From: a virus
Virus record (IMG/VR): IMGVR_UViG_3300046780_001084
Location: 1-54,672 of that record
Length of the DNA stretch: 54,672 nucleotides
Strand: one strand, 5' to 3'
Notes under the pieces: model-generated
What the model saw: the letters and a program-made list of their open reading frames with translations, nothing else
The model's database searches: none
Told to the model about the DNA's origin: nothing
Translations under genes and position numbers: made by a program
Shown here: positions 1-54,672 of the stretch, piece by piece
Position numbering within the stretch: position 1 is the first letter of the stretch
Layout of the letters: the number at the start of each line of letters is the position of its first letter

Positions 1-210
1 CTTGGCGTACGCCTCGTTCACCTGCGAAGCTTCGCGGAACTTCTTCCACATGTTGTCGTAGTTGTTCTGGTTCTCCGAGTACTGGGCCTTGATGCCCGCT
101 TCCGCCTTGATGCAGTCGGAACGGAAGCCGAAGGCGCAGCCCGCGTACGAGAAGCCGCTGATGAGGACGAGCGCGAGAGCGCCCAGAAGACCGATGGACT
201 TGATGGACAT
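1..210 (-). CDS. Secreted LemA-like small protein (3' end outside window)
   Basis: The start is the ATG at 208-210, preceded by an AGGAG ribosome site about 6 bases upstream; the frame stays open to the window edge. The visible 70 residues begin with a hydrophobic leader (residues about 6-24, ending SYAGC), which suggests export or a membrane/lipoprotein anchor. A polar segment follows, containing IKAQYSENQNNYDNMWKKF. This resembles the start of LemA-type coiled proteins that many large phages encode. It lies 20 bases downstream of the membrane protein gene on the same strand. The function of phage LemA-like proteins is not known to me, so the family call is by eye only. Confidence 0.5.
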   Translation of the reverse strand, partial: MSIKSIGLLGALALVLISGFSYAGCAFGFRSDCIKAEAGIKAQYSENQNNYDNMWKKFREASQVNEAYAK

Positions 211-230
211 GAGAAACTCCTGTTGGTTGG

Positions 231-1367
231 TTAGCGATAGTAGCTGGAACGGAAGCCGTTGTCAAACGGATCGTTCAGCCAGAAGAAGATGGACATCCCC
301 AAATTGAGGAGGAAGGTGATGATCCCCAGCCAGAGCTTGAATGTGCCGGAGGGGGTAATACTGGCGTTGAGGTACTCGAAGTCGGAGATGCGGCGGTGCT
401 GGTACTTGCTGGACACCTGGTACTCGACGATGTCGAGAAGCTCACGGTACCGGAAGTCCTCCGAAGCCCCCGCGGGCGGCGCCAGCGTGCGTAGGTCGTA
501 GACGGCGTTGCGCAGGTCAATCTTGACCTGCTCGCTCTTGGTCCAGGAGATGACGCCGGCCCAAGCGATCGTGGCGCCATCGGCAGGGTTGATGCCGACC
601 ACCACCACGATGTCGTTTATCTTGCCACCGATCCAGGCCTCGCGCAGCGCCTCCAGGTACATCTCGTCCGCCTCGGCCACGACGATGACCAAGATGTCTA
701 CCTTGCGGGGCGCGCCCCACTTGGCGTTGATCTCGGACAATCTCTCGTTCAGGCCCACGGCGTTCGGAAGCTTGACACCGACCGTCAGGAACCGCTGCGC
801 GCGGTAGTAGTCGTAGACCTCAGGGTACGGCGGGATCTTGTTCTTGAACCGCTCGACCTGGCCCGACCGGCGCACGAGCGTGTCGGGGTTGCCCTTGATG
901 TAGTTCTTGTACGAGTGCTCGACGGCGGTGGGCTCACCGATCTGGATGGCCGTCCAGCGCTGCGGCTCCGACGTGTAGGGCGAGTTGCAGCCGTTGGAGT
1001 AGACGTTCTCGCTGTTCGAGGACCAGGCGTCCCAGGCGACGTCGTGCGAGTGCTCGTAGCAGGTCTGGCAGCAGTAGGAGTGGCAGGTCGTGTTGCCCTT
1101 GGAGTCCGTGCTGCACGACTCGCAAGTCTGGCAGCAGTACGGGTGGCAGCAGCTCACGTTCGACTTCTGCTTGCCCGCGATGACGCCATTCCAGATCTCA
1201 GTGTCCGCGGTCCGATTGTGGAGCGCGATGGCGTAGGGGACGATGACGATCAGCAGTGTCACCACGACCTGGACGCCCAGCTCTCGGATGTCGACCTTCC
1301 CCTTGCTGAGGAGGAAGCTGGCGAACGCCAAGCAGATTGGGATCAGGAGCAGGAAGAAGAGGGCCAT
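231..1367 (-). CDS. Membrane protein with cysteine/histidine-rich extracytoplasmic segment
   Basis: 378 residues. There are two N-terminal membrane segments (about 1-20 and 30-50). A Cys/His-rich stretch follows at about 70-108, with repeated CCQTC and CHPYCC/CHSYCC pairs, which looks like metal binding or disulphide pairing. A soluble domain runs to about residue 335, with a beta-alpha pattern that includes VDILVIVVAEAD and DIVVVVGINP. A hydrophobic segment (LWLGIITFLLNLGMSIFFWL) and a short basic tail end the protein. Similar architectures occur as uncharacterised membrane proteins in large phages. No enzymatic motif was recognised. It sits between a HAD phosphatase gene and the LemA-like gene. 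Confidence 0.7.
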   Translation of the reverse strand: MALFFLLLIPICLAFASFLLSKGKVDIRELGVQVVVTLLIVIVPYAIALHNRTADTEIWNGVIAGKQKSNVSCCHPYCCQTCESCSTDSKGNTTCHSYCCQTCYEHSHDVAWDAWSSNSENVYSNGCNSPYTSEPQRWTAIQIGEPTAVEHSYKNYIKGNPDTLVRRSGQVERFKNKIPPYPEVYDYYRAQRFLTVGVKLPNAVGLNERLSEINAKWGAPRKVDILVIVVAEADEMYLEALREAWIGGKINDIVVVVGINPADGATIAWAGVISWTKSEQVKIDLRNAVYDLRTLAPPAGASEDFRYRELLDIVEYQVSSKYQHRRISDFEYLNASITPSGTFKLWLGIITFLLNLGMSIFFWLNDPFDNGFRSSYYR

Positions 1368-1386
1368 GTAGGTGCAGCCTACCCGA

Positions 1387-1767
1387 TTAGCCGTTCTTCG
1401 TCAAGTACTCTTTCGCCGCGCGCAGCGGGAGGCTCGGGGACAGCTTACGGCCGGTGTCGGTCTCGACACGCACGGCGCGATCGTCCCAAAGTTCGATCAT
1501 CCCTAGGTCCTTCTCGTTCGTTACCTGGAGCCGTTGCCCGAGGTGAATCAGGCACCAGTTCTCGACCAGCTTGCGCTGCGCCTCGTGGTCCCAGCCGGGC
1601 ATGCGGTTCACCCGGGCGGTCATGATGCGGACCTCGCGGCCCTGCTTCAGCCAGCCCTTCACGCGCCGGAGCATGCGAGGCACGGGCTTGCCGATCTGGT
1701 TGAGCCCGGCCATGCCGGACTCGTAGAGGGCCAACGTGTGGTCCAAGTCGACGCCGATCCAGCCCAT
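1387..1767 (-). CDS. HAD-superfamily phosphatase-like protein
   Basis: 126 residues. The N-terminus MGWIGVDLDHTLA carries the HAD motif I signature DxDxT, whose first Asp would be the nucleophile of a phosphotransferase. IMTAR at about residue 50 fits motif II, with the small residue after the strand. The acidic motif IELWDDRAV at about 90-100 fits motif IV. The size fits a minimal, cap-less HAD domain such as a phage 5'-nucleotidase or polynucleotide 3'-phosphatase. Start ATG overlaps the stop of the exonuclease gene as TAATG, so the two are translationally coupled. A nucleic-acid end-processing role is inferred from that neighbour. Confidence 0.7.
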   Translation of the reverse strand: MGWIGVDLDHTLALYESGMAGLNQIGKPVPRMLRRVKGWLKQGREVRIMTARVNRMPGWDHEAQRKLVENWCLIHLGQRLQVTNEKDLGMIELWDDRAVRVETDTGRKLSPSLPLRAAKEYLTKNG

Positions 1768-2303
1768 TACTCGATGCCTCCCATCTTCAGCTTCATCGTG
1801 TTGATCATCGTGAGCAGAGCTTCGGCGTTGCCGCGGGCGTCGTCCACCGGGTTGTGCGTGTGGCGGGTGACCCGCAGGTGCTTGAAGTTCTCGCGCGTCG
1901 TCCGCACGAGGCCCTTGTAGAGGCTCCCCAGGTTCATCGAGCTGTGGCCGAAGGGGTTGCGGCCGAGGAAGTGGTGGAAGTACCAAGCCACGAACATCGC
2001 ATCGAAGCCGTTGTTGTCGGAGACCAGCATCGGGTTGTTGCCGCGGTTGTTCTCCTTGATGAACCGATCGAGTTGCTCCATCTCGCCCAGCGGGTCGCGG
2101 AAGGTCATGGCGTGCGCGTGTTCGTACTTGACGACCAGGTACGCGTTGGGGTCCCAGTTGGCGCCCGGCAGCGGCTGGAACTTGCCGTGGAACCACGGCG
2201 CGTGCTCCAGGTCCTTGTCCATCCGGATGACGCCGATCTCGGTCATCGAGTAGTCGCCCGGGATCGGCCCGTTCGCCTCGACGTCCACCATGAACCAGCT
2301 CAT
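1767..2303 (-). CDS. DEDDh-type 3'-5' exonuclease
   Basis: 178 residues. Motif Exo I is at the N-terminus (FMVDVEANG, giving the D and E). Exo II is DNNGFDAMF at about residue 95. Exo III is HNPVDDARGNAEAL near the C-terminus, with the general-base His and final Asp. This is the RNase T/DnaQ fold and looks closest to the Rv2179c-type short exoribonucleases, though substrate cannot be read from sequence. The frame extends upstream, but the ATG at 2303 is chosen because it gives the canonical N-terminus and overlaps the upstream stop as ATGA. Confidence 0.78.
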   Translation of the reverse strand: MSWFMVDVEANGPIPGDYSMTEIGVIRMDKDLEHAPWFHGKFQPLPGANWDPNAYLVVKYEHAHAMTFRDPLGEMEQLDRFIKENNRGNNPMLVSDNNGFDAMFVAWYFHHFLGRNPFGHSSMNLGSLYKGLVRTTRENFKHLRVTRHTHNPVDDARGNAEALLTMINTMKLKMGGIE

Positions 2304-3169
2304 TCGGGCCCCCTCATGAGAACGCCCGCGGCGGCGAACAGCTCCTTGGAAATCTCGGCACTCACCTTCCACCGAGACTGGTCCCCGATCGTCTCGTAGA
2401 TAACCTCTTTGACGCCAGCTTGAATAATGGCCTTTGCGCAATCCTTGCACGGCGCCATGGGGGTGACGTAGATGGTGGTTCCTGCCGTGGAGACTCCAAA
2501 CCGAGCTGCTGTTAGCAGTGCATTTTCCTCGGCATGAATGGTCCAGTCATACTTCGCGGGACGCTCGTATCGCTCAGGTAGGTTGTCGTTCACCCCACGG
2601 GGGAATCCGTTGTACCCGGTCGAAATGATATTGCGATCACGCACCAAGACCGAGCCAACCTGAGTCGACGGGTCCTTCGACCGTGTTGCGACGTGTTCTG
2701 CGATTTGAATGAAGTATCGATCCCAGCTGCGACGCGGGTCATGCCGCATGAGGTACGCCATGGCAGACCGCAGGCTGAGAGTCGAGTCTTGAAAGATCCC
2801 AATGGCTCTGTTACAGCCCTGGCAGAGCAGTCCTCGAACTTTCCCAGTCTTGTGGTCGTGGTCAACAGCCAGACGCTCCCCCTCCGGAGGAGGGTTGTGA
2901 CAGATGGCGCACGTGCCACCCTGAAGTTCATTCAGTGCAGTGTGCTGCTCGGGAGAGAGATCGTAATAATTCTTCATTCGCCATTCCCACGCTTTCGCCT
3001 TGTACTCGGGACGCAGGTGGTACTTTGCATCCCGAGCGCGTGCGTTGGCGTCCTTTCGCTTACACTCGCCACAGCGGGGACCGCCCGGATCGATAGACTT
3101 CTTCCCCAGGTCAAATGACGTCCCGCACTTACAAAGGTGCGGGACGCGTTTGTTAGGCTTCCTCGCCAC
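2300..3169 (-). CDS. Endonuclease VII (HNH)-dCMP deaminase fusion
   Basis: 289 residues with two clear domains. Residues 1-140 are a recombination-endonuclease-VII-like HNH nuclease: zinc pairs C87/C90 and C116/C119, the catalytic DHDH at 103-106, N120, and the usual tail GIFQDSTLSLRSAMAYL. Residues 146-289 are a complete deoxycytidylate deaminase: SWDRYFIQIAEHVA start, HAEENAL zinc site at 212-218 and PCKDCAKAI at 240-248. The deaminase would turn dCMP into dUMP for dTTP synthesis. The internal Met141 sits where a free deaminase would start, but I see no good ribosome site before it. The region looks poorer in GC than its neighbours, which suggests acquisition of the nuclease module. Confidence 0.88.
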   Translation of the reverse strand: MARKPNKRVPHLCKCGTSFDLGKKSIDPGGPRCGECKRKDANARARDAKYHLRPEYKAKAWEWRMKNYYDLSPEQHTALNELQGGTCAICHNPPPEGERLAVDHDHKTGKVRGLLCQGCNRAIGIFQDSTLSLRSAMAYLMRHDPRRSWDRYFIQIAEHVATRSKDPSTQVGSVLVRDRNIISTGYNGFPRGVNDNLPERYERPAKYDWTIHAEENALLTAARFGVSTAGTTIYVTPMAPCKDCAKAIIQAGVKEVIYETIGDQSRWKVSAEISKELFAAAGVLMRGPE

Positions 3170-3172
3170 CCT

Positions 3173-3409
3173 CTACTTCGTCCTGACAGGACAGTCGAGA
3201 TCGTACCCGAAGGCCAGGATGGGGGCGAAGACCGTCTCGAAGAAAATGATCCCGAGAACGATGTTCCGCGTGCTGGCGCGGTAGACCACCTTCGGATTCT
3301 TCTGGTCCTCCGAGAACAGCCCCTGACACTCACCCAGCTCATTGCTGCTTCTGCAAGCAGTCGAGGAGAGGGTGAGGGCCAAGAGCGCCGCTGCGATGAG
3401 CTTCTTCAT
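3173..3409 (-). CDS. Small lipoprotein-like exported protein
   Basis: 78 residues starting MKKLIAAALLALTLSSTAC, a short basic n-region, a hydrophobic core and a degenerate lipobox with Cys19. The mature part is polar, then carries a second hydrophobic stretch (NIVLGIIFFETVFAPILAFGY) and ends DLDCPVRTK. It could be an envelope lipoprotein, an outer spanin-like subunit or a superinfection protein; nothing more specific is visible. It lies between the VWA gene and the nuclease-deaminase fusion on the same strand. The in-frame upstream extension is rejected because the ATG at 3409 starts a textbook signal peptide. Confidence 0.6.
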   Translation of the reverse strand: MKKLIAAALLALTLSSTACRSSNELGECQGLFSEDQKNPKVVYRASTRNIVLGIIFFETVFAPILAFGYDLDCPVRTK

Positions 3410-3419
3410 GGCGCCCGCC

Positions 3420-4709
3420 TTACTGGAGCGAGAGGGGCCAGTGAACCACCCGGGTGCCGCGGACGAGCTTGCGGTTGACCGAGGTGCTCTGGACGTACAG
3501 GTCGAAGTTGCCGTGGTTGCCGGGCTTGACCTTGCAGTCGACGCCCGACGGCAGCCCGAGGAGGGTGCGTGCCTGGTTGCCGGCGAAGATCGCACGGGTG
3601 CTCTTCTCCTGGATGAGCAGCTTCTTGGTGTCCTGGACCAGCTCCGGCTTCGTCAGCGCGTAGAAGACCGACCCGGCCTCGTAGGGCAGGCCCGTCTGCG
3701 ACTCGACGAACGGACGGATCTCGGTCTCGGCGGTGACGGTGAAGTGCTTCACCTTGCTCTGGATGTCGACGAGGTTCTTCCGCAGATCGGAACCGTCGAG
3801 GCCCGACAAGTCCGTGTAGAACGTGTTGAGCGAGTGAATGCCCTTCGCGCGGCTGGTCGTGTAGTTCTGGATGGCGCTGGTGCGGAGGACGGTCGTCTCG
3901 CGAAGGCCGCGGGCCGACAGCTCCCACTCCACGCAGTTGCCCGGCGAGATGCCGTAGCGGTTGCAGAACGCGAACTTCTTGCCCGGGGGCATCTGGAACG
4001 TGATCGTCCAGCGGTCCGTCGGGACGACGCGGTCGAACAGCCGCTTCATCGTGTTGCCGGAGCTGTCACGGGACTCGTTGTCCTCGCCGTCCGTGATGAC
4101 CATGAGGAGATAGGCCACGTCCTCGTCTGCGCGCTCGGGCTGGAGGTGGTCCGTGATCGCGTCCTCGACCGCCGAGAAGAGCGGGGTGCCACCCGACGGA
4201 TAGCGGACGGGCTGGTTCTTGACCTCCTTGACGTCGAGGTTCCGGAACTCCACCTTCGAGCGCCAATTCGCGAAGTAGTACAGGCTCATGTCGATGGCCT
4301 GACCCGAGCGGTACGCCTCAGCCTTGAGGTCGGCGATGGTCTTGTTGATCGACTCGGCCATCTCGTGGCGGTACGCCTGGACGGAGGTCGAGTCGTCGAC
4401 CACCAAGATCGCCTTGGTGCGGAGCTTGCGGGCGGGCTGCGCGGCGGCGACAGCCTGCCTGTAGCTGCCCGGGGCGGCGGGAGCCGGCGCGAGAGTCGGG
4501 GCCGGAGGCGTGAACGAAGGCTTGGCGGCGGTCTTCGAGGCCAGCGACCAGGTGCCGTTCGCGTTCTCGACGACCGTGCCCCTGCGGGACAGCCGGCGGA
4601 GGCTGGTGTGGACCGCGGCGTAGGACTTGCCGAGGAGCGCGATCAGATCTTCGGTCGACATGAAGGCCGACCGAGCGAGAATGGTGAGGACGTCGTCTTT
4701 CGTTGCCAT
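3420..4709 (-). CDS. Winged-helix plus von Willebrand factor A domain protein
   Basis: 429 residues. Residues 1-55 form a helix-turn-helix/winged-helix domain (DVLTILARSAFMSTEDLIALLGKSYAAVHTSLRRL). A Pro/Ala-rich linker follows at about 60-90. A VWA domain then carries a full MIDAS site: DDSTS at about 100-104, the Thr in PSGGTPLF and the Asp in VITDGEDN. The C-terminal half is a beta-rich unknown region ending in basic LVRGTRVVHWPLSLQ. VWA domains bind proteins through a metal ion, so this may be a host-interaction or complex-assembly factor. The ATG at 4709 lies 39 bases downstream of an M1 motif. The longer upstream frame is non-coding read-through. Confidence 0.72.
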   Translation of the reverse strand: MATKDDVLTILARSAFMSTEDLIALLGKSYAAVHTSLRRLSRRGTVVENANGTWSLASKTAAKPSFTPPAPTLAPAPAAPGSYRQAVAAAQPARKLRTKAILVVDDSTSVQAYRHEMAESINKTIADLKAEAYRSGQAIDMSLYYFANWRSKVEFRNLDVKEVKNQPVRYPSGGTPLFSAVEDAITDHLQPERADEDVAYLLMVITDGEDNESRDSSGNTMKRLFDRVVPTDRWTITFQMPPGKKFAFCNRYGISPGNCVEWELSARGLRETTVLRTSAIQNYTTSRAKGIHSLNTFYTDLSGLDGSDLRKNLVDIQSKVKHFTVTAETEIRPFVESQTGLPYEAGSVFYALTKPELVQDTKKLLIQEKSTRAIFAGNQARTLLGLPSGVDCKVKPGNHGNFDLYVQSTSVNRKLVRGTRVVHWPLSLQ

Positions 4710-4748
4710 GCGTGTGTTCTCCCGTGTGTGCGTGAATCGAAAACCAAT

Positions 4749-4761
4749 TTCTACGGAATCT
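4749..4761 (-). promoter_or_regulatory. M1 motif before VWA gene
   Basis: Coding-strand AGATTCCGTAGAA followed by ATTGG. It contains the TAG stop of the 59-aa gene and lies 39 bases before the VWA start. Inferred promoter. Confidence 0.5.
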
Positions 4762-4930
4762 TGTGCTCCGCGGCGAGGCGATCGAGAGCTTTTTTCGCTT
4801 CTTCTTCGCGCTCGTTCTTCTGGATGACCAACATCTCGTCGTAGACCTCCTGTGCCTCCTTCACGTGGTTGGTGCACGGGTCCTTCTGGCCGCACAGAAA
4901 CGCTGCGAGTCTGCCTGGGATGCTGCTCAT
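4751..4930 (-). CDS. Small charged helical protein, 59 aa
   Basis: MSSIPGRLAAFLCGQKD followed by a highly charged helix with EREEEAKKALDRLAAEHK. The start overlaps the stop of the upstream Cys-rich gene as ATGA, and the stop codon TAG lies inside the M1 motif that precedes the VWA gene. The charged alpha-helical composition and tight packing support a real gene. Function is unknown. Confidence 0.6.
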   Translation of the reverse strand: MSSIPGRLAAFLCGQKDPCTNHVKEAQEVYDEMLVIQKNEREEEAKKALDRLAAEHKIP

Positions 4931-5145
4931 TTGGCGGGTACCTTACCAGGTTCGCGGGGTTTGTCAACCTTTTTCTTCGGGGCGCAGATGCAGGTAGCGG
5001 GCGTGCAGCAGCACTCCTTCCGCTTGTCGGGGAGGACTGCGATCGGAAGGCGGGAGACGAGAGAGTGAAGTCCGTCGCCAGCGACCGTGCAGGGTCTCTT
5101 GCGGGCCGAGTTCTCGCCCACGCCACAGAACCTACACTCGCTCAC
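4927..5145 (-). CDS. Small cysteine-rich protein, 72 aa
   Basis: Starts with GTG at 5145, which overlaps the stop of the C39-like protease gene (GTGA) and is preceded by a strong GGAGGAAGAG. The protein has CRFCGVGENS near its start and CCCTPATCIC near residue 50, followed by a Lys/Pro-rich tail. The two Cys clusters could form one zinc site. A small nucleic-acid-binding or structural zinc protein is possible, but nothing specific is recognised. Confidence 0.6.
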   Translation of the reverse strand: MSECRFCGVGENSARKRPCTVAGDGLHSLVSRLPIAVLPDKRKECCCTPATCICAPKKKVDKPREPGKVPAK

Positions 5146-5579
5146 CTCTTCCTCCACATCCGGATGCCGTAGCGCCGGCCGTCGCCGTCCGCCGTCCACC
5201 AGTGCATCAGCTGGTGCTTGGACATCACTGAGACACCGTTCTCCTGGGCGTTCCACTTCGCCATCCATGAGTCGAAGATGACCACGCGCTTCCCCATGGT
5301 CCCGATCAACGTCACCCAGTGCCGCCCGTCCTCGACGTTCAGGATGACCGGGTCGCCAGCGAAGAGCTTCTCGAAGGCCGCTTCCTTGCCGTACTTGAAC
5401 TCCTCGTAGTCGAACCCGAGCTTCTCCAAGGCATTCATGATGCCGTGCTCGTTGGTCCCCGACTCGTCCGTGTCGGCGTGTTTGCGGATGCGCGCGACCG
5501 GGATCGAGAGCCCAAGCGCCCGCGCCGCGTTCAGGATCGAGTAGACCCCGCAGTCGTAGGGCTCTTTCTGGAGCTTCAT
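5142..5579 (-). CDS. Papain-like (C39-type) cysteine protease
   Basis: 145 residues. The nucleophile motif is EPYDCGVYSILNA (Cys9), the His motif GRHWVTLIGT lies near residue 97, and an Asp follows in VVIFDSW, giving the order Cys-His-Asp of C39-like peptidases. No ABC transporter partner is present, so this is not a bacteriocin exporter. The protein may cleave a phage or host protein. The ATG at 5579 overlaps the upstream stop (ATGA), and the downstream gene starts within its stop (GTGA). Cleavage target is unknown. Confidence 0.72.
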   Translation of the reverse strand: MKLQKEPYDCGVYSILNAARALGLSIPVARIRKHADTDESGTNEHGIMNALEKLGFDYEEFKYGKEAAFEKLFAGDPVILNVEDGRHWVTLIGTMGKRVVIFDSWMAKWNAQENGVSVMSKHQLMHWWTADGDGRRYGIRMWRKR

Positions 5580-5719
5580 GGTCGCAGCATGTACGACGAC
5601 CACCCCGTGATCGCCGCGTCCAGCAGCCAGAACATCCCGAACCGCCAGTCGCGGCGGTAGAAGGCCTCGCCTGACGCGCAGAGCATGAGGATGCAGATCG
5701 CCATCGGGAACCAGCGCAT
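5576..5719 (-). CDS. Micro membrane protein, 47 aa
   Basis: [47 protein letters not shown] in two pieces: a hydrophobic segment, a short basic loop (YRRDWR) and a second hydrophobic segment, so a helical hairpin in the inner membrane is likely. It is coupled at both ends: its ATG overlaps the stop of the IMPDH-like gene (TGATG) and its stop overlaps the protease start (ATGA). Function unknown. Confidence 0.6.
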   Translation of the reverse strand: MRWFPMAICILMLCASGEAFYRRDWRFGMFWLLDAAITGWSSYMLRP

Positions 5720-6729
5720 CAGTCCGCCTCCGATACAATCTCGACATCGTGGGGGTAGGATTCGCGGAGTCCCGCGGAGGTGATGCGGATCAGCTGCGGG
5801 TCCTCCCGGAGCTTCCAGAGGTTCGTGGCGTTCTGGTACGAGCAGCCCGAGCGGATTCCCTCCAGCAGGCGGTTGAGGACCTTGGCGTACGGCCCGGCCT
5901 TGGGCACTCGGGCTCGCACCCCCTCGACGTGGCTGGTCTTGTGGGTGGACGAGCCCCGATAGATCCGGTACCCGCCGCCCGCGAAGCCCGCCGCTTCATC
6001 GCAGCCCGCGAAGAGGTTGCCGACCATGACCATGTCCGCGAAGCACAGCGCCTTGACGCAGTCCCCGCCGTTCTTGATGCCGCCGTCAGCGATGATTCCG
6101 TTGCCGGGGAAGAACCCCTCCCGCAACTCGGCGACGTCCATCAGTGCCGTGAGCTGAGGCACGCCGCAGCCGGTCTCGATGCGGGTCGTGCAGAGGCTGC
6201 CCGGTCCGATCCCTACCTTGACGATGTCCGCCCCGGCCTGCCACAGCCGCTTGGCCCCGCCCGCGGTCGCCACGTTGCCGGCGATGATGGTGAGTCCCGG
6301 GATGCGCAGCGCGGTCCCCTTGAGGTACTCGACCATGCGCTGAGCGAGAAGCGAGTCGCCGTGGGCGATGTCCACGCAGATGACACTGACACCCGCGTCG
6401 ACCAGCTTCTTGGCGCGCTCGACCTCGTTCTTGACACCGATCGAAGCGCCGACCAGGGGATCCTCGCCGAGCGCCGTGAACTGAGCGATCTGCTCTTCGA
6501 CGGTCTGGAAGCGGTGGATGAGCGCGAGCCCACCCGACACGACCTGAGCCTTGAGCAGCTGGAGGCCGGCGACGTCCTCCATGTTGGCCGGGATGAGCGG
6601 GTGCTCGAACACGCGGTCGTCGAATCCAACGCGCAGATCGACGTCCTCCTCGCGGCTGTTGACGGTGGAGTTGTACACCGGTTCGAGAAGCACGTCGTCG
6701 TACGACAGCCCCTCACGAATGGCGGCCAT
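5719..6729 (-). CDS. IMP dehydrogenase/GMP reductase family enzyme
   Basis: 336 residues of a single TIM barrel. The N-terminus [13 protein letters not shown] is typical. [11 protein letters not shown] at 116-125 binds the nucleotide cofactor, and the catalytic loop [11 protein letters not shown] contains Cys180, which forms the covalent IMP intermediate. [10 protein letters not shown] and the YRGSSTHK segment match the phosphate-binding region. No CBS regulatory domains are present, which are normal in host IMPDH. The C-terminal [13 protein letters not shown] looks closer to IMPDH than to GMP reductase, but the choice is not secure. It would steer purine nucleotide pools, alongside the dCMP deaminase and nucleoside diphosphate kinase in this window. 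Confidence 0.88.
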
Positions 6730-6730
6730 A

Positions 6731-7081
6731 CTACTTGCCCCCGAGAGCCTTGAGTTCGGACTCGACCTCGGCCAGCTCGGCCTTGAGCGTCGTGCGGCGG
6801 CTGCTCAAGATCGCGCGCTGCTGGAGCGCCGCGCGGTCGACCTTGAGGATGTTGACCTCCACGATGTCCCCGCCGCCGCCCCAGCTGAAGAATCCCGACA
6901 GCTCCAGTGCGTACTCCACGGCGTCACCGTAGGTGCCCTGGACCGTGGCCAGGGTCGGCTGGTGGTGAGAGCCACCGAGGTCGCAGTTGGGGTCCTCGCC
7001 CAAGATCTTCCAGACCCCGACCTTGCCCGCGAGCTGGTTTTCGAGCAGCCGCGCGCGGGCACCGTGAATTTGTGCGTTCAC
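6731..7081 (-). CDS. Hypothetical protein, 116 aa
   Basis: Starts with GTG at 7081, overlapping the stop of the SprT-like gene (GTGA). The N-terminal two thirds are mixed, with GEDPNCDLGGSHHQPTLATVQGTY and a Gly-rich FFSWGGGGD turn. The C-terminal third is a charged helix with SSRRTTLKAELAEVESELKALGGK, probably a coiled coil. It ends one base before the IMPDH-like gene. No family recognised; translational coupling to the protease suggests the two are made together. Confidence 0.65.
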   Translation of the reverse strand: MNAQIHGARARLLENQLAGKVGVWKILGEDPNCDLGGSHHQPTLATVQGTYGDAVEYALELSGFFSWGGGGDIVEVNILKVDRAALQQRAILSSRRTTLKAELAEVESELKALGGK

Positions 7082-7713
7082 TTCTCGTCCTCCAGGAGCG
7101 CGTTGTTGCACGTCCCGCAGTTGATGGCGAGGCCGTCCTTCGAGCTGAAGACGTTGAAATCACAGGCCGCGCAGTGGTACTTGCTGCGCTTTTTGGCGAT
7201 GGTGACGGGCGTCGCCCCTTCGAGGCTGCCCTTCCAGGGCAGAAGGAACTCCTGCGGCATGTCCTTGAACGAGCGATCGAACGCACCGTCCTCCACGATG
7301 TAGTGGGTCATGCGGAACCCAGTCTCGGGCCCGCCCTTCTCGCCGGTCGAGCTGGGGTAGAGGCCCACGGCCTTCATGAGCCCGCCCCACTCCTTGTTGT
7401 GGTAGCCCTTCTTGGAGAGGTGCTCGCCGTTCTCGTGATGGTCGAGATGGCACATCTCGTGGACCAAGGTGCTGTACAGCTCCTTGGCGTCGCGCTCCAT
7501 CATCATGGGGTTGAGGCTGATCTCGTGCGTGACGACCGGGCTGTCGCCCTGAGTCTTCCAGCGCTCGGGGGCGAAGAACCCGTAGGCCTTCGCGCGCCGG
7601 CTGAAGTTCAGGATGATCTCGGGAAGACGGCTCCCGAACAGCTTCTCGTTGAAGTACCTGAACGAGGACTGGTAGGCGTCGAACTGCTCTTTGGTGGGCT
7701 GAAGTGTGGGCAT
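7078..7713 (-). CDS. SprT-like zinc metalloprotease
   Basis: 211 residues. TLVHEMCHLDHHENGEHLSKKGYHNKEW carries the HExxH zinc motif (HEMCH) and downstream His ligands. The C-terminus holds a zinc ribbon (YHCAACDF and INCGTCNN). This is the SprT/Spartan fold, whose eukaryotic members clear DNA-protein crosslinks. Here it may act on DNA-bound host or phage proteins. The ATG at 7713 gives the usual N-terminus; a GTG at 7752 would add 13 residues and overlap the upstream membrane gene. A TTGACA-17-TACCTT promoter-like sequence ends just before the ATG. Confidence 0.82.
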   Translation of the reverse strand: MPTLQPTKEQFDAYQSSFRYFNEKLFGSRLPEIILNFSRRAKAYGFFAPERWKTQGDSPVVTHEISLNPMMMERDAKELYSTLVHEMCHLDHHENGEHLSKKGYHNKEWGGLMKAVGLYPSSTGEKGGPETGFRMTHYIVEDGAFDRSFKDMPQEFLLPWKGSLEGATPVTIAKKRSKYHCAACDFNVFSSKDGLAINCGTCNNALLEDEK

Positions 7714-7716
7714 GCT

Positions 7717-7747
7717 TTGAAGGTACCCCAAATGCGTTTCATTGTCA
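7717..7747 (-). promoter_or_regulatory. Possible sigma70-type promoter for SprT-like gene
   Basis: Reading on the minus strand, TTGACA is followed after 17 bases by TACCTT, then only about 7 bases to the ATG at 7713. If used, the mRNA would be leaderless or nearly so. The -35 overlaps the end of the preceding membrane gene. The -10 is a poor match, so this is tentative. Confidence 0.3.
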
Positions 7748-7873
7748 AGCACCCATTTTCCGCCAGAGCCACTTGACCAGCTCCCACAGCAAAACGATGA
7801 CGACCGCCTGGAAGATGTTGAATCCCCAGAGCAGGTAGATGGACCAGATCGTCAGGTTCGGAGGGCAGGTCAT
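7745..7873 (-). CDS. Micro membrane protein, 42 aa
   Basis: MTCPPNLTIWSIYLLWGFNIFQ continues into AVVIVLLWELVKWLWRKMGA: one long membrane segment with Trp at both interfaces and a basic C-terminus, so probably C-terminus inside. Its ATG overlaps the stop of the 23-aa gene upstream (ATGA). Holin-like or inhibitor roles are possible for such proteins, but nothing identifies one. Confidence 0.55.
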   Translation of the reverse strand: MTCPPNLTIWSIYLLWGFNIFQAVVIVLLWELVKWLWRKMGA

Positions 7874-7941
7874 CCTATCAAGAAGTAGATTACCAGCCCC
7901 AGGACGATTCCCAGTGCCCAGGTGATGAGGCGCTTCTTCAT
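7870..7941 (-). CDS. Micro membrane peptide, 23 aa
   Basis: The peptide starts MKKRLITWALGIVLGLV and ends IYFLIG: two or three basic residues and then one membrane segment. It starts 8 bases after an M1 motif and overlaps the next micro gene by ATGA. Both features support a genuine gene despite its length. Function unknown. Confidence 0.5.
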   Translation of the reverse strand: MKKRLITWALGIVLGLVIYFLIG

Positions 7942-7949
7942 CGCCCTAT

Positions 7950-7962
7950 TTCTACTGAATCA
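7950..7962 (-). promoter_or_regulatory. M1 motif before micro-membrane gene pair
   Basis: Coding-strand TGATTCAGTAGAA followed by ATAGG. It starts inside the stop region of the upstream gene and ends 8 bases before the ATG at 7941. One of seven related sites; inferred promoter. Confidence 0.5.
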
Positions 7963-8565
7963 GTGCCCGTAGTTGCAGCCGACCAGGAATCGCCGGCCAC
8001 CGACCGTCACCTCGGTCTCGAACGAGCCGCAGCACCCCGTCTCGGCCTGCTTGCGGAACCTGCGGACGTCCTTGCGGATCTTGACGTCGGCGAAGCGGAA
8101 ATTGTCGACGTAGTCCAGGTCGTTCGTCTTGATGATCTGCTCCAGCTCGCGGGTCAAATAGAGCTGAAGCTCACCGTAGTCGTTCGCCTGCGGAGGCTTC
8201 ATCCGGCGCCGGTAGCGCTCCTGCTTGATGACCACCGTGAGGTCGCCCTGGGCCCAGTCCGGACGCGTGGGGATGAGGATCGAAGTCGGGTCGTTGACGT
8301 CCGGGTCCACGAACACGAAGTGCTGGGACCGCTGGCCGCGGGGCTCCGCCTTGAAGTAGAACACCCGCTGCTCCTCCGCGTCTTTGAAGATCCCCTTCCA
8401 GTACTGCGCGTTGGTCTGGTGCCAGTACAGGTTGCGGAACCACTCGCCGAACTCGGGCCGGCCGCACACCTTGCAGTCGTACCTGCGCTCGATGCGCTCC
8501 AGGCCCCAGTGGTTGCAGGCGACCTTGTAGTCGCTGTGGTCGAGATTCGTGCATTCTGCGGTCAT
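7960..8565 (-). CDS. Hypothetical protein with N-terminal zinc ribbon, 201 aa
   Basis: The N-terminus has MTAECTNLDHS, then CNHWGLERIERRYDCKVCGRPEF: a CxnH and CxxC arrangement that looks like a zinc ribbon. The middle is basic and aromatic (QERYRRRMKPP), with a predicted helix at about 130-175 (YGELQLYLTRELEQII). A C-terminal Cys pair (TGCCGSF) and the ending CNYGH are notable. No family recognised. Its ATG overlaps the stop of the integrase gene (TGATG), so it is co-translated with the recombinase. Confidence 0.65.
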   Translation of the reverse strand: MTAECTNLDHSDYKVACNHWGLERIERRYDCKVCGRPEFGEWFRNLYWHQTNAQYWKGIFKDAEEQRVFYFKAEPRGQRSQHFVFVDPDVNDPTSILIPTRPDWAQGDLTVVIKQERYRRRMKPPQANDYGELQLYLTRELEQIIKTNDLDYVDNFRFADVKIRKDVRRFRKQAETGCCGSFETEVTVGGRRFLVGCNYGH

Positions 8566-9704
8566 CAGTTCACGTAGTCCGCGATGTGGACGTCCGGCAC
8601 CAGCTCAATCTGGACGCGGGCGCGGTCGGCGTCCGAGTAGTTGCCGGGGATCAAGTGGGCGTACCGCTCGGTCACCGTGACCGAGGAGTGACCCATCATT
8701 TCGCGCAGGGTCTCCAGGGTGCCTCCGTTGAGCACCCACTGCGAGGCGAAGGTGTGGCGGGTCGCCTCGTACCAGCGCATCGAGGGCAGCTCCAGTTCCG
8801 TCAGCGCCTGCGCGTACAGCTCGCCCATGCGGTGGTCGCTGAGCACGGTCTTGCCGTCGAACGAGCAAACCAGACCGTCGCGCACGTCCGGGTAGAAGAC
8901 CGGCATCTTGCCGCGCAGGAACCAGTAGAGCGAGTCCGAGATCGGGACCAGCCGGGACTCGCCGTCCTTCAGCTTCCGGAAGCCGGTGCCGTGGCGCGCG
9001 GTCTGCTGGCGCACGTGGATGAGCCGGCCTTCCAGATCGACGTCCGCCCAGCGCAGCGCGCGGACCTCGCCCGTGCGGAGCCCGGCCAGCGCACCTACAA
9101 TGTAGGCAAGAGCAACCCAGCCGTCGTAGGTGGCGAGCTTGTCGTGGATGCGGACGATGTCCCGCGGGTCCCGCAGGAACGGAGTCTTCTTCCAGTCCGT
9201 GTTCGGCGTCAGCTCGTTCCGTCGGGTCTTCCGCGACAGCATCTTGACCGGGTTGACGACTGCCACGCCATCCTCCACCAGGTCGCCGTAGAACGACGAC
9301 AGCAAGGCGATCTGGAGCCCGACGGTACCAGGGGCCAGACCCTTGGTGCGCAGGTCCTGGATGAGGCGCTTGAGCACGGGGACGGTCACCTCGTCGGGGG
9401 TCAGGTGGGCGACCGCGGGCGCCAGGTGGTTCTTCCACCGGTTGCGCTCGTCGTAGTTGGAGGCCATCCCGGCCCGGGAGTCGAGCCAGGTCTGGGCCAG
9501 CTCCCCGAGCGAGTTCGAGGCCTTCTTTTCTTGGGGTACCTCCAAGCCGGCGTTGGCGCGCGCGAGGAAGGCTTGGACCTCCGCCAAGTCGACGGTCTTG
9601 GTGCCGCGGGTGCCGTTCGGGTTGGTCCACTGGACCTGGGCGCGGCCGGCCCGGAGACGGACCGATCCAGTTCCGTGTGGCCGCTTACGCTTTTTCCTGG
9701 CCAC
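8565..9704 (-). CDS. int: Tyrosine recombinase (phage integrase family)
   Basis: 379 residues. A basic N-terminus and arm-binding-type domain (GTGSVRLRAGRAQVQW), a SAM-like core-binding domain at about 65-160 and a catalytic domain at 175-360 are visible. Active-site residues are R210 (AGLRTGE), probably K246 in RKLKDGESRLVPI, R316 (box II), H339 (MMGHSS) and the nucleophile Y348 (VTERYAHL). Box II reads WYEATRHT, so the first His of HxxR is Glu313; many bacterial integrases tolerate this. The enzyme would integrate or excise DNA, pointing to a temperate phage or a resolved concatemer/dimer. No att core could be identified. Confidence 0.88.
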   Translation of the reverse strand: MARKKRKRPHGTGSVRLRAGRAQVQWTNPNGTRGTKTVDLAEVQAFLARANAGLEVPQEKKASNSLGELAQTWLDSRAGMASNYDERNRWKNHLAPAVAHLTPDEVTVPVLKRLIQDLRTKGLAPGTVGLQIALLSSFYGDLVEDGVAVVNPVKMLSRKTRRNELTPNTDWKKTPFLRDPRDIVRIHDKLATYDGWVALAYIVGALAGLRTGEVRALRWADVDLEGRLIHVRQQTARHGTGFRKLKDGESRLVPISDSLYWFLRGKMPVFYPDVRDGLVCSFDGKTVLSDHRMGELYAQALTELELPSMRWYEATRHTFASQWVLNGGTLETLREMMGHSSVTVTERYAHLIPGNYSDADRARVQIELVPDVHIADYVN

Positions 9705-9861
9705 GAAGCTCCTCCTGGACGGCGTCGTAGGCCGCCTCGGCCTGGGCGCGGGTGGTGACGATGTTCTCGCGCGCCTGGGTGGCGATGATGACGTCGACGA
9801 ACAGCTCCCGCCGCAGCGCGGGGGTGCTCAAGATCCGAAGGAGGTCAACTCGGCGGCCCAT
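9685..9861 (-). CDS. Small helical protein upstream of integrase, 58 aa
   Basis: MGRRVDLLRILSTPALRRELF begins a wholly helical, charged protein ending AAYDAVQEELRGQEKA. It overlaps the integrase start by 20 bases and is co-directional, the usual position of an excisionase or integrase accessory gene. It has no obvious winged-helix Xis signature, so that role is only positional inference. The longer upstream frame to 9999 runs across the divergent intergenic region and is rejected. Confidence 0.5.
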   Translation of the reverse strand: MGRRVDLLRILSTPALRRELFVDVIIATQARENIVTTRAQAEAAYDAVQEELRGQEKA

Positions 9862-9986
9862 TTCAGACCAGCCTACCACCCGAACCCGCAGATGTCCAGC
9901 CTTTTGTTTCGTCCGGCCCCGAATCTTCCCGGTAGCAACCCGGGTTTTCTGGGACCGCGCCCTAGTATACGGAAGGAACCTCACAC
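9862..9986. promoter_or_regulatory. Divergent intergenic region between left arm and tail operon
   Basis: 125 bases separate the leftward integrase block from the rightward tail operon. It holds an AATCTTCCC copy of motif M2 (9921-9930), then a short inverted repeat CCCGG/CCGGG (9928-9932 and 9940-9944) followed by TTTT on the plus strand, then TAGTATAC and a ribosome site GGAAGGA before the ATG at 9987. It could be a phage promoter plus a weak attenuator. It is also a reasonable place to look for an attachment site. Confidence 0.4.
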
Positions 9987-10538
9987 ATGGCATTTTCAAA
10001 GAACTGGAAGCAGTGGATCGTCTCGAAGGGTGAGCCCTTCCAGATCGAGTACTTGGACCGCAAGTTTCGCGGTCGCTCGCGCGTCGTCTTCAAGATCGAC
10101 GACACGACCGGCCTCCTGACCGTCAACGGCAAGGAACTGGTCGGCACGCAGAACATCGTGGGCGACCTGTCGACCACGGGCAACGCGGACTTCGGCGGCA
10201 ACCTCGGCGTCGACGGCAACCTCGTCCTCGACGGCAACGAGACTGTCGGTGGCACCCTCGGTGTCACTGGCGTCGCGACCTTCGCGGGCGTGACCCACCT
10301 CCCCGCAGCCACGATCAAGACCAAGATCGTCGCGGGCGCAGACGCCTCGGTCACCCCGGTCCAGACCACGTTTGCCGGCGCTGTCATCGGCAACAAGGTC
10401 GTGTCGGTCATCGACCTGAACAACGACGCCGACGTCTCCGCCGACTTCGAGGCCACCATCTCGGTCACCGGCAAGATCGTCCAGACCACCACGGACCTGT
10501 CGGCCGTGACGCACATCCTCGTCCAGCTCCTGAGCTAA
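9987..10538 (+). CDS. Tail/fibre-like structural protein with beta repeats, 183 aa
   Basis: First gene of the rightward operon. After a basic N-terminal part, residues 45-110 hold short Gly-rich repeats (VGDLSTTGNADFGG, LGVDGNLVLDGN, VGGTLGVTGVATFAG), typical of trimeric beta-structured phage fibre or decoration proteins. The C-terminal half is Thr/Val-rich. It is followed by a strong hairpin and separated from the rest of the operon, so it may be expressed at a different level, for example as an abundant protein. The exact structural role is unknown. Confidence 0.6.
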   Translation: MAFSKNWKQWIVSKGEPFQIEYLDRKFRGRSRVVFKIDDTTGLLTVNGKELVGTQNIVGDLSTTGNADFGGNLGVDGNLVLDGNETVGGTLGVTGVATFAGVTHLPAATIKTKIVAGADASVTPVQTTFAGAVIGNKVVSVIDLNNDADVSADFEATISVTGKIVQTTTDLSAVTHILVQLLS

Positions 10539-10563
10539 GACCTCCTCCCTTAGCTTACACCGA

Positions 10564-10596
10564 GCCTCGCACCCCAAAAGGGTCGCGGGGCTTTCG
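10564..10596 (+). terminator. Intrinsic terminator-like hairpin after first tail gene
   Basis: GCCTCGC pairs with GCGGGGC (one G-U), extended inward by ACCC/GGGT around an AAAA-containing loop with one bulge, then CTTTCGT. The U-run is short. An M2 motif and a new start codon follow within 60 bases, which supports termination followed by re-initiation. Confidence 0.55.
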
Positions 10597-10608
10597 TGTA
10601 TCTGGCGG

Positions 10609-10615
10609 CAATCTT
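10609..10615 (+). promoter_or_regulatory. M2 motif before gp25/LysM gene
   Basis: GGCAATCTTTGAAGC ends one base before the ATG at 10622. There is no clear Shine-Dalgarno besides the motif itself. Directly follows the terminator-like hairpin. Confidence 0.5.
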
Positions 10616-10621
10616 TGAAGC

Positions 10622-13135
10622 ATGCCGTTCGAGCCAGGGGTCCTCTCATCCGCGCTCTCCGCGGGGGACTGGGCCCTCGCCAACAAACCTGCGCCCGCGC
10701 AGACCACCGACAAGACCTGGTTCCGCAACGAGGCCGTCACGGGCGGGAACTGGAATCAGCTCTTCCCGTACCAGCTGATCATCGTCGAGCAGACCGGTGA
10801 CGGCCGCTACACGCGCCCCCAGCCGGGCCTCACGATGGGCGGCCAGTCGGCGTTCCAGTACACGCTGCCGATGCCTCCGGAGTCGTTTCAGATCTCGATG
10901 CCGTTCGCCATCAACAACTCGGTGACGCTCGGCGGCCACATCGAAGAGCACAACGGCGCGCCGACACGCATGATCACGATGACCGGCACCACGGGTGTGT
11001 TCGCCGGCCGCGGGCAGGCCATCCAGCCGCAGGCCTTCCAGTGGCGCGACGCCGTGTTCGCCGGCACCGTCACGGCAGCTCGCGCTACCGCCACGGCCGC
11101 CAAGAGCATCGTCAACCCGAAGTTCACCGACAACACGGTCCCGCAAAGTGATTTCAACGGCACGACCGAGGGCTCCGGGGCGCTGACGGGCTGGTACCAG
11201 TTCCGCTTGCTCCAGCTCTTCTTCGAGTCGTACGTCGAGATGAAGAAGAACAAGGAGAAGCGCAACACCCGCCTCGCGCTCGCGACGTGGAAGGACGAGG
11301 CCGTGTACCTCGTCTCGCCGATGCAATTCGTCGTCGACAAAAACTCCGGCTCGCCTCTGGAGTACCACTACAACCTCACCTTCAAGGCGTACAAGCGCGT
11401 GAAGCTCGACCGCGGCCTCGCCGACAAGGTGAAGCCGTACCGCCCCATCGACGTCAGCCCCGGGGCATTGTCGAAGACGCTCAACACCCTCACGGCTGCG
11501 CGTCTGGTGCTCCAAGGCGCGAAGAAGACACTGATGGCCGTCGGTGGCGACGTGGATCGAACCATCTTCGAGCCGATCCGCCAGCTCACTCTACTTTGCA
11601 AGGACACGCTGTCGCTGCCGCTGTCTGTCTCCGACCTCTCCGACTCCATCGCGCAGAACACGAAGACCGCGGTCCTTCAGATCGTATCGGTCCGCAAGGA
11701 CAAGGACGACTGGTTGCAGAACGTGAAGCGCGTGGGCCGCCACGTCTCCGCCAACGCCCAGGCCATCCACGACGCCATCAAGTCCCTCGGCACCGAGAAG
11801 GCCGACAACACGGACGTCAGTACGATCTCACAGGCTCTCGTCGACTCGCACCCGGCCAACTCCGCGTTCGACAAGCCCAGCGACAACTACGACTACTTCT
11901 CCAACGTCCCCGTCGGTGATTTGAAGCTCTCGCCGTCGATGCAGAACGCCATCGCGGCCGAGCGTCGCCGCGTGCACAACCTCACCCGCCTCGACTACCA
12001 GAATATGGCGAACGGGATCCAGTCGTCGGCAGACGCGTACGCTGCCGCCATCGGCGCCGGCCACCCGACGTACAACGCCATCTACGGCCTCCAGGCCCCG
12101 ACGTCCACGATCATCGACAACCCCACGGACGACGATTTCAACACGCTCTTCTACCTGAACCAGCTGGCATTGGAGATGCGTCGTTTCGCGGTCGCGAACA
12201 CCGACGACGCGAAGCTCACCTCCATCGCAGCGGTGGCTGGTCTTGCCACCCGCTCGGGCATCGCCTTCACCCAGCCGCGCTCGAAGTTCGCGGTGCCGTT
12301 CCCGTACGGCGGATCGCTGGAGCAGCTCGCGTTCCAGTACCTCAAAGATCCTGACCGCTGGATCGAAATCGCGTCGCTCAACGGCCTCCAGACTCCGTAC
12401 GTCGACGAGGTGGGCTTCCAGCTCACGCTGCTCGTCAACGGCGCGAACAACACGCTGTTCGTGTCGAGCGCCGACCACCTCTTCGTCGGACAGCCAGTGT
12501 TCATCAGCTCTGACACCACGGTTCGCACTCCCCGCACCATCACCAAGATCGACATCCTGGCGCTCAACCAGGTCCTCGTCACCGTGGATGGCGAGGCGAA
12601 CATGGACCAGTTCATCACCCTGGCGCACGCGAAGCTGGAGGCCTTCCTCCCGAACACCGTCAACAGCCAGCAGGTCATCTACATCCCGTCCGACTTGGCA
12701 CCGAAGGACCGAGACTTCACCACCAAGAGCATCCCGGGCGTCGATGAGCACGACAGCTTCATCGCTGTCGGCGGCGTCGATCTGCTCCTGACCCCCGCCA
12801 ACGACCTCGTCATCACCCCCGACGGCGACAGCCGCTGGTCGGTGGGGTTGACCAACATCATCCAGAAGGTCCGCCTCGCGATGTCGACCGTCCAAGGCAC
12901 GCTCAGCCGCCATCCGGACTACGGCCTCCCCATCGAGGTTGGCATGAGTCTCGCGGACTTGAACGCGGCGCAGATCGTGCGCGCGGTCGAGGGCATGTTC
13001 GCTGGCGACCCGACGTTCACGGACATCAAAGCCGCGCACATCGACGTCACCGGTCCGCTCGCCGCGCTGAACATCGCTGTCGAGGTGGCCGGCGTCAGCC
13101 AGATCATCCCGATTTCAGCGCAAGTCGCGCCGTAA
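10622..13135 (+). CDS. Baseplate hub/wedge protein with LysM and gp25-like domains, 837 aa
   Basis: The N-terminal about 270 residues resemble phage tail-assembly beta domains (AFQYTLPMPPESFQISMPFAIN). The middle (about 275-540) is helical and carries several conserved-looking segments of unknown role. A LysM-type motif lies at about 556-600 (YGGSLEQLAFQYLKDPDRWIEIASLNGL), as in XkdP/gp53-type tail proteins. The last 100 residues (DLVITPDGDSRWSVGLTNIIQK, HPDYGLP) match the GPW/gp25 baseplate fold. So three modules normally on separate genes appear joined. Placement before the baseplate J-like gene fits baseplate assembly. Confidence 0.78.
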   Translation: MPFEPGVLSSALSAGDWALANKPAPAQTTDKTWFRNEAVTGGNWNQLFPYQLIIVEQTGDGRYTRPQPGLTMGGQSAFQYTLPMPPESFQISMPFAINNSVTLGGHIEEHNGAPTRMITMTGTTGVFAGRGQAIQPQAFQWRDAVFAGTVTAARATATAAKSIVNPKFTDNTVPQSDFNGTTEGSGALTGWYQFRLLQLFFESYVEMKKNKEKRNTRLALATWKDEAVYLVSPMQFVVDKNSGSPLEYHYNLTFKAYKRVKLDRGLADKVKPYRPIDVSPGALSKTLNTLTAARLVLQGAKKTLMAVGGDVDRTIFEPIRQLTLLCKDTLSLPLSVSDLSDSIAQNTKTAVLQIVSVRKDKDDWLQNVKRVGRHVSANAQAIHDAIKSLGTEKADNTDVSTISQALVDSHPANSAFDKPSDNYDYFSNVPVGDLKLSPSMQNAIAAERRRVHNLTRLDYQNMANGIQSSADAYAAAIGAGHPTYNAIYGLQAPTSTIIDNPTDDDFNTLFYLNQLALEMRRFAVANTDDAKLTSIAAVAGLATRSGIAFTQPRSKFAVPFPYGGSLEQLAFQYLKDPDRWIEIASLNGLQTPYVDEVGFQLTLLVNGANNTLFVSSADHLFVGQPVFISSDTTVRTPRTITKIDILALNQVLVTVDGEANMDQFITLAHAKLEAFLPNTVNSQQVIYIPSDLAPKDRDFTTKSIPGVDEHDSFIAVGGVDLLLTPANDLVITPDGDSRWSVGLTNIIQKVRLAMSTVQGTLSRHPDYGLPIEVGMSLADLNAAQIVRAVEGMFAGDPTFTDIKAAHIDVTGPLAALNIAVEVAGVSQIIPISAQVAP

Positions 13136-13151
13136 CAAGCACTTACGACCA

Positions 13152-13158
13152 CAATCTT
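13152..13158 (+). promoter_or_regulatory. M2 motif before baseplate J-like gene
   Basis: CCACAATCTTCTGGGGG, with CAATCTT 10 bases before the ATG at 13169. The GGGGG can serve as ribosome site. Inferred late promoter. Confidence 0.5.
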
Positions 13159-13168
13159 CTGGGGGACC

Positions 13169-16100
13169 ATGGCTGACACGCCCACTCCGCGCTCGTACCC
13201 GCAGACCCTCGGCGATATGTTCGATGCCTTCCTGTCGAAGCAGGGCATCCGGTCGCTGCGTGTCGGTGGTCCGATCGTGTCCTTGCTCGAAGCCGCCGCC
13301 CAGAGCGACATGCGGAACGCGCAGGACATCTTCAACCTGCTGACGAGCGCGGACCTCGACAACGCCACCGGCCTCGCGCTCTCGCGCATCGGCCGCGCCG
13401 AAGGCATCCCCAAGCTGGAGATCACGCCGTCCGCGGGCGTCGTGACCCTCTCGGACACGAGCTTCACCAAGAAGGCGACGAGGCTGTTCCAGGGCGCGCC
13501 GGCTCCGATCGTGGGCACGGGCGTCGTGACCCCCATCAACGTCGTCGACGCCAGCTCCTTCCCGGCGCCTGGCCCGACCACCAAGATCTACATCGGCCGC
13601 GGCACGAACAACTACGAAGGCCCCATCCGCTACACGGCTATCGTCAACGCCGGAAACCACTGGGAGATCACACTCGCCACTGCGACGACGAGGTTCCACA
13701 ACACGACCGAGACGGTCATCCTCGCCCAGGGCGACAACCGCACCATCGGCCCCAACACGGTCGTGCGCACGCCGCAGGCGAGCGTGGCGAGCGCCATCGA
13801 CTTCCGCACGCTGTACTCGGTGACCCTGCCCGACGGTGAGACTGAGGTCTCGAACATCCAGGTCGTGGCCCAGCTCGGGGGATTGATCGGAAACGTCATC
13901 GCGGGCGCCATCAGCGAGTTCTCGACCGCGCCCTTCAACGGCGCGAAGGTGTCCAACACGCGTCCGTTCACCAACGGGCGTGAGACGGAGTCGGACGACG
14001 ACTACCGCGAGCGCATCCGCAACGTGCGCGCGAGCCGCCAGCTCGGCACGGCGCTTGCGATCACGACCGCGGTCACCGGCATCACCGCCTTCGACGAGAA
14101 CAAGCGCATCAACTCCGCCAGCCTCGTGAAGCGCTTCGGCTTCCCGGCCACGCTCTACATCGACGATGGCACCGGCTACGAGGAGCGCACTTCCGCTGTC
14201 GCCGTCGAGAGTCTGATCGATGACGCCACGGGCGGCGAGACCCACTTCGAGACCACCCAGCGCCCGATCGCTCGTGCGTTCGCCATCACCACCAACGTCG
14301 CCCCGTTCGTGCTCCGCTCGACCGACCAGCTCTCGGTCAAGGTCGGTGGCACGACCTACACGCACTCGTTCAACGCGGACGACTTCCACTCGATCTCCAA
14401 CGCCAGCGCGTTCGAGGTCGTGGCGTCGATCAACTCGAACCCGGACATCGCCTTCGTCGCTCGCACCGCAGAACAAGGATCCAAGGTCGTTGTGTTCGCG
14501 AACGCGGACACCAACGAGGATGTCGAGATCATCGAGAACCAGGGTGGGACCAACGCCAACGCCGGCCTCGCGTTCCCAGCCGGCGTGAACTACACGATGC
14601 GCCTCTACAAGAACGACCGCCTGCTCGTGAAGGACGGCGTCATCGCTGTGCTCCGCAGCCAGCCGTTCGCAACGTGGAACACCGTCTCGGGACCGCAGAC
14701 CCTCACCGTCGCTGTCGACAGCACGCCCTCGATCACGTACACGTTCGAGGACCAAGATTTCATCGATGCCAACACCGGCTACGCAACTCTTGGCCGGAAC
14801 TCACCCGCGGCCTGGGCTGCGGTGGTTAATGCCAAGATCCCGGGTCTCACCGCAACGGTGGACGCGGGCAAGCTCGTGCTCACCTCCAACGCCGGCCCCG
14901 TGTCACGGGCTGCGGTGGAGATCTCGGGTGGTTCCCTGGTGGCGGCGCACTTCTTCGAGAGTGGTGTCGCCCTGGGCGCTCGCCGTGACTACGTCCTCGA
15001 CCGCAACGAGGCCCAGATCGTTCTCAGCCAGATCTTGGAGGCGGGTGACCGTCTCACTGCCGGCTCGTTCGCGACCCGCGCTTTCGTCGAGTCCGAGGAC
15101 ATGACGACGGTCTCCCTTGCCAGCGACGCCCACCTCTGGTGGCTGGTCGATGGGACCGCCAACATCATCGAGCACGGAGTGACCCCCACCACCAGCCTGG
15201 ACATCGCGGTCGCAAAGACCGAGGACTTCGGGAATTTGGTGACCATCACCGCCGGCTCGGCCGTGTTCGCGAACGTCCAGCCCCAGGACTGGATGATCCT
15301 CTGGGACAGCTCCGTTCCCACCACCCTCCGCGGCGTGCACCGTGTGGCCGACGCGAACTCGACCACGGTCACGATCGAACGCCACACCTCGCTCACCTCG
15401 CGCTACGGCCACCGCTCGGTCCGCATCCCGGGCATCGGAACCGCCATCGGCCAGATCTTCACTTGCGGTGGCGCCATCAAGCCGCGCAGCACCATCGCTT
15501 TGACCGACGTCCCTGACGGCGTCATCGGAACCGCCGAGCTGTACGACCCCAACACCAAGATCACCACCCCCGCCGCGCCGATGAACACCTCGCGCGCCTT
15601 CCACACGGCGACAGTGTTGGCAAACGGCAAGGTGGTCGTGGTCGGCGGCGTGAACGGGTTCGGCGTCCACACGGGATCTATCGAGACGTACGACCCCGTC
15701 GCCGACACCTGGACGACCTCGGCCGTGTCCACCACGACCCAGCGCAAGAACCACACGGCCACGCTGCTCACCGACGGTCGTATTTTGATCGCGGGCGGCG
15801 ACAACGGCGGCGCGGCGAACGACAAGTTCCAAGTCTACGACCCCTCGGGCGACACCATCACCGTCGAGGGTACGATGGTGAAAGCCCGTTCGCACCACTG
15901 CGCAGTGAAGCTGCCGGACGACACGGTGCTGATCGCGGGCGGCTACGATGCCGGCGGAGTCGACCTCGTGGACGCCGAACGCTTCACGCCGGGTCCCGAC
16001 ACTACCGTTGCAACGGGCAGCATGAGCGTCCCCCGTTCGTGCTTCGGCATGTCCGACGTCGAGGTGACCCCGACGAAGGTGATTGCAGCCGGCGGCAAGC

Positions 16101-19100
16101 TGGGCGGCATCGGCGCAGACAGCTGGGAGCTGTACGACATCGCTGGCGGCACCTGGGGCGGCGGGAGCACGATGTTCGTCAACTTCGAGCACAAGCCTCT
16201 CATCAAGCTCAAGAACGGCCACGTCGTCGGCCTCAACGCCTATACCAGCGACAACCCTCCGGAGTACGCCGCGTTCACCTACGACGGCACCACGTTCACC
16301 GAGCTGCACACGCCGATCCCGCCGTCGTGCATCGATCAGAACAACCCGCGCTGGGACAGCGAGTACGTCGAGCTTCTCTCAGGCGACGGCACGACCGTCA
16401 AGAACCAGGTCGCCAGCATCGGCGGCTCCTTCGTCCTGGGCGGATCGTTCGGCTACCAGGCCTCGTCGGTGCTGAACGTCTACGACGAGCCCGGCAACAC
16501 CTGGAACGCTCCCGAACCGGCCGCGACCACCAACCTGCTCCTGGGCGACGCCGGCATCGCCTTCGTTCGCTCGGACGCATTCGTGCAGGACACCCTGATC
16601 CCGAGCGGTGGCAGCTACACCGCCAACTCGCTCGCAGACGCGTTCAATGCCGACCTGGTCGGCGCAACGGCGTCCGTCTACAAAACCACCAAGCTCCGCG
16701 TCAACACCAACACCTTCGACGATACGGGCGACATCGCCATGGTCACCCGCGACGTGACCGCCGAAGCGATCCTGCTCGACCCGGCGCCGGCCACCGAGAA
16801 CCTGGTCCCGCACCTCGGAGCGGTGATGAGCGCCAACAGCGACCTCGGCACCCCGTCCTTCGAGGACGTGCGCGTGGTCAGTCAAGAGGCGGGGGTGCCG
16901 CACGCCAAGCCGGTCGTCACCAGCACCGTCATCGGACACGACTACGCCATCGTCGGCCTCAAGAACCTGGCCCGCGGCACCGACGGCGGCAGCCCGTTCA
17001 GCCTCGGTGTTCCCTTCACGAACCTGCGCGCCAACAGCAACTTCAAGTTCGCCACCCGCCTGAAGACTCGCGTGGTCGACGGAAACCTCGTCTCCACCCT
17101 CGAAACCCGCGATGCTCCGCCCCAGGTCTGGGGACCGTGGGACCGCGTTGTCGCTGCGGCTCCGTTCGCAATCAGCCCGAACGGAAACCTGGACGTTCTC
17201 GTCGACAACGACAACGACAAGCGCTACCCGATCAATCTGTGGCGCACGCTCCAGACCGTCGGATCTACGTACGGTTCGTCGAACGACTTCCGTGACGGCG
17301 ACGACGCTGGTGCAAGCCTGGCCGCCACTTTCGGTCTCGACTACGACTTCAACGACATGGCCGTCTACATGGCGTCGCGCGCGGTGGCCTTCCCGGCCGA
17401 CGCCGCTCGCCGCATGGTCTTCCGCTACTTCCGCCTCGGCCCCGATGGCGACGGCGTGCGTCTGCGCTTCGGCAATCCCGACGCCCCCAGCACCAATCTG
17501 AAGGTCGCCACCTTCATGGACGACGGCAATCTGACCAACGTCACGATCAAGCTGAAGTCCGGAGCACCCCGCACCCCCACGATCCACAACACGACCCGTG
17601 TCGGACAAGGTATCACCGCGATCACGGCTGGCGGCACCGCTACGTTCGTCGAGGTGCTGAACCTCGCCATCTCGTCGGCGTCGCGTACCACGAGCGTCGT
17701 CACCGCGACCGTGACTCTGCCGGCCGGCATCACCGACCACGGCTTCGCCATCAACGACCGCGTCTGGGTGCAGTCGACCGACGTGAACTTCTCGTCGGGT
17801 CTGAAGTCGATCTCGGGCGTCACCGCGACCACCTTCGACTACTCCGAGTCCGCGGGTGACATCGGCGCCACCGCCAACATCGGCACGGTTTCGTTCGACG
17901 GCCAGGGCGAGTCCTCGTTCACGGGCTCGGGCACGGTCGCGCTGGACTTCTACCGCCTCAACGACCCGACGAATCTCGTCTCCTACGGGAACGCCACGTT
18001 CCAGGTCAGCTCGGTTCCCGCGGGCGGTCACCACATCTACGTCCTTTCAGGCGATCAAATCGACGGCGCCAGCCAGTTCGTGGCCACCACGCTCACGTGG
18101 GTCCCCATCGTCAGCACCGCCTACCTCCAGGTCTTCGCGAACAGCCCGCAGACGGCCGGCGCCATCGCCACCGCCATCCAGGCTCTGCGCGACGCGAGCG
18201 GCTCGACCAATCCGATCTCGGCGAAGGAGACGGGCACGGGCCTTAACAACATCTCCCAGAACACCTGCGACGAGCTGGACGCATCCGAGTTCTGGTACGT
18301 CCTGCACGACGGCGTGAACTGGGTCAAGACCACCACGCTGCCGCTACTCATCTCGGACGACTACACTCTGGAGTTCAAGGCCCCCATCACGGGAGCGTTG
18401 GCCACCAACTCCGACTGGGAGAACGAAGAAGTCCGCATCGTACCCATCACGACCAAGAACATCGTGGACTGGCTGAACACGCCGACGGTGACGGGTCTGT
18501 GGACCGTGGCTGATATCGAAGCTGCCGGCGCGGGACACCACGTCCAGCTCTCGACCCTGACCGCAGGCTCGGATGGCGGCGTCAAGGTTCAGGGCGGGCT
18601 CGCGAACAGCGTCACCGCTCCGATCGTGGGCTCGCCTGTTTTGACGGGTGGCTCGTCGGCTGTCTCGACCGTTGCACTGCTCGACGCTGACGGCTTCACG
18701 AGCGGCATGTGGTTCCGCATCCAGAACGAGAACCAGCTCCCGAAGCCGACCATCATCGCTCCGGGTCTCGTTCTCAACTCCTGGGACTCCGCGGGCTTGA
18801 TGACCTTCGCTTCCCCGATCTACACCCAGAATGCTGGTCCCAGCCAGCTCCGTGTCCAGTTCGAGCGCCAGGGTCGATTCGTGGCGATCTCCGACACCGG
18901 CTCGACGGATGCCCCTTTCTTCGGATCCATTCCCCACGGGTCCTGGTTGCGCGTCTCTCCGGCGACCTCACCGACCATCGGCCAGGTCCAGGCCGCGAAC
19001 CAGGGCATCTTCCGCATCCTCCGCTCCACGGCGGGCGTCGGCGGAACCTCGGGCACGATCTACATCGAGAACCCGATCTGCGTCGAGGAAATCTCGGAGT

Positions 19101-19951
19101 GCTTGATCACCGTCTTCATCCCCGACTCCGTCATGCCGGGAGACCAGCTTGCCGTGCTCGACCCCACCTGGGGCGTGAACAACATGGGCGTCTGGACCGT
19201 GAAGGCGGTGGGAGAAGACGTGGCTGGCGACGGAAACGTGTTCAACGACAGCGCCACCGTCACCGTCGACGTCTCCTCGCGCACCCCGGCTCCGCAAGGC
19301 GCTTCGGCAGCCCTCACTTCCGCGGGAATCATCTACCTTCGCGAAGGTATCCCGGGCGTGTTTGTCATGCGTGCGGACGGCATCTCCCTCAACCAGGACG
19401 ACGGAAACTTCGTCAACATCCGCTGGGACATTGGCATCGACTCGTCTTCGATCTCGGAGTCGGCTGGCTCGGTCATCACGGTGCTCGACAAGCTCGACTT
19501 CCCGCAGGACTTCTCCGCGGGCTCGGACGGCTACCGCTACGACGTGGGCCTGCTCCGCGAGGCCAACAAGGTGGTGTACGGCGACCCAGGCAACCCGGTG
19601 ACCTACCCGGGCGTGGCCGCAGCCGACTCGCAGATCAACATCCAGGGTCCGCTCGTGAAGCGTATCCAGGTGGGTCTGTCGGTCCGTGTGAAGACGGGCC
19701 TCAACACCCAGGACATCGCCAACCGCGTCCGCTCGGCAGTCGCCACGGTCGTCAACCAGACCACCATCGGCAAGTCCATCGCCTTCAGCGACATCATCGA
19801 TGCCGCCCGGGAGGTCGTGGGCGTGGTCTCGGTTGCCATCGTGTCGCCGCTGTTCTCGGTCGAGCACGACCAGATCAAGATCCAGCCGTACGAGAAGCCG
19901 TTCGTCCTCGATCTGACCCAGGACGTCCAGGTCAGCTTCCTGGGCACCTAA
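13169..19951 (+). CDS. Giant baseplate J-like protein with inserted Kelch propeller, 2260 aa
   Basis: The N-terminus (to about 300) follows baseplate J/gp6 proteins: a helical start, then DLDNATGLALSRIGRAEG, VTLSDTSFTKKA and the RETESDDDYRERIRN segment. The last about 130 residues (KRIQVGLSVRVKTGLNTQDIANRVRSAV, FSDIIDAAREVVGV) are the usual J C-terminus. Between them is a huge insertion. Residues about 750-1135 carry Kelch/galactose-oxidase-like blades such as NTSRAFHTATVLANGKVVVVGG and RKNHTATLLTDGRILIAGG. The rest is beta-rich and Ser/Thr-rich. Standard J proteins are about 300-500 residues. The propeller probably decorates the baseplate and could bind host glycans or other tail proteins. 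Confidence 0.82.
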   Translation: MADTPTPRSYPQTLGDMFDAFLSKQGIRSLRVGGPIVSLLEAAAQSDMRNAQDIFNLLTSADLDNATGLALSRIGRAEGIPKLEITPSAGVVTLSDTSFTKKATRLFQGAPAPIVGTGVVTPINVVDASSFPAPGPTTKIYIGRGTNNYEGPIRYTAIVNAGNHWEITLATATTRFHNTTETVILAQGDNRTIGPNTVVRTPQASVASAIDFRTLYSVTLPDGETEVSNIQVVAQLGGLIGNVIAGAISEFSTAPFNGAKVSNTRPFTNGRETESDDDYRERIRNVRASRQLGTALAITTAVTGITAFDENKRINSASLVKRFGFPATLYIDDGTGYEERTSAVAVESLIDDATGGETHFETTQRPIARAFAITTNVAPFVLRSTDQLSVKVGGTTYTHSFNADDFHSISNASAFEVVASINSNPDIAFVARTAEQGSKVVVFANADTNEDVEIIENQGGTNANAGLAFPAGVNYTMRLYKNDRLLVKDGVIAVLRSQPFATWNTVSGPQTLTVAVDSTPSITYTFEDQDFIDANTGYATLGRNSPAAWAAVVNAKIPGLTATVDAGKLVLTSNAGPVSRAAVEISGGSLVAAHFFESGVALGARRDYVLDRNEAQIVLSQILEAGDRLTAGSFATRAFVESEDMTTVSLASDAHLWWLVDGTANIIEHGVTPTTSLDIAVAKTEDFGNLVTITAGSAVFANVQPQDWMILWDSSVPTTLRGVHRVADANSTTVTIERHTSLTSRYGHRSVRIPGIGTAIGQIFTCGGAIKPRSTIALTDVPDGVIGTAELYDPNTKITTPAAPMNTSRAFHTATVLANGKVVVVGGVNGFGVHTGSIETYDPVADTWTTSAVSTTTQRKNHTATLLTDGRILIAGGDNGGAANDKFQVYDPSGDTITVEGTMVKARSHHCAVKLPDDTVLIAGGYDAGGVDLVDAERFTPGPDTTVATGSMSVPRSCFGMSDVEVTPTKVIAAGGKLGGIGADSWELYDIAGGTWGGGSTMFVNFEHKPLIKLKNGHVVGLNAYTSDNPPEYAAFTYDGTTFTELHTPIPPSCIDQNNPRWDSEYVELLSGDGTTVKNQVASIGGSFVLGGSFGYQASSVLNVYDEPGNTWNAPEPAATTNLLLGDAGIAFVRSDAFVQDTLIPSGGSYTANSLADAFNADLVGATASVYKTTKLRVNTNTFDDTGDIAMVTRDVTAEAILLDPAPATENLVPHLGAVMSANSDLGTPSFEDVRVVSQEAGVPHAKPVVTSTVIGHDYAIVGLKNLARGTDGGSPFSLGVPFTNLRANSNFKFATRLKTRVVDGNLVSTLETRDAPPQVWGPWDRVVAAAPFAISPNGNLDVLVDNDNDKRYPINLWRTLQTVGSTYGSSNDFRDGDDAGASLAATFGLDYDFNDMAVYMASRAVAFPADAARRMVFRYFRLGPDGDGVRLRFGNPDAPSTNLKVATFMDDGNLTNVTIKLKSGAPRTPTIHNTTRVGQGITAITAGGTATFVEVLNLAISSASRTTSVVTATVTLPAGITDHGFAINDRVWVQSTDVNFSSGLKSISGVTATTFDYSESAGDIGATANIGTVSFDGQGESSFTGSGTVALDFYRLNDPTNLVSYGNATFQVSSVPAGGHHIYVLSGDQIDGASQFVATTLTWVPIVSTAYLQVFANSPQTAGAIATAIQALRDASGSTNPISAKETGTGLNNISQNTCDELDASEFWYVLHDGVNWVKTTTLPLLISDDYTLEFKAPITGALATNSDWENEEVRIVPITTKNIVDWLNTPTVTGLWTVADIEAAGAGHHVQLSTLTAGSDGGVKVQGGLANSVTAPIVGSPVLTGGSSAVSTVALLDADGFTSGMWFRIQNENQLPKPTIIAPGLVLNSWDSAGLMTFASPIYTQNAGPSQLRVQFERQGRFVAISDTGSTDAPFFGSIPHGSWLRVSPATSPTIGQVQAANQGIFRILRSTAGVGGTSGTIYIENPICVEEISECLITVFIPDSVMPGDQLAVLDPTWGVNNMGVWTVKAVGEDVAGDGNVFNDSATVTVDVSSRTPAPQGASAALTSAGIIYLREGIPGVFVMRADGISLNQDDGNFVNIRWDIGIDSSSISESAGSVITVLDKLDFPQDFSAGSDGYRYDVGLLREANKVVYGDPGNPVTYPGVAAADSQINIQGPLVKRIQVGLSVRVKTGLNTQDIANRVRSAVATVVNQTTIGKSIAFSDIIDAAREVVGVVSVAIVSPLFSVEHDQIKIQPYEKPFVLDLTQDVQVSFLGT

Positions 19952-19956
19952 AGCCC

Positions 19957-19963
19957 CAATCTT
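19957..19963 (+). promoter_or_regulatory. M2 motif, full 18-base form
   Basis: AAGCCCCAATCTTAGAGG at 19951-19968, identical to the copy at 34692-34709. The following GGGGAG serves as ribosome site for the ATG at 19973. Confidence 0.55.
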
Positions 19964-19972
19964 AGAGGGGAG

Positions 19973-20968
19973 ATGGCGCTTCCCACCAAATTGAAGACCT
20001 GGCAGCACGCCACGAACCTGAACCCCGGGTTCAACGGGACCGACAAGGCCGATTTCGATACGCTGTTCATCGTCATCAAGAACGCTCTCAAGGCGTTCCC
20101 ACTGAGCGCGTGGACCTGCGCCGGCTCGTCAGACTCCCTGACGGCCGGCATGGATGCCGTGGATCGCCTCGCGGTCCACACCGACGTCGTCCACTCGGGC
20201 GGCGCGCACGCTTGGATGGTCCTGGAGCAGAGCGCCATCGACACGCACACGCAGCTCTGCTTCGACTTCAACACCGACGTCCACCAGGTCAACGTCTACT
20301 TCTCGCCGAGCGCGGGCTTCACGGGCGGAGACACTTCCAACCGCCCCACGGCCGTCGACGAGCTGGTCGTCCAGGCCCCGTTCCAGCCCATCAGCCTGTT
20401 CACGTCGTTCGGCCAGGGCTTGAGCATGCGCGCTCACGTCATGATGTCGACCGACGGACACAGCACGCGCATCGTCACCTGCGGCGGCAACGTCGCCCGT
20501 GGGTTCATCTGCGTGGACGTGCCCATCGATCCTCCGGCAGGCTGGACCAATCCCGTGATCGCGGCGGCGACCTGGAGCGAAAACGCTCCTCCGGCTGACG
20601 CCCTCGGCTTCGTCTTCTGGAAGCAGGGTACGTTCACCTTCAAGTCGCAAGGCCCGATCACCACGATGCCGTTGTACATGGTCCTCCAGGGCTATGCGAC
20701 AAACGGCACGGCCAACGGAACCCTCCTCGGCTACTCTCCGTGGCCGAACGCTGACGAGCTGTCGGGCGAGTTTCCGCTCGGCGGCGTCGGGATCGCCCAC
20801 ACCACCACGGTCGGCCAGCGCGGGCGCCACGGCTACCTCGCGGACTGGTACTTCACTGCACTGAGTGTCCTCCAGGGCAACAGCTTCCCCGGCGACGGGT
20901 CGAAGTCCTGGGTCGTCTTCGGGAACTCTGTGTTCCCGTGGGACGGCGGAAACGTGGAGATGGGCTAA
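19973..20968 (+). CDS. Tail fibre-associated protein, paralogue A, 331 aa
   Basis: Begins ALPTKLKTWQHATNLNPG and has NALKAFPLSAWTCAGSSDS, IVTCGGNVARGFICVD and the C-terminal RGRHGYLADWYFTALSV with SFPGDGSKSW and FPWDGG. All four are repeated in the next gene, so the two are tandem paralogues. Composition is beta-rich and aromatic, as in tail appendage proteins. Stop and next start overlap as TAATG. Position between the baseplate and fibre genes suggests a baseplate-proximal appendage. Confidence 0.6.
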   Translation: MALPTKLKTWQHATNLNPGFNGTDKADFDTLFIVIKNALKAFPLSAWTCAGSSDSLTAGMDAVDRLAVHTDVVHSGGAHAWMVLEQSAIDTHTQLCFDFNTDVHQVNVYFSPSAGFTGGDTSNRPTAVDELVVQAPFQPISLFTSFGQGLSMRAHVMMSTDGHSTRIVTCGGNVARGFICVDVPIDPPAGWTNPVIAAATWSENAPPADALGFVFWKQGTFTFKSQGPITTMPLYMVLQGYATNGTANGTLLGYSPWPNADELSGEFPLGGVGIAHTTTVGQRGRHGYLADWYFTALSVLQGNSFPGDGSKSWVVFGNSVFPWDGGNVEMG

Positions 20969-21948
20969 TGGGAACTCTTCCGACCCCCGAAAAGACTTGG
21001 CAGTACGCCCACGTCGTTGCCGGCTCGACGGGCACGGCGCACGGCGACCTCGCTGACCTCATCTACCAGACCAAGAACGCGCTCAAGGCCTTCGGTCTCC
21101 AGCCGTGGACCTGCGCCGGATCAAACGACGGCAGCACCGCGGCCATGGACGGCGTCGACCGCTGGACGAGCGGAAGCGTCATCACCTTCACGGGCACTAC
21201 GGGCGCGACCTGGATCGTCATGCAAGCTCCAGCAGGCTGGGGTCACGGCCAGATGCTCATGTACTGCGACAACGGCGGCTCGTTCGGAGCCAACGTCCAC
21301 GTGAAGTGGTCCCTCGGCGGGCTCTTCACGGGCGGCACGACCACCACGATTCCGACCGCGACCGACGAAGACGGGCACACCAACCAGAACCTCATCAACT
21401 TCTCCACCCTCCCGACCGGAGGCGTGGTCACGTGCAACATCCTGCACTCCAGCGACGGCCAGCACACGCGCATGTTCTTCTCCACGCAGAATGTCCCCGC
21501 GGGCTTCATCTGTACCGAGACGGCCGGCTCGCCGGGCTCGCTCTGGACCGATCCCAGGTTCTACGCGCGCGGACCCAACGGCGACCTGAACCCGCTCATT
21601 CCACCGTGGGTCTTCAACACCATCCAGGTCGCTTTCCGCGGCAAGACTCCGGCCGGCAACTTCGGCCCCATCAACGTCCTCCGTGACGAGGTGAACGAGT
21701 CGCTTATCAACGAGGTGTTCTTCGTTCCGAACGAAATCAGCGGTGACGTTCCGCTCTTCACCGTAGGACTGTACTCGCCCGACGTCGTGGGCTTCCGTGG
21801 GCGCATGGGGTATTTGAAGGATTGGTGGTACACGGTCAACTCTGTGAACCCCGGAGACGGATTCCCCGGAGACGCCTCGAAGCAGTTCATCGCCATCCAC
21901 ACTGGCGTCGTCGTTCCCTGGGACGGTACGACCATCGTATTGGGGTAA
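20968..21948 (+). CDS. Tail fibre-associated protein, paralogue B, 326 aa
   Basis: Shares with the preceding protein PEKTWQYAH, NALKAFGLQPWTCAGSND, the NVPAGFICTE segment and RGRMGYLKDWWYTVNSV with GFPGDASKQF and VPWDGT. The middle diverges (TTTTIPTATDEDGHTNQN), consistent with duplication followed by change of exposed loops. The ATG at 20968 overlaps the upstream stop and is preferred over an in-frame ATG 30 bases earlier. Structural role inferred from context only. Confidence 0.6.
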   Translation: MGTLPTPEKTWQYAHVVAGSTGTAHGDLADLIYQTKNALKAFGLQPWTCAGSNDGSTAAMDGVDRWTSGSVITFTGTTGATWIVMQAPAGWGHGQMLMYCDNGGSFGANVHVKWSLGGLFTGGTTTTIPTATDEDGHTNQNLINFSTLPTGGVVTCNILHSSDGQHTRMFFSTQNVPAGFICTETAGSPGSLWTDPRFYARGPNGDLNPLIPPWVFNTIQVAFRGKTPAGNFGPINVLRDEVNESLINEVFFVPNEISGDVPLFTVGLYSPDVVGFRGRMGYLKDWWYTVNSVNPGDGFPGDASKQFIAIHTGVVVPWDGTTIVLG

Positions 21949-21951
21949 ACC

Positions 21952-22653
21952 GTGGCAGATCTTGATGCAGATCTGCAACTGGGCAACTCCAAGGTTGCCC
22001 CGAGTGCAGCCCTCTTTCGAGAGGACCACCTCCAGTACGACGCGGACATCCAGCTCCCACCGACGGGCGGGTTCGAATCGCTGCGCAGCTACTGCACGTG
22101 CGAGGCTGGCACGGCCACGATCCACACGACCGGTGTCACCGCGTTCCTGGACCACCTGGAAGTCACGTTCAACGCCAACGTCGTGCTCTCGGGCCCTGCG
22201 CTCGTGCCCGCGAACTGGTACATCTCCGTCACCGGTCCTGGCCGCGCGGTGCAGGTCGGCAGCGTCGAGGTCGTCAGCTCGGACACCGTTCGCCTCGGCG
22301 TGACCGCGCAGACGCTGGACGCGGCGTACACGCTCAACCTCCCCTCGCTCGGAATCACGAGCGACGCGTTCGGGATCTTCACGGGTCTCTATAGTCTCGA
22401 CTTTCTGGGCGTGCCCACGCCGGTCAATGTCCAGATGATCCGCGCCGTCGATGCTCACCACATCGACGTAATCTTTGCCATTGCCGTCGACGAGACCAGC
22501 GCCTCAGATCCCACCAACTACACACTCAGCAACGGCCTCACCGTCACCGGGTCCCACAAGATCACCGACTACTGGTACAGGCTCACCAACCAACCTCGTC
22601 AGGTCGACGGCACCAGCTACACCCTGACCGTCTCCAACGTGGACCCCAAGTAA
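21952..22653 (+). CDS. Tail structural protein with immunoglobulin-like domains, 233 aa
   Basis: GTG start at 21952 after TTGGGGTAAACC. The N-terminal 45 residues are unlike the rest. After that come two beta domains of about 85 residues with DHLEVTFNANVVLSGPALVPANWYISV and HHIDVIFAIAVDETSASDPTNYTLS, which look like copies of one Ig-like unit (VxxHxxHxxVxF, then PxNYxxS/PANWYIS). The next protein starts with the same unit (ALRATFTQYPRALDAGNTDDALNPSNYTLTG), so the two genes may have split or exchanged a domain. Stop and next start are adjacent. Confidence 0.55.
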   Translation: MADLDADLQLGNSKVAPSAALFREDHLQYDADIQLPPTGGFESLRSYCTCEAGTATIHTTGVTAFLDHLEVTFNANVVLSGPALVPANWYISVTGPGRAVQVGSVEVVSSDTVRLGVTAQTLDAAYTLNLPSLGITSDAFGIFTGLYSLDFLGVPTPVNVQMIRAVDAHHIDVIFAIAVDETSASDPTNYTLSNGLTVTGSHKITDYWYRLTNQPRQVDGTSYTLTVSNVDPK

Positions 22654-23664
22654 ATGTCGTTCCCAGCAGCAACATTCTCCCTCGAATCGGTTCGGCAGAT
22701 CTCCGTCGCCGCGCTGAGGGCGACGTTTACCCAGTACCCGCGCGCGCTGGACGCGGGAAACACCGACGACGCACTCAACCCCAGCAACTACACGCTCACG
22801 GGGCCGGACGCCAACTACGTCACCAGCTGCGCGACTGTCGATGGTGACCGCCAGTCGATCGACCTCTACCTGGCAGCTCCTCTCGACATCGGCGAGTGGA
22901 CCTTGTCGGTCGAGAACATTGTCGAGGACGCGTCGGAATCCCTCGTCCCTCCGATCACCCTTCCGTTCCAAGTCACGTTCACGCTGACGACCGACCCGCT
23001 CGGTCACGGCGCGGTCAACGAGGAGCACGAGAACATCATCCGCAAGTTCCTGAACCCGGCCCTCAAGGGCAAGGGCTGGGACTCCATGGTCGCAGCGCTC
23101 GCCGCGGGCGACCAGCGCAATGCGGACAACGCGCGTCTGGCCTTCGACCAGCTGTTCTTGTCCTCGGCTTCCGGTCTCTACCTCGATCGCCGCGCGAGCG
23201 ACGAGGGCATCGACCGCCCCAGGGGCGTGAACATGTCAGACGACCTGTTCCGCCGCCTCGCCATGACCGAGCGCAACGAGAAGCTCACCCAGAAGTCGCT
23301 GCTCGACGTGTTGGAGATCTTCTACGGCCGTGACGCCGTCCGCGCCTTCTCCGATACCGGCGTGTCCGAACCCTACACGCTTCAGGACGGAGACACGCTG
23401 GCCATCCTCTTCGAGGAACGCAACACCGTCACCGTCACCTTCGAGCGTTCACACTTCTCCCGCATCGGCGCAGCTCTAGCCAAAGAGGTTGCCGCCGCCA
23501 TCACCCGCGCCTGCCGCGATGCCGGCAACTCCGGGTTCGCCATCGAGTACCGCAACACGGTTCGCATCTACTCCGGCACGCTTGGATTGACTTCAAGCAT
23601 TCGCATCGTCGGCGGTCGCGCCAACACGGTTCTCATCTTCCCGGACCCCATCTTCACCCCCTAA
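22654..23664 (+). CDS. Tail protein (baseplate/fibre attachment type), 336 aa
   Basis: Residues 1-105 are one Ig-like beta domain related to the preceding protein. Residues 120-336 are conserved in shape with uncharacterised myophage tail proteins: FLNPALKGKGWDSMVAALAAGDQRNADNARLAFDQLFLSSASG, GLYLDRRASDEGIDRPRGVNMSDDLFRRLAM and LLDVLEIFYGRDAVRAF. The helical section with YLDRRASDxGI is the clearest hallmark. A role near the P2 gpI-type fibre attachment site is inferred from position after the baseplate genes. Confidence 0.6.
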   Translation: MSFPAATFSLESVRQISVAALRATFTQYPRALDAGNTDDALNPSNYTLTGPDANYVTSCATVDGDRQSIDLYLAAPLDIGEWTLSVENIVEDASESLVPPITLPFQVTFTLTTDPLGHGAVNEEHENIIRKFLNPALKGKGWDSMVAALAAGDQRNADNARLAFDQLFLSSASGLYLDRRASDEGIDRPRGVNMSDDLFRRLAMTERNEKLTQKSLLDVLEIFYGRDAVRAFSDTGVSEPYTLQDGDTLAILFEERNTVTVTFERSHFSRIGAALAKEVAAAITRACRDAGNSGFAIEYRNTVRIYSGTLGLTSSIRIVGGRANTVLIFPDPIFTP

Positions 23665-23668
23665 GCCA

Positions 23669-23675
23669 CAATCTT
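23669..23675 (+). promoter_or_regulatory. M2 motif before fibre gene
   Basis: AAGCCACAATCTTCTAG, with CAATCTT 7 bases before the ATG at 23683. No Shine-Dalgarno separate from the motif. Confidence 0.5.
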
Positions 23676-23682
23676 CTAGTCG

Positions 23683-25035
23683 ATGTCCATCTACAATCCC
23701 GTCACCGCCACCCCACTTGCAGATGCCGACGTCACGGTCGATCCGAACGCCGACGTCGCCAGCGAGTACGTCTGCCCGAGCGGGACTCTGTCCACGAGCC
23801 GCACCGTCACGCTCGACGGCACCAGCCTCGGTGACAAGTACGTCGTCCGTGTGATCTTGGAGAGCGGCAACCCCTTCGGCAGCCTCATCGTCAAGAACAC
23901 CGCAGGCGCCACCCTCGCGACGCTCGGAGGTGGTGGGCCGCCCCAGACCGCTTCGTTCTTCGTCAGCTCCGGCCTCTTCCTGCTGTTGAGCACCTACGCC
24001 GCCAGCGTGATCGACTCGGCGACCACGACGACCCCAGGCCTGCTCTCGGCCGCGGACAAGGTTCGCCTGAACGACGCCTTCTTGCAGTTGACCGGAAGAG
24101 CTGGCGGGCAGACGGCGACGGGCGGTACCGCGGCCAGCGAGATCCTCACGCTGGTCTCCACCGCTCACGGCACCAAGGGCAGGATCCTCTTCGGCTCCTC
24201 GGCCAACTTCTTCGACGAGACCGCGCCGAACACCACTTCGTGGTTCACGATGGGCAACAGCTCGACGTCGCCTCCCGGCTCGATCGCGCAGTTCAACCGC
24301 AACGTGAACAGCGCGAACTTCCTCAACATCAGCAATCCGAACACCGGCACCGCTGCCGAGGCCGGCCTGATCCTGTCCCAGAGCGCGACGACGTACACGA
24401 GCTATCTGTATGTCTCGCAGCTCAGCACGGGCTTCACCACGAACGGACCGTTCATCGCTGGCGCAGCCGCCTACGAGCACACCTCGCTCACCGGCTCCCA
24501 CATGTTCTTCTCGGCCTTCGGCACGCAGGACATCGATTTCTACACGACGGCATCCAGGACCCTGCGCCTCAAGATCGCAACGGGCGGCGCTGTCAGTATC
24601 GCAGACCTCGGCACCCCGGGCGGCTACGTCAAAGCAGCCGGCACGAGCGGCTTGCTCTCCTCGGTCGCCACGGTCGCGGTCGCTGACGTCGGCAACCTCT
24701 CGAAGGTGTACCGCCCGCTCCAGGGCACGGCGCTCACCAACGCCGACCAAACCCTCCAGCCCTTCACGGACAAGGTAAGCGAATACGTCCAGACCGCCGC
24801 GCTCACGGTCAGCCGCACCAAGACCCTCGGCACGACCACGGTCGTCACCGGGACGCTGGTCCGGATCGTGCGTGAGGACACCGCGGCCTTCACCCTCGTC
24901 GTCGCCAACGGCGGTGGCGCGGGCGGCACGCTCTTCACGTTCGCCGCTTCCCCGACCGAGAAGCAGGCCGCGACGTTCTTCTACAACGGAACCGACTGGG
25001 TCCTCGTCGGATTCGAATACCTGACGGTGGTGTAA
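23683..25035 (+). CDS. Tail fibre protein with duplicated end domains, 450 aa
   Basis: The first 110 residues (DVASEYVCPSGTLSTSRTVTL, YVVRVILESGNPFGSLIVKN) and the last 110 (DKVSEYVQTAALTVSRTKTLG, LVRIVREDTAAFTLVVANGGG) are divergent copies of one beta domain. The middle has TTPGLLSAADKVRLNDAF, a helix typical of trimeric fibre joints, followed by a Ser/Thr/Asn/Gly-rich beta segment. No receptor-binding or enzymatic motif was recognised. Fibre shaft or tip is the likely role. Confidence 0.6.
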   Translation: MSIYNPVTATPLADADVTVDPNADVASEYVCPSGTLSTSRTVTLDGTSLGDKYVVRVILESGNPFGSLIVKNTAGATLATLGGGGPPQTASFFVSSGLFLLLSTYAASVIDSATTTTPGLLSAADKVRLNDAFLQLTGRAGGQTATGGTAASEILTLVSTAHGTKGRILFGSSANFFDETAPNTTSWFTMGNSSTSPPGSIAQFNRNVNSANFLNISNPNTGTAAEAGLILSQSATTYTSYLYVSQLSTGFTTNGPFIAGAAAYEHTSLTGSHMFFSAFGTQDIDFYTTASRTLRLKIATGGAVSIADLGTPGGYVKAAGTSGLLSSVATVAVADVGNLSKVYRPLQGTALTNADQTLQPFTDKVSEYVQTAALTVSRTKTLGTTTVVTGTLVRIVREDTAAFTLVVANGGGAGGTLFTFAASPTEKQAATFFYNGTDWVLVGFEYLTVV

Positions 25036-25036
25036 C

Positions 25037-25768
25037 ATGCCCGGCCTTGCGCACGGGTTCCAGCCGAACATGTTCGACCACCTGGTCCTTGACCTGGATG
25101 CGGACAACGTTTCGGGCAACGATGGCGACTCGATCGCCACGTGGCCGAATGCTGCGCCCACGGGCAGCGGAAACAACGCCACCCAGGGCACTGGAGCTAA
25201 CCAGCCGCTCCTGAAGAAGACCAGCAACGGCATCAACGGTCACAGCGTCCTTCGTTTCGACGGTTCCGCCTCGTACATGAGCGGAAGCTACGCCCTGGGC
25301 TCCACGGGCGTGACCGTTTTCTTCGTGGCCCGTACCGGAGGGTCGCTCAATCTCTACGGGACCGTCATTCACCACTCCGACAATCCCACGCACGCCGACT
25401 GGGCCCTCGCTCTCGGTAACGGCGCCGACACCTTCCAAAACGGTTGGGTTGGACCCAGTGCCAGCCTTGGCCTCGGGAACAACACGAGGACGATCAACAC
25501 CATCTACCGCGGCACCGCATTGTACGACAAGGTTAACTGGACCCTCTCGGGCACCTGGGCGACCAACACCGTAGCCGACACCAGCTTCCCCACGGCCAGC
25601 CCGGTCAACTACCACGTGGGAGTTTGGTTCTCGGGCGGATCACCGGGCGTCGCTGGCGTTCACCTCATCGGTGACATCGCGAAGATCCTTGTTTTCAACG
25701 TCGCCCTCACCGCCGCCCAGATCGCGGCAGTAGAGCAGTTCCTCAAAACCAAGTACGCCATCTCGTAA
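25037..25768 (+). CDS. Concanavalin/LamG-like lectin domain protein, 243 aa
   Basis: The whole protein matches the jelly-roll pattern of LamG/concanavalin-like domains found in phage adhesins: LVLDLDADNVSGNDGDSIATWPNAAPTG, then VLRFDGSASYMSG, TVFFVARTGG and the final DIAKILVFNVALTAAQIAAVEQFLKTKYAIS, in which strands are followed by a helix. Such domains bind carbohydrates. It begins two bases after the previous stop. A receptor-binding role is inferred. Confidence 0.65.
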   Translation: MPGLAHGFQPNMFDHLVLDLDADNVSGNDGDSIATWPNAAPTGSGNNATQGTGANQPLLKKTSNGINGHSVLRFDGSASYMSGSYALGSTGVTVFFVARTGGSLNLYGTVIHHSDNPTHADWALALGNGADTFQNGWVGPSASLGLGNNTRTINTIYRGTALYDKVNWTLSGTWATNTVADTSFPTASPVNYHVGVWFSGGSPGVAGVHLIGDIAKILVFNVALTAAQIAAVEQFLKTKYAIS

Positions 25769-25774
25769 AGCACC

Positions 25775-27346
25775 ATGTTCGGCTTTGACGGTCCATTCGG
25801 CGCATCCACCCCTCTGGCCATCTCGCCGGCATCATCGCCGCGCGTGGTTGGACACGGGTTCACCTTCTCCGCGTCAGGCGGTACGGGCTCGGGGTACGTC
25901 TTCAGTTTCGTCGCGAACAACAGCGGCGGCACCCTCAATACCAGCACCGGGGCGTACGTCGCGGGCAGCACCCCGAACGTCACCGACACGATCCGCGTAA
26001 CGGACAGCGGAGCGAACACGGCCGACGCCACGGTCGCCGTCAAAGCCGCGATCGTAATCAGCCCCTCGTCCATCACGCTGCCGCCGCTCGGGACCCACAC
26101 GTTCACCGCAACCGGCGGCGTCAACCCCGGCGGCCCCGCCTTCCAGTTCGTCTTCGGCTGGAACAACTCCGGCGGCACGATCAACAGCACCACCGGTTTG
26201 TACACTGCCGGCTCGACTCCCAGCGTGACTGACAAGGTTCGCGCTACCGACGTCCAGAATAACGAGGACATCGCGGTCATCACGGTCGGGCCGAGTGTCA
26301 GCATCTCGCCGACCACTCCGACCGTCATCGCTCTGAATACGCAATCGTTCACGCCGAGCGGCGGAAGCGGCACCGGATACGTCTGGTCGCTGACAGTCAA
26401 CAACTCTGGCGGCTCGATCAACGCCAGCACCGGTCTCTACACCGCTGGATCTACCGGCAGCGTCAGCGACACGGTCCACCTGGTCGACTCACTCGGCAAC
26501 TCCGCCAATACCGTCGTCAGCGTTGTCCCCGGCGTCAGCCTCAGCCCGTCCAACCCGACCAAGGCTCCTCTGGAGTCTCAGACGTTCGTCGCCAGCGGCG
26601 GCACTGGCACGGGATACGTCTACTCGATCTCCGTCAACAACAGCGGTGGCGGCATCAACCCAATTTCGGGCACCTACGCCGCCGGTCCCACGGGCAGCGT
26701 CACCGACACGGTGCGGGCAGTCGACTCGGGCGGCAACATCGGGACGACCAACGTCACCGTCACCGCCGCGCTCAGCATCGCTCCTGCGAACCCGAACGTA
26801 CACTTCAACGGGACCCAAGCCTTCACCGCAATGGGTGGCAGCGGCATGGGCCTCGTCTGGTCCCTCTCCGTCAACAACTCCGGTGGGTCCATCAATGCCA
26901 GCACGGGCCTGTACACCGCCGGCTCCGCCTTCGGCGTCAGCGACACGATCCACGTGGTCGACTCACTCGGAGCTGTCGCCAACACGACGGCGAACGTCAC
27001 CCGACTGATCGCAACGTGGGACATCGAGCCGTCCGTGGACACCCAGGGGAATTTGCGCTTCACCTTGGTCAGCAGCGATATTTTCGACATGTTCCTGGTT
27101 CACGACGGAGACTTGGCGTACATCTACGGAGACGAGTTCCAGCCCACGAACACCAACGGCACGTTCACGATCAAGGTCGTCTTCGTCACGGACTCGGAAA
27201 AGTGGTTCGAGATCGAGAACCCTCTCGGCATCGAAATGCTCGGCATCGAACAGATCAACTTCCAGGACTTGATGTTCTTCCGCCCGAAGCGCCGCACCAT
27301 CTACGACAACCCCCGCCGCGTCATCGTCTGCGAGAACGAACAATGA
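25775..27346 (+). CDS. Tail fibre with five Ig-like repeats, 523 aa
   Basis: After a short N-terminus, residues about 15-410 are five tandem units of about 80 residues. Each has a core such as SGGTGSGYVFSFVANNSGG followed by LNTSTGAYVAGSTPNVTDTI (variants NNSGGSINASTGLYTAGS and SVSDTVHLVDS). This is the bacterial Ig-like (BIG2-type) pattern found in phage structural proteins, which often binds polysaccharide weakly. The last about 110 residues are a separate domain (DIEPSVDTQGNLRFTLVSSDIF, DLMFFRPKRRTIYDNP). The stop overlaps the next start as ATGA. Confidence 0.7.
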   Translation: MFGFDGPFGASTPLAISPASSPRVVGHGFTFSASGGTGSGYVFSFVANNSGGTLNTSTGAYVAGSTPNVTDTIRVTDSGANTADATVAVKAAIVISPSSITLPPLGTHTFTATGGVNPGGPAFQFVFGWNNSGGTINSTTGLYTAGSTPSVTDKVRATDVQNNEDIAVITVGPSVSISPTTPTVIALNTQSFTPSGGSGTGYVWSLTVNNSGGSINASTGLYTAGSTGSVSDTVHLVDSLGNSANTVVSVVPGVSLSPSNPTKAPLESQTFVASGGTGTGYVYSISVNNSGGGINPISGTYAAGPTGSVTDTVRAVDSGGNIGTTNVTVTAALSIAPANPNVHFNGTQAFTAMGGSGMGLVWSLSVNNSGGSINASTGLYTAGSAFGVSDTIHVVDSLGAVANTTANVTRLIATWDIEPSVDTQGNLRFTLVSSDIFDMFLVHDGDLAYIYGDEFQPTNTNGTFTIKVVFVTDSEKWFEIENPLGIEMLGIEQINFQDLMFFRPKRRTIYDNPRRVIVCENEQ

Positions 27347-29505
27347 AATTCCTAGACATCGTCATCCCGGCGACTACCGAGGTTGTCGGTCGTGGACCCG
27401 GCCTCGCCGCGTACCTGAAGGGCCTCGCTGCGCTCGCGGGCGAGAACTTCTCGCTGATCCGCACGGGCGATGGCGTCGTCACGGTCGACGTCGACGCGTC
27501 ACACGGTCTCTCGGTCGGAGATCAGATTTTCATCGACGGCGTGTTGCCCACGGGCGAAGTGCCGGCCACCGACTCCGGAACCCCGAGCGGCAACTTTGCG
27601 AGCCCGAACGATACTCAGTCAGGCATCACCGCGGCCTCGATCCACTCGACCAACAGCCAGGCCGGCACGTACGAAGGCGTGTTCAGCCGCGCGATTCGCA
27701 ACCCCGAGGGGAGACTGATCATCATCGGCGGAGCCACCACTTCCGACGGCCTCACCTTCACCCCGAAGGACAACTTCACCGTGCTGGAAGTGACCGGCGA
27801 GACCGTGTCTGGCAGCGGCGGACGTGCGGTCGACTACCTCTGGACCCAGATCGCCCCGGACGGAGCACACGGCTTCAACCTCCCGAACTTCGGGTACCGC
27901 AACTTCGCCGCGTCCCTCCTGACCGACGGCCGTATTCTCTGCACGGGCGGAGCGATCGGCGACGATCTCACTGGCACCCCGGTGCTCGGCTACGACCTGC
28001 TCACCTTCATTCCCCCGGACTCCGTCTCACAGCAACAGGGGATGTTCGACAGCCGAGTCGCGCACGGACAGTGCGCACTGAGCGATGGCGGAGCGCTGGC
28101 CTCCGGCGGCTGGGCGGTCGCCGGCACCCCGCTCGCCACGTCCGAGCGCTTCGACGTGACGACCGAGAGCTGGGCCAACGACGCGGTCATGAAGGTCGCC
28201 CGCATGCACCACGAGCTGGTCGCACTCGACGACGGACGCGTGCTCGCGATCGGAGGTCAGAAGAACTCCGCTGCCACCAACCTCATCAACCGTTGCGAGA
28301 TCTGGAACAGTATCACCTGGGAGCTGACGGGCAACATGACGTACGCCCGCACCCAGTTTGGAGTACTGAAGCTCCCCGACGGCCGCGTGCTCGTCATCGG
28401 CGGTAACGGCTACAACCCGAGCCGCGCACACTCACCTGGAGCACTCAGCTCCTGCGAAATCTTCGACCCGAAAACGGGACTGTGGAGCACGATCGCTTCC
28501 ATGCGCAACGGGCGCTCGCATCCGGCCATCGCGTACCTCCCGACGGAGAACGCCGTGTACGTGACCGGCGGCGCGAACGGCGTGTTCAACGTCGAGGTCC
28601 TGGACTTGGACACCATGCGCTGGCACGTCTCCATGGCCCAGATCCAGACTCCCCACCTCGACCCCACGGGCGGCCTGGTGGGCACCGACGTGTTCGCCAT
28701 GGTTGGCGGCTGGGACCACGCCATCTCCACCGAGAAGACCAACCAGATCGTCGTCCCGGGCGAAGACCGCGTGTGGGAAGGCGCCGGCATCAACGGCATG
28801 CACCGGGTGGCCGAGGTTCCGGACGGTACCCATGTCATCGTCCACACCCGCGAGTACGACTACAGCCACTCCTACACCGTGGCCCGCGCGGGCGCTGACG
28901 TGACCCCGATGCGCGCCGAGGCTGCGCCTTCGACGGTTCCGGGCCCGTTCTCGTACGACGTCAAGACCGGGCTCGCGATCACCGCAACGGCTGGTACCAC
29001 CGACACGGCCTTCAACCGCGGCGTCCACTACTCGTCCGTGCACCTCACGGGCTTGGACCCGGCACTCGACTTCCCCGATGAGGAGGGGTGGCTGGTGTTC
29101 AACTTCGGCTACCACAACATGGTCGGTCCCGTCCGCTACCTGGGACGCCTGAGCGACGAGGACTTGATCCTCGATGCCGACGTACCATTCAGCGCGACCC
29201 TCCCGGCCGGTGCAACCGTGCGATTGCTGTCCGGACGTGTCCCGTTCGAGCCGGCGGCAGACCACCTGGTGGGCAACTTCTACGTCACCGGCACGGCCGC
29301 GGGCCGCGAAGCAGCCCGCCAGATCATCAACGACATCGTGGCCGCCGGCAAGCAGGTGTTGGTGACCGTGATCTACCCGGGCGACCGCGGCCTGGGCGGC
29401 GAGGGCTTCCCGCAAGGCGGCAGCTACAAGCTCTCCGACAAGGTCTCCGTGTGGGGCGGCGACGAGCTGGACAGCGAACTTCCGGCAGCCAGGAAGGGTC
29501 CGTAA
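27343..29505 (+). CDS. Kelch-repeat tail protein, 720 aa
   Basis: The N-terminal about 85 residues are a distinct domain (DIVIPATTEVVGRGPG). Residues about 110-450 carry Kelch blades: LIIIGGATTSDGL, NFAASLLTDGRILCTGGA, MHHELVALDDGRVLAIGGQ, RTQFGVLKLPDGRVLVIGGN and HPAIAYLPTENAVYVTGGA. This gives a beta-propeller of about six blades. The C-terminal 200 residues are beta-rich. It is the second propeller protein in this tail operon. The ATG at 27343 overlaps the upstream stop (ATGA); the longer upstream frame is an artefact. Confidence 0.75.
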   Translation: MKFLDIVIPATTEVVGRGPGLAAYLKGLAALAGENFSLIRTGDGVVTVDVDASHGLSVGDQIFIDGVLPTGEVPATDSGTPSGNFASPNDTQSGITAASIHSTNSQAGTYEGVFSRAIRNPEGRLIIIGGATTSDGLTFTPKDNFTVLEVTGETVSGSGGRAVDYLWTQIAPDGAHGFNLPNFGYRNFAASLLTDGRILCTGGAIGDDLTGTPVLGYDLLTFIPPDSVSQQQGMFDSRVAHGQCALSDGGALASGGWAVAGTPLATSERFDVTTESWANDAVMKVARMHHELVALDDGRVLAIGGQKNSAATNLINRCEIWNSITWELTGNMTYARTQFGVLKLPDGRVLVIGGNGYNPSRAHSPGALSSCEIFDPKTGLWSTIASMRNGRSHPAIAYLPTENAVYVTGGANGVFNVEVLDLDTMRWHVSMAQIQTPHLDPTGGLVGTDVFAMVGGWDHAISTEKTNQIVVPGEDRVWEGAGINGMHRVAEVPDGTHVIVHTREYDYSHSYTVARAGADVTPMRAEAAPSTVPGPFSYDVKTGLAITATAGTTDTAFNRGVHYSSVHLTGLDPALDFPDEEGWLVFNFGYHNMVGPVRYLGRLSDEDLILDADVPFSATLPAGATVRLLSGRVPFEPAADHLVGNFYVTGTAAGREAARQIINDIVAAGKQVLVTVIYPGDRGLGGEGFPQGGSYKLSDKVSVWGGDELDSELPAARKGP

Positions 29506-29930
29506 TGCCTTCGATCGTACTTGCATCAGCACAGGTCATCCTGTTTGTCAACGGAAACCCGTTCGGTCGGGTCAACCGCTTCAGCTACAGCATCGACACC
29601 CCGCGCCGCAAGATCCACACCGTCGACTCGGTGCTGCCGTTCGAGCTGGCCACGGGCGTGACCAACGTGTCAGGCTCGATGGGGCTCTACCGTACCCACC
29701 TCGACGGCGCCGTGGAGGGGCCGGGCATGGTGGCGCCCCTGGAGGAGCTGCCGCGCGAGAAGTACTTCAACATCCTGCTGATCGACCTGGTCTCTCAGAC
29801 CGTGATTTTTCAAGCTGATTTCTGCTCGGTCGAGAGCCAGTCCTGGTCGTTCGAAGCCAAGAGCCTGGTCTCGGGCGCGGTGAACTTTTCTGCACTTTCG
29901 TACAACAATGAGGTGCGTCCGCTCGGGTGA
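29505..29930 (+). CDS. Tail tube-like protein, 141 aa
   Basis: MPSIVLASAQVILFVNGNPFGRVNRFSYSID, then VDSVLPFELATGVTNVSGSMGLYRTHLDGAVEGPG, with C-terminal NFSALSYNNEVRPLG. The pattern of a small beta protein with an extended hairpin matches XkdM/gp19-type tail tube or tube-initiator proteins. The sheath gene expected nearby is not in the window. Start overlaps the upstream stop as TAATG. Its own stop TGA forms part of the M1 motif preceding the serine leader block. Confidence 0.6.
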   Translation: MPSIVLASAQVILFVNGNPFGRVNRFSYSIDTPRRKIHTVDSVLPFELATGVTNVSGSMGLYRTHLDGAVEGPGMVAPLEELPREKYFNILLIDLVSQTVIFQADFCSVESQSWSFEAKSLVSGAVNFSALSYNNEVRPLG

Positions 29931-29948
29931 TTCAGTAGACTTAATCTT
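29928..29948 (+). promoter_or_regulatory. Tandem M1 and M2 motifs before serine leader/tRNA block
   Basis: TGATTCAGTAGAC (M1, 29928-29940) is followed at once by TTAATCTTGAG (M2, core 29942-29948). This is the only plus-strand M1 site in the window and the only clear place where both motifs run in tandem on one strand. If M1 and M2 serve different phases, the leader and tRNAs would be made in both. Confidence 0.5.
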
Positions 29949-29957
29949 GAGATCACC

Positions 29958-30005
29958 GTGAAGCACCTGTCATCGTCCAGTAGCTCTTCTTCGTCGAGTC
30001 GCTAA
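29958..30005 (+). CDS. Poly-serine leader peptide upstream of tRNA-Ser pair, 15 aa
   Basis: GTG start, then MKHLSSSSSSSSSSR and TAA. The ten serine codons are TCA TCG TCC AGT AGC TCT, followed by TCT TCG TCG AGT, so the first six serines use every serine codon once. A weak GAGAT lies at ribosome-site distance. The stop codon lies in the loop of a perfect 7-bp hairpin that ends 3 bases before tRNA-Ser(CGA). The layout matches a translational sensor such as amino-acid attenuation leaders, here with serine as the monitored amino acid, but no U-tract terminator follows. Whether it is translated is unproven. Confidence 0.5.
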   Translation: MKHLSSSSSSSSSSR

Positions 30006-30012
30006 GCGACTC
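29996..30012 (+). promoter_or_regulatory. Hairpin holding leader stop codon
   Basis: GAGTCGC-TAA-GCGACTC: seven perfect pairs with the leader's TAA as the loop. A ribosome finishing the leader would melt it; a ribosome stalled on the serine run might leave it folded. It could also be an RNase III or tRNA-processing signal. Confidence 0.6.
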
Positions 30013-30015
30013 CGT

Positions 30016-30101
30016 GGAAAGTTCTGGGCCGTGGGGTCCGATCCGCCTCGAAAGCGGACATAGCTACCTTCGGGTAGGGGGTTCGACTCCTCAGCTTTCC
30101 T
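30016..30101 (+). tRNA. tRNA-Ser(CGA)
   Basis: Class II tRNA, about 86 nt. Acceptor GGAAAGT pairs with GCTTTCC. The anticodon arm is TCCGC-CTCGAAA-GCGGA, giving anticodon CGA for UCG codons. The long variable arm is CTACC-TTCG-GGTAG, diagnostic of Ser/Leu/Tyr types. The D-stem is short (TGG/CCG), as in tRNA-Ser. The T-arm is GGGGG-TTCGACT-CCTCA with one weak pair. CCA is not encoded. UCG is one of the favoured serine codons of the surrounding structural genes. Confidence 0.88.
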
Positions 30102-30106
30102 CCTTC

Positions 30107-30196
30107 GGAAACGACGTCGCATGTCGGTTTTGCGCAGCAGGTTGCTAACTTGCCGGGCCCGCAAGGGCCCCGAGAGTTCGACTCTCTCCGTTTCCT
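30107..30196 (+). tRNA. tRNA-Ser(GCU)
   Basis: Class II tRNA, about 90 nt, 5 bases after the previous tRNA. Acceptor GGAAACG/CGTTTCC is perfect. The anticodon arm is GCAGG-TTGCTAA-CTTGC, giving GCU for AGC/AGU codons. The variable arm is GGGCCC-GCAA-GGGCCC, a 6-bp stem with a GNRA loop. The T-arm GAGAG-TTCGACT-CTCTC is perfect. CCA is not encoded. Together the two tRNAs read the two frequent serine codons of this GC-rich genome. Confidence 0.88.
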
Positions 30197-30207
30197 CTGG
30201 CGACACG

Positions 30208-30214
30208 CAATCTT
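30208..30214 (+). promoter_or_regulatory. M2 motif before structural gene
   Basis: CGCAATCTTAAGGGTAACC, CAATCTT 10 bases before the ATG at 30225; AAGGG may serve as ribosome site. It would restart structural transcription after the tRNA block. Confidence 0.5.
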
Positions 30215-30224
30215 AAGGGTAACC

Positions 30225-31937
30225 ATGGCCGTTCTCCGCCAAGCTAACCTCCTGGGCAATCAGCGCGTCGACATCCCGCACCTGCGCTCGATCGAGTCGG
30301 CGGTGGCCGGCGACATCGACCTTCTCGCTGGCGTCATGATCGCCGGCAAGGCGCCGCTCATCACCGAGGGCTTCTACGTGCTCTCGACGGGCATCACCAT
30401 CGCGACCGGACTCAAGATCCGCGTCGCCGACAGCAGCCTCATTCACTTCCTTGCGTCCGAGTCCGGATCGATCTTCCACGTGCCGTCCGATCGCCCCGAC
30501 GAACAACTGAACTCGGTCAACCCGCGCATCATCGGCAGCTTCACTTCGGGCATGGTCAACTACGTCGGCCTCGACTTCGTTCGCGAAGCGGACGATACGA
30601 CGGTCGACCTCGTCGAGTTCATCGACTCGGACTCGGAGCTGGAGACGCCGGTCCAGGTGCCGCTCGGGCGCACGCTCGACTACCGCATCGTCATCACGAC
30701 GCTGGACTTCGACAACAACCCCGGTATCTGCCCGATCGCGAAGGTCACGCTCGACGACGCCAACAACGTCACCGTGCTGGAGGATGCGCGTCGTTTCGCA
30801 TTCCGCCTCGGCTCGGGCGGCACGATCCCGAACATCAAGAACTCCTATGCGTGGCCGGCCGGCCGCGCGGAGAACACGAGTGGTGACGTGTTCGTCGGCG
30901 CCGACAAAGCCATCGGCAATTTCAAGGACTGGATGGACGCGATCATGTCGCGTATGTGGGAGGTAGGCGGCGGCGAGTACTGGTACTCACCCACCAACCC
31001 GATCAACGAACGCCTCGCGCGTACGGGCTCTCCGTTCGTCTCGAACGGCGAGTACTTCGAGTGGGACGGAGCGAACATTCACTGGAAGGGCCTGGTCTGG
31101 ATCTTCGCGAACTCGACCGGCGTCGTCAACCCGGTCCAGGACCAAGCTTCCGACTCGGCGGGCCTCACCGACCTCGCTGACGGCGAGTGTATCTACGTCG
31201 ACGTCGACCGCACGCAGGACACCACGATCATCGCCGCCAAGGCTGCCCTCGCGACGCTGGGGTCGCCAGAGATCCCGGGCTCCCGCTACGTCATCGCGTG
31301 GCGCCACAGCAACGACATCTACACGCGTGACCAGTCGTACGCGGTCAACTCTGCGTTCAAGAACGCGACCACCGCGGCGGGTGGCATGGTCAAGCTTTCG
31401 GCCACGAACGGCACCACCTCGTATCCCGCTCAGGTCGCGACCGTCGACGACATCAACTACTTCGCGTTCGCAGGAGGTCTGAGCCGCAGCGGTGACTTCT
31501 TCGGCGGCGCAGGCGATCTCCAGATCGGTGGTTGGGGTCCGGAAGACAACAACGTCCTCATCAGGACCACCGAGACGCAGTACCAGACAGTGATCGACGG
31601 CGATAACAACTGGAGCATCAACGCAACGTCGGCACTCTGCGTTCGCCAGATGCACCCGTTCACGTCAAGCACCTTCTACCGCATCCTGACTCTCCAGGGT
31701 TTCGACGGCAATGACGCGCTCAACAAGGACAGCTTCTCGTTCGAGGCTGCCGGCACGATGCAGTGGAGGATGATCGAGGGCACTCCGGGACCGCCGGCCC
31801 ACACCTTGACGAGCCCTCTCCAATTCAAGACCTACTTCCGTACAAACGGCTTCACCACGCCCAATATTCGCGACCAGCAATGCATCATGGACCGTGACGG
31901 CAACATTACCGTCACGTGGGAAGGACCGGCTTACTAA
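30225..31937 (+). CDS. Tail fibre/baseplate appendage protein, 570 aa
   Basis: Begins AVLRQANLLGNQRVDIPHLRSIESAVAGDIDLLAGVMIAG, a helix-plus-strand start typical of proteins that dock to the baseplate. The body has conserved-looking blocks (YWYSPTNPINERLARTGSPFV, DLADGECIYVDVDRTQD, WRHSNDIYTRDQSYAVNSAF) also seen in uncharacterised long phage structural proteins. The C-terminal part is Ser/Thr/Asn-rich. The ATG at 30225 is used; the upstream frame runs through the tRNA genes and cannot be coding. Stop overlaps the next start as TAATG. Confidence 0.62.
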   Translation: MAVLRQANLLGNQRVDIPHLRSIESAVAGDIDLLAGVMIAGKAPLITEGFYVLSTGITIATGLKIRVADSSLIHFLASESGSIFHVPSDRPDEQLNSVNPRIIGSFTSGMVNYVGLDFVREADDTTVDLVEFIDSDSELETPVQVPLGRTLDYRIVITTLDFDNNPGICPIAKVTLDDANNVTVLEDARRFAFRLGSGGTIPNIKNSYAWPAGRAENTSGDVFVGADKAIGNFKDWMDAIMSRMWEVGGGEYWYSPTNPINERLARTGSPFVSNGEYFEWDGANIHWKGLVWIFANSTGVVNPVQDQASDSAGLTDLADGECIYVDVDRTQDTTIIAAKAALATLGSPEIPGSRYVIAWRHSNDIYTRDQSYAVNSAFKNATTAAGGMVKLSATNGTTSYPAQVATVDDINYFAFAGGLSRSGDFFGGAGDLQIGGWGPEDNNVLIRTTETQYQTVIDGDNNWSINATSALCVRQMHPFTSSTFYRILTLQGFDGNDALNKDSFSFEAAGTMQWRMIEGTPGPPAHTLTSPLQFKTYFRTNGFTTPNIRDQQCIMDRDGNITVTWEGPAY

Positions 31938-32887
31938 TGGCACTTCGCGGACTCGGCGGGATCGACCCGTTTCTCTTCGGCAACGGCATCGCGGGCGACA
32001 TCTCGCACACGACCGACTTCACGCAACTGTTCGACGCCGTCACCAGGAACTGGAAAGCGGTGAAGGCCTCGGGCGGTGACCCGAACTTCACGGTGACCGC
32101 TCCCGGTTGGCGCATCTTCGCCACCCGCGAGATCCACATCGGCGGCGGCGTGACGCTCTCTGCGCGCGGCACCATCGGCGGCACCAACTCGGGCGGGGCG
32201 GCGGCGGGTGGAGCCGGCGCAACGGCCGGCACCATGGGTTCCGGCACCGCAGGCGGGAGCGTGTCCTTGAACGTCGGCCTCACTCCCGGCGCCGGGGGCG
32301 GCGGTGTCGACAACACGCGCAGCATCGGTGGTTCCGGTGGTGCGGGCGGCACGGCCGGCGGCGGGATTGGCGGCCCTGGCGGCGTCGCGGACGCGGACGA
32401 CCTGCTCGGCACAGACAACCAGTGGAACCACCTGCTGAACGGAGCGGGCGTCGTCAACGGCAGCCTCTTGACGTTCCGTGGCGGGTGCGGCGGCGGTGCC
32501 GGCGGGGCGGCTGGCAGCGCGGGTGGCACGAACCACCCCGGGGCCGGCGGCGGTGGTGGTGGCATCATCATCCTCGCGGCGCCCCTCATCACGATCGATA
32601 TCGGAGCACTGGTCACGGTCAAAGGTGGCGACGGCGGGGACCAATCCGGTACTACCTGGGACTCCGGCGGCGGCGGCGGCGCTGGTGGCGGTGGCGGTGC
32701 CATCATCCTGATCTACGGCCGCCTCAACCTGAACGGAGAACTCAACGCCGACGGCGGCGACGGCGGCAGCGGCAGCTCGGCTGGCAAGGGCGGCTTCGGC
32801 GGTGCGGGCGGACACATCTACCACTTCGGCGGCACGGATGACACCATCTTCCGCGAATCCGGCAGCGCGGGCGCGAACGCATCGTAA
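31937..32887 (+). CDS. Polyglycine-rich fibre-tip adhesin, 316 aa
   Basis: After an N-terminal alpha/beta part (FGNGIAGDISHTTDFTQLFDAV), residues about 95-300 contain many Gly-rich stretches (GGAAAGGAGATAGTMGSG, GAGGGGVDNTRS, GGSGGAGGTAGGGIGGPGG, GGGGGAGGGGGAIILIYG). Short hydrophobic strands separate them. This is the layout of polyglycine type II helix adhesins such as phage S16 gp38, where loops between glycine helices bind the host receptor. It is coupled to the endolysin gene by TAATG. The receptor is unknown. Confidence 0.68.
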   Translation: MALRGLGGIDPFLFGNGIAGDISHTTDFTQLFDAVTRNWKAVKASGGDPNFTVTAPGWRIFATREIHIGGGVTLSARGTIGGTNSGGAAAGGAGATAGTMGSGTAGGSVSLNVGLTPGAGGGGVDNTRSIGGSGGAGGTAGGGIGGPGGVADADDLLGTDNQWNHLLNGAGVVNGSLLTFRGGCGGGAGGAAGSAGGTNHPGAGGGGGGIIILAAPLITIDIGALVTVKGGDGGDQSGTTWDSGGGGGAGGGGGAIILIYGRLNLNGELNADGGDGGSGSSAGKGGFGGAGGHIYHFGGTDDTIFRESGSAGANAS

Positions 32888-33375
32888 TGCCCACGCTCGC
32901 GGAACTCGCCATCCAGATCGCGCTGTCGTACGACGGCGTGCGTGAGCATGGCGGCAACAACTGCGGTCCCGAGGTCGAGATGTTCCAGAAGAGCATCGGC
33001 CTCGAACCGGGCGATCCCTGGTGCGCGGCCTTCGTGTGCTTCTGCATCAAGGAGGCGGCCAAGCGTCTTGGAGTTACTCCAAGTTTCCAGTACGGCGGGT
33101 CCGTCAACAAGCTCTGGATCCGCAACCCAAGCCTCCAGATGGCCCAGCCGGTCTACAACGGCCTGTTCTTGATCGACCACGGCCTCTCCAAGCTCGGCAC
33201 GCGCATCGGACACACGGGCTTCTGCATCGGCCCCTTCCAGGCCAACAACGACACGCTGGAGACCGTGGAGGGTAACACCAACGCCGCGGGGTCGCGCGAT
33301 GGCGACGGCGTCTACCACAAGGACCGGGCCGTGATCGAGATGGCCCGCGGGTACGGGTTCCTGCGCATCGAGTAA
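32887..33375 (+). CDS. CHAP/NlpC-P60-type endolysin or tail lysin, 162 aa
   Basis: YDGVREHGGNNCGPEVEMFQKSIG leads into GDPWCAAFVCFCI (nucleophile Cys46), IGHTGFCIG holds the His (about 104), and VEGNTN (about 123-128) gives the polar third residue. This order defines the CHAP-like cell-wall hydrolases of the TIGR02594 type. It has no signal peptide or cell-wall-binding domain. Its place directly after the adhesin, before more fibre genes, fits either a lysis enzyme or a tail-associated wall hydrolase. Confidence 0.75.
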   Translation: MPTLAELAIQIALSYDGVREHGGNNCGPEVEMFQKSIGLEPGDPWCAAFVCFCIKEAAKRLGVTPSFQYGGSVNKLWIRNPSLQMAQPVYNGLFLIDHGLSKLGTRIGHTGFCIGPFQANNDTLETVEGNTNAAGSRDGDGVYHKDRAVIEMARGYGFLRIE

Positions 33376-33379
33376 GAGG

Positions 33380-33386
33380 CAATCTT
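33380..33386 (+). promoter_or_regulatory. M2 motif before CBM-like gene
   Basis: GGCAATCTTAGAG, CAATCTT 6 bases before the ATG at 33393, 5 bases after the endolysin stop. Confidence 0.5.
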
Positions 33387-33392
33387 AGAGTC

Positions 33393-34046
33393 ATGTCAAC
33401 CACCCTCGCAGACCTGACCAGGGCGATTCAAGCTGCACAAGATGCAGCCAAGAAGGCCGGGGCGTACGCGTCCCAGGCCAGCGCCGTCGCCTCACAGGTC
33501 CGGACCCTCTACAACCAGTTCGGGTTCACCACGACGTGGCGTGGGGCGTGGGGGTCGCTCGCGGCGTACAAGATCAATGACATCGTGTCGTTCTTGGGTT
33601 CGTCGTATATCGCCATCCAGGCGAACAAGAACAAGCAGCCCGACGAGAACGCTCTGGACTGGGGAATCATGATCGGCGCAGTTCCATCCGCTGGCGCCAG
33701 CCTGGTTCTGACCGGGGGAGTTGGCACTGGCACGAACAGCTACGTCCCGCTCCTGGCGGAAATCCCGTCCGGCATTTTTACCGGAAACGTCACGATCCGC
33801 ATCATCTTCAACGTGACCCCCGCCGAAGCCTGCACGGTCGAGACTGCGATTTACGGCAACACCTTTGGGGAGTCGAACACGCTGCTGGACAGTTCCCAAG
33901 CCGTGACGGACGGTCACGTTCTATTCGACTTTACCACCGCCCCCTTCGACCCGACGGTCAACACTCCCTTCGAGGTCGACATCTCTTCCAACGGACCCAA
34001 CTTCAACATCTCCAACCCCATCGTGCTGATCAGCGCGGCACCGTAA
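33393..34046 (+). CDS. Tail protein with carbohydrate-binding (CBM5/12-like) module, 217 aa
   Basis: An N-terminal Ala/Lys-rich helix (residues 1-45, AAQDAAKKAGAYASQASAVASQ) is typical of trimerising fibre stalks. TTWRGAWGSLAAYKINDIVSFLGSSYIAIQ at about 46-75 is the CBM5/12-type signature, seen in many phage fibres. The C-terminal about 130 residues are beta-rich. A glycan-binding fibre component is the likely role. Confidence 0.62.
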   Translation: MSTTLADLTRAIQAAQDAAKKAGAYASQASAVASQVRTLYNQFGFTTTWRGAWGSLAAYKINDIVSFLGSSYIAIQANKNKQPDENALDWGIMIGAVPSAGASLVLTGGVGTGTNSYVPLLAEIPSGIFTGNVTIRIIFNVTPAEACTVETAIYGNTFGESNTLLDSSQAVTDGHVLFDFTTAPFDPTVNTPFEVDISSNGPNFNISNPIVLISAAP

Positions 34047-34066
34047 CCTCCAACCGAGCCTATATT

Positions 34067-34693
34067 ATGCCCACCATTCAAGGAACCGACGGCGACACCA
34101 CTGGGGCGCTGATCACGACGGCGACCACGGCGACGGAGCTGACGGCCCTCATCGAGGCCGCCACGCACACCACGTCGGGCGCGATGTCGACGGCCGAGTA
34201 CGACAAGCTCGCGGCCATCACGCAGGCGCAGCTGGACTCCCTGGCGGCCCTCACGACGTCCCAGCTGGACCAGCTCGCGGCTCAGATCCGTGCCGACGGA
34301 ATCATCATTGAGTCGTACAAGACTCCCGTGGTCGACCTCATGACGACGAGCACCACCGACGTCATCATGCCCGCGGTCTCCGGGAAGTACTTCCACATGC
34401 TAGCCGCGCGCGTCGAGGTGTTCACCCGCGATGCCGCCCTCGTTACCGGCCTCACCTACGACATCACCCAGGATGGCACGAGCATCATCGATGCCGCCCA
34501 GGTTGTGGCTGCCGCAACCATCAACACTCTCACGGCTCCCGCCACATTCGCCTCGACCGCCCGCGTGGCTGGCATCAAGGAGGTCGTCACAGACCCCCAC
34601 TGCCACCAGTTCAAGATCACTGTCCCCGTCGCAGGAGTCGGCCTCACCGACTGCACGGGTAGCATGATCATCTACGGCTGGTTCGACGTATAA
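34067..34693 (+). CDS. Tail fibre-like protein, 208 aa
   Basis: A Thr/Ala-rich N-terminus (DGDTTGALITTATTATELTAL) precedes a helical heptad-like section (STAEYDKLAAITQAQLDSLAALTTSQLDQLAAQI), as in trimeric fibre joints. The C-terminal 120 residues are a beta domain ending in MIIYGWFDV. There is no M2 motif here; the leader reads CCAACCGAGCCTATATT before the ATG. Function beyond structure is not visible. Confidence 0.6.
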   Translation: MPTIQGTDGDTTGALITTATTATELTALIEAATHTTSGAMSTAEYDKLAAITQAQLDSLAALTTSQLDQLAAQIRADGIIIESYKTPVVDLMTTSTTDVIMPAVSGKYFHMLAARVEVFTRDAALVTGLTYDITQDGTSIIDAAQVVAAATINTLTAPATFASTARVAGIKEVVTDPHCHQFKITVPVAGVGLTDCTGSMIIYGWFDV

Positions 34694-34697
34694 GCCC

Positions 34698-34704
34698 CAA
34701 TCTT
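34698..34704 (+). promoter_or_regulatory. M2 motif, full 18-base form
   Basis: AAGCCCCAATCTTAGAGG at 34692-34709, an exact copy of 19951-19968. The AGAGG also fits a ribosome site for the ATG at 34716. Confidence 0.55.
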
Positions 34705-34715
34705 AGAGGTAGAAC

Positions 34716-35078
34716 ATGCCCTCCATCGCCGTCCAAGCAGCCAAGGTTTCCATCACCGCCGCAAACGCCCACGGGCGCCTGACGGTGACGAGCAACGGGT
34801 ACCTCTACCCGGGTACCTACGCATGGGCCGTGAAGGATGACCAGAGCGTCCAGTATCGCGTTCAGATCCTGGCCTGCATCGGCACGGACACCGTCGTCGT
34901 GCGCCGCTGCCACACCAAGAAGGAGCCGGACGGCACTTCGCACGACCAGGAGAACTTCGGCCCCCCGAACTACGCCCTGAGTGACGTGAGTGCTCTCAAC
35001 GGCGGCAGCGCCCACCTCTCCGTCGAAGCTCAGACCGCGCCCGTCGACCCGCACTTTCTCAAGCGCGTCCTGCCGTAA
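34716..35078 (+). CDS. Last gene of the tail operon, 120 aa
   Basis: PSIAVQAAKVSITAANAHGRLTVTSNGYLYPGTYAWAV, a beta-rich small protein with DTVVVRRCHTKKEPDGTSHDQE in the middle and a C-terminal GGSAHLSVEAQTAPVDPHFL. No family recognised. It ends 4 bases from the end of the convergent 90-aa gene, with no terminator visible between them, so transcripts may overlap. Confidence 0.6.
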   Translation: MPSIAVQAAKVSITAANAHGRLTVTSNGYLYPGTYAWAVKDDQSVQYRVQILACIGTDTVVVRRCHTKKEPDGTSHDQENFGPPNYALSDVSALNGGSAHLSVEAQTAPVDPHFLKRVLP

Positions 35079-35082
35079 GGAT

Positions 35083-35355
35083 CTAGTTCTTCAGGTCCTC
35101 GTACGAGAACGGCTGGATGAAGCTCTTGTGGCGGCCGTCCGGAGCGCCCAGCTCGACGTTGCAGGCCCAGCCGTAGCTGGGGATGTTGGCGCAGCCGTGC
35201 AGCTGCATGGTGGCGCCGGGGAACTGGGCTGTGATCAGGTCGAAGTCGCTCTGGATCTTGTTCTCGGTCATGCGTCGGTTGACGAATCGGGAGAAGTCGA
35301 ATCCTGCGTTGACGATGAGCATCAGGCCGAGAATGGACAACACGATCTTTTTCAC
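35083..35355 (-). CDS. Exported or membrane-anchored small protein, 90 aa
   Basis: MKKIVLSILGLMLIVNAGF is a short basic and hydrophobic leader, probably an uncleaved anchor or a signal peptide. The outer part contains two Cys (LHGCANIPSYGWACNVELG) that may pair. A strong AAGGAGG ribosome site precedes the ATG. Neighbouring a TM/coiled-coil gene, it could be part of a lysis pair, but evidence is positional. Confidence 0.55.
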   Translation of the reverse strand: MKKIVLSILGLMLIVNAGFDFSRFVNRRMTENKIQSDFDLITAQFPGATMQLHGCANIPSYGWACNVELGAPDGRHKSFIQPFSYEDLKN

Positions 35356-35368
35356 GAAATCCTCCTTG

Positions 35369-35782
35369 TCAAAGCTTACGGGTCAAACCTTTGATAACGC
35401 CCTCACGGTCCTGGGCGCTGAGTAGATCTGAAGTCAGCTCGGCCGCGAGCGCGCGGTTGCGCTTCTCCAGCGACGCGTTTTCTTCGACGAGCTTGGAGGA
35501 CCGGATCAGCGTGCTCCCCAGCTCCCAGCCGACCTTGAACAGCTTCTTGCGGAGATCAGCATTCTTGCGCTGCTGGGCCTTCAGGGCGCGCTCCATATTC
35601 TTGCGGCGCGCGTTGGCGCCCCGGAGCCAGCTCCACTTCTCGTAGTTGCGCTCCTCCAGCTCGGCCAAGTCCTCCTGGCACCACTGGTCGTAGAGCTGCA
35701 TCCCCACGTCGTGCCCCCATCGGTACGCGAGGAGGATGAACACCGCGGCGGCGACGCACAGAAAGATGAAGAACCCGATCAC
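35369..35782 (-). CDS. Membrane-anchored coiled-coil protein, possible spanin, 137 aa
   Basis: Starts with GTG at 35782 (GTGA overlap with the upstream stop), with GGGGAG at good spacing. A GTG at 35791 has no room for a ribosome site. One N-terminal membrane segment (IGFFIFLCVAAAVFILLAY) is followed by a long charged helix rich in Glu, Arg and Lys (RALKAQQRKNADLRKKLF). This topology fits an inner-membrane i-spanin or a tail/lysis accessory protein. Confidence 0.55.
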   Translation of the reverse strand: MIGFFIFLCVAAAVFILLAYRWGHDVGMQLYDQWCQEDLAELEERNYEKWSWLRGANARRKNMERALKAQQRKNADLRKKLFKVGWELGSTLIRSSKLVEENASLEKRNRALAAELTSDLLSAQDREGVIKGLTRKL

Positions 35783-36255
35783 GACCGGCACTCCCCGAGG
35801 GCCTTCAGGCTCTCCAGCTCGATGCGGAGCTTGTCGCGGTCGGCCTCGGCCTCGACGCGCAGCTGGTGCGGCGTCTTACCGCCGGGGCGCTGGACGGTGA
35901 CGTAGATCGGCTTGTTGTCTCCGCCCTCCAGCGTGACCTCCAGGTAGTTGGGTGCCTCGGGGTGGTTGCTGAGATAGTGCGCGAAGGCCCAGCCCATGCA
36001 CTCAGACGCGCGCGAGCCGACCTCCAGGCCCTCCTTGGCCGCTTCCAGCACCAACGCAGCCAGGAGCAGGCCAGGGTTGTTACGGCCACGCTCCAGCATG
36101 TCCTCGACGAGCGCGTACGCCTGCTGTAGCTCCACCATCTCCTTGACGATCATCCCGCGGCAGCGGCGCGCGAAGCCCTTCCAGGCCCCAGCCCACTTAT
36201 GGGCGACCTCCAGCTCCCGGTGCAGGGAATCGATGTACAGCTCGTCCCACGGCAT
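35779..36255 (-). CDS. Hypothetical helical protein, 158 aa
   Basis: MPWDELYIDSLHRELEVAHKWAGAWKGFARRCRGMIVKEMVELQQAYALVEDMLERG is helical, and the middle resembles a four-helix protein. The C-terminal third carries NYLEVTLEGGDNKPIYVTVQRPGGKTPHQLRVEAEADRDKLRIELESLK, a strand pair and a coiled coil. The ATG overlaps the 59-aa gene's stop (TGATG). No family recognised. Confidence 0.6.
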   Translation of the reverse strand: MPWDELYIDSLHRELEVAHKWAGAWKGFARRCRGMIVKEMVELQQAYALVEDMLERGRNNPGLLLAALVLEAAKEGLEVGSRASECMGWAFAHYLSNHPEAPNYLEVTLEGGDNKPIYVTVQRPGGKTPHQLRVEAEADRDKLRIELESLKALGECRS

Positions 36256-36434
36256 CAGTATCGGTCCCTGTCGTCGGCGCGGGTGCTGCGCAAAAACTCC
36301 AGCTCGTCCTGAAGACGGCCGATCTCTTGCTTGGACTCCCGGAGAGCGCGCTCCAGGTAGGCGACAGACTCCCGGAGCTGCTCCACCTCGGACGGCGGGT
36401 TGATGCCCGCCATGTACTCGGTCGCGTTGTCCAT
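36255..36434 (-). CDS. Small coiled-coil protein, 59 aa
   Basis: MDNATEYMAGINPPSEVEQLRE followed by heptad-rich SVAYLERALRESKQEIGRLQDELEFLRS. It overlaps its downstream neighbour (TGATG) and starts 3 bases after the stop of the oxygenase gene. A structural or adaptor role is possible; function unknown. Confidence 0.55.
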   Translation of the reverse strand: MDNATEYMAGINPPSEVEQLRESVAYLERALRESKQEIGRLQDELEFLRSTRADDRDRY

Positions 36435-36437
36435 CTT

Positions 36438-37193
36438 CTACTCGAACTTCTTGAACTCGGTGCGCGAGCGCGCCTGACGCTCGTTCAGCCAGTCCCTGAC
36501 GTTCCCCTCGCCCAGCGGGGCTTCGTGGTCGGGGATGGCGAAGTACACGATCGAGTGCTGCGCCGTCTCGGACGCGAGGACCTCGTGCGGCGTGGCCGGG
36601 CCGAGACCGATGGCCTCGCCGAGCTGGCCGAGGTGTGCTTGTGCGTTGAGCAGGCGGATCTTCCTGATCGCCTCTCCCACGGGCCTGGTCCGGGACACGC
36701 TGCCGTCCGGATGCAACGCCACGATGCGGCTGGGCTCGACGTGCCCCGGATCGAGCGCGCCCGGAGGCCATCGTGTCGGGGAGCTGCCGCCCAGCTGCGG
36801 CTCGTCGTGTGAGACGAACCGGTCGGGCTGGTCGCGGTAGATCATGAGCGTGAACAAGTCGAAGTCCTCGTGCAGGTTGCTCGCGGCGCCCGGCGGGTAG
36901 TCGAGGATGCGGAGCGCGCCGTAGCGAATGTCCGGCAGGTACGCGGACGGGATCTTCGCCAAATCCGCTGCCGCGCGGGCGAGGTTGAAGGCCTTCTCCA
37001 GGTAGGGCGTCAAAGCTTCGCGCTGGGCGTCGGTCTTGAAGTACTTCGGCGCGACGTGCGCGTAGAGCTTCTCGGCGTCGACCTTGCCGTCGCCGTTCGG
37101 GATCTCCTTGACCTCGGGCTTGTACCCGGAGTAGTCGGGGACGAACACCAACGCGTGCAGGGCGTCGTACTCCTCTTTCGTGAACAGGCTCAT
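36438..37193 (-). CDS. 2-oxoglutarate/Fe(II)-dependent oxygenase-like protein, 251 aa
   Basis: The stretch LRILDYPPGAASNLHEDFDLFTLMIYRDQPDRFV (94-127) matches the isopenicillin N synthase/2OG-dioxygenase pattern: a strand, then H108-x-D110 as iron ligands, then the DxxLFTLM strand. The distal His is probably in ETAQHSIVYFAIPDH (about 210-224). The Arg that holds 2-oxoglutarate is not obvious. Such enzymes in phages can modify nucleotides, DNA or proteins; the substrate is unknown. Coupled to the membrane gene upstream by ATGA. Confidence 0.68.
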   Translation of the reverse strand: MSLFTKEEYDALHALVFVPDYSGYKPEVKEIPNGDGKVDAEKLYAHVAPKYFKTDAQREALTPYLEKAFNLARAAADLAKIPSAYLPDIRYGALRILDYPPGAASNLHEDFDLFTLMIYRDQPDRFVSHDEPQLGGSSPTRWPPGALDPGHVEPSRIVALHPDGSVSRTRPVGEAIRKIRLLNAQAHLGQLGEAIGLGPATPHEVLASETAQHSIVYFAIPDHEAPLGEGNVRDWLNERQARSRTEFKKFE

Positions 37194-37507
37194 GCCTTCC
37201 CTTTTCGCGTGAAGACGATGGAGAGCGGCAGCAGCGCGACCGCACCCGAGAGGATGGAGAGCGCGAACACGTGCACGAAGAGCCCGTAGATCGCGAGGCC
37301 TGAGGTGATGGCAGCGAGACAGATGTATCCGTGGAGATACACTCCGTTCAGCGGCTGGTCCGCGGTCTTGACGTTGAAGAACGCCAGCAGCCCGGTGATG
37401 ACCAGCGCCTTAGGTGCGTGCGTGATGGCGAACGCGGCCACGCCCAGCGCCATGCAGATGAGCACGGGCAGGTACTTCAGCTGGAACGGGTTCTTCAGGA
37501 AGTCCAT
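37190..37507 (-). CDS. Three- or four-segment membrane protein, 105 aa
   Basis: Hydrophobic segments at about 13-30 (LPVLICMALGVAAFAI), 34-45, 57-75 (YLHGYICLAAITSGLAIYGLF) and 77-97 (FALSILSGAVALLPLSIVF), with a basic C-terminus TRKGKA. Size and topology would suit a holin, and possible lysis genes lie nearby, but a deformylase and an oxygenase are closer. No family recognised. Confidence 0.55.
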   Translation of the reverse strand: MDFLKNPFQLKYLPVLICMALGVAAFAITHAPKALVITGLLAFFNVKTADQPLNGVYLHGYICLAAITSGLAIYGLFVHVFALSILSGAVALLPLSIVFTRKGKA

Positions 37508-37510
37508 GTT

Positions 37511-38041
37511 CTACTCCATCGGCTTGAACAGCGGGTTGTGGCGCAGAGCCTTCTTGATCTTGCGGCGAACGATGTCCTTCTTCACGGGGCCCCATCCGTC
37601 CGAGAACATCTTCCCGTCCAGGTGGTCCATCTCGTGCTGGGCGCACTGGGCCTCGATGCCGTCCAGGTCCCAGAGCTTGCGCTCGCCCGACTCGATGTCG
37701 AGCGCGCTGACGATGACACCGGTCCGGCGGAGCACCTGCTGGGTCCATCCCGGGATCGAAAGGCAACCCTCGTCCAGCGCGACGTAGTCGCCATCGTAGG
37801 AATCGATCTCGGGGTTGACGAAGTGCTGGACACCACCGGTCTTCGTCCGCATCGAGAACACCCGGTCAGCGTTCCCCGTCTGAATCGCCGAGATGCCGAC
37901 GCCGCGGTACCACGTCAGGGTCTCTCCCAGGTCCTTCAGGAAGCTCTGGAAGGCCTCCGAGCGGGCCATGTCCGGGTCCACAGGCTCCGAGACCTCACGG
38001 AGTCTCGCATTGGGGTAGAGCAGTAGGGGCAAACGCGCCAT
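37511..38041 (-). CDS. def: Peptide deformylase
   Basis: 176 residues with all three deformylase motifs: GVGISAIQ (47-54, for GxGxAAxQ), EGCLS (91-95, Cys metal ligand) and HEMDHLDG (136-143, HExxH). It removes the formyl group from nascent proteins. Phage deformylases are known in some marine phages, where they are thought to keep protein maturation going during infection. The length matches bacterial PDF and the active site looks intact. An M1 motif ends 8 bases before the ATG. Confidence 0.92.
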   Translation of the reverse strand: MARLPLLLYPNARLREVSEPVDPDMARSEAFQSFLKDLGETLTWYRGVGISAIQTGNADRVFSMRTKTGGVQHFVNPEIDSYDGDYVALDEGCLSIPGWTQQVLRRTGVIVSALDIESGERKLWDLDGIEAQCAQHEMDHLDGKMFSDGWGPVKKDIVRRKIKKALRHNPLFKPME

Positions 38042-38048
38042 ACCCTAC

Positions 38049-38061
38049 TTCTACGGAATCT
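38049..38061 (-). promoter_or_regulatory. M1 motif before deformylase gene
   Basis: Coding-strand AGATTCCGTAGAA followed by GTAGG, just after the upstream gene's TAG stop and 8 bases before the start at 38041. Inferred promoter. Confidence 0.5.
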
Positions 38062-38254
38062 AGGCCTTGGGGACCTCGTCTTCGATCGTGACGAAGGCGC
38101 GGGGCATCCGGACGTTGTAGATGCCGGTGCCGGCGTCGTCCTTGGCCCAGAACTTCCCCACAACGAAATCGCCCTCTTCCAAGAGCAGCCACCCGCGGAG
38201 ACCCAGCCACGCGCTGGGGCCCGACTTGACCGTGACGATCTTCCTTAGGCTCAT
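38060..38254 (-). CDS. Hypothetical small beta protein, 64 aa
   Basis: MSLRKIVTVKSGPSAWLGLRGWLLLEEGDFVVGKFW and VRMPRAFVTIEDEVPKA form a strand-rich small domain with an acidic C-terminus. Start overlaps the upstream RHH-like gene (ATGA). Function unknown. Confidence 0.55.
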   Translation of the reverse strand: MSLRKIVTVKSGPSAWLGLRGWLLLEEGDFVVGKFWAKDDAGTGIYNVRMPRAFVTIEDEVPKA

Positions 38255-38466
38255 CGGCGCCTCCGTTTGGGGCCCTTGGACACCATCGAAGTGGCGTCCA
38301 CGTCGGCCTTGATTTTGTCGATCATTGCCCGCAGAATCACGCTGACGTCCGGCCGCCCACCGCCCTTGTCCATGACGCCCTTGAGCGCCTCCGCCCGCAA
38401 CCACAGATACTGGTCGGGGCGCAGGTACATCGTGAGCTTGTAGAGGCCGTTGGAGGCTGTACTCAT
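38251..38466 (-). CDS. Ribbon-helix-helix-like small protein, 71 aa
   Basis: YKLTMYLRPDQYLWLRAEALKG fits a beta-strand then helix, and RPDVSVILRAMIDKIKADV gives the second helix, the general shape of MetJ/Arc DNA-binding proteins. The C-terminus is very basic (KGPKRRRR), which suits DNA contact. Start is the ATG at 38466. A transcription regulator is inferred from fold only. Confidence 0.5.
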   Translation of the reverse strand: MSTASNGLYKLTMYLRPDQYLWLRAEALKGVMDKGGGRPDVSVILRAMIDKIKADVDATSMVSKGPKRRRR

Positions 38467-38660
38467 TTGTTGCGTCGAATCCTGTTCTGCTGGTTGGAGG
38501 TCGACTTGGGCTTCTCGATGTGGATCATCGGGATCGGGTCCTTCTTGGTGGTTGGCACCTTAGACTCGAAACCGCAATTCTGGCAATACCCTTCCTCCCA
38601 TGTACCGTTGGCGAATGTGCTGTAGAGACCGACATGATAGCAGGCGGGGCACTGGCGCAA
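38463..38660 (-). CDS. Zinc-ribbon protein, 65 aa
   Basis: Starts with TTG at 38660 behind AAGGAGGA at 7 bases. CPACYHVG (C4, C7) and CQNCGFES (C26, C29) make a textbook zinc ribbon of the kind that binds nucleic acid. The C-terminus is basic (RIRRNK). A CAATCTAAA sequence resembling M2 lies 14 bases upstream of the ribosome site. Overlaps the next gene by ATGA. Confidence 0.6.
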   Translation of the reverse strand: MRQCPACYHVGLYSTFANGTWEEGYCQNCGFESKVPTTKKDPIPMIHIEKPKSTSNQQNRIRRNK

Positions 38661-38719
38661 GTCAGAGTCCTCCTTCTGTTTAGATTGCTACCCTCCCGAC
38701 ACGAAGCCCGGGAACAGAA

Positions 38720-39211
38720 TCAGGTGTTCTGGCAGTCGCCGTGCGCGCCTTCGATCGGCGAGCCGCAGTCGAGGCAGGAGTCCTCGATCTCTTCGGCCGG
38801 CAGCGCGCCCATGACGATCTCGTCCAGCTCGGGCTCGCTGAAGAAGAAGCTCATCTCGCGCAGAGCGCTCGCGATCGAGTCGGAGCCGTGGACCGCGTTG
38901 CGCTCCGAGAAGTTCGGGTCGGCCTCCACCTTGCGGATGCCCTTCATGACCTCGCGCCACACCTCGTAGGTCTTCTCCTCGGTGCCGCGCAGCACAGCCA
39001 CCACGCACGGGCCCGACGACATGAACTTCACGAGCTTGTCGTAGAAGGGCTTGCCGAAGTGCTCCATGTAGAAGGCACCGGCCACAGCCTCCGTCATGCG
39101 GATCCACTTCAGCTGCTCGATGCGGAGTCCCTGGACCTCGGCCATCTGAAGGCAGAATCCGACCGCGCCCTTGGCGACGGCGTCGGGCTTGATGATTGCG
39201 AGAGTCCTCAT
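38720..39211 (-). CDS. ndk: Nucleoside diphosphate kinase
   Basis: 163 residues. LAIIKPDAV (Lys8) and the active-site NAVHGSDS with catalytic His108 are intact, and GTEEKTYEVWREVMKGIR is the usual following region. It transfers phosphate from NTP to NDP, balancing dNTP pools with the phage IMPDH-like and dCMP deaminase enzymes. The C-terminus extends by about 20 residues with a CLDCGSPIEGAHGDC motif that could bind zinc, unlike typical NDK. The ATG overlaps the upstream stop (ATGA). Confidence 0.9.
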   Translation of the reverse strand: MRTLAIIKPDAVAKGAVGFCLQMAEVQGLRIEQLKWIRMTEAVAGAFYMEHFGKPFYDKLVKFMSSGPCVVAVLRGTEEKTYEVWREVMKGIRKVEADPNFSERNAVHGSDSIASALREMSFFFSEPELDEIVMGALPAEEIEDSCLDCGSPIEGAHGDCQNT

Positions 39212-39456
39212 GCGTTCTCCTGTTCCGCCTCGGCCGCGACGATCCAGCGTGAGCCGTCGTGGTAGATGGCCATCTTCTCGGGGAAGCCGGGGCCGCAGCG
39301 AAGCAGCGCCGGCTGGTCCACGAACTCCTGGAGGAGCCGGTGGAGCGCCCGGTCCTTGGTGCCGTCGTCTGCGCTCGAAGGGTCATGGTACAGCCGGAAG
39401 CTGTGCCGGAACCGCTTCTCGCTGATCTGAACCGGCTTGTCGACCACCTTGTTCAT
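39208..39456 (-). CDS. Hypothetical protein, 82 aa
   Basis: MNKVVDKPVQISEKRFRHSFRLYHDPSSADDGTKDRALHRLLQEFVDQPALLRCGPGFPEKMAIYHDGSRWIVAAE, a small mixed domain with a basic-aromatic face. It overlaps the NDK start by ATGA, so the two are co-made. No family recognised. Confidence 0.55.
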   Translation of the reverse strand: MNKVVDKPVQISEKRFRHSFRLYHDPSSADDGTKDRALHRLLQEFVDQPALLRCGPGFPEKMAIYHDGSRWIVAAEAEQENA

Positions 39457-39459
39457 GGC

Positions 39460-39642
39460 CTATTCCTCTTCCGACCCCGGGCCGCCCTCTTCGTCGTCGT
39501 CATCGACGAGCGACGGAACTTCGTCCACGAGCTTTTCGAGGACGAGGTCGGCGATCTCGTCCTCCTCCTCCGGCGTGAGGGCGTCGATGTTGACGTCCTG
39601 GATTGCGTCGATGACGATGTCGCGGATGCTCTTACGGGTCAT
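39460..39642 (-). CDS. Small acidic protein, 60 aa
   Basis: MTRKSIRDIVIDAIQDVNIDALTPEEEDEIADLVLEKL is helical, and the C-terminus is very acidic (DDDDEEGGPGSEEE). This is common in DNA-mimic or regulator-binding small phage proteins, but nothing confirms it. It lies between the 82-aa gene and the CYTH gene. The upstream in-frame extension is rejected. Confidence 0.5.
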   Translation of the reverse strand: MTRKSIRDIVIDAIQDVNIDALTPEEEDEIADLVLEKLVDEVPSLVDDDDEEGGPGSEEE

Positions 39643-39649
39643 GAAAGCC

Positions 39650-40240
39650 TCAGATTCTGTAGTTGGTGGGGACCTGCTGCGAGTAGAACTCGAAGAGGGA
39701 CAGGTTGAGCGGTGCCTCCAGCGCAAGCTGGTGGGTCGCCCAGTCGCGCCAGTACCCGAGGATCACGAGCGGGTCCTTGGTGGAGGTGGGCTTGATCTCC
39801 AGCTCCAGGAACTTCTTCGCGGTGGCGAGGTCGTCGGCTCGGCGCACGCTGTAGAGCGCAGACTCCATCTCGTATCCGTCCCGATCGTAGACGAAGAGGT
39901 CGATGTAGTCCTTCACGAGCGTGAAGAGCGGCTTGTACCCGGTCCCGCTCATGAACACCTCGACGTCGCTCACGGTCGCGCTTGGAGACAGGCCAAGGTT
40001 CACCTCGGAGCGTTCGACGAGCGTTTCCTGGCTCTTGCGCTTCTTGACGGTCAGCTCCATCGAGCCGTCGCCCTTGATCCGATGGCGCACGACGTGCGTC
40101 CCGCGCTGCCAGAACGTGTCCTGGTGCTTGAAGTTGGAGAACTTCGTGGGCCTCGCCTCCATCATAAGGCGTCGGAACTCCTGCTCGTCGACGTGATCCG
40201 CCGCGAACTTGTACTCCCGCTCCATGTGTGCTTCGTTCAT
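39650..40240 (-). CDS. CYTH-domain triphosphate tunnel phosphatase-like protein, 196 aa
   Basis: The N-terminal MEREYKF gives the ExExK motif of CYTH proteins at residues 7-11. RHRIKGDGSMELTVKKRK and VKDYIDLFVYDRDGYEM follow the tunnel-strand pattern, and FLELEIKP carries the late ExE pair. Class IV adenylate cyclases and thiamine-triphosphatases share this fold; all bind triphosphates through basic strands and metal through the Glu pairs. Substrate could be inorganic triphosphate, a nucleotide or an RNA 5' end. It starts at 40240, overlapping the upstream stop. Confidence 0.72.
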   Translation of the reverse strand: MNEAHMEREYKFAADHVDEQEFRRLMMEARPTKFSNFKHQDTFWQRGTHVVRHRIKGDGSMELTVKKRKSQETLVERSEVNLGLSPSATVSDVEVFMSGTGYKPLFTLVKDYIDLFVYDRDGYEMESALYSVRRADDLATAKKFLELEIKPTSTKDPLVILGYWRDWATHQLALEAPLNLSLFEFYSQQVPTNYRI

Positions 40241-40860
40241 CAGAACTCCAGTGTCAGGGTCAGCCCGCCCATGCCGTGGCTGTTGGCCCAGACGCCTCCC
40301 ATCACAGGTCCGAAGATCCGGTGCTCGACGTTCAAGCCCAACACCGTGTACTTTACCAGATCTGAGTTGAAAGGCAAGAGGGAATACGGCTCGCTCTTGT
40401 GCAAGAGCGCGGCCATGTCGAATCCCGTGTTGACGCTGAGGCGCCAGTCGGAGTGGACATTGTTGATGACGGTCTTGGTGACCTCGTGCTCCTCGATCTT
40501 GACGTCATGCACCACCTCGGTGGACTTCGTCTTGTCCTTCTCGTCGACCTTGTTCTGCTCCTCGGTGTTGGTCTTCGTCTTGTCGTCCGTCGTCACCGTC
40601 GTAGTGACCGTGCCGTCCTTCGCCTTGACGGTGGTCTTGACCTTGTGCACGTCCTTCTGCTGCTGGATCGCGATGTTCTGGAGGGCCGCGATGACCTTGT
40701 CCGTTTCCACTTCCTTGACGATCTGGACGTCGTGAACCACGACAGTCTTCTCGGTCACCACCACCTTGGCTGGTTGTGCGTAACGCCCCGTGGCGTATCC
40801 GCCCGCGACCAGCGCCAGCGCGATGCCGGCCAGAATGCTGTACTTCTTCAGTCCGCTCAT
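40240..40860 (-). CDS. Membrane-anchored Thr/Lys-rich protein, 206 aa
   Basis: MSGLKKYSILAGIALALVAGGYATGRYAQ has one membrane segment. The middle (30-125) is low-complexity with Lys, Thr, Val and Asp and heptad-like VKIEEHEVTKTVINN. The C-terminus is a beta segment (SVNTGFDMAALL, VLGLNVEHRIFGPVMGGVWA, GGLTLTLEF), like an outer-membrane barrel strand set. The ATG at 40860 follows GGAGGG. It might span the periplasm, as a u-spanin or envelope linker does. An M1 motif lies 22-34 bases upstream. Confidence 0.55.
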   Translation of the reverse strand: MSGLKKYSILAGIALALVAGGYATGRYAQPAKVVVTEKTVVVHDVQIVKEVETDKVIAALQNIAIQQQKDVHKVKTTVKAKDGTVTTTVTTDDKTKTNTEEQNKVDEKDKTKSTEVVHDVKIEEHEVTKTVINNVHSDWRLSVNTGFDMAALLHKSEPYSLLPFNSDLVKYTVLGLNVEHRIFGPVMGGVWANSHGMGGLTLTLEF

Positions 40861-40881
40861 TCTCGTACCCTCCGTCTCATT

Positions 40882-40894
40882 GACTACTGAATCT
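40882..40894 (-). promoter_or_regulatory. M1 motif before membrane-anchored gene
   Basis: Coding-strand AGATTCAGTAGTC, upstream of the ATG at 40860. On the other strand the same bases read GAATCTTCCC, resembling M2. It lies next to the divergent sigma70-type promoter of the regulator gene. Confidence 0.4.
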
Positions 40895-40898
40895 TCCC

Positions 40899-40927
40899 TT
40901 GACAAAGCAAGTCCCGTGCCATAGACT
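40899..40927 (+). promoter_or_regulatory. Sigma70-type promoter of sigma-like/NUMOD1 gene
   Basis: TTGACA, 17 bases, TAGACT: a near-consensus host promoter, the best of its kind in the window. The ATG at 40979 follows GAGGAG. Early host-dependent expression is inferred. Confidence 0.68.
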
Positions 40928-40944
40928 CAGCGCATCAGAGTCTA
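40922..40944 (+). promoter_or_regulatory. Inverted repeat over -10 of the regulator promoter
   Basis: TAGACTC-AGCGCATCA-GAGTCTA: 7-base arms with a 9-base spacer. The left arm covers the whole -10 hexamer, so it is a good operator candidate, perhaps for autoregulation. It could instead be an mRNA hairpin. Confidence 0.5.
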
Positions 40945-40978
40945 GCAAGACCTGTACCACCCACGAAAGAGGAGCACT

Positions 40979-42151
40979 ATGGTCTCGAAATTTGAAACGC
41001 GCATTACAAATCAGCTCAAGTCCTGGCTCGCAGCGGTCGGCATCGGCTTCGAGGATAGCACGAACGGGCTGGTCGTCACCAGCAAAGAAGGGTCGAAGGT
41101 ACCGGTCACCGTGGTGATGAAGGGTACGGTCCCCGCCACGGGCCTTTCCATCCAGGCCAAGGACGTGGGCGCCAGGGACCTCAGGAAGGCCCTGAAGGCC
41201 TTCGGCGGGCTCCAGGAGGCCCTGGGGTACACGCCCCCAAAGGTCCCCGTAGATCGAGGCCCCGTGCCCACCCGCAAGGCCCACTTCTCGGACGACTTCG
41301 AGCTGGTGGCCCTGCGCCACAACGACTTCCGCCGCTCGCCGAACCCGACGAACGCGGAGCTGATGTCGTTCAAGACCGTGATCGACAAGGCGGTTTGGTG
41401 GTTCTTCAAGAAGAACATCCAGAACTGCGCCGACCACGGCATGGAGGTCGATGACCTGCGCTCCTACGCCATGGCCTGGACGTGCAGCTACCTCGCCCTC
41501 TACCGGACCGAGGAGAGCCGCGAGGTCAACGAGAAGCACCTCTGCCAGTCGCTGAAGCAGCGGTTCATGGACTTCCGCGACTACCTCGACAAGAAGGCCC
41601 GCAACGTGCTGCCGATGCTGGACGATGCCTACATCGCCCTCCACGGGCGGCCGTACGAGTACAGCAACAAGAGCGAGTGGTACGCCACCGAGGCCGACCA
41701 GGACAACGACTGGGAGATCCCGCCCGGCGGCGAGGACAAGGAATCCGAGGCCGCCAAGCACAGCCGCAAGGACGCCACCGTCGCCCTGGACGAGGCCCTG
41801 GCCGCGCTGCCGCACGAGCGCCTGGTGGAGGTGCTGTCGGACGCCGTGAAGAACGACCGCATCCACCTGGATGCGCGCCGCGCGGCTTCCCGGAAGCTCC
41901 AGATGCACGCCCGGAAGTGCACCGAGTGCTCGGGGGCAGACCTGCCCCGCGCGCCCGGGGACGGCTCCGTGCCGAACAACCTGCCGATCCAGGACGAGAA
42001 GGGCACCGTGTTCCAGAGCGCCAAGGAGGCGGCCCAGGCCCACAAGGTCTACCCGAGCAACGTCCGCGCCGTCCTCAGCGGCCGGTACAGTCACACGGGC
42101 GGTCACCGCTTCAGCTACGTCCGGCCGGTATCCGCCACGGCGCAAGCCTAA
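40979..42151 (+). CDS. Sigma-factor-like regulator with NUMOD1-type C-terminal HTH, 390 aa
   Basis: Residues about 100-230 (FKTVIDKAVWWFFKKNIQ, HGMEVDDLRSYAMAWTCSYLALYR, LKQRFMDFRDYLDKKARNVLPML) resemble the region 2 helices of sigma70-type factors as found in some phage late-transcription proteins. A CTEC motif around 308-318 may bind zinc. Residues 340-385 (GTVFQSAKEAAQAHKVYPSNVRAVLSGRYSHTGGHRFSYV) match NUMOD1-type DNA-binding helices. It is the only rightward gene between two leftward blocks and has its own host-type promoter. A role in recognising the phage-specific M1 or M2 motifs is inference. Confidence 0.55.
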   Translation: MVSKFETRITNQLKSWLAAVGIGFEDSTNGLVVTSKEGSKVPVTVVMKGTVPATGLSIQAKDVGARDLRKALKAFGGLQEALGYTPPKVPVDRGPVPTRKAHFSDDFELVALRHNDFRRSPNPTNAELMSFKTVIDKAVWWFFKKNIQNCADHGMEVDDLRSYAMAWTCSYLALYRTEESREVNEKHLCQSLKQRFMDFRDYLDKKARNVLPMLDDAYIALHGRPYEYSNKSEWYATEADQDNDWEIPPGGEDKESEAAKHSRKDATVALDEALAALPHERLVEVLSDAVKNDRIHLDARRAASRKLQMHARKCTECSGADLPRAPGDGSVPNNLPIQDEKGTVFQSAKEAAQAHKVYPSNVRAVLSGRYSHTGGHRFSYVRPVSATAQA

Positions 42152-43185
42152 CGGATACTGATGAACAGCTTCCCCGCGCCGACCGGCTTGGCGGCGCGGA
42201 AGAGGTCGTGGACCTCCTGGAAGCTCATCTCGCCGAGGTCGTGGTAGGGCTTCGGCGGGACCATCACGTAGGTCTCCATGTCCGAGAACTCGCGCACGAG
42301 CCTCGACGTCTCCTTGGCGGCGTCGGGGTCGAGCGCGAGGTAGATGCGCTTGATGCCCGAGCCCCAGATGGCGCTGACCTGCTCGCGCGTGAGTCGCGAG
42401 GGGTCCCGCAGCGTTCGGATCTGGCCGGGTCCGATGGCCTTGCCCATCGTGGCCACGTTGCCTCCGCAGGCGTCGGCCTTGATGGCATCGATCGGACCTT
42501 CGCAAACGACCGCGTGCTCCGAGTCGACGAGGTTGTTGGCGAACATCACGACGTGCGCGGTGGGCACGTCCTTGCTCGAAAGCATCTTCGCCGCGGTCTG
42601 GACCCGCTCCTCCTCATCGCTCCACACCTCGTGCGGAACGATGAGACGCTTCTGCCAGCCTACCAGTCGGTCCCCCAGCTCGACCGGAAAGACGACCCGG
42701 CGCTCGGTCGGGGCGTACCTGAGATGGTAGCGCTTCGCCATCTCCAGATCGATGCCACGGCCGGCGAGGTACTCGACGCCTTTGACCGCGTGCTTGTGCG
42801 TGATCGGAAAATAGTCCAAGGGATAGGCCATCGTCGGGATGTCCACGGCGTCAACGTCGATGATGTCGTCGTCCCCGAAGAACTCGCCGAGCTGGATGTC
42901 CAGCTCGATGGCAGTGCCGGAGAAGTTCGAGCCGTAGAGGAAGGTGCGAACCTCCTTCAGCGGGGTCAGGGCCAGATCGGCGAGCGCGAACTCCGGGCGG
43001 CCCTGGAACCGGAACTCACCGGTCGCGCACTTGAAGCACTTGAACTTGCCGTTCCGCTTCTCCATGTAGAGCTTCTGCACCCCGCGGCACCGGGGGCAGT
43101 CGAAGACGTAGCTTCGGGAGTTTTGCTTGTACGAGAGGCCGTGGCCCTCGACGAACTCCCGCAGCTTTTCGCCGTCGCAGATCAC
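42148..43185 (-). CDS. DnaG-like DNA primase, 345 aa
   Basis: The N-terminal zinc finger is FDCPRCRGVQ with KCFKCAT at about residues 25-55. The catalytic TOPRIM domain has AVVCEGPIDAIKA (the conserved Glu) and YLALDPDAAK (DxD). It makes primers for the C-family polymerase. At 345 residues there is no room for a helicase or a full DnaB-binding domain. GTG at 43185 overlaps the upstream stop (GTGA). The stop overlaps the end of the convergent regulator gene by 4 bases (42148-42151). Confidence 0.85.
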   Translation of the reverse strand: MICDGEKLREFVEGHGLSYKQNSRSYVFDCPRCRGVQKLYMEKRNGKFKCFKCATGEFRFQGRPEFALADLALTPLKEVRTFLYGSNFSGTAIELDIQLGEFFGDDDIIDVDAVDIPTMAYPLDYFPITHKHAVKGVEYLAGRGIDLEMAKRYHLRYAPTERRVVFPVELGDRLVGWQKRLIVPHEVWSDEEERVQTAAKMLSSKDVPTAHVVMFANNLVDSEHAVVCEGPIDAIKADACGGNVATMGKAIGPGQIRTLRDPSRLTREQVSAIWGSGIKRIYLALDPDAAKETSRLVREFSDMETYVMVPPKPYHDLGEMSFQEVHDLFRAAKPVGAGKLFISIR

Positions 43186-43577
43186 TTGCGCGGGGGAGCG
43201 CCGTGCTGCTCCATGCAGTTGACGGCGATGCCCGCAACCTTGCGCACGAATTCGAGAGCGCGCTGCTCCGGCTTCTTCTCGGTCGACCACTCGTGCTTGG
43301 CTCGGTCGGTGTACTCCGACAGCAGCAGGATGAACTCTCCGATCGTCAACTTGTTGCCCTGCCACAGGTCATCCTGGTACGCCCGCTCGGTATCGATGGC
43401 GGCGTAGACCTCGGCCCTGGTTGCCACCGGAACCTTCGGCTGGACGTAGTCGCATCTTCCTCCCGCGGTCCGCTCCGCGCGCGTGTTGTCGAAAGGCTTG
43501 TGATAGTAGTGCCCCTCTGAGCCGCACGCTCCCGGAGAGTTCGTGCAGCGCTGACCTGGCTTCAAGTTCTTGCTCAT
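43182..43577 (-). CDS. Hypothetical phage protein, possibly MazG-like helical, 131 aa
   Basis: MSKNLKPGQRCTNSPG start, a central Cys/Gly segment, then YAAIDTERAYQDDLWQGNKLTIGEFILLLSEYTDRAKHEW and RALEFVRKVAGIAVNCMEQHGAP. The helical second half with ERxxQDxxW and later E/D residues recalls the all-alpha NTP pyrophosphatase/MazG-like proteins common near phage replication genes, which hydrolyse nucleotides. The metal ligands are not clear enough for certainty. Its stop overlaps the primase start. Confidence 0.5.
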   Translation of the reverse strand: MSKNLKPGQRCTNSPGACGSEGHYYHKPFDNTRAERTAGGRCDYVQPKVPVATRAEVYAAIDTERAYQDDLWQGNKLTIGEFILLLSEYTDRAKHEWSTEKKPEQRALEFVRKVAGIAVNCMEQHGAPPRK

Positions 43578-43581
43578 GGCT

Positions 43582-44694
43582 TTACTCGTCGTCTGCTGAG
43601 TTCTTGGCGTCTTCCGCGTCGAACACGCCACGCGTGTCGCGAGCGAACAGCTCCGCCACGATCTCGTCGCACAGAGCCTGGTCCTTCTTCAGGTCTTCCC
43701 AGACCTTCTCCTTGCCGCGCCACTCGTGCGCGCCGAACTTGTACTGGCTCAGGCTCGGACGCTCGATGATGCCACGGTTGACGCCGAGGGTGAAGACCTC
43801 TTCCCAGGCGTTAACGAGCCCCGTGCGGTGACCCAGCGTGAACTCGCCGACGCGACCCTTAGGACCGCAGGACGAGTCCTTCATCGTCACCTTGATCTTG
43901 TGCGCCGTCTTCTCGCCCTTGGAGTTCTTGTCCATGTCCGTGGCGTCGGTGTCACGGAACTCCTTGCCGTCCAGAGACACGCGGCCTTCGACGTTGCGGT
44001 TCGGCTCGACGTACACGAAGTACTCACCGAAGTGCTGGAGCGCGAACGGGAGGGCCATGCGGACCTTGTTGCCGCGCTTCTGCTCCAGAGCGTCCATCTC
44101 CACGCGGACCTGGCAGACGACCAGCAGCGCGATCTTGTGATCGCGGATGGGCTTGAGGATGCGCTTGAACCCGCGGCCGAGCGTACGTGCCTCGTCGGCG
44201 ACGAACTGCTTTTCGAGCGTGGTGGCCTCGTTGGCCGACATGCCCTGGATGCTGTTCGCCGAGTCGATGATGATCGCCGCGATGTTCAGCCCGTCCTTGC
44301 ACATGGCCGGGATGTCGTTGCTGATGCGGTCGAAGATCTCGACGGGGTCGTTCGTCTGCCAGACGATGAACCTCTTCGGGTCGATGCCGAAGTCCTTCGC
44401 CAGCTCTTCCGGCGTGGCCTGCACCTGCGCGCGGAACTCGGCGTCGACCTTGATGACGAACGCCGTGGGATCGTTCTGGTGAATCCAGCCAGCGCACATG
44501 TTCGAGATGAGCGACTTGCCGCCCTTCGGGGGTCCGCCGAGGATGACGGAGTAGCCGCGCGGGAGACCGTGGCCCTTGCCGAAGATGAAGTCCACCGATG
44601 GGCTGGAGGTGCGGATGACGTTCTGGTGCGGGTCGAGCCATTCGGTGACCGCGTCGTCGTACTTCGTGAGTGCTGCGAACCAATCTTTTGCCAT
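43582..44694 (-). CDS. UvsX/RecA-like recombinase, 370 aa
   Basis: Walker A is LGGPPKGGKS (52-61) and Walker B IAAIIIDSANSI (139-149, Asp144). LLVVCQVRVEMDALEQKRGNKVR continues with the L2-like region. The size matches T4 UvsX rather than bacterial RecA. It would pair homologous DNA for replication restart and repair. The acidic C-terminus (FDAEDAKNSADDE) is also typical. The UvsY-like gene lies just upstream. ATG at 44694. Confidence 0.85.
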   Translation of the reverse strand: MAKDWFAALTKYDDAVTEWLDPHQNVIRTSSPSVDFIFGKGHGLPRGYSVILGGPPKGGKSLISNMCAGWIHQNDPTAFVIKVDAEFRAQVQATPEELAKDFGIDPKRFIVWQTNDPVEIFDRISNDIPAMCKDGLNIAAIIIDSANSIQGMSANEATTLEKQFVADEARTLGRGFKRILKPIRDHKIALLVVCQVRVEMDALEQKRGNKVRMALPFALQHFGEYFVYVEPNRNVEGRVSLDGKEFRDTDATDMDKNSKGEKTAHKIKVTMKDSSCGPKGRVGEFTLGHRTGLVNAWEEVFTLGVNRGIIERPSLSQYKFGAHEWRGKEKVWEDLKKDQALCDEIVAELFARDTRGVFDAEDAKNSADDE

Positions 44695-44706
44695 TGTGAT
44701 TCTCCG

Positions 44707-45342
44707 TTACCTGTCGTAGCGAGGTTTTCCGTAGCCCGTCTTGGGCGGGTTTGTGGTTGGTGCTGGGGTTGGGGTTGTGGTTGGCGCTGGGGTGGACTGT
44801 GGTGGACGTGGTTGCGAGAACGGCTTCTGACTGCCGCCACCGCTGAGGTTGGGGTTGTTGATGCGCGTGGACATGTCGTAAGCGTCCTCGCCCATGATCT
44901 TCTTGACCGACGAGTAGGAGTTCTCGAAGGACTTCATCTTGCCCTTGAGCCACTCCTGCGCCGCGAAGATCTGGTCGACGCGATCCTGGAGGGTCTCGTA
45001 CTCGGGGTCGAGGACGATGACGGCGTCGCGCGAGTCCTTCGTCGAAGCGACGTTGCGGGTTTTGAGGAAGTCTTCGGCCTCGTAGAGCAGGATGCGCGCC
45101 TTGCGCTTCTCGACCTGGGCCTTCGCCTTGACGAGGTCGGCCGCGAGGCCCTTGACGAGCTTGTCCGTTTCGAGCCACGCGTAGTTGAACGTGTACAGCA
45201 ACTCCGGCGCCTTCACCGGAGTGACCATGGCGACCTCGCGCTGGCGCGCTTCGGCGGTCAGAATCTCTCCGAGGTTGAGGATCCGGTCGGGCAGGTCCTT
45301 CGTCGCACTCGGAAGCGAAAGTGTCGTACCTTCGATGAGCAT
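44707..45342 (-). CDS. Possible UvsY-like recombination mediator, 211 aa
   Basis: Helix-rich residues 40-160: LLYTFNYAWLETDKLVKGLAADLVKAKAQVEKRKARILLYEAEDFL, then STKDSRDAVIVLDPEYETLQDRVDQIFAAQEWLKGKMKSFENSYSSVKKIMG. The W/Y spacing and the basic helix then acidic Asp-Pro-Glu section resemble UvsY proteins, which load recombinase onto SSB-coated DNA. The C-terminus is a Pro/Thr tail (PAPTTTPTPAPTTNPP). The assignment leans on its place between the UvsX-like and SSB-like genes. The leader is structured and may hide the ribosome site. Confidence 0.55.
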   Translation of the reverse strand: MLIEGTTLSLPSATKDLPDRILNLGEILTAEARQREVAMVTPVKAPELLYTFNYAWLETDKLVKGLAADLVKAKAQVEKRKARILLYEAEDFLKTRNVASTKDSRDAVIVLDPEYETLQDRVDQIFAAQEWLKGKMKSFENSYSSVKKIMGEDAYDMSTRINNPNLSGGGSQKPFSQPRPPQSTPAPTTTPTPAPTTNPPKTGYGKPRYDR

Positions 45343-45447
45343 GTGTCCCCTGTTGAAAGGGGTCGGGTGTTTAACTATGACAGATCCTCCCTGCGAGGAT
45401 CACATCGTCCGGAGACATCCTCCGGCACTATGCCCCGACCGGAGGTG
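45343..45447 (-). promoter_or_regulatory. Structured 5' leader of UvsY-like gene
   Basis: Read 5'-3' on the minus strand: GGTCGGG (45440-45434), hairpin CCGGAG-GATGT-CTCCGG, hairpin GATCCTC-GCAGG-GAGGATC (7 bp), then CCCGACC (45367-45361), which can pair with the first segment. That closes a three-way junction. Just after it, CCCC can pair with the GGGG of the ribosome site 8 bases later. The two CCCC and CCCGACC pairings share bases 45361-45362, so the two states exclude each other. This looks like a riboswitch or protein-sensing leader; no ligand is known. Confidence 0.55.
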
Positions 45448-46647
45448 TTAGGCGGGCTGCTGTGAGTTGAAGAACTTGAGGAAGTCCTCGTCGTTCATGT
45501 CGAGCGGGTTCTGCGCGGGAGCAGCATCCGCCGCCGGGGCGGGAGCCACCTCGGCCTTCTCCGCCGCCTTCGCCGCCGTGACGGCCGCAGCCGCGCGGCG
45601 TGCCGCCTCTTCCGCCTTGGCCTTCGCCTCGGCCACGACCTTGGCCTTCGCCTCGTCCGCCTTCTTGGCGAAGATCGCCTCGGCCTTGGCCCTCATCTCC
45701 GGCGTGATGGTCGGAGCCGACACGGTGCCGGTGGCAGCGATGCCCTGGGGAGCCGTGCGAGCGGCAGGCGGCGCATCGCCGACCTCCCCCTCTTCACGGT
45801 CGGAGGCCTGGACCTGGCGCGAGACCTGCTGCTCGCGCGCACCGAAGATCTTGTCGACCGCCTCGGGCGAAGCGTCGCTCTGGACGAGGGCGTAGATCTG
45901 CTCCTCGCTCAGCAGCGTGCCGCCGAGAGTCGCCAGGTCGCGGCACTCCTTGAGGCCGCGGGCCTGCTCTTCGGGGGTGAGAGGCGCCAGCTCGATGTCG
46001 AGCGAGCCCTTGCGCTCGCCCGGCCGCATGACGACCTCGACGACGTCGGGGACGCTGAAGCCGTCACCCAGGCGCTTGATGTTGAACCACACGCCCTGGT
46101 CGAGATCGAGAGCGTCGATCTGCTGGTTGTCCAGCAGCTCGGCGATCTTGGAGTCGATGCCCTTCTTGTGCGTCTTGTGGTTGATCTTGTAGTCGCCGAA
46201 CGAGCGGTCCTTGTACATCACGTTGATGTACCACTTGCGCTCCGGCGCGTGCTGCTGGAGCCAGAGGTCGAAGGCCTTCATGTCGGGGTCGGCCTTGACC
46301 GCCTTATCGTCCATGCCCTTCGCCTTCAGCACGGCCTCGTAGGCGGTGGCTTCCTTCTCCTTGGCGCGGAAGTTGTCGCACTCCGGGCACGCCTGGCGGA
46401 CCATGCCGCTGCGGCGATCCTTGTCCTCGATGCAGCGGAACGGCCGCACCGTGGTCTTCGTGGCGTCGCTGCGCGAGATGCCAGCGTAGCCCCAGTGGGT
46501 CGTGTAGTAGACCGCCCACTTGCCCTCGTCTCCCAGGGAGTGCATCGGGGGCATGATGCGGATCACGTTGTCCCCCGGCCCCTTGCCCGGCTTCCCGGTC
46601 TTCTGAAACTTCTGATCGCTGCCGTACTTCGCTTTGCCGTATCCCAT
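45448..46647 (-). CDS. gp32-like single-stranded DNA-binding protein, 399 aa
   Basis: Starts MGYGKAKYGSDQKFQKTGKPGKG, basic. DNVIRIMPPMHSLGDEGKWAVYYTTHWGY leads to FRCIEDKDRRSGMVRQACPECDNFR, an OB-like strand pattern with a Cys pair that may hold zinc, as in T4 gp32-type SSBs. Residues 260-385 are Ala/Lys/Glu-rich and helical. The C-terminus DMNDEDFLKFFNSQQPA is an acidic tip typical of SSBs, which recruits partner proteins. Position beside polymerase, UvsX-like and UvsY-like genes fits. The long A-rich structured leader parallels the gp32 autoregulation region. Confidence 0.7.
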   Translation of the reverse strand: MGYGKAKYGSDQKFQKTGKPGKGPGDNVIRIMPPMHSLGDEGKWAVYYTTHWGYAGISRSDATKTTVRPFRCIEDKDRRSGMVRQACPECDNFRAKEKEATAYEAVLKAKGMDDKAVKADPDMKAFDLWLQQHAPERKWYINVMYKDRSFGDYKINHKTHKKGIDSKIAELLDNQQIDALDLDQGVWFNIKRLGDGFSVPDVVEVVMRPGERKGSLDIELAPLTPEEQARGLKECRDLATLGGTLLSEEQIYALVQSDASPEAVDKIFGAREQQVSRQVQASDREEGEVGDAPPAARTAPQGIAATGTVSAPTITPEMRAKAEAIFAKKADEAKAKVVAEAKAKAEEAARRAAAAVTAAKAAEKAEVAPAPAADAAPAQNPLDMNDEDFLKFFNSQQPA

Positions 46648-46738
46648 GGCGTACTCCTGATTTTGGTTCTTGCTTACTGCTTTGGCCGAGGAACCATTCC
46701 CCGGCCTCCCTGTTGGTGGGAGCTTGTTACTCCCACAG
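46648..46738 (-). promoter_or_regulatory. Structured and A-rich leader of SSB-like gene
   Basis: Two hairpins in the leader: GTGGGAG-TAACAAG-CTCCCAC (7 bp, 46716-46736), then GGCCGGGGAA-TGG-TTCCTCGGCC (10 bp, one G-U, 46684-46706). A purine/A-rich unpaired stretch (AAAGCAGTAAGCAAGAACC) runs on to AGGAG. T4 gene 32 mRNA has a pseudoknot and AU-rich leader bound by its own SSB, so the same may hold here. Confidence 0.5.
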
Positions 46739-46751
46739 TTCTACTGAATCT
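46739..46751 (-). promoter_or_regulatory. M1 motif before SSB leader
   Basis: Coding-strand AGATTCAGTAGAA, directly after the stop of the 246-aa gene and just before the first leader hairpin. Inferred promoter; start of the mRNA would lie close to the hairpin. Confidence 0.5.
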
Positions 46752-47491
46752 CAGGCTGAAGCTTTGATGCCCAACCCGTCCCGAAAGATTGTGGCTGCCG
46801 TTTCCTCATTCACGGTATCGATCGAGTCGAGGTCGACGTTGGTGACCTTCGTGAACAGGCCCGCGAGCGGAGCGCGGGTGGTGGCGGAGGCGTTCTTCAC
46901 GACCACCACCAAACGCTTGCCGTTGAAGTCCTTCGCGAGAGCCTGGGTCACGATGTCGGACTGGGCCGAGACCGTCACCGGGACGCTGCCGTTCGAGCGC
47001 GCGACCAGCTCGCGGATGTAGTCCACCAGCTTCTCGCGGTTCTTGACGACGCGCAGCTCGCTGATCTGGGTGCGGTTCAGCGACCCGTCGTAGCCGGTCT
47101 TCTCGACCAGCTCGCGCAAGGCGTGGTCCATCAGGCCGATCTGGGTGATGGAGAACTCCTTGTTGGGGCCGATGCTGTACTGGACGGCATCCGCCAGCTT
47201 CCGGAAGATCTCCTCCGCGTCCACCAGCACCGCGCCGTTGTCCATCGCGATGTTGACGAACTGCTGGCCCTTCGCCTCGTCGCCCTCCAGGAAGAATCCG
47301 TACGACGAGCGCAGGATGCGCGTGAGGTACTCCAGGCGGAGCTTGGGAAGCTTCACCTTGGCCTGGGCGATCCGCACCTCGATGCCCGGTCGACCCGGCA
47401 GCGGGAACTCCTCGGCGCTCTGCTTCGAGAACTTCTCCGTCTTCCTGTAGTCCTTCAGAATCTCATCCAACGTTCGCGGCAGGTTGTTCAT
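46751..47491 (-). CDS. Hypothetical replication-region protein, 246 aa
   Basis: MNNLPRTLDEILKDYRKTEKFSKQSAEEFPLPGRPGIEVRIAQ start, then a helical core with SYGFFLEGDEAKGQQFVNIAMDNGAVLVDAEEIFRKLADAVQ and a C-terminal alpha/beta part (GKRLVVVVKNASATTRAPLAGLF). No motif recognised. It overlaps the end of the polymerase gene by 29 bases, so it is translated with it, and it precedes the SSB-like gene. A polymerase accessory function is possible. Confidence 0.6.
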   Translation of the reverse strand: MNNLPRTLDEILKDYRKTEKFSKQSAEEFPLPGRPGIEVRIAQAKVKLPKLRLEYLTRILRSSYGFFLEGDEAKGQQFVNIAMDNGAVLVDAEEIFRKLADAVQYSIGPNKEFSITQIGLMDHALRELVEKTGYDGSLNRTQISELRVVKNREKLVDYIRELVARSNGSVPVTVSAQSDIVTQALAKDFNGKRLVVVVKNASATTRAPLAGLFTKVTNVDLDSIDTVNEETAATIFRDGLGIKASA

Positions 47492-50400
47492 CTTCCTCTT
47501 CCTCTTCTTTTTCTTTGCCCTTCGGTGGTTCCACAACGATCAGGTCCGACAGACCGAAGGGCTTGTCGTCCTTCCAGCGGTTCAAGACTGCGATCACGAC
47601 CGCGCCCTTGAGGGGTTGGCGGTACACGTCCGCGACCTTGTCCGTATCCTTCTTCGGCCACGCCACGAACTCGTAGCGGCTGCCGTCAACATCGAGCTGG
47701 AGCTTGCACATCTCCTTCTCTTTGTTCTCTCCGTACGCGCGCATCTCGTACGTCTCGACGTACGCAGCGACACCGGCCGTGATCGACTGGTTCTCTCCCA
47801 GACGCTGGACCTGGAGTTGCTCCAGCTGGTCGGCGCTCACGACGCCGATGGTGAGGTTCCGGTGCGTCTTCGAGTTGGGCGGCGTCCAGCCCATGTAGTG
47901 GTTGCCGGCGTCGTCCGTCTCGAAGAAGGTGTTGCCGTGCTGGACCTCGATGAGCTTCGCGAGGTCCTCGCCGTACGTGGGCAGGATCTGCTTGCGCGTC
48001 TGGTAGCGCGGGATGGGGCCGATGTCCCAGAGCTTCGGGTCGACCGGCTGAGGCTTCTTCTTGCCCGTCGCCTTCGCCAGCTCCGCCTCGAACATCTCGA
48101 ACTGCTCGCCGACGTGCATGCCCTGGGGGAAGAGCGAGTCCATCGCGCCCGTCAAAATACACGCGCGCACAACCTTGCGGTTGAGGGCGTTGGTGCCGCG
48201 CTTGAGCACGCGCTCGTTGACGGTCGTGGTCTCGGTGAGCTTCTTCTTCGGGTTCGCGGGGTCCGGGACCTTGGTCTTCTTCGTCTTCTCCTTGAAGATC
48301 CACGTGCCGGTGTTGCGCTGGTGCAGGTCGATCTTCTGGCAGAAGTCGGCGATGTCGACGTACGGTGCGTAGAGCTTAAGCTGGTCGCTCGCGGCGTCGC
48401 CAACGCCCTGGAGCTGCGACAGCGGCATGCGGATGCGCTCGCCCTGGATCTCGTAGTTCTCGCCCGAGAGCTTCACGTCCGGCAGGTCGATGATGCGGTT
48501 GATGTGGCGCCAGAACTTGTCCGACACCTCGTTCTTCGAGGCGTTGCGGAGAACCGCGCACCACCACTGGAGCGGGAAGTGGTGCTTCAGGTACGCGCAC
48601 GCGTAGCTGACGGTCACGTAGGCGACCGAGTGGGACTTGTTGAACCCGTACTTGGCCCAGCTGATGAAGAACTTCCACGCCTCTTCGGCCAGCTCGCGGC
48701 TGCCGAGGATCTTGGCGCCGTCGACGAGGAAGGGCTCGTAGAGCTTCTGGATCTTGTCGTACTTCTTCTTGGCGACCAGCTTTCGGAAGTTCTCCGCCTC
48801 GGACAGCGTGCAGTTCGTGATCTGCTGGTACATGAACTGGAGCTGCTCTTGGTACACCATGACCCCGTACGTCTCGGGGATGAGGTCGTTGAACACCTGC
48901 AAGATGTCCGGCGTGGGCTTGTCACCCCGAGCGCGGCGCGCGAACTCGACGAGGGCGTTGTGGGTCTTGTCGAGCTGGTCCGGGTCACGCAGTTCGACCT
49001 TGAGGGCGCCGGGGCGATCGAGCGCGGTGAAGGCCGCCATGTCCTCGATCGAGCTGATGGCGTAGTGTCCGTCCGGCTTGCGGTGGGCAAAGTGACGCAG
49101 CCACTGAACGGCGCCGGGCGTGTTGAACTGGAACACCGTCTCGGTGCGGCCGAGCGCGACGTCCGTGAACACGTCCTGGTCGTCCGGGAGGTCCCAGATG
49201 TCAGCGAACCGCGGGCTGTCCTCGATGATCGGGAGCGGGACGAGGTGGTGCGCCGGCACGAACTTGCCGTTGAGCTGCTGATCCTCGAACGTGAGGCGGT
49301 CCTTGTAGGTCTCGTGGATGAGGCGGATGCAGTCGGTGATGTCGTCGAGCGCGCCGAGGCCGAGGAAGTCCATCTTCAGCCCGCCGACTGCTTCGACCGA
49401 GCCCGCGGTGTAGGCGGTGACGCGGCCGTCGGTGACGGTGGTGAGCGGGATGAACTCGTTGATGGGCTTGTTCGCGATGACGAACGCACATGCGTGCTTG
49501 CCCTTGTGGCGCGTGAGGCCGAGGCATTTCTGGACGATGTCCCAGTCGCCTGGGAACGCCCTGATGTACGCCATCAGCGCGGGATCGTACTCGACCGACC
49601 CCTGGATGTGCTGCTCGCCTTCCTTGTCGTTGCCCATGACGAACTCATGGTCCGTCATGCCCTGCGGCGGCATGATCATCCGGCCGGTGAACGAGTAGAT
49701 CTCCTTGGGAACGTGACCTCGGCGCTCGCGCGAGACGTCCTGGATGGCCTGGCGCACGCGCAGCGTGGAGTCGACTGAGATCTGGGCGTAGTGGTCCCCG
49801 AAGCGCTTCTTGAGCCATCCGGTCTGGTCGTCGATGAGCAGCCCGCGGCGGAGCTTCGGCAAGTCCTGGTCGATGTCGGGGAGACCGCCGGACGCGATAC
49901 GGTCGAGGGTGATGAAACGCTCGACCGAGAGCTTGTACTTCAGCGGGTCGACGTGGGTGATGCCCAGGAGGTACGCCAAGATGAGGCCGGCGGCCGAACC
50001 ACGGCCCGGACCCGTGAGAAGCTTCTGCTCCTCGAAGAAGCTGCACACCTCTTCGTCGACCATGAGGTACGGCAGCAGGTCGATGGTGCCGTTGTTGTGG
50101 AGCAGCTCAATCTCGATCTTCAGCCGCGCGACCATGGCCGGGTTCTGCCAGTCCATTCTCCCGTGCTTCGCGATGAGGTCCATCGTGTAGCGGAGAGAGT
50201 CGTGCTTGTCGCCCTTGAACCAAGTCTGGAGGGCGTACTTCTCCTCGTAGAACTTGGTGGGCAAGCTCGGGGGCGTGTTGAACTCGAAGGCCTTGAACTG
50301 CTCGGCCCACGCGTGGGAGTTGTCGACCCAGCTCTCGAACTCGCCGGGGCGGAGCGCGAGCTTGTGTTCGATCACGGTCTGAGCTTCCGCGCTGCTCATG

Positions 50401-51449
50401 CGGTGGTAGCTGCCGTAGAAGCGCCACGGGCCGCTCTGCGCGAGGCGGACGTCCTGGACAACCTTCTCGTCCGGGGTCGCGTAGTGGCTGTCGTCGCCAA
50501 CCAAGATCGGAACGTTGTAGCGCTGCGCGAGGATGCGCATGGCCTTGTTCAGCCCAGCTTGGATGTCGCCGTCCGGCGCCCAGGGGCGGCACTCGTTGGG
50601 GAGGTAGTCGCGGATCTCCTCGCATCGTTCGATCTCGACCGGCGGCAGCTCTTCCCACACGCGGTTGTTCTTGACCGCCAGCAGGACCTTGTGCTCGCCG
50701 CTCTTCCACTGCTTCGCCAGCTCACCGGCCTTGATCTCGCCGACGTTGGTGCGGAGGGTCTTGCCGTCGTACCAGCGGAGCTTGGTGCCGTCCTTCATCG
50801 TGAGGAAGATGCCCTGGACCCAGTTCATGCTGGTGTCGTGCGGGTTCAGCTCGACGTAGAGGTTGCCGGGCTTCACGATCGACTTCAGCTTCTCGAAGTA
50901 CGCCGTGGCCGTGGCCATGTCGTCGTTGTCCTTCAAATGGCGCTGGACGACGCCGATCATGCAGCCGGTGGTCATCGTGACGTTGTGAGAGCCCAGCTCT
51001 TCCAGGTCGCGCCACGTGAAGAGCGGCTTGCGCTCCTTGCCGTGCTTGCGATCGTCCGGCTCCATCTTCTCCAGGCGAGATTCGAGGGCCGCGTCGGCCG
51101 CCGAGAGCAGGCGGATCGCGCACTCGTACGCGGTTTGGTCCTTGAAGTGGACGCAGAAGTGCATGTACTTGGGGGCGTTCATGAACGCGCCGCGGTCGTT
51201 CTTGCGGTACCCGTGCTTGGTCAGAATCGGGCAGTCGTCGTCACGGAGGTAGCCTTCCATGCCGAGGACTGGCGTGAGGCTGTTGGCCTTGGCCAGATCG
51301 TAGATCTCGCGGCACGCCGCGAGCGACCCGTGGTCGGTGGCGGTCAGTACCCCGGTGCCCAGCTCCACCTCGCGCGCGGCGAAAGCCTCCGGAGTGGAGC
51401 CAGAGTCGAGACTCTGGGGGTGGGAATGGCAGGTCGCGAAATTCTTCAC
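47463..51449 (-). CDS. dnaE: C-family (DnaE/PolC-type) replicative DNA polymerase, 1328 aa
   Basis: The N-terminal PHP domain has CHSHPQSLDSGST, LTATDHGS, TTGCMIG and VGDDSHYATPDEK, with most metal ligands kept, so proofreading activity is possible. The palm motif GLPDIDQDL at about residue 523 holds the catalytic aspartates, and MDFLGLGALDDI plus KYGFNKSHSVAYVTVSYACAYLKHHFPLQWW are polymerase-family hallmarks. The C-terminal OB-like domain (about 1200-1300) is followed by an acidic tail. Starts with GTG at 51449, 8 bases after an M1 motif. Size is above most bacterial DnaE. Many large phages carry such a polymerase. Confidence 0.92.
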   Translation of the reverse strand: MKNFATCHSHPQSLDSGSTPEAFAAREVELGTGVLTATDHGSLAACREIYDLAKANSLTPVLGMEGYLRDDDCPILTKHGYRKNDRGAFMNAPKYMHFCVHFKDQTAYECAIRLLSAADAALESRLEKMEPDDRKHGKERKPLFTWRDLEELGSHNVTMTTGCMIGVVQRHLKDNDDMATATAYFEKLKSIVKPGNLYVELNPHDTSMNWVQGIFLTMKDGTKLRWYDGKTLRTNVGEIKAGELAKQWKSGEHKVLLAVKNNRVWEELPPVEIERCEEIRDYLPNECRPWAPDGDIQAGLNKAMRILAQRYNVPILVGDDSHYATPDEKVVQDVRLAQSGPWRFYGSYHRMSSAEAQTVIEHKLALRPGEFESWVDNSHAWAEQFKAFEFNTPPSLPTKFYEEKYALQTWFKGDKHDSLRYTMDLIAKHGRMDWQNPAMVARLKIEIELLHNNGTIDLLPYLMVDEEVCSFFEEQKLLTGPGRGSAAGLILAYLLGITHVDPLKYKLSVERFITLDRIASGGLPDIDQDLPKLRRGLLIDDQTGWLKKRFGDHYAQISVDSTLRVRQAIQDVSRERRGHVPKEIYSFTGRMIMPPQGMTDHEFVMGNDKEGEQHIQGSVEYDPALMAYIRAFPGDWDIVQKCLGLTRHKGKHACAFVIANKPINEFIPLTTVTDGRVTAYTAGSVEAVGGLKMDFLGLGALDDITDCIRLIHETYKDRLTFEDQQLNGKFVPAHHLVPLPIIEDSPRFADIWDLPDDQDVFTDVALGRTETVFQFNTPGAVQWLRHFAHRKPDGHYAISSIEDMAAFTALDRPGALKVELRDPDQLDKTHNALVEFARRARGDKPTPDILQVFNDLIPETYGVMVYQEQLQFMYQQITNCTLSEAENFRKLVAKKKYDKIQKLYEPFLVDGAKILGSRELAEEAWKFFISWAKYGFNKSHSVAYVTVSYACAYLKHHFPLQWWCAVLRNASKNEVSDKFWRHINRIIDLPDVKLSGENYEIQGERIRMPLSQLQGVGDAASDQLKLYAPYVDIADFCQKIDLHQRNTGTWIFKEKTKKTKVPDPANPKKKLTETTTVNERVLKRGTNALNRKVVRACILTGAMDSLFPQGMHVGEQFEMFEAELAKATGKKKPQPVDPKLWDIGPIPRYQTRKQILPTYGEDLAKLIEVQHGNTFFETDDAGNHYMGWTPPNSKTHRNLTIGVVSADQLEQLQVQRLGENQSITAGVAAYVETYEMRAYGENKEKEMCKLQLDVDGSRYEFVAWPKKDTDKVADVYRQPLKGAVVIAVLNRWKDDKPFGLSDLIVVEPPKGKEKEEEEEDEQPAANVG

Positions 51450-51457
51450 TAACCTAC

Positions 51458-51470
51458 TTCTACGGAATTA
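51458..51470 (-). promoter_or_regulatory. M1 motif before DNA polymerase gene
   Basis: Coding-strand TAATTCCGTAGAA followed by GTAGG, starting within the TAA stop of the upstream gene; 8 bases from the GTG start. Same spacing as at the deformylase and micro-membrane genes. Confidence 0.5.
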
Positions 51471-51770
51471 CTTCTTGGACTTCTCCGGCTTCTTCGGAAC
51501 CGGTGCAATCCTGGGCGCTTCGCTGGGGGAGTGCCGGAACTCGGTGTCGAGGACATCGGGGTTCCAGTAGCCGGCGTCCGAGATGTTGAACTCCTGCCCA
51601 TTCACCTTGAGGCCGGCGATCCAGTGACGCTTGCAGTCCACGCAGCGCAGACGGTGGGCGAAGTTCTGGAAGTGGAGGTGAGGGTGCTTGCACTTCTTCG
51701 CCTCCTCCTCAGCCTTGCGCAGCTCCTCGCGCTTGACGGCCGCTGCCAGCGGGTCCTTCTTCTTCTTCAC
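51468..51770 (-). CDS. Zinc-finger-like small protein, 100 aa
   Basis: GTG start at 51770 overlapping the upstream stop (GTGA). A basic helix (KKKKDPLAAAVKREELRKAEEEAKK) precedes CKHPHLHFQNFAHRLRCVDCKRHW, whose Cys/His spacing could bind zinc. The C-terminus is Pro/Lys-rich. DNA or RNA binding near the polymerase is plausible, but unproven. Confidence 0.55.
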   Translation of the reverse strand: MKKKKDPLAAAVKREELRKAEEEAKKCKHPHLHFQNFAHRLRCVDCKRHWIAGLKVNGQEFNISDAGYWNPDVLDTEFRHSPSEAPRIAPVPKKPEKSKK

Positions 51771-51988
51771 GGCTCTTCGACGCCCATCTTCTCGCGGAGC
51801 TTGACGACGACCTTGTCGAACTCGGGCTCGACCTCTTCCTCTTCGATCATCAGCGCGTTGGCGATGACGTTGTTGGGGGCGCCATCCGGATAGCGCTCTT
51901 CCAGCTTCTTGAGGGAGTAGTCGTATCGCTTCGTGTTGACGAAATCGGGCTCCTCGTGGACCTTCTTGCGAGTCTCTTCTTCGTTCAT
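51767..51988 (-). CDS. Small charged protein, 73 aa
   Basis: MNEEETRKKVHEEPDFVNTKRYDYSLKKLEERYPDGAPNNVIANALMIEEEEVEPEFDKVVVKLREKMGVEEP: helical, rich in Glu and Lys, no motif. Overlaps both neighbours by 4 bases. The dense packing and codon style argue for a genuine gene. Confidence 0.55.
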   Translation of the reverse strand: MNEEETRKKVHEEPDFVNTKRYDYSLKKLEERYPDGAPNNVIANALMIEEEEVEPEFDKVVVKLREKMGVEEP

Positions 51989-52377
51989 TTCGTCCTCCGG
52001 AATTCCAAGACCTCACCCATGCTCGCCAAGGCGTCCTTCGCGCGCGCGATCTCAGCCAGGCGGCCGTCCACCTGCTTGCGGAGAATCAGCACGGTCTTGC
52101 TCAACCCGTGCACCTTCGTCGCGGCCTCGTTGAACTTCTCCTTCGCATCCTTCAGGAGCTGGAGCACCCCGCGGTACTCCTTGACGTCGACGATCGTGGC
52201 CTTGAACTGCATGAACTTGTGGTTGGTCTTGTGGTGCGCCCAGTCGACACGCTTCTCTTCCATGTCCTCCTGGGCGTGCGTAAGTGCGATCTCCTTCTGC
52301 TTCAGGACGACCTGGTCATCCTTGAGACCCTTCTGCACGTCGCAGATGTGGGTCTCCAGATCCGTCTTCTTGGACAC
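51985..52377 (-). CDS. Coiled-coil protein, 130 aa
   Basis: Almost wholly helical with heptads: DDQVVLKQKEIALTHAQEDMEEKRVDWAHHKTNHKFMQFK, then VLQLLKDAKEKFNEAATKVHGLSKTVLILRKQVDGRLAEIARAKDALASMG. It follows the metallophosphoesterase gene by 3 bases. It may be the coiled-coil partner of the SbcD-like enzyme, as SbcC is in bacteria, but it lacks ATPase motifs. Function unknown. Confidence 0.55.
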   Translation of the reverse strand: MSKKTDLETHICDVQKGLKDDQVVLKQKEIALTHAQEDMEEKRVDWAHHKTNHKFMQFKATIVDVKEYRGVLQLLKDAKEKFNEAATKVHGLSKTVLILRKQVDGRLAEIARAKDALASMGEVLEFRRTK

Positions 52378-52380
52378 GGG

Positions 52381-53520
52381 TCACTTCTTTCGCAGAGGTG
52401 ACTCCGTCTCGAATCCGAGGTAGGGCTTCACGATCTTGTCGAGCGACGAATCCTTGTCCGTGCTCTGGTCCACGTTCAGGAACCGGCGGTCACCGCAGAT
52501 GTGACCGGGAACCGACTCCCAGAGCTGCTGGCCGCACTTCTGCTTCAGGATGCCGCGGGACACCGCGTACCCGTCCGGAGGAATGAGGCAGCCGTTGCTC
52601 ATGAACGTGGGACCCGACGGAATCTCCACGACCGAGCCGCAGTGCACGTGGCCGATGAGGAAGAAGTCCGAGTCCTTCGCCGAGCCGGAGTTCAGCTCGT
52701 TGATGTGGTTGCGGATCTTCTTGATGTCGATGGTGCTCGACGGGAAGCCCGCCTCCAGGACGGTGTCGCCGTGCGTGACGAAGCCCTGCTGGTCGAACGC
52801 CTGATACGTGTAGTAGGGCGTGTAGGGAATCTCGACCTTCACGTTGGGCAACGTGGCGACAGCCATCTTGAGCGCGAAGTAGATCATGTTCTCGAACGAG
52901 TCCCACTTCTGCGTGGTGGCTCGCTCGGGGTGACGACGCTTGTTGCGGCCGTGGTTGCCGGGGACGCAGCGCGCCGTGACTCGCTTGTACGTGGAGGACC
53001 ACGCGGTGAGCGCCTGAGTCAGCAGGAACACCGCGGCTGAGAACTGCTCCGTGATGGTCGCTGCGTCACGAGGGTCGTGCAGGTCGCCCTGGATGATGTC
53101 GCCGAAGATGTGGACGAACAGCTCCGTGTCGTCGCGGTACTGCGGCTTGTACGACGAGACCTCCTCGACGATCTGTGCCGTGCGACGTGCCTCTTCCAGC
53201 GGGCCGTATTCGAACGGCAGCTCGCGCGGATCGAGCAGCGAGTGGTAGTGCAGGTCGGACAGCGCGATGTTGACGATGCGCTTCTTCTTGTTCGTGTCGA
53301 GCGTCTTCTTTGCGTAGCCGCTCGGAGCAGCCACCCCGCCCTTGAACGCGTCCTTGAGAACGTCCGTCAAACGATCCAGAAACACACCCTCGCGGGCCAT
53401 CGCGATCGTGTTGCGCCGTCCGCGCGTGACATCGAAATCGCTTCGCTCGTCGTCAACCCGTCCCTTGAGGTACGAGAGGACGCTTGCCTCATTCCTGAGG
53501 CGTTCGTCGCGCTTGCTCAT
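52381..53520 (-). CDS. Calcineurin-like metallophosphoesterase (SbcD/Mre11-type), 379 aa
   Basis: Residues about 80-310 hold the metallophosphoesterase motifs: ALSDLHYH (metal-binding DxH), FGDIIQGD (GDxxD), PGNHGRNKR (GNH), VTHGDTV and GHVHCG (GHxH). The basic N-terminus is helical. Such enzymes cut DNA ends or hairpins when paired with SbcC/Rad50, but no ATPase partner is visible here. It follows an M2-like motif (AAGATTG on the plus strand, 53541-53547) and AAGGAG. Confidence 0.78.
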   Translation of the reverse strand: MSKRDERLRNEASVLSYLKGRVDDERSDFDVTRGRRNTIAMAREGVFLDRLTDVLKDAFKGGVAAPSGYAKKTLDTNKKKRIVNIALSDLHYHSLLDPRELPFEYGPLEEARRTAQIVEEVSSYKPQYRDDTELFVHIFGDIIQGDLHDPRDAATITEQFSAAVFLLTQALTAWSSTYKRVTARCVPGNHGRNKRRHPERATTQKWDSFENMIYFALKMAVATLPNVKVEIPYTPYYTYQAFDQQGFVTHGDTVLEAGFPSSTIDIKKIRNHINELNSGSAKDSDFFLIGHVHCGSVVEIPSGPTFMSNGCLIPPDGYAVSRGILKQKCGQQLWESVPGHICGDRRFLNVDQSTDKDSSLDKIVKPYLGFETESPLRKK

Positions 53521-53540
53521 GCAGCAGCTCCTTGTGGTTT

Positions 53541-53547
53541 AAGATTG
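53541..53547 (-). promoter_or_regulatory. M2 motif before metallophosphoesterase gene
   Basis: Coding-strand GGCAATCTTAAACC, 20 bases before the ATG at 53520. This is the clearest M2 copy on the minus strand, showing the motif is not limited to tail genes. Confidence 0.45.
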
Positions 53548-53550
53548 CCG

Positions 53551-54279
53551 TTACGCGGGCGACTTCTCTGCTTCTTGAGCGAGATCCTCCACGAGTTGAT
53601 CCTCGACCGCGGCGGCTTGCGACGCGATTTGTTCCGCTGCGTTCGAAAGCTGGTCCAGGACCGCAGCTTCCGCTTCATCGCTGAGCGGCTGACCCTCGAC
53701 CGGCGGCGTGCCAACCGGCAGCGGCTCGGACGAAACCTGCTGGCCGGCGGGCGGAGGCGCCTGCGGCAGGATGTCGTAGATGGCCAGGACCGTGAACTTG
53801 GACTCGAAGGGAGTCACGATCACGTCGCCGACCTTGCTGCCGCGGAGCTTCTCCTGGTACTCCGGACGCAGGGTCGCGAACAGGAGCTGGGCGCGCGAGG
53901 GGTAGAGCTGGTTGCCGTCCTTGTCCACCTCGGAGCCGACCACGACCGACATGTCGCCGACGATCTCGGACACCACGAGCTTGCCCGCCTTGATCCCAGC
54001 TTCGAGGGCCCTGCCCTCCAGCACGGACTTGGCTTCGGCGCGCTCGATGTAGAGGCGCTTGACCTCCTCCTCGACCGCCTCGCGGCCGGCCAGGTTGACG
54101 AGGGCCTCGTTGACCTCCTCGGCGCTGCGCATGCGCTGCTCGACCTCGTTGAAGGTCTTGCGCACGGCGCGAAGGATCTCATCGCGGAACTGTTCGAGGG
54201 CCTTCAGACGCTCCAGAGAGCCGGGACCTTGGGTGCCCTTGGGGGGAACGGGACCTTTGCCTGCACGACCGAATTTCAT
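53551..54279 (-). CDS. Hypothetical helical protein, 242 aa
   Basis: MKFGRAGKGPVPPKGTQGPGSLERLKAL start, basic and Gly/Pro-rich. A helical section follows (FRDEILRAVRKTFNEVEQRMRSAEEVNEALVNLAGREAVEEEVKRLYIERAEAKSVLEGRALEAG). A strand-rich middle has VSEIVGDMSVVVGSEVDKDG. The C-terminus is Ala/Pro-rich and acidic. No family recognised. It is next to the metallophosphoesterase on the same strand. Confidence 0.6.
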   Translation of the reverse strand: MKFGRAGKGPVPPKGTQGPGSLERLKALEQFRDEILRAVRKTFNEVEQRMRSAEEVNEALVNLAGREAVEEEVKRLYIERAEAKSVLEGRALEAGIKAGKLVVSEIVGDMSVVVGSEVDKDGNQLYPSRAQLLFATLRPEYQEKLRGSKVGDVIVTPFESKFTVLAIYDILPQAPPPAGQQVSSEPLPVGTPPVEGQPLSDEAEAAVLDQLSNAAEQIASQAAAVEDQLVEDLAQEAEKSPA

Positions 54280-54288
54280 CTGATCTCC

Positions 54289-54672
54289 TTAGACGGGGTT
54301 CTTGAGGCCTTCGAAAGCCTTCTGGACGTTGGGATTCATTTCGAGCGTCTGTGCGCGCTGGGTGGCCTGCACGGCCGTCACCTGCGCCATCTGGGCCTCG
54401 TTGGGGAACGGCAGCCTTCCAGCCGCTTGCTGGGGACGCTTGGGGAGGAGCTTGACCATCCGCGGAGACCCGTCCTTGTGGAACAGGGGCTCTTCGGAGC
54501 CGTCGGGATGCTTCCGGATGGCCTGAACCATCTCGGGCTCGTCCTTCGGCTTGTTCTTCGAACCCGGGGGACGCCCAGGGCCGCGCGGCCGTTGTTCTTC
54601 GATCGGAGCCGCAGCTGGCTGTGTCGAAGCGGGGGCCGGCGCTGGGGGCGCACGGCGAGGGCCTACGGGGGC
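54289..54672 (-). CDS. Protein with AT-hook-like segment (5' end outside window)
   Basis: The frame is open to the window edge, so the ATG at 54531 is probably internal. Before it, reading through, comes RPRGPGRPPGSKNKPK, an AT-hook-like segment that suits minor-groove DNA binding. After it comes MVQAIRKHPDGSEEPLFHKDGSPRMVKLLPKRP and a helical C-terminus. At least 127 residues are in the window. DNA binding is inferred from the hook only. Confidence 0.5.
   Translation of the reverse strand, partial: APVGPRRAPPAPAPASTQPAAAPIEEQRPRGPGRPPGSKNKPKDEPEMVQAIRKHPDGSEEPLFHKDGSPRMVKLLPKRPQQAAGRLPFPNEAQMAQVTAVQATQRAQTLEMNPNVQKAFEGLKNPV

Follow-up and report, generated by a model that had tools for sequence, protein, structure and literature searches.

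Organization of the serine tRNA locus

The window, which is the whole 54,672-nt stretch of viral DNA analysed here, carries a small tRNA cassette between two structural genes. All features described lie on the plus strand. The upstream gene of the tail/baseplate region (29505–29930, 141 aa) ends with a stop codon that adjoins the cassette. It matches PHROG 985 'virion structural protein' with an E-value of 5.5e-4 and has relatives in L001–L007 and in Mx1. The downstream gene (30225–31937, 570 aa) gave no match in the PHROG search, and its assignment as a fibre-like structural gene is based on position. No match was obtained for the phage DNA by blastn, nor for the tail protein searched against genome contigs.

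The cassette opens with the promoter-like element GATTCAGTAG (29929–29938), the window variant of GATTCGATAG. A pattern covering both variants occurs 4 times in the window compared with a mean of 0.23 in mononucleotide shuffles, and 26 times compared with a mean of 0.57 in G003, a diverged 182-kb phage. Each of the two phages has its own variant, also at the serine leader. The element is followed by AATCTT (29943–29948), an enriched gene-start element that sits few nucleotides 5' of phage ORFs. The leader starts 9 nt after it, as is found at other genes of the window phage. We infer from sequence a promoter role for the GATTCAGTAG and AATCTT elements; a search for a sigma-70-type site gave none.

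The serine leader ORF (29958–30005, stop included) has 15 codons, (M/V)KHLSSSSSSSSSSR, with a GTG start and a TAA stop. It reads GTG AAG CAC CTG TCA TCG TCC AGT AGC TCT TCT TCG TCG AGT CGC TAA, and an in-frame stop lies 10 codons 5' of the GTG. Ten consecutive serine codons span 29970–29999. The leader's own stop codon TAA is the loop of a perfect 7-bp hairpin, GAGTCGC-TAA-GCGACTC (29996–30012), with arms at 29996–30002 and 30006–30012. After a gap of 3 nt follow two class II tRNAs, tRNA-Ser(CGA) (30016–30103), which is called by ARAGORN, and tRNA-Ser(GCU) (30107–30195), which has no ARAGORN call in the window itself and is called in the homologues L002 and L003. The Rfam tRNA-Sec model with its long variable arm (RF01852) fits both, at 30015–30101 and 30107–30195, with 32.3 and 31.1 bits, under its gathering score. 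Sequence, ARAGORN and Rfam together confirm the arrangement given in the initial annotation, in which a poly-serine ORF ends in a hairpin and leads directly into two tRNA-Ser genes.

The fibre gene has an AATCTT element of its own (30209–30214), and this is also found at 11 of the 12 related junctions that lack the cassette. It therefore appears to have a start separate from the tRNA-Ser unit, and the earlier suggestion that the leader adjusts downstream tail genes becomes doubtful.

Conservation and serine codons of the leader

Loss of the ORF in relatives that keep the tRNAs had been named as evidence against a leader function. We observe the opposite, as the ORF is kept in all three related records that have tRNAs at this place, once in identical form. 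In L002 the leader is identical to that of the window, yet tRNA-Ser(CGA) is identical at only 54 of 92 positions. The serine leader of G003, MKRTSSSSPSSSSR, begins with ATG, carries a 3-nt indel that preserves the reading frame and uses different codons. At related junctions without tRNAs the leader is absent in 12 of 12, some of these junctions being near-copies of each other. The hairpin is kept in L002 and L003 with 7 bp, including G-U, and loops of 4. Searches with leader DNA patterns gave no matches beyond the records already known.

A run of ten serines had been called very unlikely by chance, and this holds: none of 20,000 windows sampled from a mechanical list of G003 ORFs contained 10 serines in 14 residues, and the next longest serine run in the window has 7 codons. 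The claim that each serine codon is used once is true for the first six serine codons of the window leader (TCA, TCG, TCC, AGT, AGC, TCT) and is not conserved, since the G003 leader uses five of the six and lacks TCC. Six different codons are unremarkable under uniform codon choice (1360/5000). Measured against the codon usage of nine genes in the window, such a set is unusual (90/5000), because the rare codons TCT, TCA and AGT make up 5 of 10 in the leader as against 10.8% (P 0.002). Codon choice is more varied than the proxy phage usage in five of nine leaders.

These data bear on the reading that the ORF is a translated spacer without sensing, which would recruit ribosomes, keep Rho off or set up a processing hairpin, and for which the encoded amino acids are irrelevant. 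The position of leaders at the start of tRNA units, the hairpin at the end of some of them and the lack of a terminator in the window copy are all compatible with it. A spacer does not predict residues that mirror the downstream tRNAs, nor serine content that is repeated in G003 despite the codon changes, nor the rare serine codons of the window leader. We consider it unlikely.

Cognate leaders before other phage tRNA units

Related phages, in which the initial annotation had proposed to look for the same layout, contain cognate leaders also before other tRNA units. In G003, the serine unit, a leucine unit and two large mixed tRNA units each open with a cognate leader. The leucine leader MFTRLLSRLSLLLA precedes a Leu-Leu-Leu tRNA group. 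The two mixed leaders A and B contain all 8 and 9 served amino acids, respectively, with cognate residues at 31/38 positions in A and 32/45 in B. The tRNA set of A is counted without Arg; the Arg tRNA pair follows an HNH-like gene, and leader A has no Arg. The corresponding values are 25/34 for G004 and 23/32 for G005. In Sphingobium phage Lacusarx, 19/21 and 15/18 residues of two leaders are cognate. Similar leaders are found in other Mx1-like phages and in Caulobacter phages, where they are annotated as 'hypothetical'. We propose from these sequences a class of short ORFs, mostly just after a promoter-like element, that are rich in codons for the amino acids of the downstream tRNAs. Members often end at or beside an RNA hairpin.

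The Caulobacter ORF of 45 residues is well conserved between CcrBL10, CcrRogue, phiCbK and CcrSwift, as would be expected if the peptides themselves act as small proteins co-expressed with the tRNAs, for example by binding tRNA or synthetase. The poly-serine, leucine-rich and mixed 40-residue leaders have no evident common sequence, and what they share is a composition that fits the local tRNAs; an acting peptide is therefore very improbable. Compared with its annotated P, K, L set alone, the CcrRogue leader matches at 13/44 residues (p 0.057). A Caulobacter Glu-Asp leader, MTHLLTRYEREATGLDTTTA, gave p 0.38 and was left uncounted.

Significance of the residue–tRNA match

For 14 hand-picked leaders, the score of the own pairings was reached by 0 of 200,000 permutations. 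The own tRNA set ranks first for 11 of the 14 and second for 3; the window serine leader, cognate at 10/14 residues, ranks its own set 1 of 14. This test was run without the homologous copies (L002, G003 Ser, G005, G043, CcrSwift, CcrRogue, the phiCbK Pro unit, CcrPW) and without the Caulobacter Glu-Asp leader. An automatic scan of 73 tRNA groups, with the stop at most 130 nt from the tRNA, gave 11 matches at p<1e-3 compared with a mean of 1.4 and a maximum of 4 in 200 set swaps. Among the 11, L078 is the last part of an annotated gene of Mx1, L217 has a frame open 49 codons further upstream, and several others are homologous copies. The G013 leader relies on including tRNAs for Gln and Arg that lie about 570 nt farther along, and its frame is open 197 codons upstream. 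A first control survey used a limit of 80 nt and missed CcrColossus, which is found by the 130-nt scan and was therefore moved from the controls to the finds.

Chance, or a by-product of composition near tRNA genes, could account for single leaders that are weak on composition alone (G016, G025, G044 and the phiCbK Phe unit, p 0.0025 to 0.07). Some frames are also long open upstream, by 119 codons for G003 A, 100 for the phiCbK Phe unit and 60 for G005, so that the starts assigned to these three depend on the AATCT motif or were chosen. For G003 B (23/46, 26/46), G004 and G005, the cognate content is also somewhat elevated in the other reading frames. Against this stand the permutations and the set swaps, the lack of excess in other frames for the Ser, Leu and G003 A leaders, and the ORF kept in frame in G003. 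Of all readings we give chance the lowest probability.

The leaders are restricted in distribution. Most tRNA groups of the phage family have no recognisable leader; this reading of tRNA regions was made outside G031, G050 and G053, which have tRNA matches, and outside single places in G016, G021, G026 and G027. Mx1 shows none in the stretches inspected, and its automatic match (L078 Ser, p 1.7e-4) was rejected as the end of an annotated VWA gene. We found no convincing leader in T4, T5, KVP40, FelixO1 and DSS3P8, nor in three regions of Atu_ph07 and two regions of phiM12. A KVP40 candidate (5.7e-4) was the best of six candidates and was not accepted. phiW-14 gave no tRNA match. In Lacusarx the leader is present at two tRNA units only, and the intervals ahead of Pro, Val, Ala and Asn lack one.

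Hairpins and terminators

Stems of at least 7 bp around a stop, with G-U allowed, occur at 2 of 193 G003 ORF ends. G003 A and B lack the stop-loop stem, and those of G004, G005, G044 and Lacusarx are unremarkable. In the window we find a single stop-loop hairpin and no competing, mutually exclusive stems. As stated in the initial annotation, there is no U-tract terminator between leader and tRNAs in the window copy, and the only terminator-like match there is the T-arm of the second tRNA; this does not extend to the class, as other members do have terminators.

Pairing between leader and first tRNA was considered as a switch. The predicted fold of 29954–30196 pairs the serine codons with the 5' half of the first tRNA. 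We rejected this switch because synonymous leaders pair as well, with 323/500 being as good or better for the window, 297/500 for L002 and 372/500 for L003. Among ten leaders tested for pairing with their tRNAs, G003 B was the single exception (17/500).

Mutually exclusive stems and a U-tract terminator follow the leader in G025, G044, CcrSwift, CcrBL10 and the phiCbK Phe unit, and the G043 spacer is the same as that of G044. The records of phiCbK and CcrSwift carry an annotated, predicted rho-independent terminator between the ORF and tRNA-Pro. No terminator was seen in CcrColossus. A consensus scanner limited to loops of 3–8 nt and a strict T-run detected no terminator in the stretch of CcrSwift; for L193 and L203 the scanned windows lie outside the leaders and have no bearing on those terminators. 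The predicted anatomy before the tRNA operons of G025, G043/G044 and several Caulobacter phages is that of a trp-type attenuator.

As short ORFs that are dense in codons read by the cognate tRNAs and start near a promoter-like element, the leaders could also act as a tRNA sink. Like that of the lambda bar minigenes, their translation would sequester cognate peptidyl-tRNA or release it by drop-off, and would thereby slow translation in the host or pause the phage programme. A sink has no need of the alternative stems and the terminator present in several members, and exactly these tRNAs are encoded directly downstream by the phage. We judge a sink to be highly improbable.

Proposed mechanism

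We conclude that the window ORF is probably the translated leader of a two-tRNA-Ser phage unit and that the class most likely consists of ribosome-mediated attenuators sensing cognate aminoacyl-tRNA. Anatomy and comparison strongly support the core of the initial annotation, a leader that would monitor the serine-tRNA supply before tRNA-Ser genes. The trp-type arrangement of a short ORF rich in serine or cognate codons close behind a promoter, here a putative one, is present in the window. From the ORF, the residue–tRNA match, conservation and the possible hairpins we infer translation, stalling, and the direction and output of control. The leading ribosome would use the leader as a test strip. 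Whenever any cognate aminoacyl-tRNA runs short, be it through cutting of host tRNAs by anticodon nucleases, amino-acid shortage or phage demand, the ribosome would stall early and the RNA downstream of it would fold so that the tRNAs get made. With ample supply it would reach the stop codon and melt or cover the structure there, and tRNA output would drop.

The terminator-bearing members (G025, G043/G044 and several Caulobacter phages) would exert control through transcription read-through, in the manner of trp-type attenuation. In the window copy, the hairpin and the start of tRNA-Ser(CGA) at its 5' end would both be covered by a ribosome held at the stop. Given this and the lack of a U-tract, control may act on tRNA maturation or through Rho-dependent termination. 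A farther-reaching version is tentative, and in its full form we lean against it: at least three phage groups (Mx1-like, phiCbK-like and Lacusarx) would run their tRNA operons as alarms for tRNA loss. A test-strip ORF would hold codons for just the supplied tRNAs, cutting or starving any of them would turn on the replacement set, and the window-type output would be access to the tRNA 5' end via the hairpin with the leader's stop as its loop, not transcription termination.

Comparison with known systems

Gram-positive bacteria use T-box leaders, RNAs that contact the tRNA themselves and work without a leader peptide. The phage leaders as proposed would resemble them in sensing tRNA charging to control a tRNA-related gene; the T-box covariance model gave no match up to E 5 in 29500–30600.

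The reason for tRNA genes in phages has long been in question, with codon compensation set against replacement of tRNAs destroyed by host defences. If the proposal is true, a sensor on a tRNA operon that reads exactly the codons served there would mean that supply is under regulation and would reveal the signal behind it, and the question of phage tRNA function would become testable in laboratory phages such as phiCbK or Lacusarx. The annotated 'hypothetical protein' of Caulobacter phages would be explained, and ribosome-mediated attenuation would reach tRNA genes and viruses, with one leader for up to nine amino acids. Phage tRNAs as replacements for tRNAs cut by host defences are the subject of work that, by its title and abstract, concerns anticodon-loop changes (PMC10264068). 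It offers a likely reason why a phage would adjust its tRNA output when tRNAs are lost; the terms 'leader', 'attenuat', 'operon' and 'promoter' are absent from its main text. In Bacillus sinR, serine codons likewise appear to act as the sensor, without a dedicated RNA or protein; there, according to the abstract, they lie inside the repressor gene (PMC3862929). In the literature surveyed, mostly titles and abstract openings, we found no description of cognate leaders before phage tRNA genes.

Close counterparts are the ribosome-mediated attenuators of amino-acid operons. The leader peptides trpL and hisL sense charged tRNA through runs of codons for that amino acid, and thrL and ilvL are multivalent leaders for several amino acids at once. 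The phage leaders share with them the short leader ORF behind a promoter (putative here), a codon content matching the regulated amino acids, with several covered by one leader, and, in G025, G043/G044 and several Caulobacter phages, the competing stems with a U-tract terminator. They differ in the stop-loop hairpin without terminator of the window copy and some others, in the up to 9 amino acids matched by one phage leader, and in the regulated genes, which are phage tRNA genes and not biosynthetic enzymes or synthetases.

Results

The serine leader cassette and its conservation

The GTG-TAA ORF at 29958-30005 (+) carries ten serine codons, and its stop codon is the loop of the hairpin GAGTCGC-TAA-GCGACTC, 3 nt beyond which tRNA-Ser(CGA) (30016-30103) begins; the window sequence bears out this part of the initial annotation. 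The two class II serine tRNAs (CGA, GCU) that it proposed are also supported. ARAGORN gives no call for tRNA-Ser(GCU) (30107-30195) in the window and calls its homologue in loci L002 and L003, and the Rfam tRNA-Sec model matches both window tRNAs with scores below gathering. A run of ten serines is indeed beyond chance, as the next-longest serine run in the window has 7 codons and 0 of 20,000 random windows from ORFs of the diverged 182-kb phage G003 reach 10/14. The annotated lack of a U-tract terminator likewise holds, with no terminator-like site found between window leader and tRNA.

The initial annotation had proposed a search for the same layout in related phages. Scanning viral contigs with the upstream structural protein as query, we find leader and tRNA positions in three records (L001, L002, L003), and other records without the cassette. 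L001 is identical. In L002 the leader is identical at 48/48 positions, plus 27/27 upstream; identity is 92.7% for the upstream gene and just 54/92 and 69/94 for the two tRNAs. In L003, which lies in G003, the Ser ORF (MKRTSSSSPSSSSR) starts with ATG and stays in frame across a 3-nt indel and codon changes; the hairpin is also kept, its loop being 4 nt long, and so are both tRNA positions. ARAGORN reports only Ser(GCU) there; the first tRNA was identified by aligning it with L002 (63/91), with CGA, and a C before the anticodon, read by eye. The leader is absent from 12/12 tRNA-free junctions read (L004, L005, L006, L007, L010, L011, L057, L058, L059, L060, L061 and Myxococcus phage Mx1), among which L004-L006 and L010/L011 are near-copies.

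Gene-start elements

The window has 18 copies of AATCTT versus 7.7 expected. Nine copies precede an ATG-initiated ORF of 80 aa or more within 30 nt, seven of these at 6 to 11 nt, and the leader GTG stands 9 nt behind an AATCTT. In G003, 36/64 copies have an ORF of 13 aa or more starting 4-15 nt further on, which is the top count among the 60 arrangements of the same letters. By this placement the Ser leader looks like a gene of the window phage. Directly before it stands a ten-base element in each phage's own variant, GATTCAGTAG in the window (4 copies, 4/4; 29929, and 7961, 40893 and 46750 on the minus strand) and GATTCGATAG in G003 (26 copies, 26/26), a pattern suggesting that the element co-evolves with a transcription factor of the phage. 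Both types of element may act as promoters. Many genes of the window (10610, 13153, 19958, 23670, 29943, 30209, 33381, 34699 and others), of G003 and of Mx1 (99.9 kb read) have AATCTT directly before them; in G003 it most often lies 6 nt from the ATG (12/29 long ORFs), a spacing that would be expected of a -10-like element with leaderless mRNAs.

Further leaders in related phages

The rule of AATCTT followed by a mini-ORF yields a G003 leucine leader, MFTRLLSRLSLLLA, which precedes three tRNA-Leu genes and, as in the Ser leader, has its stop codon in a hairpin loop. Two more G003 leaders stand behind AATCTA: A (MLTNTNVNVMIAEANKAEANVCAAGMGWAGGAKVEATLK) precedes Asn-Val-Val-Ala-Lys-Met-Gly-Gly-Lys-Trp-Glu, and B (MLTATTYTTIRTGITTGGRIVRYPRHQQHQRPAQGALDRFDPSGIK) precedes Phe-Asp-Pro-His-Tyr-Thr-Thr-Gln-Ile-Arg-Arg-Gln. 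Records G004 and G005 have a leader each before Tyr-Phe-Pro-Leu-Ser. Every one of these leaders contains all cognate amino acids, those whose tRNAs follow (Arg excluded for the Asn unit). Cognate residues make up 31/38 in A, 32/45 in B, 6/13 in Leu, 8/13 in G003 Ser, 10/14 in window Ser, 25/34 in G004 and 23/32 in G005. Per 20,000 draws, 15, 6 and 62 random G003-ORF windows reach the values of A, B and Leu, and none those of the other four, the background ORFs (at least 250 aa) being picked mechanically and possibly including spurious frames. In alternative frames of the same stretches, cognate residues are not in excess for Ser, Leu or A, and their share is somewhat raised for B (23/46, 26/46), G004 (11/35, 14/35) and G005 (14/33 twice). 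Since the frames of A and G005 are open for 119 and 60 codons above the chosen start, their starts are set by the AATCT motif.

G003 (L039, L040, L041) encodes about 30 tRNAs (29 by ARAGORN, one by alignment) for 19/20 amino acids, with no tRNA-Cys seen; the serine pair are the only ones in the structural gene region. HNH-like small genes, recognised by eye and with their own AATCTT, adjoin its tRNA genes, an arrangement resembling that of homing genes in tRNA arrays; they lie in L003 past the tRNA-Ser pair and in L039 at around 3550-3930 (reverse complement).

The Mx1-like family was sampled as the best 80 of 90 loci matching in a capsid-protein scan. Positions of tRNAs were sought in 84 records at differing thresholds, and most tRNA places were then read; before most groups read, no leader was seen. 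Leaders precede a Pro tRNA group in G016, Tyr Pro Phe Asn Asp His Arg in G025, Pro Tyr Leu in G044 and Pro Tyr in G043. The G013 leader, in a frame open 197 codons upstream, ends in a 9-bp hairpin with the stop codon as triloop, CTTTACCCC-TAA-GGGGTAAAG. An automatic test of 73 family tRNA groups, taking the best ORF with its stop at most 130 nt from the first tRNA, gave p<1e-3 in 11 and p<1e-5 in 6, versus means of 1.4 (maximum 4) and 0.3 (maximum 2) in 200 trials with swapped tRNA sets. Of the 11, the L078 ORF ends an annotated Mx1 gene and that of L217 probably a longer one. The others, homologous copies among them, represent six distinct leaders. One contig, L180 (CALMSM010000181.1), is binned as Candidatus Saccharibacteria and encodes a capsid protein 66% identical to that of G003; either a phage contig has been mis-binned into the MAG, or the phage infects that host.

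Leaders in unrelated phages

In one survey of unrelated phages, with 79 positions tested, the top five all belong to Caulobacter phages and Sphingobium phage Lacusarx. In the automatic test, 15 tRNA groups came from phages intended as controls; in one of these, CcrColossus, MTFSTHKPSTLKPATGAASLAHASLLTPATSKPSLSRSL precedes Pro Pro Pro Lys Leu Leu Leu His Ala Ser (p 4.8e-7). At the corresponding place CcrBL10, CcrRogue, phiCbK and CcrSwift have a 45-codon 'hypothetical protein' before units of Pro, Lys and Leu plus, depending on the phage, Thr, His, Ala or Ser, and in the records of phiCbK and CcrSwift a predicted rho-independent terminator is annotated between this ORF and the tRNAs. In Lacusarx, MFTQTTLLTQCHYWQLLSSSSL (19/21 cognate), behind TTGACA-17-TATCAT (by eye), precedes Ser-Leu-Leu-Thr-His-Gln-Ser-Cys-Trp, and MFTRFGKRDRREGERGFSL (15/18) precedes Lys-Lys-Gly-Asp-Glu-Glu-Gly-Arg-Phe; none was seen in its remaining tRNA gaps. 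T4, T5, KVP40, FelixO1, DSS3P8 and the read parts of Atu_ph07 and phiM12 gave nothing below 5e-4. A KVP40 ORF, VLLKLSLQQLLMTSKFISKICLRESYRLIVST (L095, minus strand 8310), before His-Cys-Leu-Leu-Ser, the best of six candidates at p 5.7e-4, may add another, weak case.

Cognate content and codon choice

Of 14 hand-chosen leaders, 11 match their own tRNA set best, and for three (G016, CcrBL10, phiCbK Phe unit) it comes second. No permutation in 200,000 reaches the own total, and again 0/200,000 for the ten multi-amino-acid leaders. The cognate amino-acid set is complete in 12/14, the exceptions being G025 and G044. Codon variety exceeds the usage prediction in the window (90 per 5,000), G003 B (51), G004 (17), G005 (0) and Lacusarx Ser (1), with G003 usage as proxy for G004, G005 and Lacusarx; it is unremarkable versus usage in G003 Ser, Leu and A and Lacusarx Lys. 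Against uniform codon choice only Lacusarx Ser (148/5000) and G005 (270/5000) come near the edge. Varied codons would fit, and do not prove, a sensor covering all isoacceptors.

Discussion

The serine leader is real, and leader ORFs of its class, cognate to the tRNAs that follow, occur in at least three phage groups. Among the papers listed in literature searches, none describes leader peptides before phage tRNA genes, as judged by titles and abstract openings. Neither 'leader' nor 'attenuat' occurs in the phiCbK genome paper (PMC3556154), the Lacusarx paper (PMC5648845) or the main text of PMC10264068; the Mx1 announcement (PMC10720576) leaves leader ORFs before tRNAs unmentioned.

The stem around the stop codon is 9 bp in G013, 7 bp in the window, L002, G003 Ser and G003 Leu, 6 bp in G016 and G025, 5 bp in G004, G005 and Lacusarx Ser, 3 bp in G044 and Lacusarx Lys, and 2 bp in G003 A and B. 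Among 193 G003 ORF ends, stems of at least 7, 6 and 5 bp occur in 2, 18 and 47. The stop-loop hairpin therefore stands out in the Ser, Leu and G013 leaders without being a general feature.

The initial annotation saw in the leader a monitor of serine-tRNA supply. This proposal gains from the cognate-leader class and from the predicted attenuator anatomy of its terminator-bearing members, and is less definite in its output step for the window copy, where no terminator-like site lies between leader and tRNA. The best reading, as far as sequence can tell, would be ribosome-mediated attenuation of tRNA supply. The cue may be damage by host nucleases, starvation or simple demand. No U-tract follows the CcrColossus leader in the stretch read, and the consensus scanner makes no call for the CcrSwift terminator. 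For the terminator-bearing members the predicted case is anatomically strong. In G025 the stem AGGCTTGTGTTC:GAACACAGGCCT overlaps the terminator AGGCCTCC:GGAGGCTT+TTTTATTTTT, and in G044 AGGGCTTG:CAAGCCCT overlaps AAGCCCTC:GAGGGCTT+TTGCTTTT. CcrSwift and CcrBL10 have the stems CGGGTGC:GCACCCG, GGAGCCGC:GCGGCTCC and AAGGCGG:CCGCCTT+TTCTTTTT, and in the phiCbK Phe unit a stem beginning within the ORF competes with GAAGGCCCGCCTGG:CCAGGCGGGCCTTT. As predicted from single sequences, the stems after these five leaders have the anatomy of trp-type attenuation, in which a leader ORF is followed by mutually exclusive stems and a U-tract terminator.

Follow-up and report, generated by a model that had tools for sequence, protein, structure and literature searches.

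Sequence comparison points to a conserved three-way-junction RNA motif in front of a UvsY-like phage gene and in unrelated phages

The ssb–uvsY spacer

The DNA analyzed here, a virus record of 54,672 nucleotides (IMGVR_UViG_3300046780_001084) which is denoted the window throughout, carries on its minus strand a spacer of 105 nt between the stop codon of an ssb gene and the ATG of a UvsY-like gene. The complementary stretches within this spacer raise the question of whether it encodes a functional RNA and, if so, of which kind. The surrounding genes are the following:

45448..46647, minus strand: ssDNA-binding protein gene (ssb), 399 aa, upstream of the spacer; the homologue in Myxococcus phage Mx1 is annotated 'ssDNA binding protein'
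44707..45342, minus strand: UvsY-like recombination mediator gene, 211 aa, downstream of the spacer; assigned by comparison of an AlphaFold model with the PDB
43582..44694, minus strand: UvsX/RecA-like recombinase gene, next in the operon (phrog_97, E 3.6e-20)

The recombinase gene is followed by a primase gene, and the order polymerase, unknown, SSB, UvsY, recombinase, primase is common to the window, Mx1 and an IMG/VR phage. By sequence, the 211-aa protein has neither a Pfam match above the cut-off nor a convincing match in the PDB. Its structure, predicted from 13 homologues with a mean pLDDT of 78.7, has the UvsY fold: the best 14 PDB matches are all T4 UvsY, the top ones (4ZWT and 4ZWQ) with a probability of 1.00 and a TM (target) of 0.66–0.74, at an E-value of only about 0.04. 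Because the predicted structure matches T4 UvsY in these first 14 matches, the label 'UvsY-like', under which the gene had been introduced in a preceding sequence-only reading of the window, is a fair one.

Architecture of the window RNA

The spacer harbors the following elements, all on the minus strand:

45361..45440, minus strand: whole conserved motif, a three-way junction, recognized by a model from another phage (R1, E 4.2e-6) and by a leave-one-out model (R3, E 2.4e-10)
45434..45440, minus strand: 5′ strand of the closing stem P1, GGUCGGG; P1 covaries in 7 of 8 pairs
45426..45433, minus strand: conserved joining strand GCAUAGUG (alignment A11)
45409..45425, minus strand: hairpin P2, CCGGAG-GAUGU-CUCCGG, 6 bp, then ACG; the most conserved arm
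45383..45401, minus strand: hairpin P3, GAUCCUC-GCAGG-GAGGAUC, 7 bp; length and sequence differ among copies
45368..45382, minus strand: joining strand ending in UUAAACA (alignment A11)
45361..45367, minus strand: 3′ strand of P1, CCCGACC, pairing 7 of 7 with GGTCGGG, then CCUUUC
45347..45362, minus strand: alternative hairpin CCCCU-UUCAAC-AGGGG over the ribosome site, −6.7 kcal/mol; not conserved in relatives

The closing stem of GGTCGGG (45440–45434) and CCCGACC (45367–45361) together with the two perfect hairpins enclosed by it, as described in the sequence-only reading, is present in full. The same holds for the CCCC (45362–45359) that can pair with the GGGG of the ribosome site (45350–45347) and overlaps with P1 at 45361–45362.

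Folding of the spacer and the ribosome site

The folding energy by itself is only mildly unusual. The window leader folds at −42 kcal/mol compared to a shuffled mean of −36 kcal/mol (z −1.54), and the exact gap reaches a z of −2.29. Among 500 dinucleotide shuffles, 6 produce a 7-bp Watson-Crick stem that encloses two or more hairpins with −30 kcal/mol or lower.

From the two pairings a translational switch with mutually exclusive folds had been postulated. On paper a competition between P1 and the CCCC/GGGG helix would exist, as with downstream sequence the two predicted folds lie within 1.7 kcal/mol of each other. Exclusive they are at the shared positions 45361–45362, but in a 112-nt fold P1 coexists with a weaker, shifted hairpin at the ribosome site. 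The Gs of this site are mostly paired in both folds, their hairpin being weaker with P1 formed (−1.7 versus −6.7 kcal/mol), and therefore the predictions do not amount to a translational switch that is cleanly on or off. Across the relatives no consistent occlusion of the ribosome site is found, and the CCCC/GGGG helix lies outside the conserved motif.

The ssb–uvsY gap in related phages

Recombinase-based searches yielded 69 non-redundant loci with an ssb–uvsY pair. Almost no gap separates the two genes in 29 of these, and gaps of 25–160 nt are present in 34, of which 29 contain a hairpin of −12 kcal/mol or better. In 18 of these 29 hairpin-bearing gaps, at least four T follow within the next eight bases. 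Compact terminator-like hairpins occur at 15 of the 69 ssb–uvsY sites versus 5 of 786 random sites. These hairpins are for the most part unrelated in sequence between phages, and in one pair with 95.5% identical recombinases (L028 and L065) the hairpin is cleanly present in one phage and absent in the other. In the nearest relative of the window (80% recombinase identity) the three-way junction is absent and one terminator-like hairpin is found. The motif is missing from the nearest relatives, which have a terminator-like hairpin or no spacer, and in most other relatives, too, the gap contains a plain hairpin of this type or nothing.

Judged by this same-gap comparison, leaving aside the copies in L031 described below, the element would count as a branched terminator variant. 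The window RNA would then be only a branched-loop version of the post-ssb terminator or attenuator of the family, trimming transcription so that SSB exceeds UvsY and UvsX. T4 biology makes such an excess plausible. Many relatives, among them the nearest one and Mx1, have terminator-like hairpins of unrelated sequence at the same place, and branched ones with good U-tracts exist in three loci (L022, L055 and L087). However, the branched terminators of the relatives fail to match the motif model, homologous copies of the motif are also located at places without an ssb gene, and the core is conserved beyond the needs of a terminator, with three U in eight in the tract of the window. We regard this explanation as unlikely.

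Several of these gaps show features of their own. Terminator-like hairpins directly 3′ of ssb are seen in L004, L016, L017, L020, L023, L024, L026, L034, L035, L037, L054, L064 and others. In L022, L055 and L087 an outer stem ahead of uvsY surrounds at least two inner hairpins and is followed by a good U-tract, the sequence being unrelated to the motif. A tandem duplication of about 32 nt in the gap of L080 doubles the region with the ribosome site and start of uvsY.

Homologous copies and covariance models

In a more distant relative, L031 (IMG/VR 3300049472_000168; 46% recombinase identity), the ssb–uvsY gap contains two copies of the motif, which flank a tRNA-like segment, one on each side. 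The copies have GUGCCGGAG-N5-CUCCGGACG and the strand ending in AAACA in common with the window, whereas their closing stems are CAGGTG/CACCTG and CTGTAG/CTACAG as opposed to GGTCGGG/CCCGACC. The tRNA-like segment itself (L031:3190-3268) shows a clear T-arm and D-arm, receives no call from ARAGORN and scores 17 bits to Rfam tRNA-Sec.

The two L031 copies alone, with the window excluded, served to build a covariance model (R1), which recognizes the window at E 4.2e-6; on 70 related loci it gave nothing else convincing besides the window and its two source copies. IMG/VR was scanned with the P2 pattern and then filtered with R1, whereby nine further records were kept. Six records with P2-pattern matches (L108-L111, L120 and L121) were dropped, P1 and the tail being missing. 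Whole-record searches with a refined model (R2) revealed 15 confident copies in 11 phage records (E < 1e-11), and a model of 13 sequences with the window left out (R3) assigns 45 bits to the window (E 2.4e-10). Because P2 served as search pattern its conservation is partly imposed; P1, P3 and the joining strands were absent from that pattern. Second copies in three records (L106 972-1045, L115 1713-1792 and L113 524-600) were found without the exact pattern and broaden the core with real changes, including a compensatory CGGTGC/GCACCG in L113. Since several of the records are close pairs (L107 and L112 are identical here, L118 and L119 are one base apart, L106 and L115 are related), the independent lineages number about eight.

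R2 detected no motif in 45 related viral records searched whole, in phage Mx1 and in one bacterial genome; among the related phages searched whole the motif is confined to the window and L031. An uninformative sample of 31 Bacteroidota genomes gave no match, the exact pattern of the two window hairpins had no match in viral contigs, and blastn searches of INPHARED phages and PLSDB plasmids with copies of the motif returned no full copy, with short chance-level matches or none. Owing to its absence from the 45 other related phage records and Mx1 the motif is not fixed in the operon, and, with the window and L031 as its sole carriers among the related phages searched, ssb–uvsY expression in the family does not depend on it. 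The spread of the motif looks horizontal.

Covariation and family status

In the alignment of 14 copies, 95.8% of the cells are standard pairs, versus 74.7% in shuffled and 34–47% in slid alignments. Both-sided changes are observed in 15 of 20 pairs overall and in 7 of 8 pairs of P1, and hence the compensatory changes in the GGTCGGG/CCCGACC stem, which had been proposed beforehand as a check, are numerous. The covariation score of 0.475 compares to 0.121 for shuffled alignments, none of 500 reaching it, and to at most 0.10 for slid ones; removal of the window leaves the outcome unchanged. RNAalifold predicts the same structure unaided, on an alignment which is itself fitted to the model structure and favors it. 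In P2, 98% of the cells are paired and both sides are altered in one copy, while the G-U pairs in P3 favor the transcribed strand. A fourth pairing, CAUG/CAUG beside P1, is possible and formed to 75%.

Overall, the motif comprises about 66–80 nt with a variable P1, a conserved strand R-U-R-G-U/A-G, a near-invariant P2 followed by ACG, a variable P3 and a last conserved strand that ends in AAACA or GAUCA. The equivalent of the joining strand GCAUAGUG is mostly CAUGGUG or CGUAG(U/A)G in other copies, and the strand ending in UUAAACA in the window is replaced by AUGAAACA, UUUAAACA or UUGAUCA elsewhere (alignment A11).

The copies share one structure with compensatory changes, and independent models recognize the window, as is the case for a structured-RNA family. 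On this comparative evidence the window copy is a genuine member of a conserved three-way-junction RNA, and the predicted motif structure is real and maintained by selection on pairing. None of the families in Rfam 15 reaches its gathering threshold on the window or on the motif in other copies, the best weak match over the window motif on the same strand being Guanidine-III (10.4 versus 36 bits). Because the models recognize the window, P1 covaries, and Rfam 15 and blastn are empty, the motif is considered a real structured RNA which is apparently uncatalogued, as judged from Rfam 15 and the open PubMed Central literature. Identification of the window RNA as a decayed tRNA or a known riboswitch finds no support from ARAGORN or Rfam.

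A conserved stretch in unrelated phages might also encode a short peptide, PEE-x-SGR, or serve as a signal at the DNA level, for instance a recombination site, and in most copies P2 indeed reads PEEISGR or PEDVSGR in one frame. Contrary to this explanation, which we find hardly credible, P1 covaries and P3 contains G-U pairs. The peptide reading was rejected because stops occur early in L031, L114 and the window, P3 contains indels, and a compensatory P2 change in L113/L136 abolishes the peptide.

Genomic context of the copies

Most copies reside in spacers, several of them directly 5′ of strong hairpins. The copies in the window and L031 lie 18 and 20 nt upstream of uvsY. A copy in L031 is located about 8 nt before the tRNA-like segment, and copies in L106 and L115 are found 4 nt before tRNA-Lys. 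In the latter two records, a short GC hairpin precedes the further copies, and 48 nt separate these copies from genes that have a ribosome site; the gene in L115 encodes DUF397. The L113 copy runs onto a start codon, that of L114 is flanked by an apparent extended −10 box on one side and a strong GC hairpin on the other, and those of L118 and L119 apparently follow a gene and are themselves followed by a strong hairpin. The copy L117:4650-4719 (−) is contained, in frame, in an open reading frame of 404 aa and falls within a linker-like part of it. No common function emerges among the genes beside or downstream of the copies. That copies adjoin tRNAs, terminator-like hairpins, ribosome sites or start codons is suggestive of an element acting in cis; the lack of a shared function among neighboring genes, the position of the L117 copy within a reading frame, that of the L118 and L119 copies apparently 3′ of a gene, the confinement of the motif to the window and L031 among the related phages searched whole and the weak U-tract of the window count against it.

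The copies 4 nt upstream of tRNA-Lys in two records, and the pair of copies around the tRNA-like segment in L031, would also agree with an RNA-processing element, either a self-cleaving ribozyme or an RNase site, by which tRNAs or coding segments of phage transcripts are separated. Ribozymes adjacent to tRNAs have precedents in phages: the theta ribozymes of gut phages have an HDV-like fold with the cleavage site at the tRNA 3′ end (PMC10879173), and as structured phage RNAs often adjoining tRNAs they resemble the motif. In contrast to them, the motif is a three-way junction which mostly precedes tRNAs or resides in mRNA spacers. Moreover, the sole supported fold is a simple three-way junction, the ribozyme families of Rfam give no match, and most copies are not beside tRNAs, which makes a processing element distinctly unlikely.

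Location just 5′ of terminator-like hairpins or tRNAs is furthermore reminiscent of the put RNA of HK022, likewise a phage RNA of about 70 nt with two arms in polycistronic transcripts (PMC9378689), and the motif could similarly be an antitermination or anti-pausing RNA acting in cis on RNA polymerase. However, put is described as two stem-loops downstream of early promoters with no closing stem (PMC9378689), most copies of the motif have no nearby promoter, and homology was not found. Such a role is judged highly improbable.

Proposed function

The element had been called a riboswitch-like leader. A structured, leader-like RNA with compensatory changes in P1 is supported by the data above, while the translational switch is not. 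Riboswitches with a P1-closed three-way junction likewise have a variable P1 around conserved joining strands, and as in riboswitches some copies stand just before ribosome sites or terminator-like hairpins; several are directly followed by one of these or by a start codon, but the L119 copy is found 3′ of a gene and the L117 copy within an open reading frame. Unlike riboswitches, the motif has no Rfam match, no known ligand and no shared downstream pathway, and the pairing with the ribosome site is not conserved. Nothing was found that links the motif to SSB, UvsY or a small molecule, which had been considered as possible effectors; the other copies adjoin unrelated genes and tRNAs. Another structured RNA close to a ribosome site in the ssb region of a phage is the autoregulatory pseudoknot of T4 gene 32 (PMC3014915), yet it precedes gene 32, whereas the window RNA follows ssb and precedes uvsY.

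With a probability of about 0.5, we propose that the window RNA is a conserved phage motif which acts in cis in messages and alters read-on into, or translation of, the next gene. Position and orientation of the copies point to an effect on the segment that follows, at the level of elongation, processing or translation, and in the window the controlled step would be that from SSB to the UvsY–UvsX genes. The likeliest mechanism would be that folding of the core stabilizes P1, which may act as, or compete with, a terminator or ribosome-site hairpin. The 3′ strand of P1 is followed by U-containing sequence, CCUUUC in the window and CCUUUUUU in L031. Because of these tails and the position of the terminator-like hairpins in relatives, P1 may be a terminator or attenuator stem under the control of the core. 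Intrinsic terminators after phage ssb genes are found in the same position, and some copies share with them a U-rich sequence after P1; they differ from the motif, which has a conserved core, homologous copies elsewhere and, in the window, a weak U-tract with three U in eight (CCUUUCAA). Terminators without a U-tract have been reported in bacteria including GC-rich ones (PMC8269248, PMC8355165).

At somewhat less than even odds, the motif may represent a new class of its own, namely a portable three-way-junction aptamer or RNA-polymerase-binding element that gates the following segment in unrelated phages. If true, this would be a new class of phage regulatory RNA before tRNAs, terminators or ribosome sites. 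As a strongly covarying RNA outside Rfam in unrelated phages, located beside tRNAs and in a replication-recombination operon, the motif is a concrete candidate for a phage riboregulator, antiterminator or ribozyme of a new kind, and, being short and well delimited, it is easily tested in vitro. The case also illustrates that reading competing stems from a single genome can reveal a real RNA despite its absence in the nearest relatives.

Further structured elements in the window

Two further elements were observed in the window. At 30110-30200 (+), soon after tRNA-Ser(CGA), a second tRNA-like 3′ half (GAGAGTTCGACTCTC) is present, for which ARAGORN makes no call. At 3119-3146 a perfect 10-bp hairpin (CGTCCCGCAC/GTGCGGGACG) is found, a possible bidirectional terminator.
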